NCBI GenBank assembly: GCA_947476485.1
Contig: CANJQU010000043.1
Coordinates: 1 to 33,126, forward strand
DNA length: 33,126 nucleotides
Origin: Chitinophagaceae bacterium
GTDB lineage: Bacteria > Bacteroidota > Bacteroidia > Chitinophagales > Chitinophagaceae
Reading direction: 5' to 3'
Positions 1 through 33,126 of the stretch are shown here, in pieces (position 1 is the first letter of the stretch; each line of letters begins with the position of its first letter). The translations under genes and the position numbers were made by a program. The notes beneath the pieces were generated by a model. That model was not told where the DNA came from. It made no database searches and saw only the letters and a program-made list of their open reading frames with translations.

Positions 1-40
1 CCCGTTTCCGGAACCCTTTACTTACGCTCGTACCCAAATA

Positions 41-2002
41 TTATTTTTTAGCGCTCATTCCCTTAAACACCGTTTCATTCACCTTTACCGGGTATTCACG
101 GCGCATTTTTTCATTCCATTGTTTTTCAAGGTAGTCCTGGTATTCGGCCACTACATAGCCACGCGCTTCATCAAGGGTTTTCCGGGTAGATGTGGTGAAT
201 ATCTGCTTTGCCACCACCACCGAGAATTGCGAATTAGTGCTGGAGATCACCTTAATTCTGTCCTTTTCCAGCTCGGCCTGGCTGGCGTCCTTGAAGCGGG
301 AGAACTCATAGCGTCCGCGTTGTATGCTCACTCCATCAGGCCTTGACGACGTATTGATCGCTTTAACCATTTCTTCGTCCGTTACTTTACCGCCCCTTAG
401 CATCAGCATGCCGGTGTCAAAGGTGGCTTTGTCTTTGAATTTGTATACAGCTCCTTCAAAGCCGGGCTCCCAGTTATACTTGCTGTTATGGCTCTCGTAA
501 AACGCTTTAAGACCTGCAGAGTCCTTGGCTGCCTTACTCCATACATTGCGGTCCATCAGTTCAAAAAGCATGATACCATCACGATATTCTTCCATCAGGT
601 TTTTGAACTCAGGATTTTCCTCTACCAGTTTATGCTCCTCGAAGTCATTTACTACATTATTCACGTACATGCTGAACGCATCCCGGATAACTGCATTTTT
701 CGGTCCGTTAAGTTTGCCGCGAGTTAGACCTTCCGCAAATTTCACGAAGTCATTCTGGAGATAATTTTTACCTGCCAGCGTAAACACAGGCTTGGTCATG
801 AACTTATAATCTTCAGCCTTGAAGGTCTTTGCTCCTTTCCCCGTGTCCGGTACCGCCATCAGCTTGGCGGTTATCTCGGCTACGTTTTCGGTATATTCCT
901 TATACCCGTTCTTCTCCTTGATTTTGTTGAAGAACTGATCCCTTGCCGTTTGTGCGCGCGAGTCATTTTCTACCTTATGTTTCAGGGTAGGGTACAGCGT
1001 ATCATATGGCTGCACCGGGTATTTTGCCAGCAACTTGATGATATGGAACCCATAGTCTGTCTTCACAGGGGCCGATATTTCGCCCGGTTTCTTTAGCGCA
1101 AAAGCAGCGTTTTCAAACGCCATTACCATATGGCCTGCACCAAAAGGCTTCATCACACCTCCATCGTTAACCGTATATTTATCATCTGAGTACTTCTTCA
1201 CCATTTCTTCAAACGGAGCCCCGTTTTTCAGCATTGCAACCACGCTGTCAGCACGATTGCGCCCCGCCGTTACGCCTTCTTCGCCCCTGGCTTTCGATAC
1301 ACCGATCATGATCTGGGCCACCTTTACCTGGCCGCGGTCTGGTCGCTTGTCAAGCACTTTAAGTATATGGTAGCCAAACTGTGTTTTGAAAGGCTTCGAT
1401 ACTTTCCCTACCGGGGTAGCATACGCCATATTTTCAAATGGGTATACAGTTTGCAAGGCTGTAAAATAGCCCAGGTCGCCACCATTATCTTTTGATCCCT
1501 TATCATCTGAAAACTGCTTTGCCAATGTTTCAAAATCAGCTTTCTTGCTTTCTATAAGGTGATAGATACTGTCTATTTTCCTGTAGGCAATACTGGTATC
1601 GCTGCCGGGTGTGCAGGTTATGAGTATATGCTGCACATGCAGGTCTTCCTTCATGCGGTCATATGCCTCATGTATCATCTTGTTGGTTACCTGCTCATCG
1701 GTCAGGTAGTTTTTCGCCAGTTGTTTGCGGTAGCTGTCCAGCTCATGATCGATGGTTGGAACTGTGTCCAGTTTTTGTTTGTCCGCTTCGGTAACCTTCA
1801 TCCGGAACAATGCGTAAAGATCCAGGTAGCTCCTGAGCGCAGTGTCAGACATGTCGGGCTTTTTATTGATGCTGTTCTTTTTGTAAACCCGTAAAAATTC
1901 TTCCTTAGTTACTGAATGAGGGCCGTAAGTAAATAAAGATTGCGCGTATCCCGATGCAATACAGATACCCGAAGCAATGCACGTTAAAACCAGCTTTCGC
2001 AT
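41..2002 (-). CDS. Periplasmic two-domain parvulin-type peptidylprolyl isomerase (SurA/PpiC-like)
   Basis: This 653-residue protein most likely catalyses cis-trans isomerisation of prolyl bonds in exported proteins. An N-terminal signal peptide (about residues 1-21, ending GYAQ) sends it across the inner membrane. Two parvulin domains follow in tandem, at about 121-222 and 226-328. Both show the family signatures: a start like VQHILI or VAQIMI, a middle GGDLGYF or GGVMKPF, and an end FGYHILKVL or YGFHIIKLL. The C-terminal half (330-653) has no motif I recognise and may be the substrate-holding part. The start codon is 18 bp downstream of the stop of the thioredoxin-fold gene on the same strand, so the two are probably one operon, joining disulfide and proline chemistry for envelope folding. 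Enzyme class is clear from the motifs; the precise client role (SurA-like outer membrane biogenesis or other) is inference. Confidence 0.9.
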   Translation of the reverse strand: MRKLVLTCIASGICIASGYAQSLFTYGPHSVTKEEFLRVYKKNSINKKPDMSDTALRSYLDLYALFRMKVTEADKQKLDTVPTIDHELDSYRKQLAKNYLTDEQVTNKMIHEAYDRMKEDLHVQHILITCTPGSDTSIAYRKIDSIYHLIESKKADFETLAKQFSDDKGSKDNGGDLGYFTALQTVYPFENMAYATPVGKVSKPFKTQFGYHILKVLDKRPDRGQVKVAQIMIGVSKARGEEGVTAGRNRADSVVAMLKNGAPFEEMVKKYSDDKYTVNDGGVMKPFGAGHMVMAFENAAFALKKPGEISAPVKTDYGFHIIKLLAKYPVQPYDTLYPTLKHKVENDSRAQTARDQFFNKIKEKNGYKEYTENVAEITAKLMAVPDTGKGAKTFKAEDYKFMTKPVFTLAGKNYLQNDFVKFAEGLTRGKLNGPKNAVIRDAFSMYVNNVVNDFEEHKLVEENPEFKNLMEEYRDGIMLFELMDRNVWSKAAKDSAGLKAFYESHNSKYNWEPGFEGAVYKFKDKATFDTGMLMLRGGKVTDEEMVKAINTSSRPDGVSIQRGRYEFSRFKDASQAELEKDRIKVISSTNSQFSVVVAKQIFTTSTRKTLDEARGYVVAEYQDYLEKQWNEKMRREYPVKVNETVFKGMSAKK

Positions 2003-2020
2003 TTTGTGTGATTTTTATTA

Positions 2021-3478
2021 TTATGATTTCGTTTTTTTATCAGCTTTGTTTTTTGCCGCCCTTTCCAATATATCCATCAGGCCGGCCAATGTGGTATGGT
2101 CTATCCTTTTTCCTTTTATTATTTTCTTTTCGTCCAGCAAATATATAGTAGGTGTGCTATAAACATCATATTTTCCGCGCCAGTCACCCGAATGGTTGGG
2201 GTCCCAGGTGTTCGTCCATTCTTCCAGCTTGTTCTTGGTAATAAACTCATTAATAGCCTGTTCGCTGCCTTCTGTAGCCACGGTGAATATCTTCAATCCT
2301 TTCTTCTTCAGCACCGCTTTGTAAACGGAGTCGATACCAGGCAGCTCATGCTGGCAATGCCCGCATGTCGGAGAATAGAAAACAAGCAAAGTATACTTAC
2401 CGTTCTGGCCGAAAAGGCTTTCTTCTTTTTGCGTGGCAAGGTTTATCGTCTTTACTTCCGGGGCCAGGTTGCCGATCACGTTTGGGGCAATTTTCATAGC
2501 CCTGTCTATATATTTTTGCAGGTCATCGTTGCTCAGCCAGAAAGCATCGCCCTTCATGTAGTAGTTCTCTACCAGGTACACAAATACTTCATCAATGCCC
2601 ATTACCTTGCTGTTCTCCACATAGCGGGTCAGCCACCAAAGTGTGTATTTGAACATTTCACGGGTGCCCTTCGCTTTCCCGAGCAGATAATCACTTTCTT
2701 TTTTCAGGCTGTCCGGCCACGGATAAACCAGCTTGTTCACATACTCGTCCAGCTTGGCGTCATAGATAGGCGTATGTATTAGCCGGTCATCCTGGAAATT
2801 AAAATCATCCCAGAAGTGCGACTTATAATAACTGTATGCGAAATTTGAATCCCGCGTGGTTCCATCGGCAAGGAAATGAGCGCCTTCCGGCACCTGCGGC
2901 ACCTGTAGCGCATTAAATATGTTGGCAAGCAGCGTATTAGGATACTTCTTTGCATAGTCGCGACGATAATTGCTCAGGTCCTTTGAGCTCGAAGCAGCCT
3001 TACTACGCAGGTCTGTACTGTCTTTTCTTGTCTTTGCCTCCTTAAATGCTTTTTGCAATTCCTGTTGCGCCGTGCCATATCCTTTCAGGAAGGTCACGTA
3101 TTGCTGGAAACGGTCATTTTCGGGCGAGTTCTTAAAGGTGATGCCTTCGGGCAGCTTTTTAACATCTGCGGTGATTGTTAGATCATCGCCCTTATTAAGC
3201 AGGAACTCGAAATAAGTATTGCGGCCGGATAGCAGCATCATGTAAATACCACCAACAAAAGCCGGATCATTTGAGTTAAAAACAGCGTTGCCGTTCTTGT
3301 CTATGCGCGCCGAATCTTTTTTGTAAATAGTAGGCAGTGTTTTTCCATAATAATGGACCAGATACACCATAGTATCTTTTACATCAGGGATTTTTAAGCG
3401 GATATGGTATCCCTCTGTAGCAGCAGATAGGTTTACAACGCCAAGCACCAGCAAGGCGATAAATATTATTCGTTTCAT
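2021..3478 (-). CDS. Secreted thioredoxin-fold protein with DUF4369/DUF5106-like N-terminus (copy 1)
   Basis: This is a 485-residue exported protein with a signal peptide at about 1-20 (MKRIIFIALLVLGVVNLSAA). Residues 21-110 resemble the DUF4369 beta-domain found before thioredoxins in Bacteroidota. Residues 110-345 form a mostly helical DUF5106-like region. Residues 350-475 are a TlpA/AhpC-type thioredoxin fold with active site C372-G-H-C375 in FYSPTCGHCQHELP and the cis-proline in YSTPTIYLL (P443). It probably acts as a periplasmic thiol-disulfide oxidoreductase; the partner is unknown. A longer frame reaches 3553, but I chose the ATG at 3478 because it starts a clean signal peptide and because a promoter-like TATTTTTG on the minus strand covers the upstream alternative. 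It is a tandem paralogue of the gene at 5049-6524, with both cysteines at the same residue numbers, and is followed after 18 bp by the parvulin gene. Confidence 0.88.
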   Translation of the reverse strand: MKRIIFIALLVLGVVNLSAATEGYHIRLKIPDVKDTMVYLVHYYGKTLPTIYKKDSARIDKNGNAVFNSNDPAFVGGIYMMLLSGRNTYFEFLLNKGDDLTITADVKKLPEGITFKNSPENDRFQQYVTFLKGYGTAQQELQKAFKEAKTRKDSTDLRSKAASSSKDLSNYRRDYAKKYPNTLLANIFNALQVPQVPEGAHFLADGTTRDSNFAYSYYKSHFWDDFNFQDDRLIHTPIYDAKLDEYVNKLVYPWPDSLKKESDYLLGKAKGTREMFKYTLWWLTRYVENSKVMGIDEVFVYLVENYYMKGDAFWLSNDDLQKYIDRAMKIAPNVIGNLAPEVKTINLATQKEESLFGQNGKYTLLVFYSPTCGHCQHELPGIDSVYKAVLKKKGLKIFTVATEGSEQAINEFITKNKLEEWTNTWDPNHSGDWRGKYDVYSTPTIYLLDEKKIIKGKRIDHTTLAGLMDILERAAKNKADKKTKS

Positions 3479-3550
3479 TTTATTCAGATAAGCTCCGCCA
3501 ATGGCGAAAATAAAACCCGATGCCGGTAGCTGCCGGAGAGGGTATTTGGC

Positions 3551-3558
3551 CAAAAATA
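3551..3558 (-). promoter_or_regulatory. Candidate Bacteroidota -7 element for the thioredoxin/parvulin operon
   Basis: The minus strand reads TATTTTTG, a full match to the Bacteroidota -7 consensus TAnnTTTG, about 70 bp upstream of the ATG at 3478. Upstream, ATTG lies about 21 bp away as an imperfect -33 element. If used, transcription starts downstream of the alternative start at 3553, which supports the ATG at 3478. Confidence 0.45.
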
Positions 3559-3697
3559 AAGCATAAAATCCGTGTATCCCAATCGCACCGGCGTTAATTT
3601 GTTTTATAACATTTTTTTTACAGCCTTGGTTTCAAATGGTTTTGAAGGGGGCATTCAAATCTTAGCGTATAAATAATGATAAATATTCGCGTGAAAA

Positions 3698-4121
3698 GAA
3701 GCCAAACGGGCTTCAATGTGAATAGCCACCGGTGGAGCCGGTGGTAAAATGACCGAAAAAGTGCCAACCCCAACGGGGTTTAATGTGGGATTTAGTGCGA
3801 ATATTTGAAATGCACCCCGTTTTGAAGGAATGTTTCAGAAAATGAGAGATAACAAAACATGATCGTTGGGCGTCCCATTCGACAACGAACTTGGGGACGC
3901 AATCTTCAGATTGCGGTTGTTCCGGCATCCCCGCAGAGCCTATACCTTTTCCATCTGCCGTAGCCTCAGCGAAGGTTGATCCAAGGACTCGGCGGCAACT
4001 TGTCTGCCCGGTACGCATGATCAGGTAACAGAAGCTGAATTGCTTAACACCTCCCTCCACCACTGGTCCTTACTGGTCCTCGTTTGCAACGAGGATCCGG
4101 CGGAGCGGCGTTTGCAACGCC
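3698..4121. repeat. Cluster of short palindromic repeats typical of dispersed Bacteroidota intergenic repeats
   Basis: There are at least five near-perfect stem-loops within 424 bp: 3698-3714 (GAAGCC / GGCTTC), 3726-3744 (CCACCGG / CCGGTGG), 3766-3780 (AACCCC-aac-GGGGTT), 4078-4094 (CCTCGTT-tgc-AACGAGG) and 4107-4121 (GGCGTT-tgc-AACGCC). The last two share the same TGC loop. Between them, about 3955-3976 reads on the minus strand as a frame containing FAEATAD, a peptide I recall from many spurious ORFs of Bacteroidota. The region has long open frames on both strands, but none resembles a protein family. Best reading: a mosaic of dispersed repeat units between two paralogous genes. The hairpins are directly visible; the statement that the units are dispersed rests on memory and needs a genome search. 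Confidence 0.6.
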
Positions 4122-4995
4122 ATTTAATAAGTACAGCGCATGCAACGACACAACATATAACAATCACCTGTAGTGTTTGCTGCCAAACCCACATTTCCAC
4201 CCCCAAAGCACATTTCTTATTTTTCCAAGGTATTCATAACGTGTAATCCCCGACACTATCAACCTCTTACCTCGAAAAAAAATTACATCATATCCCGCCT
4301 GCGGTATATGATCTGCACAATACGCGATATCATAAAACTTCATTTTTTTTCTTCCGTTTTTCTGCATGAACTTTGTTCCCGCCAAAGCCGTTTTTAGCGG
4401 CTGCGGGTGAGCCACCAAAGGGAAATTTACACTCCCAATTGGCGACATTATGGTTTTGTGACCATCGTGCGTTTTGCGGTTCACTGCTAAACACTGAGTA
4501 AACAAAAAACAGGATTATCTAACCAGGTATTACCTATTTCTGGACGAGGCAGACTGAAAATTGCAAACTGAAATGGGGCATTTTGGGGCATGAATGGGGC
4601 ACAGATGGGGCATGCACGGGGTATCACAAGTCATTGATTATCAAATTAAGTGAAGTTTTTATGCCCCCAAAACCCCGTTTTTTTCCGCACAACTTTAAAC
4701 CAATTGAACAATGAGAATCGGTATAAGACATAATGTACCCCCGTTTTGCGGCCTTGAAAAAAAATTAAGGAAGTGCCCTTGTATCCCACGCATTTGTACT
4801 TTAAAACTGCACCAAGGACACCCCATTGCGCGCCACGATGTTTAGCTACGTGCGCTGGCCGTGGCAAAGAAATCTCACGTAATTCAATTACTCGAGTAGT
4901 GCACTTTTAAAGTCTAAGTGGAATAAAACGAATTAGCCGTTTGAAAAACGAGGAGCTGGAACTAACCAGGATGGCAAAATGGGCAAGGACTAAAT
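4122..4995. other. Gene-free stretch, no coding region supported
   Basis: About 870 bp without a convincing gene. Open frames of 61-113 codons on both strands lack recognisable domains, signal peptides or promoter-like sites at their starts. The minus-strand frame at 4164-4505 ends in a peptide rich in G, W, K and C that runs into the repeat cluster, so I treat it as repeat-derived. I see no tRNA cloverleaf or riboswitch. The one ordered element is the heptamer series at 4574-4612. The length and the repeats suggest leftover sequence from the duplication of the flanking paralogues or from a lost mobile segment; this is inference. Confidence 0.5.
4574..4612 (+). repeat. Four TGGGGCA heptamers spaced 10-11 bp apart
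   Basis: Copies of TGGGGCA occur at 4574-4580, 4584-4590, 4595-4601 and 4606-4612, start-to-start distances 10, 11 and 11 bp. A decayed fifth (ACGGGGTA) follows at about 4616-4623. The spacing is close to one DNA helical turn, so all copies would face the same side of the helix, as in protein-binding arrays. No gene starts nearby in a way that assigns a role. A simple repeat produced by slippage is also possible. Confidence 0.55.
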
Positions 4996-5026
4996 CAAAA
5001 AAATAGCCCCAATTGCTTGAGGCTAT
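4996..5026 (-). terminator. Intrinsic terminator downstream of the second thioredoxin paralogue
   Basis: On the minus strand, ATAGCC pairs with GGCTAT (plus positions 5021-5026 and 5003-5008). An inner CAA/TTG extension lies beyond a one-base mismatch, and a run of seven T residues follows immediately. It lies about 23 bp beyond the stop of the 5049-6524 gene, the expected place and orientation. Confidence 0.75.
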
Positions 5027-5048
5027 ATGAATTCAATTTTGGCAGGCG

Positions 5049-6524
5049 CTACTTCGCTCCGCTTCCTTTGTCCTTCGCTTCTTTTTCCTTGTCTGCTTTA
5101 ATTTTCTTTTCGATCATGTCTATAAGACCGCCAACATTGCTATGGTCCAGCCTTTTACCCTTTATGATCTTCTTTTCATCCATCAGGTAGATAGTAGGGG
5201 TGCTGTACACGTCAAATTTATTGTGGAAGTCGCTGGTGTGGCCAGGGTCCCAGGTGTTTGTCCATTCCTGCATATTATACTTCTTAATGAAATCATTGAT
5301 AGCAGTATCGGTACCTTCCGTAGCAACAGTGAATATTTTTACCCCCTTTGCCTTCAGCGAAGCCTTGTAAGCAGAGTCTAGCTTCGGCATCTCATGTTGG
5401 CAGTGACCACATGTTGGCGAGTAGAATATGAGTAACGTATATTTTGCTTTCAGGCCGTGCATACTCTCTTCCTTCTTCGTCGTCACATTCGGCAACTTCA
5501 CTTCAGGAGAAAGGTTGCCAATAACGTTCGGGGCTATTTTCTGAGCGCGGTCTATGAACTTGGAAAGTTCGTCATTGGTGAGCCAGAAGGCATCGCCCTT
5601 CATGTAATAATTCTCTACCAGGTACACGAATGCTTCATCAATGCCCATTACCTTGCTATCCTCGATATACTTGGTTATCCACCACAGTGTGTAATGGAAT
5701 ACATCTTTAGAGCCTTTGGCTTTTTTCAGCAGCACATCCGCTTCTTTTTCCAGGCTGTCTGTCCATGGGAGCACCAGCTTGCTGAAATATTCCTCAAGCT
5801 TGCCGTCATACAGGGGCGTGTATATAAGGCGGTCATCCTGGAAGTCAAAACCATCCCAGAAATGTTTCTTGTAGTAACGGTAATTAAAAGTTGAATCCTT
5901 CGTCTTACCATCTTCCAGCAAATGTTCGCCTTCAGGTATTTCAGGTACCTCTATCGCTTTAAATATCTTAGCCAGCAATGTGCCGGGATATTTGGCCTGG
6001 TAGTCGCGCCTGAACTTATTGAGCTCTTTTGATGAGGCTACAGCCCTTTTGCGTATGTCTGCAGTATCGTCCTTGGTTTTTGCAGCGGCCAGTTCCTTCT
6101 TGAAGCCTTCTTCCTTTGCGCCGTAGCTCTTCAGGTACTTTACGTAGTCTTCAAAACGTGTGTTCTCAGGTGAGTTAGTGAATTTCAGTCCATCGGGCAG
6201 ATCATTTACAGGCGCGGTTATGGTCATATCATCGCCTTTGTTCATCAGCACTTCAAAGTTGGTCTTATAGTCAGATAAAAACAAAATGTATATGCCGCCT
6301 ACAAATTCAGGATCGTTGCTTTTAAGGTCCGCTTCTCCATTCTTAAATCGCGCTGAGTCGGTCTTGAATATTTTAGGCCTGTTTACACCATAGTAGTGTG
6401 CAAGAAATACTAAGGAGTCTTTTACACCGGGCATTTTTAAATGGATATGATATCCATCCTTGCCAAATGACTGGTGTCCCATGATCATAAGCAGTAACAA
6501 TGCGACTAGTTTCAAATGCTTCAT
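5049..6524 (-). CDS. Secreted thioredoxin-fold protein with DUF4369/DUF5106-like N-terminus (copy 2)
   Basis: This 491-residue exported protein is the paralogue of the product of 2021-3478. The two align almost without gaps, with C372-G-H-C375 (FYSPTCGHCQHEMP) at identical residue numbers, the same YSTPTIYL cis-proline segment, and conserved blocks such as YFVYLVENYY-like runs near 299-308. By eye identity is roughly 60%. The signal peptide is about residues 1-21 (MKHLKLVALLLLMIMGHQSF). The C-terminus differs: a Lys/Glu-rich tail. Probable role is a periplasmic thiol-disulfide reductase or isomerase; substrate unknown. Unlike copy 1 it stands alone, with its own candidate promoter (6596-6603) and a good terminator just downstream, so it can be expressed separately. 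Confidence 0.88.
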   Translation of the reverse strand: MKHLKLVALLLLMIMGHQSFGKDGYHIHLKMPGVKDSLVFLAHYYGVNRPKIFKTDSARFKNGEADLKSNDPEFVGGIYILFLSDYKTNFEVLMNKGDDMTITAPVNDLPDGLKFTNSPENTRFEDYVKYLKSYGAKEEGFKKELAAAKTKDDTADIRKRAVASSKELNKFRRDYQAKYPGTLLAKIFKAIEVPEIPEGEHLLEDGKTKDSTFNYRYYKKHFWDGFDFQDDRLIYTPLYDGKLEEYFSKLVLPWTDSLEKEADVLLKKAKGSKDVFHYTLWWITKYIEDSKVMGIDEAFVYLVENYYMKGDAFWLTNDELSKFIDRAQKIAPNVIGNLSPEVKLPNVTTKKEESMHGLKAKYTLLIFYSPTCGHCQHEMPKLDSAYKASLKAKGVKIFTVATEGTDTAINDFIKKYNMQEWTNTWDPGHTSDFHNKFDVYSTPTIYLMDEKKIIKGKRLDHSNVGGLIDMIEKKIKADKEKEAKDKGSGAK

Positions 6525-6595
6525 ACTTCGTAATTAGTTTTTAGTTATTCCGCTTTAAAGACGGCAGTATTAATATATAAGTTGGTTGAGCGCTT

Positions 6596-6603
6596 CAAAA
6601 ATA
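6596..6603 (-). promoter_or_regulatory. Candidate -7 element for the second thioredoxin paralogue
   Basis: Minus strand TATTTTTG matches TAnnTTTG and is the same octamer as the one upstream of the first paralogue (3551-3558). A TTTG lies 23 bp further upstream, slightly more than the usual 19-21 bp. It sits about 72 bp before the ATG, also similar to copy 1, consistent with the promoter having been duplicated with the gene. Confidence 0.45.
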
Positions 6604-6737
6604 AACTATAAATTCATCTTTGCTTTCAAAATACCGGGTCCCCAAATTAAAATTCACAATTTTTTTAGATTCAGTCAAACATTTCATAATGCATAGCGCA
6701 TTAGGAAACATACTGCTTTCCCGGGTGCCACCCAATG

Positions 6738-7211
6738 CTATTTCTTCGCTGGTGTTTCCGTCGGTTTCTTTTCTTCGGCCGGCTTAGGCTTCACCGTTCC
6801 TCTTATATGCAGGATCATCGGCGATTGCTGTGCATTTGAGTTGATGATAACGTCTTTGAAGATCGGCCCCGGTCGTCCTGTTGTATTATATTTTACATGT
6901 ATTATGCTGGTACTGCCGGGCGTTATCGGTTGATGTGGCCATTCCGGCACCGTGCATCCACACGATCCGTGCGCTTCGGTGATCACGATCGGTTTTTTGC
7001 CTGTATTCTTAAACATAAAGTCAAACTCTGCAGCGGGTCCTTCCGGCACCTCGCCATAGTCGTGTGTTTCTTCTTTGAATTCGAACTTGCCCGCATCCGG
7101 ATCCACCACTGGTGTTGTCGATTGCGGCGCTGTGGCCGGTTTACTTTCCTGTGCCTTTGCGGCTATGCCACTTATGGTAAGGCAAAGAATGGCGATGATA
7201 ACTTTTTTCAT
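6738..7211 (-). CDS. Exported DUF1573 domain protein
   Basis: A 157-residue protein with a signal peptide (residues 1-20, ending AKAQ), a low-complexity Pro/Thr linker to about residue 40, and a single DUF1573 (ASH-like immunoglobulin fold) domain at about 43-141. The family hallmark is visible: HDYGEV, FMFKNTG, then HGSCGCTVPEWP with C84 and C86, and the closing beta strands ending HIRGTV. The tail is Lys/Pro/Glu rich. The biochemical role of DUF1573 proteins is not settled. It follows the putative anti-sigma gene by 43 bp on the same strand, so it may be the last gene of the sigma factor operon. Confidence 0.88.
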   Translation of the reverse strand: MKKVIIAILCLTISGIAAKAQESKPATAPQSTTPVVDPDAGKFEFKEETHDYGEVPEGPAAEFDFMFKNTGKKPIVITEAHGSCGCTVPEWPHQPITPGSTSIIHVKYNTTGRPGPIFKDVIINSNAQQSPMILHIRGTVKPKPAEEKKPTETPAKK

Positions 7212-7254
7212 GATCTCGTATTGTTATGGGTTAATGATGAAATTAAATGATCCA

Positions 7255-8079
7255 TTACTGTATGATCAGGTCGCCAAAGCTATTGGTGAGCCGGATACCA
7301 TGTTGTCTTGTTTTATGATTGCAATCTGAATGAAACATTCCTGCCAATATATCACCTTTTTTTTGACCGGTAATATAGCTGAATACTTCCTGTGCCGTGG
7401 AGGGTGTTGAATTGGTATTGAGCAAAATGGTCTCCCCGGTAGCAATGCTCCTTATCTCTATTTCATTGATCGTGAGCGAGCAGTTCTTGGCAATTTTATC
7501 ATGCGCCTTATACCGCAGTTGCCCGGACTGGTCCGGTTCCAGCGTGCTGCAGGACGAGATCGTCGCAGGTTCCACGTGCGGGCAGTGCACCGTTTGGTTG
7601 ATACATATCTGTATGGGGCAGGGGGTGCCGTTGCAAATAAAGTCCTTCGCGGTATAGCTGCTCACCACGTTTTGTTCCTTACCTCCCGTCTTATGTTTCT
7701 TAGCCGCTGCGATATTTTTGTTTTTTGCGTTAGTATCAATGGCCTGTTTATCGCTTCTTACAACCTCTTGCTTAGCCGCGGATGTATCTGCCGGTGATAC
7801 TATTTCACTTGATTGTACAGGCGGGTTGCTGTACCGGGTTATCGTTTGTTGGTCGCCGGGGTCCCGTGCGGCGGTGGGCAGCATAAACCAGATGCAGCCC
7901 GCCAGCAGCAACAGTATAGCTGCTGCATAATACCACCTCGGTATGCTGGCCCCTTGTTTCGGTCCTTGCAACTTTGCGGATAAACGCGCCCACTCGGCCT
8001 CTTTGTCGAAATCAGGCATCAGTTCTTTAAGCGATGCCAGCTCCATCCGTTCACTTATCTTTTCAAAATCACGTCTCAT
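7255..8079 (-). CDS. Single-pass membrane protein, putative anti-sigma factor with Cys-rich periplasmic domain
   Basis: The 274-residue product has a cytoplasmic N-terminus (1-48) containing DKEAEWARLSAKL, a helical segment like those in Bacteroidota anti-sigma regulators. One transmembrane helix follows (about 51-67, YAAAILLLLAGCIWFML), then a Ser/Lys-rich spacer to 145 and a C-terminal domain with seven cysteines (149, 154, 159, 166, 177, 200, 253). Its ATG overlaps the TGA of the upstream ECF sigma gene (ATGA, 8076-8079), implying translational coupling. A protein in this position that crosses the membrane once is most likely the cognate anti-sigma factor, sensing something in the periplasm through the Cys-rich part. 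I do not recognise the C-terminal domain, and I see no classical zinc-binding anti-sigma motif (HxxxCxxC), so the assignment rests on context and topology. Confidence 0.7.
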   Translation of the reverse strand: MRRDFEKISERMELASLKELMPDFDKEAEWARLSAKLQGPKQGASIPRWYYAAAILLLLAGCIWFMLPTAARDPGDQQTITRYSNPPVQSSEIVSPADTSAAKQEVVRSDKQAIDTNAKNKNIAAAKKHKTGGKEQNVVSSYTAKDFICNGTPCPIQICINQTVHCPHVEPATISSCSTLEPDQSGQLRYKAHDKIAKNCSLTINEIEIRSIATGETILLNTNSTPSTAQEVFSYITGQKKGDILAGMFHSDCNHKTRQHGIRLTNSFGDLIIQ

Positions 8080-8642
8080 AAATATGCTGGTTTGTTTTGC
8101 AAAATCTTCTCCTGTAGTGTAGCGCGCGCCCTGTGCAATTGCGACTTTGATGTGCCCTCCGATATCCCCAGCAGTTCACTGATCTCCTTATGATTCATCC
8201 CCTCAAAAAAATACAGGTTGAATATCGTCCGGTACCCATCCGGCAGTGTATGTATCATCACCATGATCTCTTTTGCGTTCATCTGGTCAAACACATTCTC
8301 TCCGCTCTCCCGGTTGTCATATTGTTCTATCTCCTTTCCGCTTGCCAGGAAAGGGCGGCGTTTTCTCAGGTGCATCAGGCATTGGTTCACCATTATTTTT
8401 TTAAGCCACGCCCTCAGGCTTCCTTCCCCCAGGTGGGTAAAGCCACCGATGTGCTTAAAACAATTGAGGAACCCATCCATCAATACCTCCTTCGCATCTT
8501 CATGATCGGTCACATACCGCAGGCACAGTATCATCATCGCTTCCACATATTTGTCGTAGAGCGCTTTCTGGCCAGCCGGGTTGTTATCTTTGCAACTTTT
8601 CACCAGCGAGGCCTCGTCAAGACTGTTCAGGGCTATTTTCAA
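8076..8642 (-). CDS. ECF-type RNA polymerase sigma factor
   Basis: A 188-residue sigma-70 family protein of the extracytoplasmic function class. Region 2 spans about 25-95: the core-binding and -10 recognition helices include ALYDKYVEAMMILCLRYV, DAKEVLMDGFLNCFKHI and LRAWLKKIMVNQCLMHLRK. Region 4 spans about 125-180, with the helix-turn-helix NHKEISELLGISEGTSKSQLHRAR at about 150-173. The reading frame starts with TTG, not ATG. No in-frame ATG occurs before region 2 and the N-terminus LNSLDEASLVKSCKDNNP looks complete, so I keep the TTG. The upstream leader contains a small hairpin TGGCC-gca-GGCCA at 8656-8668. It is co-transcribed with the membrane protein at 7255-8079 (4-bp overlap), its likely regulator. 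Confidence 0.9.
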   Translation of the reverse strand: MKIALNSLDEASLVKSCKDNNPAGQKALYDKYVEAMMILCLRYVTDHEDAKEVLMDGFLNCFKHIGGFTHLGEGSLRAWLKKIMVNQCLMHLRKRRPFLASGKEIEQYDNRESGENVFDQMNAKEIMVMIHTLPDGYRTIFNLYFFEGMNHKEISELLGISEGTSKSQLHRARATLQEKILQNKPAYL

Positions 8643-8819
8643 ATGCTTATTTTATTGGCCGCAGGCCATTTTTGTATATAAAATAACTCCTTTTATTTCG
8701 TTCCATTGCTACGAAAATTGTTAAATGCTTGTATGATAAATGCAGCAGACCGCAAAATAGTTGCGTAGCCCGCAAAAAGGGAAGCGTTTTTTCGCAACCG
8801 CTATAAATACCGCAAGTAC

Positions 8820-8827
8820 TATCTTTG
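8820..8827 (+). promoter_or_regulatory. Candidate -7 element of rlmD; decides its start codon
   Basis: The plus strand reads TATCTTTG, an exact TAnnTTTG match, the same octamer as in two of the rrn promoters of this window. No clear TTTG occurs 19-21 bp upstream (a TTCG is 25 bp away). The element overlaps the TTG at 8825 that would be the longest start of rlmD, so translation probably begins downstream at the TTG at 8858. Confidence 0.5.
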
Positions 8828-8857
8828 GCCATTCAATCTAATAATACCCATAATAAT

Positions 8858-10279
8858 TTGTCACGGAAAAAGAAGAAACAAGGGCCGCTAACGGATGTAT
8901 TGATAGAGTCGTATGCGGCCGAAGGGAAAAGCATTGCACGCCTGGAAGGTGGCAAAGTACTGTTTGTAGACAATGCAATACCTGGGGATATAGTGGATGT
9001 TGGCATCACTAAAGATAAAACCAGTTGGATGGCGGGGAGGGTGCTGCGCCTGGTGCAGCCATCTCCACAGCGCATCGAGCCATTCTGCCAGCATTTTGGC
9101 GTATGCGGCGGTTGCAAATGGCAGATGCTTCCCTATGTGCAGCAACTTGTATACAAGCAGCAGCAGGTAGCTGATCAATTAGCAAGGATCGGCCAGGTAG
9201 CTCTTCCGGAGCTGCAAACAATAATAGGCAGTCCGCATGAGCGCTATTACCGCAACAAACTTGAATTCACGTTCTCTACCAGCCGCTACCTTACCTTTGA
9301 AGAGATCACCCAGCGCGAAGAGAAAATAACGCAGCAGCCTGCACTGGGATTCCATGCTCCCGGCCTCTTTGATAAAGTAGTGGAGATACACACCTGCTAC
9401 CTGCAGCCCGAGCCGACCAATACTTTACTTACCGTAGTCCGGGAATATACGCAGGCTCATAACCTGCCTTATTATGACTTCAGGGCCCAGTATGGCTGGC
9501 TGCGGAATGTGATCATCCGCGTAGCCACAACCGGGGAAGTACTCATAAACCTGGTGATGCACCACGAAGATGAACCGAACAGGCTGGGCCTGCTGGAGCA
9601 CATAAAAGCAAACGTGCCCGGCATCACCTCGCTGAACTATACCCTCAACGGAAAGATGAACGACACCATTTACGATCAGGACGTGATCTGCTATGATGGC
9701 AAGTCCTGGATTGAAGAGAAGCTCGAAAACTTCCGTTTTAAAATATCCCCTAAATCTTTCTTCCAGACCAATACCTACCAGGCCGAAGCCCTCTATCGCG
9801 TAACACGTGAATTTGCCGGGCTTACCGGCGAGGAGACATTGTACGATCTCTATTGCGGTACCGGCAGCATCGGTATCTTTTGCTCGGCCGGCGCAAAAAA
9901 GGTGATCGGTATTGAAGTAGTGGAAGAAGCGATTAAGGATGCCTATGAAAATGCTGCATTGAACGGTCTCGATCATTGTAAATTCTACGCGGGCGATGTG
10001 GAGAAGATTTGCACCGATGCATTCTTCGAAGAGCATGGCCGCCCTGATGTGATCATCACCGATCCTCCCCGCGCAGGCATGACACCCAAACTGATACAAC
10101 AGATACTAAAAATGCGTGCACCCAAAGTTGTCTATGTAAGCTGCAACCCCGCCACCCAGGCCCGCGACCTGCAATTGCTGGACGAAGCCTATGTGATCAC
10201 AAAACTGCAGCCGGTAGATATGTTCCCGCACACACACCACATAGAGAATGTGGCGCTGTTGGAATTGAGAATGGAGTAG
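8858..10279 (+). CDS. rlmD: 23S rRNA (uracil-5-)-methyltransferase RlmD (RumA family)
   Basis: This enzyme transfers a methyl group from SAM to C5 of a uracil in 23S rRNA (U1939 in E. coli numbering). Using the start at 8858 (473 aa), the order is a TRAM RNA-binding domain (about 10-70), an iron-sulfur site with C77, C83, C86 (CQHFGVCGGCKWQ) and C180, and a SAM-binding fold with DLYCGTGSIGIF (330-341) and DPPRAGM. The catalytic cysteine is in VYVSCNPAT (C429). A 484-residue version starts at TTG 8825, but that codon lies inside a promoter-like octamer. The TTG at 8858 gives MSRKKKKQGPL, a basic N-terminus common in this family, and no ATG occurs early. Its last codons are duplicated in decayed form at 10779-10851, beyond a toxin-antitoxin pair. 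Confidence 0.92.
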   Translation: MSRKKKKQGPLTDVLIESYAAEGKSIARLEGGKVLFVDNAIPGDIVDVGITKDKTSWMAGRVLRLVQPSPQRIEPFCQHFGVCGGCKWQMLPYVQQLVYKQQQVADQLARIGQVALPELQTIIGSPHERYYRNKLEFTFSTSRYLTFEEITQREEKITQQPALGFHAPGLFDKVVEIHTCYLQPEPTNTLLTVVREYTQAHNLPYYDFRAQYGWLRNVIIRVATTGEVLINLVMHHEDEPNRLGLLEHIKANVPGITSLNYTLNGKMNDTIYDQDVICYDGKSWIEEKLENFRFKISPKSFFQTNTYQAEALYRVTREFAGLTGEETLYDLYCGTGSIGIFCSAGAKKVIGIEVVEEAIKDAYENAALNGLDHCKFYAGDVEKICTDAFFEEHGRPDVIITDPPRAGMTPKLIQQILKMRAPKVVYVSCNPATQARDLQLLDEAYVITKLQPVDMFPHTHHIENVALLELRME

Positions 10280-10323
10280 TATGTTTTATTTTTTTTGTTT
10301 AATTTTATGGAAAGACTATTTGT

Positions 10324-10521
10324 ATGGTGCATGCTCAATATATAGTGGATGGGAGCGGGAAACGGGTTTCGGTTATATTGCCTGTCAAGGACTACGAAAG
10401 TATGTTAGATAAGATCGAAGAACTTGAAGATATCCGGATATATGATGAAGTAAAGGCGAAAAACGAAAAGAGCATTTTGCTGGAAGACTACGTCAGAAAA
10501 CGCACCAGGAAACATGCCTAA
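10324..10521 (+). CDS. Antitoxin of a type II RelB/Phd-like toxin-antitoxin pair
   Basis: A 65-residue protein. The N-terminal half (QYIVDGSGKRVSVILPVKDYESML) matches the beta-strand then helix DNA-binding region seen in small Phd/YefM- or RelB-like antitoxins of Bacteroidota. The C-terminal half is charged and helical (IEELEDIRIYDEVKAKNEKS), as expected for the toxin-wrapping part. Its last 8 bp overlap the start of the RelE-like gene at 10514, the usual arrangement of such pairs. It starts 44 bp after the rlmD stop. A TATTTG with a TTTG 19 bp upstream (10294-10297 and 10317-10322) could be its promoter. The antitoxin appears intact although the toxin is broken. The subfamily (RelB versus Phd) cannot be fixed by eye. 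Confidence 0.75.
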   Translation: MVHAQYIVDGSGKRVSVILPVKDYESMLDKIEELEDIRIYDEVKAKNEKSILLEDYVRKRTRKHA

Positions 10522-10771
10522 ATACATCGTTACGATCTCTAAGTCTGCAGAAAAACAATTAGACAAACTGCCAGACGCTGTAGCCGCTAAAATCATCAAT
10601 GTCCTCTGGAAACTGGCGGAAAATCCACGTCAACATGGAAGTAAAAAACTAACAGACAGACAAGGTTACAGGTTCTGAAAAGGGGACTACAGGATTATCT
10701 ATGACATCTATGACAAGGTCCTGATTATTGATGTGATTTCGGTGGGAAACAGGCGAGATGTCTATGACTAG
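10514..10771 (+). pseudogene. RelE/ParE-superfamily toxin gene interrupted by an in-frame TGA
   Basis: The frame opens with ATG at 10514, overlaps the antitoxin by 8 bp, and reads MPKYIVTISKSAEKQLDKLP, the typical RelE N-terminus. It continues to GYRF, then meets TGA at 10676-10678 (codon 55). The same frame then resumes as KGDYRIIYDIYDKVLIIDV and VGNRRDVYD, ending at TAG 10769-10771. In RelE relatives this position is normally a basic residue in the strand GYR(x)R(x)GDYRIIY. A single C to T change (CGA to TGA) would explain the stop. The full frame would give 85 residues, normal for the family; the truncated 54-residue product lacks the C-terminal strands and conserved Arg and Tyr residues needed for ribosome-dependent mRNA cleavage, so it is probably inactive. 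A sequencing error is the main alternative. Confidence 0.82.
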
Positions 10772-10778
10772 ATACTAA

Positions 10779-10851
10779 CTGCAGCTAGTTGATATGGTGC
10801 TACACACATGAGATAGAGAATGTGGAACTGCAGAACAATAAAATCAGGTAA
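10779..10851 (+). pseudogene. Decayed second copy of the rlmD 3' end
   Basis: Right after the toxin remnant, codons from 10779 read LQLVDM, then, after a 2-nt deletion, YTHEIENVELQNNKIR and a TAA. The last codons of rlmD (from 10205) read LQPVDM, FP, HTHHIENVALLELRME and TAG. The two align codon by codon to the same end point, and the central ATAGAGAATGTGG block of 13 bp is identical. The remnant is too diverged to be a recent tandem copy. It looks like the former 3' end of an rlmD allele displaced when the toxin-antitoxin segment arrived with a new 3' end. That history is inference; the similarity is directly visible. Confidence 0.75.
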
Positions 10852-10866
10852 TTTTTTGGAGCGTAG

Positions 10867-10887
10867 AGACGTTGCATTGCAACGTCT
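10867..10887. repeat. Perfect palindrome (10-bp arms), dispersed-repeat type
   Basis: AGACGTTGCA and TGCAACGTCT are exact reverse complements separated by one T. Short palindromes of this GAGACGTTGCA type are, from memory, frequent in intergenic DNA of Bacteroidota. It lies between the rlmD remnant and the 3' end of the serine hydrolase gene. There is no T run on either side, so it is not a standard terminator. Confidence 0.7.
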
Positions 10888-10945
10888 TAAGTGTAATACT
10901 GTATGATTGGATCATTACCGGAATTCACATATCCAAAATGCTTAT

Positions 10946-12154
10946 CTACTCTTCAGTATCAAACCCATCCTCAAGGTCTGATCCTCTTACGATGCTGTAA
11001 ATAACCGGCGCCTGGTGGTAAATAGCCTTGTTGAATTTGTTTCCCAGTACCACAATGGTCATATTTTCTTTGATAAAGCGGTAGAATGACGTGTTATTGC
11101 CGTGCCACCATCCATTATGATAGATCACCTTGTTGCCGTTGGGGTAGCATAGCATACGCCAGCCAAGGCCGTAGTTTTTTACGCCGGGCCGCTCAAAGGA
11201 ACATGGGCCGTAGGCAAGTTCTATGGTCTCGTTGCTCAATAGCTTGTTCTGGTAAAACGACTGATCCCAGCGATACATATCTTCAGGTGTACTGTAAATT
11301 CCCTTATCTCCGGTCACTCCGTCGGCAAACATATCTGGTTCGCGCATCCAGTTATAAGCATAGCTGATGGCAGCCGCAGCAGGCAGCCCGCTGGCGGGAT
11401 TGTAGACAAAAGTATGTGACATGCCCAGCGGCTGAAAAATGTACTTCGACATAAAATAACCGAAGTTCATTTCTGTTACACGCTCTATCAACACAGCTAG
11501 CACCGCGAAGTTGGTATTACAGTATTTAAATCCGCTATTGGGCTTCGACTCCAGCCTGGGTTTACGTTGAGCCATCATCGCCATCATCTGTGTGTTCGTG
11601 ATAGGTATAGACAATTCCCTGTCGTAGTTAGGCACCCACTTCGTATAGTCGGGCAAGCCGGAACGGTGGTTGAGCAGCATTCTTACTGTAATATTTGGGT
11701 ATGGAAATTCCTTCACATACTGCTGCACTTTTTCATCCAGGTTTATGTATTTATGCTCATACAGGTATAGCACGGCAGCGCCTGTAAACGTCTTCGAAAC
11801 CGATGCAAGCTGGCAGGATGAATTGGGAGACAATGGTATTTTGTGCTCCCTGTTTCCAAATCCGAAATACCGCTCGTAAATGATCTTCCCTTTATTAGCC
11901 ACAAGCACGCTCCCGTTGAACCCCGCTCTTACCTGTTTGCTGTAGTAATTATCAAGCTGAGCTATTATGTTTCTGCTGTTGGCGCTGGCAGTGTCATACT
12001 GCAACGCGATCACCGGGGCTTTGATCGGTGTTTCATGAAATTTACCACTTGGACGGGCAGATGCCGGTTCTGATACAGAATGGCAGGCAAGGAGTAAAAA
12101 GGATAAAACAGTTATAGCTATATAAGAAGGTGTAAAACGCATATCTAATCGCAA
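10946..12154 (-). CDS. Serine hydrolase lipoprotein, class C beta-lactamase/penicillin-binding fold
   Basis: A 402-residue protein with a lipoprotein signal peptide (LSFLLLAC, lipidated C24), so probably attached to a membrane facing the periplasm. The beta-lactamase-related catalytic motifs are present in order: S118-V-S-K121 (nucleophile and general base), Y211-C-N213, and H346-N-G348 in place of the K-T-G triad. A helical region between them includes LLNHRSGLPDY, a block found throughout this family. Members act as D-amino acid peptidases, esterases or are uncharacterised; true beta-lactamase activity cannot be inferred. A second ATG five codons in (MRFTPSY) is an equally plausible start. 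The next gene upstream on this strand (12179-12766) is 24 bp away, so the two may be co-transcribed. Confidence 0.9.
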   Translation of the reverse strand: MRLDMRFTPSYIAITVLSFLLLACHSVSEPASARPSGKFHETPIKAPVIALQYDTASANSRNIIAQLDNYYSKQVRAGFNGSVLVANKGKIIYERYFGFGNREHKIPLSPNSSCQLASVSKTFTGAAVLYLYEHKYINLDEKVQQYVKEFPYPNITVRMLLNHRSGLPDYTKWVPNYDRELSIPITNTQMMAMMAQRKPRLESKPNSGFKYCNTNFAVLAVLIERVTEMNFGYFMSKYIFQPLGMSHTFVYNPASGLPAAAAISYAYNWMREPDMFADGVTGDKGIYSTPEDMYRWDQSFYQNKLLSNETIELAYGPCSFERPGVKNYGLGWRMLCYPNGNKVIYHNGWWHGNNTSFYRFIKENMTIVVLGNKFNKAIYHQAPVIYSIVRGSDLEDGFDTEE

Positions 12155-12178
12155 TATCGGGAAAATAATATTTCTATT

Positions 12179-12766
12179 TTAACTGGCCAATTCAATTTTA
12201 ACAAATCCGCTGAGATCGTCTATTATTTCATAGTAGCACTGGTTCAAATGATAATAATTGGTTACAAATATTTCGTAAGCTTTTTCAATTGGCGGTATAT
12301 GTTTTGCCCTCCTCGCTAAACCGCTCAAAGATCGTTCCATGCCCTTTAATGTCCGGTAGCCGAGCAGCCAGTTATAGGATTTCATGTGAGGGAAATATTC
12401 AGCGAAAAGTAGCGGAAAATATTGTTCATGCTCGGCCAGTTGTTCATAAACCTTTTGAGTGAACAAAAGGAGCGCGTCTTGTGTCGGGAAGTATTTCGGG
12501 TCGCTCGCCAGGAAATGATCAAAAAGAGTGTCCATAATAGCGCCGGAATATAATCCATACTCCTCGCGAAACAAAAGCTTAGCACGCTGGGTGGCTGGGT
12601 GAACGTCTGTATAACCATCTATTTTTCTGTGCAGCATTATCCCCTTTTTTATGCCCTCCGGATATCCCTCCAGTGCGATCTTTCCCTTAACATGATCGCC
12701 TATCATATTCCCCGTTAATATCTCTCCGTCGCCAAACGACAGAAACGCATGCCCCAGGTAATTCAT
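12179..12766 (-). CDS. acpH: Acyl carrier protein phosphodiesterase (AcpH/DUF479 family)
   Basis: A 195-residue cytoplasmic protein matching the ACP phosphodiesterase family, which removes the 4'-phosphopantetheine arm from holo-ACP. Visible signatures: MNYLGHAFLS at the start, GNMIGDHVKGK with D24, IMLHRKIDGYTDVHP with H46, D50 and H56, and MDTLFDHFLA with two Asp and one His. These are the metal-binding residues of an HD-like fold. Length agrees with the family (about 190-200). In Bacteroidota many members are only called ACP phosphodiesterase by homology and activity has rarely been tested. It is followed 24 bp downstream by the serine hydrolase gene; no functional link is evident. Confidence 0.82.
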   Translation of the reverse strand: MNYLGHAFLSFGDGEILTGNMIGDHVKGKIALEGYPEGIKKGIMLHRKIDGYTDVHPATQRAKLLFREEYGLYSGAIMDTLFDHFLASDPKYFPTQDALLLFTQKVYEQLAEHEQYFPLLFAEYFPHMKSYNWLLGYRTLKGMERSLSGLARRAKHIPPIEKAYEIFVTNYYHLNQCYYEIIDDLSGFVKIELAS

Positions 12767-12818
12767 GGCTGCAATTTAGGGAATTTGCCAATTGGATTTT
12801 TGTGTTTTATGTTAGCTG

Positions 12819-14963
12819 TTATTTCCCCAGGTCATCCTGCAGGGCCTTTAATTCAATGGCTAGCTTTTCAAGAGAGATCATCTGTGTCTCATCAAGCATA
12901 AATGGAGTAACAGCACCCAGTGTGGCGCTGATATTCATTTTAATCGCCGGATTCAGGTCGGGAAGCTGTTTCAGGATGGAATTGAAGATATGCAGGCATT
13001 CATTGATCTTTGCCTGCTGTGCGGCTGAGGCAGAACCAGATTGTGCCATCTTTTTTTCATCCTGCTCCAGGTGGATATTATTGAGATCTCTCGTTATGCG
13101 CACATTGCACGTGATCAGGTCATAATACACTTCCGACTTTTCCTTGCCCGGTTCTTCCATATACCGGTTGAAAGAATCAAAAACGTTACTGTTTTTTGAC
13201 TCTACATTGCGCTTATACTTCGTCCAGTTAGCTATGGGAGCATCAGAATAGAAAGTGGCGATAAAATACTCATAGTTGAAGTAGATCGCATCCGCCAGGT
13301 GCGATGGCAGCCATTTTTTATCCCATGTCGGCAGCAGGGCAAATCCCGCGACCACAGCAAGCAGCGCGCCGCCCACAGTGCATATCGCCCTCGTGATCAT
13401 AAGCGAATCATTATAGGCCATTTCAAGATTGAACAGCAGCACCAGGTTGAGCGTAATGACGAACGCCGACACCGCATATTGCTTCCTTGCGAAGTAAACC
13501 ATCAATACAAAAGTGAGGAACAAAATCCCCTCCTTTATATGCAGTCCTGCCGGTACGTGCAGCAGCAAACTCCCCGCTATGCCACCCAGCACTGTGCCTA
13601 AAACCCTGTCTATTGCCTTTCTGAACGTAGCGCCAAAGTACGGCTGTATCACGATCATAACGCTGAATGGCATCCAGTATCCATGGTCAACATTGAACCA
13701 TTTATAGATGAATAGAGCAATAGTTGCTGCAATGGCCGAGCGCAGTGCATATCGCGTTGTGAAGGAACTGCTGTTGAACAGTACACGCAGGCTGCCGACC
13801 AGGTATTTAGGCTTTAATACAAATAATGTTTTAAGGAACGAATAAGAACGGTATACCGGCTTGTCCGTTCCCATATGCTCTACCCGTTGTATAGCATGTT
13901 CCATTAGCTTCACGGTGCGCCCTGTGAGCTGTAATATTCTTTTTATCGCCCGCGTTTGCTGCTCATTTTCCGGTAGCGGGTAATCCGCTATCAGCGAGGT
14001 GAGTTTTTTGAGGCGGTTGATGTGAGACACTGCCAGCAGTTTCTCTTCAGGCTTCAGCGTTATCACAAAAACAGAGATCCGGCTCACCGCTTCCCTCATT
14101 GCGCTAAACAGGGTTGCTGCCTTTACCCGCAGCTCTTCATCCAGGTCATGCACTGCGATATGCTCCATAGCCTCGCCCATTGCTATTACGTTCACCGCCA
14201 CCAGTCCGGCCGATTTGCGCAGCAATGTTAGTTGGTATTGCGAGTGGTCTTTTTGGTTCACCTGGTGGGCCATCCTGCGGTAGAACTCGTAGGAATTGTC
14301 GATGGCGGAGCGCACCTCGTTTTCCTTTACATATACATCCTCGTTCGGTGTATCTGCATTCTTATTGCTTCCGCTTTTCGAAATGGTCTCGATCAGCTCT
14401 CCGATGGCCCGCCATATCAGGGCTATCTGGCGCCTGAAAGGTTCTTCGGCAGGTTTCAGCAGAGAAGTTGCAATGCCCACAAGCACAGGCCATATCGCAC
14501 CGATCACGATCAGCATCATCCGGTGCTTTATGTCTGCAATGTTCGTTTCAGGATAGGCGTTACAGATAATGTAAAGCAGGTAAACGCATATCGCCAGGCC
14601 GCTTGCCCTGTCTCCAATGTTCTTTAGTAATGTGGCTATATAGCCCACTACGAACATACCGGCCACGCTAAGCCAGATATTAAATCCCGTCAGTAGTCCA
14701 AGTAAGGAAAAGTCAATTGCTAATGCTGCGCCCGTGAGCAGGGTGCGTACCCGCCACGCAAACGAGCCCTTCATCTCCACCCACGAAATAGCCTCTGCCG
14801 TAAGTGTTATCCATACAGCATCGCTGAACCGTCCCGTAGCAAGACCCCATATGATAGGCAATGTGCCGGATAGCGCCATGCGCAGTCCCCAGCTGATAAG
14901 CGGTTCAAAGCTTTCATCCAGTATCAGCCTGTTAAGGCGTTTGTATGAACTTAGGTAGGACAT
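12819..14963 (-). CDS. FUSC/YccS-family integral membrane protein
   Basis: A 714-residue inner-membrane protein with two halves, each a cluster of hydrophobic helices (about 20-170 and 400-545). Long soluble, mostly helical regions follow each cluster (170-390 and 550-714). The second half has the FUSC signature HGYWMPFSVMIVIQPYF-GATFRKAIDRVLGTVLGG, seen in YccS, AaeB and aluminium-activated malate transporter relatives. The function is probably efflux or transport of an aromatic or organic acid; substrate unknown. The open frame extends to 15107, but those 48 extra codons run through a dispersed repeat. The ATG at 14963 begins MSYLSSYKRL and has a promoter-like CAAAAGTA (minus TACTTTTG) 12 bp upstream, so I place the start there. 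Confidence 0.85.
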   Translation of the reverse strand: MSYLSSYKRLNRLILDESFEPLISWGLRMALSGTLPIIWGLATGRFSDAVWITLTAEAISWVEMKGSFAWRVRTLLTGAALAIDFSLLGLLTGFNIWLSVAGMFVVGYIATLLKNIGDRASGLAICVYLLYIICNAYPETNIADIKHRMMLIVIGAIWPVLVGIATSLLKPAEEPFRRQIALIWRAIGELIETISKSGSNKNADTPNEDVYVKENEVRSAIDNSYEFYRRMAHQVNQKDHSQYQLTLLRKSAGLVAVNVIAMGEAMEHIAVHDLDEELRVKAATLFSAMREAVSRISVFVITLKPEEKLLAVSHINRLKKLTSLIADYPLPENEQQTRAIKRILQLTGRTVKLMEHAIQRVEHMGTDKPVYRSYSFLKTLFVLKPKYLVGSLRVLFNSSSFTTRYALRSAIAATIALFIYKWFNVDHGYWMPFSVMIVIQPYFGATFRKAIDRVLGTVLGGIAGSLLLHVPAGLHIKEGILFLTFVLMVYFARKQYAVSAFVITLNLVLLFNLEMAYNDSLMITRAICTVGGALLAVVAGFALLPTWDKKWLPSHLADAIYFNYEYFIATFYSDAPIANWTKYKRNVESKNSNVFDSFNRYMEEPGKEKSEVYYDLITCNVRITRDLNNIHLEQDEKKMAQSGSASAAQQAKINECLHIFNSILKQLPDLNPAIKMNISATLGAVTPFMLDETQMISLEKLAIELKALQDDLGK

Positions 14964-14974
14964 CTGTGCGGGCG

Positions 14975-14982
14975 CAAAAGTA
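14975..14982 (-). promoter_or_regulatory. Candidate -7 element of the FUSC-family gene
   Basis: Minus strand TACTTTTG matches TAnnTTTG, placed 12 bp before the ATG at 14963, the close spacing repeated at several genes here (18920, 26446). The only nearby TTTG upstream is 13 bp away, too close for a standard -33 element. Confidence 0.4.
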
Positions 14983-15035
14983 AAAAGTAAAACATCAAAA
15001 GATAAGTTAAAGAGAATGATGCAAGACCCCAAATG

Positions 15036-15130
15036 AAGATCAGCCCAGAAAGGGCGAGATATATCAGCGAGCGGTGTAGCCCACGGTTGGATAATGCAAA
15101 ATCCCACACCAGCCCTGGAAGGGCGTACTA
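15036..15130. repeat. Dispersed Bacteroidota-type repeat with GCCC...GGGC hairpins
   Basis: Two small stem-loops of similar sequence frame the unit: 15043-15055 (GCCC-agaaa-GGGC) and 15112-15124 (GCCC-tggaa-GGGC). Between them lie gagatatatcagcgagcggt and a cccacggttgg stretch. This arrangement (AGCCC-GAAA-GGGCG, then ATATAT, then a second hairpin) resembles an intergenic repeat I recall from many Bacteroidota genomes. It sits between the 3' end of the TlpA-like gene and the promoter of the FUSC gene and creates a false N-terminal extension of the latter. Confidence 0.6.
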
Positions 15131-15139
15131 CCAGTAATA

Positions 15140-15622
15140 CTAATCTCTCAGCACTTTGTCCACTATATTCCGCATTTCGCGCTCCGTAACAGTCCCTTCA
15201 ATAAATTTCTTGAATTGCTTGCCCGGATGCACGATAACCGTAGCGGGAATAGATCCGCCCCATGATTTATCAATCTTTGGCAGAAACACATTAGGGTTGG
15301 TATCAGAGAGCCACACAACCTCCGGGATAATGTTCTTTCTCCTGATAAAACCTTCGAGCTTGAATGTGTTATCGCCCTTAAAATCCAGGCTTACCAGCAG
15401 CACTTTCACCGGAGCTCCGGCATACCTTTCTGTGATGTTATTGAATTCAGGAAGTTCTCCCACGCAGGGGGCGCACCATGTCGCCCAAAAGTTCACGATG
15501 TATAGCGTGTCTTTCGACGAGCAGCGGCGTATGACATCATCGGCGCTGTATGCCTTTATCTGTTGTGAAAAAGAGGTGCTTGTGACAGTTATAAGTGTCA
15601 GTAACAGGCAAATTCGTTTCAT
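15140..15622 (-). CDS. TlpA-like periplasmic thioredoxin
   Basis: A 160-residue exported protein with a signal peptide (residues 1-20, ending SFSQ) and one thioredoxin domain of the TlpA/ResA type. The active site is FWATWC-AP-C with C50 and C53, and the cis-proline loop is GSIPATVIV. Such proteins reduce disulfides in the periplasm, for example during cytochrome c maturation, but no such genes are nearby. The frame extends to 15658; I use the internal ATG at 15622 because it opens a standard signal peptide and the longer start falls inside a TATTTTTG promoter-like octamer. The gene stands alone between a dispersed repeat and the divergent carboxyltransferase gene. Confidence 0.88.
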   Translation of the reverse strand: MKRICLLLTLITVTSTSFSQQIKAYSADDVIRRCSSKDTLYIVNFWATWCAPCVGELPEFNNITERYAGAPVKVLLVSLDFKGDNTFKLEGFIRRKNIIPEVVWLSDTNPNVFLPKIDKSWGGSIPATVIVHPGKQFKKFIEGTVTEREMRNIVDKVLRD

Positions 15623-15657
15623 GTGTAGGTTCAATGAATGTGTAGTGCAATTTACCA

Positions 15658-15665
15658 CAAAAATA
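15658..15665 (-). promoter_or_regulatory. Candidate -7 element of the TlpA-like gene
   Basis: Minus strand TATTTTTG (TAnnTTTG) lies 36 bp upstream of the ATG at 15622. It is the third use of this octamer ahead of a thioredoxin-fold gene in this window. No good -33 element was found. Confidence 0.4.
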
Positions 15666-15713
15666 CATGATGACTGTTTTCTGTGCTGAGTGCAGCAGGC
15701 AACATGTGGAAAG

Positions 15714-15725
15714 CCCCTTTAGGGG
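15714..15725. repeat. Short palindrome CCCCT-tt-AGGGG upstream of the carboxyltransferase gene
   Basis: A 5-bp GC-rich stem with two-base loop, flanked by AAG and TTTGGGG. From memory, AAGCCCCTTTAGGGGTTTGG is widespread ahead of genes in Bacteroidota. It lies between two divergent promoters and could serve either as an operator or as a passive repeat. Confidence 0.45.
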
Positions 15726-15741
15726 TTTGGGGTTTTTTCTA

Positions 15742-15749
15742 TAAGTTTG
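15742..15749 (+). promoter_or_regulatory. Candidate -7 element of the carboxyltransferase gene
   Basis: TAAGTTTG matches TAnnTTTG and lies 8 bp before the ATG at 15758. Transcription from it would leave almost no 5' leader, and it excludes the longer frame beginning at 15683. Confidence 0.45.
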
Positions 15750-15757
15750 CCCCCATT

Positions 15758-17296
15758 ATGGATAAGATAGCGGTATTAAAACAAAAGATGGACGGCGCCC
15801 TGAAAGGCGGCGGTGATAAGCGCATAGCAGACCAACACAAAAAAGGGAAATTGACAGCGCGAGAACGCCTGCAGTTACTGCTTGATGAAGGCTCTTTTGA
15901 AGAAATAGGCAAACTGGTTACCCATCGCAGCCGCGACTTCGGTATGGAGAATGAGGTCTACCTTGGCGATGGTGTAGTCACCGGCTATGGCACCATAAAC
16001 GGAAGGCTCACTTATGTATTCTCCCAGGACTTTACGGTCTTCGGTGGCAGCCTTTCCGAAACGCATGCAGAGAAGATCGTGAAGATAATGGACCTTGCCA
16101 TCCAGAATGGTGCACCGGTCATTGGCCTCAACGACAGCGGTGGCGCCCGTATCCAGGAAGGCGTGGTTTCGCTGGGTGGTTATGCCGATATCTTTCATCG
16201 CAATGTGAAGTCATCCGGGGTCATTCCTCAGCTATCTGCTATTATGGGCCCGTGCGCGGGTGGTGCCGTATATTCACCAGCCATCACCGATTTTATCCTG
16301 ATGGTGGAACATACGTCTTATATGTTCGTTACTGGTCCGAACGTGGTGAAAACCGTGACTCACGAGAATGTGACCAGCGAAGAGTTGGGTGGTGCGCATA
16401 CGCATGCATCTAAATCAGGCGTAACCCATTTCGCATGTGCAAATGAACTCGAGTGCATTGAAAATATCAAGAAGCTGCTTAGCTACATGCCGCAGAACTG
16501 TGAAGAAGACGCGCCCGTATACGAGTATGAAGCCGGAGATGAGTCGCGTCAGGCGCTTAACAACATAATACCCGCGAATCCCAATCAGCCATACGATATA
16601 AAGGAAGTTATTGCAGAACTGGCAGATTCAGATTCTTTCCTTGAAGTGCATAAGGAATATGCTGAGAATATTGTCGTAGGCTTTGCGCGCATAGGCGGCC
16701 GCAGCATAGGGGTAGTGGCCAATCAGCCTGCCTACCTTGCTGGTGTGCTCGACATCAATTCAAGTAAGAAGGGTGCCCGCTTTGTGCGTTTCTGTGATGC
16801 GTTCAATATACCGTTGCTCGTGCTGGTAGATGTGCCAGGCTTCCTGCCCGGTACCGACCAGGAATGGAACGGCATTATCATGAACGGAGCAAAGCTGCTG
16901 TATGCGCTCAGCGAGGCCACTGTCCCCAAAGTAACTGTGATCACCCGTAAGGCATATGGCGGTGCGTATGATGTGATGAATTCCAAGCACATAGGCGCAG
17001 ATCTTAACTATGCATGGCCTACCGCCGAGATAGCTGTAATGGGTGCCAAGGGCGCTGCGGAGATCATTTTCAAAAAGGAAATAGCCGCCGCCGCAGATCC
17101 TGAAGCAAAGCTGAAGGAAAAAGAAGCCGAGTACATCGAGAAGTTCGCAAATCCTTATGGTGCCGCTGCCCGTGGCTTTATCGATGAGGTAATAATGCCC
17201 GATGAAACCCGCAGCAAGCTGATAAAAGGCTTCAAAATGCTGGAGCACAAAGTGGTGAAAATGCCAAAGCGCAAGCACGGAAACATACCGCTTTAA
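15758..17296 (+). CDS. pccB: Acyl-CoA carboxylase carboxyltransferase subunit (propionyl-CoA carboxylase beta type)
   Basis: A 512-residue biotin-dependent carboxyltransferase. It moves the carboxyl group from carboxybiotin to an acyl-CoA, most likely propionyl-CoA, giving methylmalonyl-CoA. Both crotonase-like halves are visible: the N-terminal half with [13 protein letters not shown] and [13 protein letters not shown] (acyl-CoA oxyanion region), the C-terminal half with [18 protein letters not shown] and [11 protein letters not shown]. Length and start ([20 protein letters not shown]) agree with PccB/MmdA relatives. An upstream in-frame start at 15683 is rejected because the promoter-like octamer at 15742 lies downstream of it. 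No biotin carboxylase or biotin carrier gene is present within this window, so the partner subunits are encoded elsewhere. Substrate choice between propionyl-CoA and methylmalonyl-CoA decarboxylase chemistry cannot be decided from sequence reading. Confidence 0.9.
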
Positions 17297-17373
17297 TGAT
17301 CCTGAAGGGATCAGATGTCTGGGCATTCATGGCGAAATTGAATACGACGCCAAAGGTATCGTATGTTCGATAC
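17297..17373. repeat. Two hairpins just after the carboxyltransferase gene, possible dispersed repeat and terminator
   Basis: TGATCC-tgaag-GGATCA (17297-17313) begins directly after the stop codon, and GTATCG-tatgtt-CGATAC (17356-17373) follows. No T run follows the first, so it is a weak intrinsic terminator at best. The unit, including the section between, resembles intergenic repeats of Bacteroidota. The following stretch to 17558 holds nothing I recognise. Confidence 0.4.
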
Positions 17374-17558
17374 TGAATTAATTTACTGTTGTTTTGAGAT
17401 CGCATGGGAACCACAGTTGCCTATGCGTTTCTGCTACGATGTCAGTACTACAGTCACAACAAGAATATAAATAAAGATCAGGATGAAAAAGGTCTTTTTC
17501 ATAAAATAGAGTTTAGGGTTAAAGGAACTAAACTATTAACGCATACCGGCCGCAATTA

Positions 17559-18746
17559 TTATGCCGTTTTTTCGTCCGGGCTTCTTTTTCGCATGGTCGT
17601 AATAAAGTAACCAAGGATCAGAACTGTGAAGCCGCCGGTGGTAAGAAACAGCGTTGTAGCGCCGAAAGCATACCATACAAAGCCGGCAAGGCTGCTGGCC
17701 AGTAGGGTACAGATACTTTGGAAGCCGGTATAGGTGCCGATTGCAGTGGCTGTATCTTTTTTGTCTGTTATGGTAGCTATCCACGCCTTGCTGATCCCTT
17801 CAGTGGCTGCGGCGAAGATGCCATATAAGAAAAACAGCAAAAAGAACAGGTACAGGTTATTGCATACGCTCATTCCAAAATACACAGATCCAAATACGGC
17901 AAGCCCGAGTATAAATACCTTTTTAAGACCGATCCTGTCCCCTAGTTTGCCGAGCGGGAAGGAGCATGCGGCATATACCAGGTTATAGAAAATGTATACA
18001 CCTATTGCTTCTGTATCGCTAAATCCGTTTTCCTTTATTTTTAAGATCAGGAACATGTCGGAGCTGTTGAATAAGGCAAACAGAAGTAGTCCGGTCACCA
18101 GCCTGCGATATTCAGCCGGACTGGTTTTCCAGTATTTTATAAAGTCAAAAAAGTGTGTTTTTATTTTGTTGGGCTTCGGCGCTGTTTTTTTCTCCTTCAC
18201 AAAGAAAGTGCACAGTATAGAGATAATACCCGGGATAAAGGCGATGTAGAACAACATTCTATACGCTCCGGGATAAAAATACAAGATCAGTAATGCAGTA
18301 GCCGGACCAATGACTGCGCCCAGCGTATCCATGCCGCGATGAAATCCGAACACTTTTCCCTTGTTCGCGGGTATGGCCTCGTCCGATAGCATTGCGTCGC
18401 GCGCTGCTGTTCTTATGCCTTTTCCCAGCCGGTCCAGCGACCGGGCCGAGAATATCCATAACGGGACGGTGAGCAAAGCCATCATCGGTTTTGAAAGTGC
18501 ACTTAGCGAGTAACCCAGTCGCACAAAAGGCAGTCGCTTTCCGGAGTTGTCAGACAACTTCCCAAAGTAGCCCTTGCTGATGCCAGCCGTTGCTTCCGCA
18601 ATACCTTCAAGAATACCAATGAACAATATGGAAAAATTGATGCTCTTGAGGTAGATAGGAATTACCGGGTACAACATTTCACTGGAAATATCTGTAAACA
18701 AGCTTACCAGCGACAAAAGCCATATAGTGCGTGTGATTACTTTCAT
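17559..18746 (-). CDS. Major facilitator superfamily transporter
   Basis: A 395-residue inner-membrane protein with about twelve hydrophobic helices. MFS signatures are present: GYFGKLSDNSGKRLPFVRLGY as the loop 2-3 motif (G-x-L-S-D-x-x-G-K-R) and the equivalent LGDRIGLKKVFILGL in the second half. The opening LSLVSLFTDISSEMLYPVIP is characteristic of an uncharacterised bacterial MFS branch. The acid and base run ARSLDRLGKGIRTAARDAM resembles the same branch. Substrate is unknown. The frame extends three codons further to a TTG at 18755, but the ATG at 18746 is preferred. It is divergent from the UbiA-like gene, with about 185 bp between the two starts. Confidence 0.88.
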   Translation of the reverse strand: MKVITRTIWLLSLVSLFTDISSEMLYPVIPIYLKSINFSILFIGILEGIAEATAGISKGYFGKLSDNSGKRLPFVRLGYSLSALSKPMMALLTVPLWIFSARSLDRLGKGIRTAARDAMLSDEAIPANKGKVFGFHRGMDTLGAVIGPATALLILYFYPGAYRMLFYIAFIPGIISILCTFFVKEKKTAPKPNKIKTHFFDFIKYWKTSPAEYRRLVTGLLLFALFNSSDMFLILKIKENGFSDTEAIGVYIFYNLVYAACSFPLGKLGDRIGLKKVFILGLAVFGSVYFGMSVCNNLYLFFLLFFLYGIFAAATEGISKAWIATITDKKDTATAIGTYTGFQSICTLLASSLAGFVWYAFGATTLFLTTGGFTVLILGYFITTMRKRSPDEKTA

Positions 18747-18919
18747 AGATCTCAACCCGCCAAAGGCGTGTATTTTGAATAGTACATTTTGCTTTTACGG
18801 GGTCTGCTTTAGGGCGACGTGATTTATATATTGTAGACTTCAGTAAAGATAACAAACCTGTAAATATATTCACTTTTAAAGCTGCTCCTGTTTGCCGGCA
18901 GAGGTTATGGATTTGGGGT

Positions 18920-18927
18920 TACTTTTG
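18920..18927 (+). promoter_or_regulatory. Candidate -7 element of the UbiA-like gene
   Basis: TACTTTTG matches TAnnTTTG and lies 4 bp before the GTG start at 18932, so transcription would begin at or slightly after the start codon. A TTTG is 25 bp upstream, longer than the usual gap. Either the gene is read leaderless or the true start is further inside. Confidence 0.35.
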
Positions 18928-18931
18928 TTCT

Positions 18932-19765
18932 GTGAAATCCATCACACGCGCCATAGATATTTTTCTGTACACAAGCCTGTTTACTGCCTGCTGTGCAACC
19001 GGTCTGTGCATGGCCACCGGGCGGCTCATTCTGGGCTCAACACCGCCGGTATTCTGCAGTTTACATTTCCTTGTATTTGGCAGCACACTGCTTGTCTACA
19101 ATACACCCCGCATTGCTCGGCAGCCCGATACGGATAACCCGGAAAAGGGAAAATACAGGCCGTTTTACTACATCTTTTTTTTTATAGGCAAATTATTGAC
19201 AATAATAAGTTTGTCCGAACTGTCACTACAGTTGCAATTATCGTCACTGGGGCTTGGTATTTTCGCGTTTGCCTATTTTTTGCCGGTGCTTCCGTTTAAG
19301 GAAAAAAAACGTCTGCGTGATTTTGGCTGGTTGAAGATCATCGTTTTGGCCGGTGTCTGGACCACAGCAACTTCTGTGTTACCCATGCTTTATTGGCATA
19401 AGAATATCGCCGATTTCCCGCTGGAAATATTGATCAGGCTTGTGTTTATATTCACACTTTGTGTCATTTTCGACATCCGGGACATCCGGAAAGATATGAG
19501 CAGCAACATCAGCACGTTGCCGGGTAGGGTAGGTCTGAGAAACAGTTACCTGCTCATTAACTTTACATTGTTGCTTTTTGTTGGTTTAAGTATATTTCAG
19601 TACTGGCGGTATCCTTCATTACCCCGGCTGGCAGGCGCGCTGCTTACGGCAGTATTGACAAGGGTCATAGTAAGCTATTTACGCACAAAGCCATCTGCGC
19701 GCGCATACCTCATCCTGGCCGATGGTGCGATGATAATTTACTCCCTGCTCGTTCTGTTAAATTAG
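18932..19765 (+). CDS. UbiA-like prenyltransferase-fold membrane protein, one Asp motif missing
   Basis: A 277-residue polytopic membrane protein with about seven to nine hydrophobic segments. The block VIFDIRDIRKDMSSNISTLP near residues 187-206 matches the second aspartate-rich motif (DxxxD) of UbiA-superfamily enzymes, which attach prenyl chains to aromatic acceptors. The first motif, NxxxDxxxD, is not recognisable: the corresponding loop reads VYNTPRIARQPDTD. This pattern is seen in a Bacteroidota group of UbiA-like proteins of unknown function. It starts with GTG, and a terminator-like hairpin follows its stop after 3 bp. Enzymatic function is uncertain; the fold assignment is moderately supported. 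Confidence 0.6.
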   Translation: MKSITRAIDIFLYTSLFTACCATGLCMATGRLILGSTPPVFCSLHFLVFGSTLLVYNTPRIARQPDTDNPEKGKYRPFYYIFFFIGKLLTIISLSELSLQLQLSSLGLGIFAFAYFLPVLPFKEKKRLRDFGWLKIIVLAGVWTTATSVLPMLYWHKNIADFPLEILIRLVFIFTLCVIFDIRDIRKDMSSNISTLPGRVGLRNSYLLINFTLLLFVGLSIFQYWRYPSLPRLAGALLTAVLTRVIVSYLRTKPSARAYLILADGAMIIYSLLVLLN

Positions 19766-19767
19766 AA

Positions 19768-19788
19768 AGCCCCGGGATTTCCGGGGCT
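19768..19788. terminator. Bidirectional intrinsic terminator between convergent genes
   Basis: AGCCCCGG and CCGGGGCT form an 8-bp GC-rich stem with a GATTT loop, placed 3 bp after the stop of the UbiA-like gene and 26 bp beyond the stop of the convergent gene at 19814. On the minus strand it is followed by TTTCTAATTT, so it works better in that direction. Confidence 0.75.
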
Positions 19789-19813
19789 CACTGTATTCAA
19801 TCAGATTTCAAGG

Positions 19814-20179
19814 TTAGTAACCCTGGTAATGACGTAATAACTGGTCAGGATGGCTCAATCCTGCGAATCCGATCACCGCAATCGCTATAATAATTATCAG
19901 CAGGTAAATTGCAGATAATATAGTACCGATAATAGCGCAAATTCGGCCGGCTTTCAGGTTGTTGTATGAGGATGGCAGGTATTTCAGCGGTTCGCTATTA
20001 TACCGCCTCATATCTTTACTCGCCAACACAAGTGCAATGATACCACATATAGCCCCCAGTACTCCGTAGCAAAAGCAGCCTACAATAGAGATGATACCAA
20101 GCACCAGCACCGCGGTAGCATTTGGGAGTGGTTCTTTATGTCCGTCATTAAAAATGTTAGTATTTCCCGGGTTTTCCAT
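19814..20179 (-). CDS. Small 'CCC motif' (DUF4190-like) membrane protein
   Basis: A 121-residue protein with two hydrophobic hairpins (about 24-53 and 79-104). The block LPNATAVLVLGIISIVGCFCYGVLG and the later NLKAGRICAIIG match a Bacteroidota family of small membrane proteins named for its Cys-containing motif. Function unknown. It lies 4 bp downstream of the DUF2752 gene on the same strand, an association that suggests one transcript. It ends toward the terminator at 19768-19788. Confidence 0.8.
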   Translation of the reverse strand: MENPGNTNIFNDGHKEPLPNATAVLVLGIISIVGCFCYGVLGAICGIIALVLASKDMRRYNSEPLKYLPSSYNNLKAGRICAIIGTILSAIYLLIIIIAIAVIGFAGLSHPDQLLRHYQGY

Positions 20180-20183
20180 TTGA

Positions 20184-20492
20184 TCAAAATATTTTGTGGT
20201 AGTAAATTTTGTAAATGTAGAAAGCTAATGTGATAATTGCAACTGTAAATTGGAGGAATACAATGATCCTGGCGCCCTTGCTGAATTTGAAGATCAGGTG
20301 AAGCGGAAGGAACACAATAAGCAATATCATAGGTATCGTTGCCGGGTGAAATTGAAGGCTGGTGCTAATGTCTCCCTGCAACAGGCAGATAAAGCTGCGC
20401 TGCATACCGCATCCCGGGCACTCCATATGAAACAGGGCTTTCGACGGACACGTAAACATGTGGTGCTGCAGAAAAGAAACAATGCTCATCAT
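20184..20492 (-). CDS. DUF2752 family membrane protein
   Basis: A 102-residue protein with the DUF2752 signature CPGCGMQRSF near residues 25-34, followed by two hydrophobic segments (about 54-67 and 75-95). The Cys pair and following GMQR are diagnostic. Function is unknown for the family. Two adjacent ATG codons could start it. It precedes the 'CCC motif' gene by 4 bp; the two probably form a two-gene operon. Confidence 0.85.
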   Translation of the reverse strand: MMSIVSFLQHHMFTCPSKALFHMECPGCGMQRSFICLLQGDISTSLQFHPATIPMILLIVFLPLHLIFKFSKGARIIVFLQFTVAIITLAFYIYKIYYHKIF

Positions 20493-20507
20493 TCGAAGTT
20501 AGTAACA

Positions 20508-20515
20508 CGAAAGTA
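20508..20515 (-). promoter_or_regulatory. Candidate variant -7 element (TACTTTCG) of the DUF2752 operon
   Basis: Minus strand TACTTTCG differs from TAnnTTTG at one position and lies 16 bp before the ATG. The same octamer is found upstream of the T9SS gene at 26297-26304, so it may be an accepted variant in this genome. Confidence 0.35.
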
Positions 20516-20616
20516 CGCACCCTCCGCATTTTTTAAAAGCAAGCCCGAAAGTCAACCACTTGATACTCCATGTCCTGGCTCTCGTAATTGTATGTTTTGC
20601 TCACATTCTATAATTA

Positions 20617-20641
20617 GAGAGGCCGGCGACGCCGGCCTCTC
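20617..20641 (-). terminator. Strong hairpin downstream of the large surface protein gene
   Basis: GAGAGGCCGGC and GCCGGCCTCTC form an exact 11-bp stem around GAC, 29 bp beyond the stop of the 20670-24353 gene. The downstream side on the minus strand (TAATTATAG) is AT-rich but without a clear T run, so termination efficiency is uncertain. Confidence 0.65.
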
Positions 20642-20669
20642 CCTGATTTTTACTGACACTTGCTTATGA

Positions 20670-23600
20670 CTACTTTTCTATTACAAAGTGGAATACAGCA
20701 TGTTCTGCTTCGTTGTTGACATTCAACAGGTACATGCCGTTTGCAAGGTCGTTGCTTAATGTTACCTGTTCATTGATCACTCCGCCCGGTGCGGTAGTTT
20801 TACCGACAAAAATGATTTGACCGAGCATGTTAGTTATTTCATAACGCAACAGCCTGTCATCAGGTGTTCCCAATGTTCCCTTGATCATAAACGCGCCTTT
20901 GTTTGGGTTGGGTACTAAGCTTACATGCATTGGCGCCGGATTGATCAGCAGGGAAGTAACTGTAATAGAAGCGCTTCCCTCGTCGGTGATCGCAGTATGA
21001 GTGATGTTCACATTGCCTGCTGCCAGGGCGGTGACGGTACCATTTTCGTCAACGGCGGCTACTGCATTGTCGCTACTGGTCCATTCACCTGCTGCAGCAT
21101 CATTGGCGAGGCTAATTACGGCGCCCACAGTGGTTGTGCTGCTAGTGGCCCGTGGTGCAGGGCTTGCGCTGATAACTTTTGTCGCAAAATTGCTGCACCC
21201 TGCACTGGTCGTAACAATATAGTTGATGTTAGCGTTGCCTGACGATGTGATAGCTGTAACCAGCCCTGTGCCGCTGCCCACGGTGAGTATTGCGGTATTG
21301 CTGCTGCTCCATACGCCTCCTGCAGTTGCGTCAGTCAAGGTGATACCCGCACCGCCACGGGAAACGGACGAAGGGCCGGAGATCGCCAATACTGTTGGTG
21401 TCGTGTTCACAGTTACTATAGCAGTTGCGGTGCACAAATTGGTGTGTGTGTACGTAACTATTGTTGTTCCTGCCGACACTCCGCTCACAGCGCCGGAAGC
21501 GTTGATGGTTGCCACGGCCGGTGTGCCGCTCGTCCAGGATACGCCTGGGGTGCTCGGGTCGCTAAGGAAAGTTACTTTTCCGGTGCAAACGTTGCGGTTG
21601 CCCAGGATGGCTGCCGGTGCGGCATTTACATTCACATTGTAAGTTTTGAGGCACCCGGTACCGGCAGTGTAGGTGACTAATATAGCTCCCGCAGCAAGAC
21701 CGGTCACTATCCCGGAAGCGTTTATGGATGCGTATGAGTTGGAGCCGCTCCATACACCGCCCGCTGTGGCGTCGGTGAGTGTTATGGACAAGCCGGTGCA
21801 AACTTTATTAGGCCCTGTAATGGCTGCCGGATTTGCATTGATAGTTACAATCTTCGAAGCCTTGCAGCCCGTTGTACCCAAAGAATAATTTATGGTCACC
21901 ATTCCTGTGTTGATGGTTGTTACTAATCCTCCCGCACTTACAGTAGCGGTCGATGGACTTGTGCTGCTCCATACGCCACCGGCTGTAGCGTCAGAGAGCG
22001 AAGTTGTTGCGCCCTGGCATACGCTGGCATTGCCGGAAATTGCCGCAGGCACCGGATACACGGTAAGTGTCTGCGTGGCATAAGATGACCCCACTGTATA
22101 GCTGAGCCGTGCAGTGCCGGCAGCAATAGCCGTTACCACGCCTCCGGAGCTAACCGATGCTATTGCGGCATCTGCAGCATTAATGCTCCATGCGCCGCCG
22201 GGAGTCGCGTCGAAAAATGTGCCGGTATTGCCTGCACACATAAAGAACGCCGCACCGGTAATTGCAGATACCGTAACCGGTGTGCCGGCATTTACTGTCA
22301 CTACCTTTGTAGTATAATCCCAGCCACAGCCGTTGGTAACGGTGTAAGAAATAGTGACCGTGCCGGTGGATACTCCATGTACCGCTCCTGCGCCGGATAC
22401 TGTGGCGTTGCCGTTGCTGGCAGACCATACGCCGCCCGCGGTAGCATTGCTAAGCGTTATGTTTGCTCCTGCATTCACAGTGGATGGTCCGGTGATAGTG
22501 CCGGCTGTTGGTGGCCCTGAGCTCACAACAACCGTAGCGGTAGTATATCCGCCCAGCACGGTGTAGGTAAGTGTGGCGGTGCCTGCCGATATGCCCTGTA
22601 TATAAGCTTTGAAGTTGTAGATGCCAGTATATGCGATAGCTACAGAACTGTCGCTGCTGGTCCACCGTCCCTGTGGGGTAGCCGCGGCAAACGAATCCAT
22701 AACAACGGTACAGCCTAGTGCAGTGCCGGTAAGAAGGCCGAGAGGTTGATTCCTTAGCACGGAGATATTCCCGGTGCCTGAATAATCAGAATAGTTGGAA
22801 ACAGCCACATCAGGTTTGCCGTCGCCGTCCAGGTCGCCAACCGCTACCGTCGAAGATTGCGAGCCTGAGTAAAATGGATGACTTACTGTATCAAAAGACA
22901 AAGAACCGGTAGAAGAAGTATTTCGCAGAACGGAAAGGTTATAGCCATTAAATGTGCTGATGATCAGGTCCGGGCGTGTGCCACCGGCCATGCTTGCTAT
23001 TGCCACTGCGGATGGACTCATTCCGGTCTGGAAAATTGCTCCTGGGGCAAATGCTATTGATCCGGTCGACGAAGTATTTCGCAGTACAGATACAGACCCC
23101 GTATCCGTATATGAGCTGCCTATGTTTGTAACTGCGAGCTCAGGCTTTCCATCTCCGTCAAGGTCACCGATGGCAACATTGGTTGGCGCTTCACCTACAG
23201 CGAAGAGCTGTTTCGTAGCAAATGAGATCGTGCCTGTGGTAGAGATATTGCGTAAAACCACTACCTGGTTATGGCCGTGCGAATTCGTCGCAAGGTCTTT
23301 CTTTCCGTCTCCGTCCAGGTCGCCAATTGCCAGGTACCCACCGCTGTTATAACCCATAAATCCGCCGGTTCCGGTAGCATCAACATAAGTGTATGTGTCA
23401 AATGACAGTGCTCCCACCGAAGAGGTGTTGCGAAATGTAAACACTCCGAAATCAAAGCTGACCGCAATATCTGACCTGCCATCTCCGTCCAGGTCGCCCA
23501 CTACAACCCCGTTGGTAGTGGTAAATGGAGTAGGAATGAATAAACCTCCGGCAAAAGATATTGACCCGGGTGAAGAAGTGTTGCGATATACAGTTATGCC

Positions 23601-24353
23601 GGTATCCATATTGCTGGTTGCAACAATATCAAGCTTACCATCTCCGTCAAGGTCGCCTATTGCAAGGCTATAAGCTCCGGTGTCTGAAGGTATGCTTACC
23701 GGGCTGGCAAAAGACGATGCACTTATAGATCCGCTCACAGACGTATTGCGGAATATCAGCATCGTTTTTGTTATGAAATTTGACACAGCCATATCGGCTT
23801 TGCCATCACCATCAATATCGCCCAAAGCTATTGCCGATGGGTTGCCACCTGTAGCGTAAAACCGGGTGGTGTCAAAACTGATCACATTTCCCATGTATGC
23901 GCTGTTGTTGTATGTCGGCTGAAATTGCGGCCCTGAAAATCCCGTTAAGCCGGTTGCGCTGTTGGTTACACTCACGGGGGCGTAGGTGGCGCCTATGGGC
24001 ACGGTCACAGTGAGTGAAGTAGCGTTGCCGGACACTACACTGGCCTTTCCGGTGCCAAAGTATACTATGTTGCTGGCGGCGGTCGGATTGAAATTTGAGC
24101 CCGAGATCGTTATTGTTGTGCCCGGTGCGGCACGTGTTGCGCTTAAAGAAGAAACCACGGGTGCTACTGCCGTAGCAATGGCCGTTTTACTGAAAAGGGC
24201 CAGGCATAGCATGAACAGCACAAAAAATTTGTTGCCATGCGTTCCCGCATTTGATGCTGCTTTTGTACCACTTTTTCCGTGCAGGCTATGGGTATCTTCG
24301 ATACGCATAGTTGCTCCTGTGAATCTCGTTGAACGTGTAATTTGATTGGTCAT
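20670..24353 (-). CDS. Large T9SS-exported surface protein: IPT, FG-GAP/VCBS propeller, eight Ig-like repeats, type A sorting domain
   Basis: A 1227-residue secreted protein. A long basic N-region precedes the hydrophobic signal core FFVLFMLCLALF (about 43-54), cleaved near AIATA. Residues about 64-140 are an IPT/TIG domain (APGTTITISGSNF). About 155-560 hold seven FG-GAP/VCBS repeats, six with the calcium-type motif D-x-D-G-D-G (DLDGDGKPDVAVSN) and one degenerate (MAGGTRPDLIIS). About 565-1130 are eight Ig-like Big_2-type repeats with TLxDATAGGVWSS cores. The last 91 residues (INPAPMHVSLVPNPNKGAF to the end) are a type A T9SS sorting domain. Likely a cell-surface or secreted adhesin-like protein. 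The frame extends 17 codons upstream; the ATG at 24353 or the one at 24308 are the likely starts. Confidence 0.9.
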   Translation of the reverse strand: MTNQITRSTRFTGATMRIEDTHSLHGKSGTKAASNAGTHGNKFFVLFMLCLALFSKTAIATAVAPVVSSLSATRAAPGTTITISGSNFNPTAASNIVYFGTGKASVVSGNATSLTVTVPIGATYAPVSVTNSATGLTGFSGPQFQPTYNNSAYMGNVISFDTTRFYATGGNPSAIALGDIDGDGKADMAVSNFITKTMLIFRNTSVSGSISASSFASPVSIPSDTGAYSLAIGDLDGDGKLDIVATSNMDTGITVYRNTSSPGSISFAGGLFIPTPFTTTNGVVVGDLDGDGRSDIAVSFDFGVFTFRNTSSVGALSFDTYTYVDATGTGGFMGYNSGGYLAIGDLDGDGKKDLATNSHGHNQVVVLRNISTTGTISFATKQLFAVGEAPTNVAIGDLDGDGKPELAVTNIGSSYTDTGSVSVLRNTSSTGSIAFAPGAIFQTGMSPSAVAIASMAGGTRPDLIISTFNGYNLSVLRNTSSTGSLSFDTVSHPFYSGSQSSTVAVGDLDGDGKPDVAVSNYSDYSGTGNISVLRNQPLGLLTGTALGCTVVMDSFAAATPQGRWTSSDSSVAIAYTGIYNFKAYIQGISAGTATLTYTVLGGYTTATVVVSSGPPTAGTITGPSTVNAGANITLSNATAGGVWSASNGNATVSGAGAVHGVSTGTVTISYTVTNGCGWDYTTKVVTVNAGTPVTVSAITGAAFFMCAGNTGTFFDATPGGAWSINAADAAIASVSSGGVVTAIAAGTARLSYTVGSSYATQTLTVYPVPAAISGNASVCQGATTSLSDATAGGVWSSTSPSTATVSAGGLVTTINTGMVTINYSLGTTGCKASKIVTINANPAAITGPNKVCTGLSITLTDATAGGVWSGSNSYASINASGIVTGLAAGAILVTYTAGTGCLKTYNVNVNAAPAAILGNRNVCTGKVTFLSDPSTPGVSWTSGTPAVATINASGAVSGVSAGTTIVTYTHTNLCTATAIVTVNTTPTVLAISGPSSVSRGGAGITLTDATAGGVWSSSNTAILTVGSGTGLVTAITSSGNANINYIVTTSAGCSNFATKVISASPAPRATSSTTTVGAVISLANDAAAGEWTSSDNAVAAVDENGTVTALAAGNVNITHTAITDEGSASITVTSLLINPAPMHVSLVPNPNKGAFMIKGTLGTPDDRLLRYEITNMLGQIIFVGKTTAPGGVINEQVTLSNDLANGMYLLNVNNEAEHAVFHFVIEK

Positions 24354-24693
24354 GTCCTTAGTTTTTACAATGATGAAAAAAACATTTTTAGCACTGATCA
24401 GCATTATCAGGAGGATGATAGCACCGATTAAATGCTAAGCTAAAGGACATAACTGTCGCTATTTTTGCATTGTTGAGACCTTGTTGTCTTTTGTTGCAAA
24501 ACAGCTTTTTTTTGTGGAAACGAAAATCCTGGGATTGAAAAATCGAGGAAGTCTATGGTGAAATGAGCCCTGTGGGATCATCTGGCGGTAGCAAAATAAC
24601 AACAATAAGACTGCGACGCCATCGGTTTTGAATGCGCTGCGGTTAAATTGAAATCTTTAATTTAAATAGATTGGTAATCGCTGAGGATACGGA
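24354..24693. other. Intergenic stretch upstream of the surface protein gene
   Basis: About 340 bp with no coding region. No clear TAnnTTTG octamer was found on the minus strand ahead of the surface protein gene. A TGATCAGCATTATCAGGAGG run about 35-55 bp upstream of its start holds no evident function. The side near 24640-24690 is the 3' end of the DUF5684 gene's downstream region with no obvious terminator. Confidence 0.4.
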
Positions 24694-25206
24694 TCAGTTT
24701 GAAAATTTATCGTCCTCAAAGTCAAAGCGGCCCTTCTGACCATAGGCTTCAAACGCGGCTTTGTCACCATAAGGGCCGAGATACCTGGCGTCTCCAAACC
24801 CAAGGATAGGTATGAAAATAAATCCTAGAAATAACATTCCGGCAGTAAACCCTTCGCTTTTCCCGAAGCTTTTAGACAGCATATTGTATGTCCACACCAC
24901 GTAAACATAGCCCACAATATTTACAGCAAATGCGATCAGCGTGGTCACCGGGTTTACGGTTCCATTAAGTGCCGCCGACATGTTTATTATAGCGCCAATG
25001 ACGAAAGGAACGATCATTAGGAATATCCACCACCATGGTTTACCGACTATTTTCAGCAGCACTACCGCGTTATATATCGGGATGATACACTTCCATCCTT
25101 CTTCCCCTGCTTTTACATAAACCTTCCACATTGCCGCTACGAGGAATATGATCAATCCTAAAATGATAACGAAGGCTAGTACTCCTATTCCTGCAAGCAG
25201 ACCCAT
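24694..25206 (-). CDS. DUF5684 family membrane protein
   Basis: A 170-residue membrane protein with four to five hydrophobic helices. The block KVYVKAGEEGWKCIIPIYN then VLLKIVGKPWWWIFLMIVPFV is characteristic of DUF5684, a family long mislabelled as signal peptidase I. Catalytic Ser/Lys residues of a signal peptidase are absent. The hydrophilic C-terminus (YGQKGRFDFEDDKFSN) is acidic. Function unknown. It is preceded on the same strand by the terminator of the 25320-26249 gene, so it is transcribed separately. Confidence 0.85.
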   Translation of the reverse strand: MGLLAGIGVLAFVIILGLIIFLVAAMWKVYVKAGEEGWKCIIPIYNAVVLLKIVGKPWWWIFLMIVPFVIGAIINMSAALNGTVNPVTTLIAFAVNIVGYVYVVWTYNMLSKSFGKSEGFTAGMLFLGFIFIPILGFGDARYLGPYGDKAAFEAYGQKGRFDFEDDKFSN

Positions 25207-25261
25207 AATTGTTTATTTTAGACTACTAAGTAAATGATATATTTTCGTAAATCCTAATGGC

Positions 25262-25294
25262 TAAAAAAACGAGGCCGCCGGAACCGGCAGCCTC
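25262..25294 (-). terminator. Intrinsic terminator of the choice-of-anchor V gene
   Basis: On the minus strand GAGGC-x-GCCGG-tt-CCGGC-x-GCCTC forms a 10-bp stem with one internal mismatch, followed by GTTTTTTTAG. It lies 26 bp after the stop at 25320. This is the best canonical terminator in the window. Confidence 0.85.
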
Positions 25295-25319
25295 CAATAA
25301 TAATCAGCTAAATATTTGA

Positions 25320-26249
25320 TTATAGCTTTACAACCTGTAGTGTCTTGCGGACACCATCTTTTTCCACAATTACATGGTAAGCGCCTGGCAGCCAGTTAGC
25401 CGTATTGATCGTCGAAACATGATTGGTGCCGATCACCATGATGTTTTCAGTGGTTACCATCCGTCCGGTGATATCAAATACCTGTACAGAATAGGAGCCC
25501 GGCAGCGTATTGTCAAGTTTTAAGTTCAGTGTGTTTATCATTGGATTAGGGAAAGCACTCAGGCTGATGCTCCGGAGTAATTCTGCTGCTATTGCGGTAG
25601 TTGAAGGCCATTCGGTGATATTTATCTTTGTGCTGTTCGATATATCTGAGCTGCTGGAATGTGCCGTATCGCCTATGGCTGCATTCATTATTCCCCAAAA
25701 AGATACTGTTCCGGTACCAGCCGCAGGAGCGGTCCATTGAAACGATTGAACATAGGTGCTCCCGGTTGCTCCGCCGCCTGTTGTAGCTGGAATTGGGAAT
25801 TTATGTTCAAGCAGGTTACACGCGAAAAAAGTAGCCATTGCCGGTGTATACTGCAAATTTCCGGGTAAGCCTGTTGAAACAAAGGTTCCGGCGTTCACAG
25901 GTGTAGTCACAGAAGTCGTGCCCTTTATGCACGTCACCTGGAATCCAAATACCGGTAAAGTAGTGGCAGTGGTATTTGTTCCGGTTATCTTCACAGTATA
26001 GGTCATTCCGCCCTTGTAGTGAGTTGTGGCAGATCCCGCCGAGTCCAATTCTAGCGCAAGGGTTAGTCCCGGCGTAAGTGATCCGGTGTGGCAACCGGAT
26101 GGGCCACCGCAGGCTGCCAGGTTACCCAGGCCTGTTTCGGCGCCGGTACAATTATATTGTTTTTCGGCGCCGGCTCCATTTTTTCCGCTAGTCAGCATGC
26201 CCACGGCAAATCCGCCAACGATAGTAAACAGTAGGATTCTTTTTCTCAT
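25320..26249 (-). CDS. T9SS-exported 'choice-of-anchor V' domain protein
   Basis: A 309-residue secreted protein. A signal peptide (MRKRILLFTIVGGFAVGMLTSG) is followed by a Cys-containing segment ACGGPSGCHTGS near residues 45-57. An Ig-like/Reeler-like beta domain follows to about 215 (TYTVKITGTN, FGFQVTCI, FQWTAPAAGTGTVSFWG). The C-terminus is a type A T9SS sorting domain (AFPNPMINTLNLKLD to VVKL). Choice-of-anchor V proteins usually start with CxxCHSG; here the first Cys is six residues before the second, leaving only one CH. The frame extends to 26321, but the ATG at 26249 starts the signal peptide. Role: probably a surface or extracellular protein; ligand unknown. Confidence 0.82.
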   Translation of the reverse strand: MRKRILLFTIVGGFAVGMLTSGKNGAGAEKQYNCTGAETGLGNLAACGGPSGCHTGSLTPGLTLALELDSAGSATTHYKGGMTYTVKITGTNTTATTLPVFGFQVTCIKGTTSVTTPVNAGTFVSTGLPGNLQYTPAMATFFACNLLEHKFPIPATTGGGATGSTYVQSFQWTAPAAGTGTVSFWGIMNAAIGDTAHSSSSDISNSTKINITEWPSTTAIAAELLRSISLSAFPNPMINTLNLKLDNTLPGSYSVQVFDITGRMVTTENIMVIGTNHVSTINTANWLPGAYHVIVEKDGVRKTLQVVKL

Positions 26250-26296
26250 GTTTATTTTTTTAGTTTCCGTTAAATGTTGATTTACCGACAGTAAGT

Positions 26297-26304
26297 CGAA
26301 AGTA
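26297..26304 (-). promoter_or_regulatory. Candidate variant -7 element (TACTTTCG) of the choice-of-anchor V gene
   Basis: Minus strand TACTTTCG, one base from the consensus, 48 bp before the ATG at 26249. Its position inside the longer reading frame supports the internal start. Confidence 0.35.
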
Positions 26305-26445
26305 AATGTATGTACTTGCAATTTTTAAAGCAAAAATTTGACAAAAAATGGGGTAAATATGATGGTTTATGTTGCCAATAACGACCTCGTTTACAGTAAG
26401 TTGCATTTCTGACCTATCGGCAGGGGCCGTTCCTAACGGATTTTG

Positions 26446-26453
26446 TACTTTTG
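26446..26453 (+). promoter_or_regulatory. Candidate -7 element of trmB
   Basis: TACTTTTG matches TAnnTTTG exactly and lies 6 bp before the ATG at 26460, indicating a very short or absent leader. It covers the alternative TTG start at 26451 and so argues against it. Confidence 0.45.
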
Positions 26454-26459
26454 ACCTTT

Positions 26460-27164
26460 ATGGGACACAAGAAATTGATCAAGTTTCAGGCTATTGACAC
26501 CTACAGCAATGTATTGCAATACCCTGAAAACATGAAGGGCAACTGGAACACCTTTTTCAAAAATGACAACCCGATCACCCTGGAGCTTGCTTGCGGCAAA
26601 GGTGAATATAGCGTGAACCTTGGCCGGGAACATAAAGACCGGAATTTCATAGGTGTAGACATCAAGGGCAACCGCATATACAATGGTGCGAAAATTGCAC
26701 TTGCAGAAGGGTTAAGCAACGTAGCTTTTCTCCGTATCCACATTGGCCAGATCACAAATTATTTCACAGCAGGAGAAGTGGGAGAGATCTGGATCGTTTT
26801 CGCAGATCCTTTCCTGAAAAAGCCAAAGAACCGGTTGACTCACGAGCGTTTTTTGCATGCATACCAGCAAATATTAAAACCAGGCGCCCGGATAAATCTA
26901 AAAACCGATTCAATAGAATTGTACGAGTCCACCTTGGAAGTGATCCAGGCGCAGGGATGTACCATTCACGAAAACATAGCTGACATCTATGGACAAGGCA
27001 AGGCTACCGGCCCGCTTGCCATCCAGACCTTCTATGAAAAAATGCACCTTGCCGATGGCCGCACTATTTACTATGTCGCTTTCTCCCTGCCTGAGACACC
27101 GATAGTGCTCACCGGCAGGTTCGGGGCCAGGGAACTGGAAGCCGGAGCGGAAACTTTGGATTGA
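26460..27164 (+). CDS. trmB: tRNA (guanine-N7-)-methyltransferase TrmB
   Basis: A 234-residue SAM-dependent enzyme that methylates N7 of G46 in the variable loop of tRNAs. Visible blocks: LELACGKGEYSVNLGREH (SAM motif I), NFIGVDIKGNRIYNGAKIA (motif II with the acidic residue), VGEIWIVFADPFLKKPKNRLTHERFL (the family's DP...KK..RLT block in the form common in Bacteroidota), and the C-terminal INLKTDSIELYESTLE. Length fits the family. Starting at 26460 rather than the TTG at 26451 is supported by the promoter-like element immediately upstream. It is followed by the DUF5522 and alkyltransferase-like genes, probably as a short operon. Confidence 0.92.
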   Translation: MGHKKLIKFQAIDTYSNVLQYPENMKGNWNTFFKNDNPITLELACGKGEYSVNLGREHKDRNFIGVDIKGNRIYNGAKIALAEGLSNVAFLRIHIGQITNYFTAGEVGEIWIVFADPFLKKPKNRLTHERFLHAYQQILKPGARINLKTDSIELYESTLEVIQAQGCTIHENIADIYGQGKATGPLAIQTFYEKMHLADGRTIYYVAFSLPETPIVLTGRFGARELEAGAETLD

Positions 27165-27256
27165 TGTAGTAAATCAGAAACACTGTACAAAGGATCCCGG
27201 TTCTGAACCGCCATCCATTTGCGAACTTTAGAATTCCCAATTCCAAACTGAGGATA

Positions 27257-27436
27257 TTGCACGACGACTACTACATATTGCCAAACGGTTTGCTGGTCTT
27301 TACCGCCTCTTATCTGGAGCGGAGGGGATACTGTTGCGGCAGTGGCTGCCTTAATTGTCCATATGATTATGTTAAAGTACCGGAACCAAAAAGAACTGAG
27401 CTGCTGCTAAAACGAGAACAGGATGAAAAAAAGTAA
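27257..27436 (+). CDS. DUF5522 small cysteine-motif protein
   Basis: A short frame of 59 codons reads MHDDYYILPNGLLVFTASYL then ERRGYCCGSGCLNCPYDYV and a charged tail ending KREQDEKK. The core (GLxVFTxxYLxxRGYCCGxGCxxCPY) is the DUF5522 signature, with four cysteines (26, 27, 31, 34) suited to binding a metal. No in-frame ATG exists; TTG at 27257 is the only reasonable start and gives the N-terminus expected for the family. The stop overlaps the start of the alkyltransferase-like gene by 14 bp (27423-27436), implying translational coupling. Function of the family is unknown. Confidence 0.8.
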   Translation: MHDDYYILPNGLLVFTASYLERRGYCCGSGCLNCPYDYVKVPEPKRTELLLKREQDEKK

Positions 27437-27800
27437 AACCATCCGGGAGGCTCCGGCCGCTATACCTGGCGGAGTCAGTCTTTACGATGCGATATACGAC
27501 GTGGTGCGGTGCGTGCCCAAAGGCAGGGTTACCAGTTATGGTGCTGTTGCGGCCGCTATCGGCGCTGCGTCTGGGGCCAGGGTAGTGGGTTATGCTATGA
27601 ATATGAGTTCTGGTGCAAAGCCCAAAGTGCCGGCTCATAGGGTGGTGAACAGGAATGGAATGCTTACAGGCAAGCATCACTTTTCTCCTCCCGAAAAAAT
27701 GCAGCAATTGCTGGAAAAAGAAGGGGTGATTGTAATCGACGACAAGGTGCAGCGTTTTGATACTCTGTTCTGGGATCCGATAAAGGAACTGGAAATATAA
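27423..27800 (+). CDS. Alkyltransferase-like protein (MGMT DNA-binding domain, Cys replaced by Ala)
   Basis: A 125-residue protein matching the DNA-binding domain of O6-alkylguanine-DNA alkyltransferases. The helix-turn-helix with the Arg finger is PKGRVTSYGAVAAAIGAASGARVVGYAM (about 32-59). The active-site segment reads VPAHRVVNRNGML (69-81), whereas true transferases have PCHRV; the acceptor cysteine is Ala71. Such ATL proteins flip and bind alkylated guanines and hand them to nucleotide excision repair instead of repairing them directly. The C-terminus is longer than in the smallest ATLs. It is translationally coupled to the DUF5522 gene. Confidence 0.88.
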   Translation: MKKSKTIREAPAAIPGGVSLYDAIYDVVRCVPKGRVTSYGAVAAAIGAASGARVVGYAMNMSSGAKPKVPAHRVVNRNGMLTGKHHFSPPEKMQQLLEKEGVIVIDDKVQRFDTLFWDPIKELEI

Positions 27801-27909
27801 TTTGGAACAGTTTTTGCAATACACTATTTTGCTTCACGAATCCAATCCTGATCCAAACATTTATTTTCGAACTACTAATTTAATATCAAAGCGGCGCATG
27901 CCGTAATCT

Positions 27910-29559
27910 ATGTCTTCGCACCGGTCCTGTTATTGTTGTAAGTACACCCTTCCAGTTTTATTGTTCTTATCATTTTTTGTTTCCTGCGATGATGACCAAA
28001 AGGAGAAGACTGTAAAACAGCCTGATTCCTACGTTGCTTTTTCAAAACAGTTAAAAGCAGCCTTGCGGCCGGTTGATACGTCCAATAAAAAAATCGCAAG
28101 ATCGCTGAATGCAGATGTCTGGCGCACCTATGTTACCGGTGGGTTTATTCCTGTTTGGTTCAGGGAAGACTATACGCCAAATGATGCTTCTGAAAAGCTG
28201 GTGGGTGAGCTGGAAGATATGCAGATGGATGGTATCAACCCGGAGCGGTATAATTTAGCCGCCATTAAAGCACTCAAACAGCGGCTGGATACCACGAAGC
28301 ATAATGCCCTTCGCGATGTGCTGGCGCTCGATACACTCCTTACCCGCAGCTATCTTTATGCGGCCAAAGACCTGCTGATGGGCCAGGTACAACCGCGTAA
28401 GGCAGATTCCCTTTGGTTTCACGCAAACGACTCGGCATGGGATGCGCCGCAGGCCCTCGCCCAGGCAAAAGGCATGTATCGCTCACTCGATGATTTCAGG
28501 AGCCGGGTGCCCACCTATCTGCTGTTGCGCGAGGAATACCGTCGTTTTTATAAGTTGTCGGATGATTCTGATCTCTGCAATACAATTGCTGCAATACACT
28601 ACCAGAAGAAGCCCGATAGCCTGATGCTCGATAACATCTTTATTGTGCTTAAGGCCGAGTTGCCATGGGTGGAGACCGCAGCCGATGACAGCACTGGTGA
28701 AATGAACCAACTGATCACCGCCTATCAGAACTATTGCGGCATAAAGCCCACCGGCAAGCTGGATAGTGTAACGATGCTTCATCTGGCAGTGCCGCCATCA
28801 GATTACCTGGACAAGATCGCCGCTAATATGGAACGTGTCCGTTGGATGCAGAAGCAATTTGGCGATCTCTACCTTGTGGTCGATATACCGCTCATGGAGC
28901 TGTTTTTAAAGAAAGACGGTGTCAACGCCATGCACATGCGCGTCGTCGTAGGCAAGCCGGAACGGCAGACGCCCTCTTTGTTTGCAACTATGACAAACGT
29001 GGTCATTAACCCTCAATGGGGTGTTCCGCCTACTATTCTTAAGAAGGATGTAGTTCCCGGTTTTGAAAAGAGCGGCAAGAAGTACCTGGCAACAAAGGGG
29101 TTGAAGGCATACGATAAGCAGGGGAAAGTGGTAAAGACATCCTTGCTGAACATTCACAATCTCAGGAAATATTCATACCGGCAGGCGCCGGGTGATGATA
29201 ATTCATTAGGCTATGTCAAGTTCAACCTGCCTAATCCCTGGGATATTTATCTTCATGATACTCCGCATCGCACAGACTTCGGTAAGCGCGATCGTTTCCT
29301 CAGCTCTGGTTGCATTCGCTTGCAGCAGCCGCGTGAAATGGCTATTTACATTCTCTCCGACCTTGAAAAAAAGAGATATACCCAGGAACGGTTGGATAGC
29401 ATGATAGAAACGCATAAGACCCGCTGGGAGCTGTTAAAGACAAAAATCCCTGTACATATAACCTATCTCACGGCTTTTGAGGATACCACCGGAAAGCACA
29501 TTCAGTTCGCACGGGATATTTACCACCGCGATGATAAACTGATTTCACTATTGCGTTAG
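27910..29559 (+). CDS. L,D-transpeptidase lipoprotein (YcbB/LdtD type)
   Basis: A 549-residue lipoprotein (lipobox FFVSC, Cys26) with a YcbB-like architecture. There is an N-terminal scaffold, a peptidoglycan-binding-like stretch (LITAYQNYCGIKPTGKLDS, about 269-287), and a YkuD catalytic domain (about 320-480). The domain includes NPQWGVPPTILKKDV, IYLHDTPHRTDF (H449) and SSGCIRLQQPREMA with the nucleophile C468. It forms 3-3 crosslinks in peptidoglycan or attaches proteins to it. The gene converges with the YkuD_2-type gene: their 3' ends overlap by 12 bp. A TATTTTCG at 27862-27869 is a weak promoter candidate. Confidence 0.9.
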   Translation: MSSHRSCYCCKYTLPVLLFLSFFVSCDDDQKEKTVKQPDSYVAFSKQLKAALRPVDTSNKKIARSLNADVWRTYVTGGFIPVWFREDYTPNDASEKLVGELEDMQMDGINPERYNLAAIKALKQRLDTTKHNALRDVLALDTLLTRSYLYAAKDLLMGQVQPRKADSLWFHANDSAWDAPQALAQAKGMYRSLDDFRSRVPTYLLLREEYRRFYKLSDDSDLCNTIAAIHYQKKPDSLMLDNIFIVLKAELPWVETAADDSTGEMNQLITAYQNYCGIKPTGKLDSVTMLHLAVPPSDYLDKIAANMERVRWMQKQFGDLYLVVDIPLMELFLKKDGVNAMHMRVVVGKPERQTPSLFATMTNVVINPQWGVPPTILKKDVVPGFEKSGKKYLATKGLKAYDKQGKVVKTSLLNIHNLRKYSYRQAPGDDNSLGYVKFNLPNPWDIYLHDTPHRTDFGKRDRFLSSGCIRLQQPREMAIYILSDLEKKRYTQERLDSMIETHKTRWELLKTKIPVHITYLTAFEDTTGKHIQFARDIYHRDDKLISLLR

Positions 29560-30393
29560 GGATACATTTTTTACGCTGTCCACAACACCATTATGCACAT
29601 ACTCTATCACGCGCACTCTTGGCTTCGGTGCCTCCTGTGCAGGCAATGTTGCTACAAGCACATCGTTTTGCGGAAGGGCTGTTATTTTCTTATTCAGCCA
29701 GCAGGTGGAGTTCAGGTATTTGGTGTCCGGGTAGTAAATAAACAGGCAGGTGCCATATTTTATCGTGTTTACGATAGGCAGTGACAACGCCGGAGGCACT
29801 GCAGGGCAACCCCAGCTACGACCCAGTCTTTGCTTCTTTGCAATATATTGGTCGCACACATACTTGGCGCCATGCACTACAACTCCACGGTCAAAAGCTG
29901 CGTCATTGTAGCCGTAATCCATTCCGTTGAGCCGTAATGAAGTGCCGTGCTCTCCCTCATAGATGTCGCCCGTAACATAAAATCCGAGACTCGTTTTGTG
30001 TGAATTCGTACTGTTAGAAAATGATGTGGCGATTTCGTCACCCGAACCTTCGCCGTGAGCTACGTATGTATTGAAGATCACCGTCTTTTTCGACAGATCT
30101 ATCACCCACATCCTGTTTTCTGTAGACGGCAGACTTAGATCACAAACTGTGAGCACATCGTTTTCGGTGTTCAGTTTACCCGAGTTGCGCAGGGTCAGGT
30201 ATCCGCGGTATGCCTTTTCAAACACTTCGTATGACAATGGTGAAACCTTCGAAAAGTCTATTTGCTTATATACCTGGCTTATGTAATTTTCAACGCGCGC
30301 TTCATTTATGACCGGCAGACCTTCATCTGCCGAAGAAACCTTGTAGGAAGCAACAATAAGATACGCACACAGACACACGATCACTTTCTTCAT
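29548..30393 (-). CDS. Murein L,D-transpeptidase catalytic domain protein (YkuD_2 type)
   Basis: A 281-residue exported protein (signal peptide about 1-21). The catalytic region at about 85-225 has the YkuD_2 features: HG in VAHGEGSGDEIATSFSN (H113), VVVHGAKYVCDQYI (H174) and GRSWGCPAVPPAL with nucleophile C196. These are the His/Cys pair of the L,D-transpeptidase fold, but the flanking sequence differs from the YcbB type. The C-terminus continues 55 residues beyond the domain with no match. Probably a cell-wall peptide-modifying enzyme. It faces the other L,D-transpeptidase gene, with overlapping 3' ends. A CGAAGATA (minus TATCTTCG, 30436-30443) is a weak promoter candidate. Confidence 0.87.
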   Translation of the reverse strand: MKKVIVCLCAYLIVASYKVSSADEGLPVINEARVENYISQVYKQIDFSKVSPLSYEVFEKAYRGYLTLRNSGKLNTENDVLTVCDLSLPSTENRMWVIDLSKKTVIFNTYVAHGEGSGDEIATSFSNSTNSHKTSLGFYVTGDIYEGEHGTSLRLNGMDYGYNDAAFDRGVVVHGAKYVCDQYIAKKQRLGRSWGCPAVPPALSLPIVNTIKYGTCLFIYYPDTKYLNSTCWLNKKITALPQNDVLVATLPAQEAPKPRVRVIEYVHNGVVDSVKNVSLTQ

Positions 30394-30579
30394 CGACCTT
30401 AATTTTAAAGTATTAAAAGGATATTTTTAGCATGGCGAAGATAACAAAATACGGATCAAATTGCACATTGTTTATATCTTTTAACCCCACTTTAACGAGC
30501 ATATGTGCAGAACCTGTGCACAACCCCATATGCTGATTTGATGTTGTTTTGTTTCGCTTCCGTTCCTTAATATTGCATC

Positions 30580-31113
30580 ATGTCTTTTTCATTGTTCAGG
30601 CGTTTTCTGTTATTGCTGTTTGCGGCCAGCCTTATTACGTCATTTGCCTATTGCCAGGGCGACTTTTGCAAAGCCGTTATGGCGATCACACATGATGCCC
30701 CGAACAGTTTCCGGAATATTAAGGGTACGCCTTTTAAAGCGAAAGGTATGTGGGAGAGTGGTATTAAGGTTCCGGGCACGATAGCTTCGCGTTTTGTGTT
30801 TACTATGGGCTTGTATTATGAAGGGGCTTTTTTTCAGACAAGGAATAAAGAGGAGCTGAAACCCGCTTATGAAAAGTATAAGGCTTTGCTGAATGATTGT
30901 CTCACAGCCAAGGGGTACACTTTAACGGCCGCCGATAATTTCTACCCCGGCCTTGGCGATTTCAAGAAACTGATCTACATGATCGAAGAAAAAGATGAGC
31001 CGGTGGACCCGAAGGCAAAGCACACCCTCCCTCCGGCACATATTTCAATGGAGGTTGAGTATAACAAGGAAGTTGGTAAATACACGATCGTTATGTTCAT
31101 TTTCGAGCACTAA
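30580..31113 (+). CDS. Exported protein of unknown function
   Basis: A 177-residue protein with a hydrophobic leader (MSFSLFRRFLLLLFAASLITSFAYC) that may be a signal peptide with a cleavage site after FAYCQG. The rest is an alpha/beta domain with two or three charged helices and a Cys-containing motif (GDFCKAV, then KALLNDCLTAKGYTL) and ends in a strand, KYTIVMFIFEH. I recognise no family. It is 10 bp upstream of the methyltransferase, so they are probably co-transcribed. A weak -7 match TAATATTG lies just before the ATG. Confidence 0.65.
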   Translation: MSFSLFRRFLLLLFAASLITSFAYCQGDFCKAVMAITHDAPNSFRNIKGTPFKAKGMWESGIKVPGTIASRFVFTMGLYYEGAFFQTRNKEELKPAYEKYKALLNDCLTAKGYTLTAADNFYPGLGDFKKLIYMIEEKDEPVDPKAKHTLPPAHISMEVEYNKEVGKYTIVMFIFEH

Positions 31114-31123
31114 AATATTCACT

Positions 31124-31921
31124 ATGGAAGAACAACACAACTATATCGAGATAAATAAAGCCCTTTGGGATGAGAAAACACAGCATCATGTTTCGTCTGC
31201 ATTCTACAAAATGGATGATTTCCTCAATGGAAGCTCATCTTTGAATCTCATAGAGCTGAACCTGCTGGGTAATGTATCAGGTAAATCAGTGCTTCATCTC
31301 CAGTGCCACTTCGGGCAGGATACGTTATCTCTCGCCCGTATGGGCGCAAAAGCCACTGGCGTAGATTTTTCAGGCGAGGCAATAAAGAAAGCCATAGAGC
31401 TGAATGATCAGTTGGGGCTTGATGCCCGGTTTGTCTGTTCTGATGTGTATGAACTACCTGTGAATTTGCAGGGGCAATTTGATATGGTGTATACATCCTA
31501 CGGTGTGCTGGGCTGGCTGCCTGATATGAAGAAGTGGGCTGGGGTAGTCTCACATTTTCTGAAGCCGGGTGGTACGTTTGTTTTGGTTGAATTTCATCCC
31601 GTTGTATGGATGTTCAGTAATGAGTTTACAGAGATCCAGTATTCCTACTTCAACAGGGAAGCTATTATAGAAACGCTCACCGGTACTTACGCCGACCGCG
31701 ATGCCGATATCCGGAAGACCGAGATCGGCTGGAACCACGACCTCTCAGAAGTGATGCAAAGCCTTATAGATGCAGGGCTTAACATTACTACGTTCCGGGA
31801 GTTCGACACTTCACCTTATGATTGCTTCCGCAATACTGTGGAGGTAAGCCCGGGTGGCTTCCAGATCAAAGGGCTTGAGGGGAAGATACCTATGGTGTAT
31901 GCGTTGAGAGCCAGTAAGTAA
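31124..31921 (+). CDS. Class I SAM-dependent methyltransferase
   Basis: A 265-residue soluble protein with a Rossmann-like methyltransferase fold. SAM motif I is VLHLQCHFGQDTLSLARMG, motif II has the acidic residue in ATGVDFSGEAI, and the later strand FDMVYTSYGVLGWLPDM and LKPGGTFVLVEFHPV match motifs IV-V of small-molecule methyltransferases. The C-terminal part (EVMQSLIDAGLNITTFREFD) is a lid domain. Substrate unknown. The longer frame from 30995 overlaps the previous gene in another frame and starts at a non-conserved Met, so the ATG at 31124 is used. Confidence 0.85.
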   Translation: MEEQHNYIEINKALWDEKTQHHVSSAFYKMDDFLNGSSSLNLIELNLLGNVSGKSVLHLQCHFGQDTLSLARMGAKATGVDFSGEAIKKAIELNDQLGLDARFVCSDVYELPVNLQGQFDMVYTSYGVLGWLPDMKKWAGVVSHFLKPGGTFVLVEFHPVVWMFSNEFTEIQYSYFNREAIIETLTGTYADRDADIRKTEIGWNHDLSEVMQSLIDAGLNITTFREFDTSPYDCFRNTVEVSPGGFQIKGLEGKIPMVYALRASK

Positions 31922-31964
31922 TGTCATGTCAACAGTATACCTGGCCAAAATCATCCGAATTAAA

Positions 31965-31995
31965 TTTGCTTATTCCAATCAGCGCCGTATCTTTG
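31965..31995 (+). promoter_or_regulatory. rRNA promoter P1 (TTTG-N19-TATCTTTG)
   Basis: The -33 element TTTG (31965-31968) and the -7 element TATCTTTG (31988-31995) are exactly 19 bp apart. It is the first of three such promoters ahead of the 16S gene, and starts about 44 bp after the stop of the methyltransferase gene. Confidence 0.75.
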
Positions 31996-32062
31996 CAGGC
32001 CCTACCAGGATGAGCGAGAGTGCTCAGACATTTGAAAGACTGAAAAAATAATCCAAATCAAA

Positions 32063-32093
32063 TTTGGTGGTACGCAAAACTTCCCTATCTTTG
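32063..32093 (+). promoter_or_regulatory. rRNA promoter P2 (TTTG-N19-TATCTTTG)
   Basis: TTTG at 32063-32066 and TATCTTTG at 32086-32093, 19 bp apart. The -33 lies in an inverted repeat CCAAAT-caa-ATTTGG. The downstream context CCCTATCTTTGCGCTCCC differs from that of P3 in two positions, suggesting that P2 and P3 arose by duplication. Confidence 0.78.
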
Positions 32094-32213
32094 CGCTCCC
32101 AAAACGAAAAAGGGTAACGGTTATTCTGGTTGTGGTTGAGGGGAAAAAGTTCTTTAGAAAGCGGGATGTTTGAAGCGAAAAAGTTGTTGTTGAAAATTAA
32201 TTTTAAAAACAAT

Positions 32214-32244
32214 TTTGCAGTGTGGTTTCAACTCCCTACCTTTG
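32214..32244 (+). promoter_or_regulatory. rRNA promoter P3 (TTTG-N19-TACCTTTG)
   Basis: TTTG at 32214-32217 and TACCTTTG at 32237-32244, again exactly 19 bp apart, preceded by a long AT-rich tract (TTGAAAATTAATTTTAAAAA) that could act as an UP-like element. It lies about 345 bp before the mature 16S end. Confidence 0.78.
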
Positions 32245-32370
32245 CACTCCCTTACGGGAATGAAAGTAACGAAAGAGTAACAGTAAGTTCTTAAAATAGT
32301 AACACAAAAGATGTAGCGGAACGGGCCGCACGAATGGTTCAAGTCCATAGCATTTACAGAGGCGTTGATC

Positions 32371-32402
32371 ATTTGCATATTTTCAAATTTGCACATTTTC
32401 AA
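32371..32402 (+). repeat. Two adjacent copies of a 16-bp AT-rich unit in the rrn leader
   Basis: ATTTGCATATTTTCAA (32371-32386) is followed directly by ATTTGCACATTTTCAA (32387-32402), one mismatch, and then a partial third ATTGCCAC. AT-rich repeats of this TTTGCACATTTTCAAAT kind are, from memory, common between genes of Bacteroidota. Here the unit lies in the transcribed leader just upstream of boxA. Confidence 0.65.
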
Positions 32403-32410
32403 ATTGCCAC

Positions 32411-32420
32411 AGTTCTTTGA
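32411..32420 (+). promoter_or_regulatory. boxA-like antitermination signal of the rrn leader
   Basis: AGTTCTTTGA resembles the boxA element of Bacteroidota rRNA leaders (GTTCTTTGA...), the binding site of the NusB-S10 antitermination complex. It lies about 170 bp before the 16S 5' end, in the expected range. Confidence 0.65.
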
Positions 32421-32447
32421 GAGATTGGGAAAACAAAAAGCAAAGCA

Positions 32448-32469
32448 TGTAACGATGAAGTTCGTTACA
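32448..32469 (+). other. Leader stem-loop, possible pre-16S processing or antitermination structure
   Basis: TGTAACGA and TCGTTACA form an exact 8-bp stem with a TGAAGT loop, between boxA and the 16S start. It could be the boxB-like hairpin or part of the processing stem; the 3' partner of the latter would lie outside the window. Confidence 0.5.
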
Positions 32470-32589
32470 ACAGGGAAGATCAGCGACATAATTAAAATGA
32501 AACGATTGATTTCCAAAAAAATCCTGCCTGTAGTAATATAGGCAGTCAATTTACAATGAGAACATCAGTCAGTTTCGAACAATTCATTT

Positions 32590-33126
<537 letters not shown>

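Follow-up and report, generated by a model that had tools for sequence, protein, structure and literature searches.

A short rlmD 3'-end-like fragment beyond a probably decaying toxin–antitoxin pair, within an interval that holds a chromosome rearrangement junction

Downstream of an intact rlmD gene and a toxin–antitoxin (TA) pair in a Chitinophagaceae bacterium, a second piece of DNA resembling the 3' end of rlmD is confirmed at the sequence level, and it lies within 175 bases that hold a rearrangement junction. Our leading, though tentative, reading is that this fragment is a piece of rlmD of about 51 bases, duplicated or inserted by templated copying at that junction. The comparison with relatives suggests a genuine but minor scar amid otherwise ordinary surroundings and lends no support to the more striking reading of the locus as a mobile element. 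The window, that is, the whole stretch of DNA analysed, comprises 33,126 nucleotides of contig CANJQU010000043.1; its genome (G000) is assembled in 215 contigs, and relatives carry handles of the same kind. The relevant features are as follows.

8825..10279, forward strand: intact rlmD, encoding 23S rRNA (uracil-C5)-methyltransferase (open reading frame; TIGR00479 rumA, 357 bits against a cut-off of 183.55)
10280..10323, forward strand: 44-base gap from rlmD to the antitoxin, resembling G005 and G013 by eye; probably the promoter region of the TA pair
10324..10521, forward strand: intact RelB/Phd-YefM-like antitoxin, 65 aa (PF18506, E 5e-6; PF02604, E 1.2e-4)
10514..10771, forward strand: ParE/RelE-superfamily toxin frame (PF05016), broken by an in-frame TGA at 10676-10678
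10777..10825, forward strand: well supported part of the rlmD 3'-end-like fragment, resembling 10203-10253 with a 2-base deletion (40/49 identical)
10826..10851, forward strand: stretch over which the fragment may continue as far as the aligned stop (12/26 identical, near chance)
10867..10887, no strand: 21-base palindrome, a dispersed repeat (own-genome pattern search)
10771..10946, no strand: interval holding the synteny junction, where the rlmD-TA side gives way to the serine-hydrolase side (gene order of relatives)
10946..12154, reverse strand: beta-lactamase/PBP-family serine hydrolase, with which the block found elsewhere in relatives begins (PF00144, E 8e-59)
32590..33126, forward strand: 16S rRNA gene, 5' part only, closing the window and, as far as the window reaches, the block (RF00177, 502.7 bits)

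The end of rlmD at 10279 is as given in the preliminary description of this DNA, and an rlmD match at E up to 0.001 is present in 59 of 60 relative genomes. The fragment starts five bases past the last toxin stop codon and resembles rlmD DNA 0.57 kb upstream. Local alignment of the live rlmD tail with the 1,497 downstream bases gave a score of 47, against a mean of 18.6 and a maximum of 28 in 1,000 dinucleotide shuffles of that comparison. A nucleotide profile made from 26 of the 30 genus rlmD tails (four, with tails laid out differently, were omitted) was searched with nhmmer against 229 partly overlapping records totalling 1.89 Mb and found the fragment, at 10777-10831, with an E of 7.3e-6, or 9.0e-6 when the window's own tail was left out of the profile. 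There were 144 matches at E up to 1; among the 40 weakest, which were inspected singly, seven were the fragment itself in seven overlapping records and one other row (E 0.15) was not an rlmD end. A DNA search of the window's own genome with 10760-10950 returned 29 matches, namely the query itself, the live tail at 10203-10253 (51 bases, 78%, E 4e-4), the palindrome in its other copies and, at E 0.76, four weak matches, so that, besides the query and the palindrome, the live rlmD tail was the sole match under E 0.01. Based on the shuffle, profile and own-genome results, we conclude that the fragment is real; the preliminary description was thus right that the DNA past the TA pair again resembles an rlmD 3' end, and the similarity lies well clear of the level seen in shuffled sequence.

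A false join in the assembly, or chance similarity, is a very improbable account of the fragment. There is a single assembly in 215 contigs with a dispersed palindrome at the junction, real DNA can beat shuffles, and one relative scored 36 in an unrelated gene; yet chance is made very unlikely by the three results above, the genes are intact on both sides and a 21-base repeat would be short for a false join. The score of 36, in G007 (stretch L028), was itself rejected as chance, being a gapped match inside an open reading frame (ORF) on the opposite strand that was absent among the 40 weakest profile matches. A second rlmD tail was sought downstream of rlmD in 29 relatives and none was counted, the highest scores in the stretches of the other relatives being 23 (against their own tail) and 24 (against the fragment). 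The fragment as such was found in 0 of these 29 rlmD-downstream stretches, four of which hold only 344-1,023 bases (344 in the TA-bearing G005); the TA-less relatives read without it, as the scar proposed in the preliminary description would predict.

The extent of the fragment is smaller than had been proposed. Identity is concentrated in the first 51 columns, with 40/49 identical positions there and 12/26 beyond (Fisher p 0.003). The second end can therefore be upheld for 10777-10825 with its 2-base deletion and not for the remainder, and because only 12 of 26 positions agree in this right part, a stop at the aligned position is unreliable as evidence. The identical 13-base core that had been pointed out exists (10813-10825 equals 10241-10253), but at such identity 13 matching bases in a row are nothing out of the ordinary (P 0.17, simulated at 12 mismatches in 49, the final count being 9). 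The palindrome beyond the fragment is likewise present but is no special feature of the locus, since it is one of 15 places in the genome (15 forward and 15 reverse matches at up to 3 mismatches, 10867-10887 included; 0 for a control pattern). The copy opens with a 9-base match to the live tail, AACTGCAGC, which may be part of the copy rather than its cause. Among 110 rlmD tails, the best match of the fragment is the window's own tail, tied with L201; an origin of the fragment in another lineage was considered and set aside on this ranking, for which the piece is too short to be decisive.

The junction came to light in the gene order of relatives. A serine hydrolase match at E up to 1e-80 is present in 30 of 35 genus genomes including the window's own (29 of 34 relatives), and in 28 of the 28 relatives with both genes found (those with the serine hydrolase and a strong rlmD match; rlmD is partial in G014 and without a match in G008) it is on a different contig from rlmD, although contig identity alone is weak evidence because many contigs are short. 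The 19 fetched rlmD stretches of relatives contain no serine-hydrolase match. G013 and G004 carry the genes of 10946 to about 32 kb in the same order, with few missing, up to the contig end. Two conserved genes, which we take to be PorV and PorU, lie 3' of the serine hydrolase in five of six relatives (the sixth contig ends after 246 bases) and do not adjoin it in the window. The contig of the PorV relative in the window's genome ends 1.1 kb away from it; in the flank of this gene, a stretch of 189 bases that looks repeated is 77% identical to the 5S flank of G001. From the order of the block, which is kept in relatives, and the genes on the other side of the serine hydrolase, which do not adjoin it here, a junction is placed in 10771-10946. 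No rlmD tail above a score of 24 was found beside the serine hydrolase in 14 relatives' stretches (two with <400 bases of flank), and the rlmD-tail profile, applied to 11 stretches next to 5S genes, PorV and the epimerase gene described below, gave a best match with an E of 0.023, in G004. Within the block, 20670-24434 encodes a 1,254-aa FG-GAP / Big_2 / TIG protein that carries a sorting tail for type IX secretion; this protein is without a match in the blocks of G013 and G004.

Short templated insertions at breakpoints consist of tens of bases copied from nearby at the junction, and the fragment, tens of bases from nearby, is like them. Our working hypothesis is that a rearrangement joined the rlmD-TA side to the block running from the serine hydrolase to the 16S rRNA gene, that in the joining event a replication end which had broken or stalled made a brief copy of the nearby rlmD, opening at the 9-base match, before the incoming block was joined, and that this copy decayed afterwards; the TA pair would have been inherited in place, probably since before the G005 split. 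The confinement of the similarity mainly to 51 columns, rather than its running to the end of the rlmD gene, speaks for such a copied scrap. Against it, none of the relatives shows an intact toxin at this spot with its 3' flank, since the G005 contig ends inside the toxin and G013 has no toxin. We infer that the fragment was copied when the junction formed; as it is seen in one genome only, its link with the junction is a single case, a point in which it differs from known short templated insertions. If correct, this history matters because a TA pair inherited in place, followed by a junction with a copied scrap, can mimic an element with a restored gene end without any mobile element being involved.

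A tandem duplication of the rlmD tail together with the TA pair, followed by loss of the second TA copy, would also place a second tail here, and it would suit this account that the fragment starts five bases past the toxin stop and matches the live tail over its first 9 bases. We regard it as improbable: the own-genome search with 10760-10950 shows no second TA copy after the fragment, and beside the epimerase gene displaced in this genome the similarity to the TA pair or rlmD is at shuffle level, the best case being reached by 25 of 300 shuffles.

The TA pair itself is best read as an ordinary RelB/ParE-type module, predicted from sequence, in a variable intergenic spot. It resembles type II TA systems with a ParE/RelE toxin and a RelB/Phd-YefM-like antitoxin in gene order, in its small overlapping frames (10514-10521 is shared) and in its Pfam matches, and differs from the ParE/RelE superfamily systems in that the toxin frame is interrupted and, in G013, missing. 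The antitoxin scores fall below the curated Pfam cut-offs (26.7 against 27 for PF18506 and 22.2 against 29.8 for PF02604), and the antitoxin has no NCBIfam match at E up to 0.01. The toxin frame matches PF05016 over 10529-10765 with 41.5 bits, above the cut-off of 23, with one TGA inside the match. The RelBE-like pair that had been placed at 10324-10771 is therefore there as an antitoxin with a ParE-family toxin match, but the toxin reading frame is not intact, the TGA (a real stop or a sequencing error) having been missed. Codons after the TGA differ from those of the G019 toxin mainly at third positions (7/0/21 differences by codon position in 30 codons), which argues that the stop is recent or an error. 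Intact toxin relatives are present in other genomes, and the genus holds many relatives. Because the toxin is broken in G000 and missing in G013, the best reading is that the pair is now decaying as a TA member, with the antitoxin kept. Orphan antitoxins are common elsewhere, with 2,253 occurrences in the Klebsiella pneumoniae complex according to an excerpt of PMC7192599.

In relatives, rlmD faces a convergent Epimerase_2 (UDP-GlcNAc 2-epimerase) gene in all five in which that gene was found, of seven searched (counting the window's own genome, it was sought in eight genomes and found in six). What lies between the two genes differs. G004 and G006 have rlmD followed by the convergent Epimerase_2 gene with no ORF of 70 aa between; G001 has a 354-aa ORF without a Pfam match; G013 has the antitoxin and then a 112-aa ORF without a Pfam match (stretch L042:1501-2100), the antitoxin being kept there with no toxin match at E up to 1e-9; and G020 has a CdiI_3 immunity gene (stretch L071:9041-9436; PF18616, E 2.5e-30). 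This contact-dependent-inhibition immunity gene stands alone where others have the TA pair or the antitoxin, which marks a variable spot for small cargo. In G005 the TA pair follows rlmD. Other relatives have different genes after rlmD, and in a wider collection of 80 named loci a Rhomboid domain is the commonest family after rlmD, in 53 of the 101 ORFs that were scanned out of 151 listed.

The antitoxin copies at the same post-rlmD junction are 88% (G005) and 82% (G013) identical to that of the window, and this shared position in G005 and G013 indicates that the pair probably predates the split of those species. In an rlmD tree of 13 genomes, G013 falls outside a fork of G000, G005, G001, G020 and G004 (support 96/96); G000 and G005 group at 91/89, and the arrangement of G001, G020 and G004 is weak. 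The TA-less G001, G004 and G020 thus sit inside the TA-bearing fork, which suggests loss of the TA pair, and G006, which lies outside the fork with rlmD next to the epimerase gene, may be a true empty site. Forcing the three TA-bearing rlmD rows into one clade was rejected at the borderline (p-AU 0.048). The TA genes at the same junction in G013, G005 and G000 are most simply explained by one old gain and later loss.

The divergence of the TA pair between G000 and G005 is, by third-position differences, about like that of rlmD: 16/36 for the toxin part, 15/60 for the antitoxin (3/2/15 differences by codon position in 60 codons) and 0.41 for rlmD. Under a simple neutral model, the 23 mismatches in 75 positions of the fragment compare with 0.51 expected since the G005 split (P 4e-4; P 3e-6 for the left part) and 0.58 expected since the G013 split (P 1e-6), figures that assume neutrality and draw on 49-75 bases and on synonymous distances close to saturation (dS 1.2-1.8). 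These values are suggestive of a fragment younger than the G005 split if its decay was neutral; scaled to the slow third positions of the antitoxin (0.17 expected), it looks older than that split. The last 73 bases of the live rlmD tail have identities of 0.91 to G005 and 0.79 to G013, which bear TA genes, and 0.83-0.84 to the TA-less G001, G020 and G004. By these identities the live tail resembles the tails of other species with no grouping by TA status, and G005 is the nearest row to the window's rlmD in the whole-gene tree too.

Taken together, the fragment is supported as the relic of a recombination event, but the preliminary description's further claim, that a TA pair arriving with a fresh rlmD end had left the old end as the scar, finds no support in these data. 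The antitoxin occupies the same junction in G005 and in G013, which is outside the fork; the fragment is, if neutral, too little diverged for the age of those splits; the live tail does not group by TA status; and a large rearrangement junction, invisible from the window alone, lies between the TA pair and 10946.

What survives of that idea is allele replacement, possibly of a TA-less allele by a TA-bearing one from within the species. Here, rlmD-TA DNA would have entered a TA-less strain by homology-facilitated illegitimate recombination (HFIR), recombining by homology in rlmD and joining at its far end at a short match (AACTGC...) in the resident tail, so that the old rlmD tail was left as a scar. 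We consider this unlikely, while giving it real weight. It directly yields the order of live rlmD, TA pair, old tail and old downstream DNA; HFIR with 3-10 base segments at the joint is documented in transformable bacteria, in the portion of PMC6382021 consulted, and its products could likewise show a gene end in duplicate beside a short joint. The toxin of G019 has AACTGC one base after its stop, but this motif is absent from the first 10 bases past the stop in the other 18 relatives' toxins examined. The closeness of the fragment to the window's own tail would also fit, as would a third-position divergence from G005 that is lower for the tail plus TA pair (36/117) than for the rest of rlmD (191/457; p 0.03). 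However, comparison with G013 shows such a drop as well (p 0.05), so it may reflect local constraint rather than import, and an import of the rlmD end with the TA pair from the G005 lineage was set aside on this account as the less likely reading. A sliding comparison along rlmD shows no clear mosaic break and, in contrast to the HFIR products, no donor and recipient pair was found for the window locus. Allele replacement also requires a TA-less strain of this species that already carried the new downstream block.

The 3' end of rlmD is, on the other hand, a known target of mobile elements. In streptococci, integrative and conjugative elements (ICEs) as well as prophages insert at the rum/rlmD 3' end, and Enterococcus cecorum has an island in the neighbourhood of rlmD (PMC9815147, PMC5053989, PMC8714194 and PMC10117131, as far as their excerpts go); the statement that no element of this kind was known at rlmD therefore needs correcting as regards the site. 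Two 14-base att sequences at rum, CACGTGGAGTGCGT and CACATAGAAGTTGT, are given in the same extract of PMC9815147; in our translation from the first base they read H-V-E-C-V and H-I-E-V-V, and the 13-base core of the window covers the same H-V/I-E-x-V codons. The locus might then be what remains of a site-specific integrative element that had targeted the 3' end of rlmD, with the fragment as its far attachment site and the TA pair as the last cargo. It shares with the streptococcal elements, as the excerpts of PMC9815147, PMC5053989 and PMC8714194 present them, the target gene end and a 3'-end repeat beyond the cargo; the streptococcal site is a hotspot, the cargo between rlmD and the epimerase gene differs among relatives, and G006 may be an empty site.

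We nevertheless judge a relic of this kind quite improbable. The streptococcal ICEs, in those excerpts, are tens of kb long with integrases and att repeats, whereas the window has 0.5 kb of cargo with a decayed repeat. From rlmD to the fragment, only the two TA frames look like plausible genes, and no recombinase gene was found. Neither an integrase nor another site-specific recombinase is present in any of the 24 families of the 46 genus ORFs downstream of rlmD (one of the 46 matches a Y1, IS200-like, transposase), and no recombinase was found among the first 25 of 81 families of the 101 ORFs in the wider set. What might be read as an attL/attR-type repeat around the cargo is a 51-base decayed repeat with 13 identical bases, and its similarity lies mostly left of the core and fades to the right, whereas a restored 3' end should show the reverse. 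The H-V/I-E-x-V motif is a conserved part of the protein in all 30 tails compared, no second fragment lies at the epimerase side, and the ages do not match, the fragment being apparently younger, under the neutral model, than the splits across which the TA pair is shared. The live gene end, moreover, looks ordinary and vertical rather than supplied by an element, unlike that at streptococcal elements.

A bolder version, to which we give very little credence, is that a small cassette without a recombinase rides on the rlmD 3' end among these Chitinophagaceae, keeping the gene end and leaving the old end as a scar. Incoming DNA with rlmD and cargo would pair with the resident rlmD and join at a short match in its tail, and the rlmD/epimerase spot would gather immunity-type cargo (the TA pair in G000 and G005, the antitoxin in G013 and CdiI_3 in G020). 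If true, small defence-like cassettes would have a route to spread without a recombinase.

In G000 the epimerase gene is on another contig (C54), whose end carries a 5S gene at a distance of 0.6 kb from it (L255:3387-3488, L255 being the end of C54). The window contig ends in a 16S gene and the contig of the displaced epimerase gene in this 5S gene, and an rRNA operon may join the two; in that case, the whole block would lie between the rlmD-TA side and the epimerase gene. Beside and over the 5S gene of C54, two stretches of about 138 bases (L255:3192-3329 and 3340-3477) are 70% alike, and the inner one may be a degenerate 5S copy.
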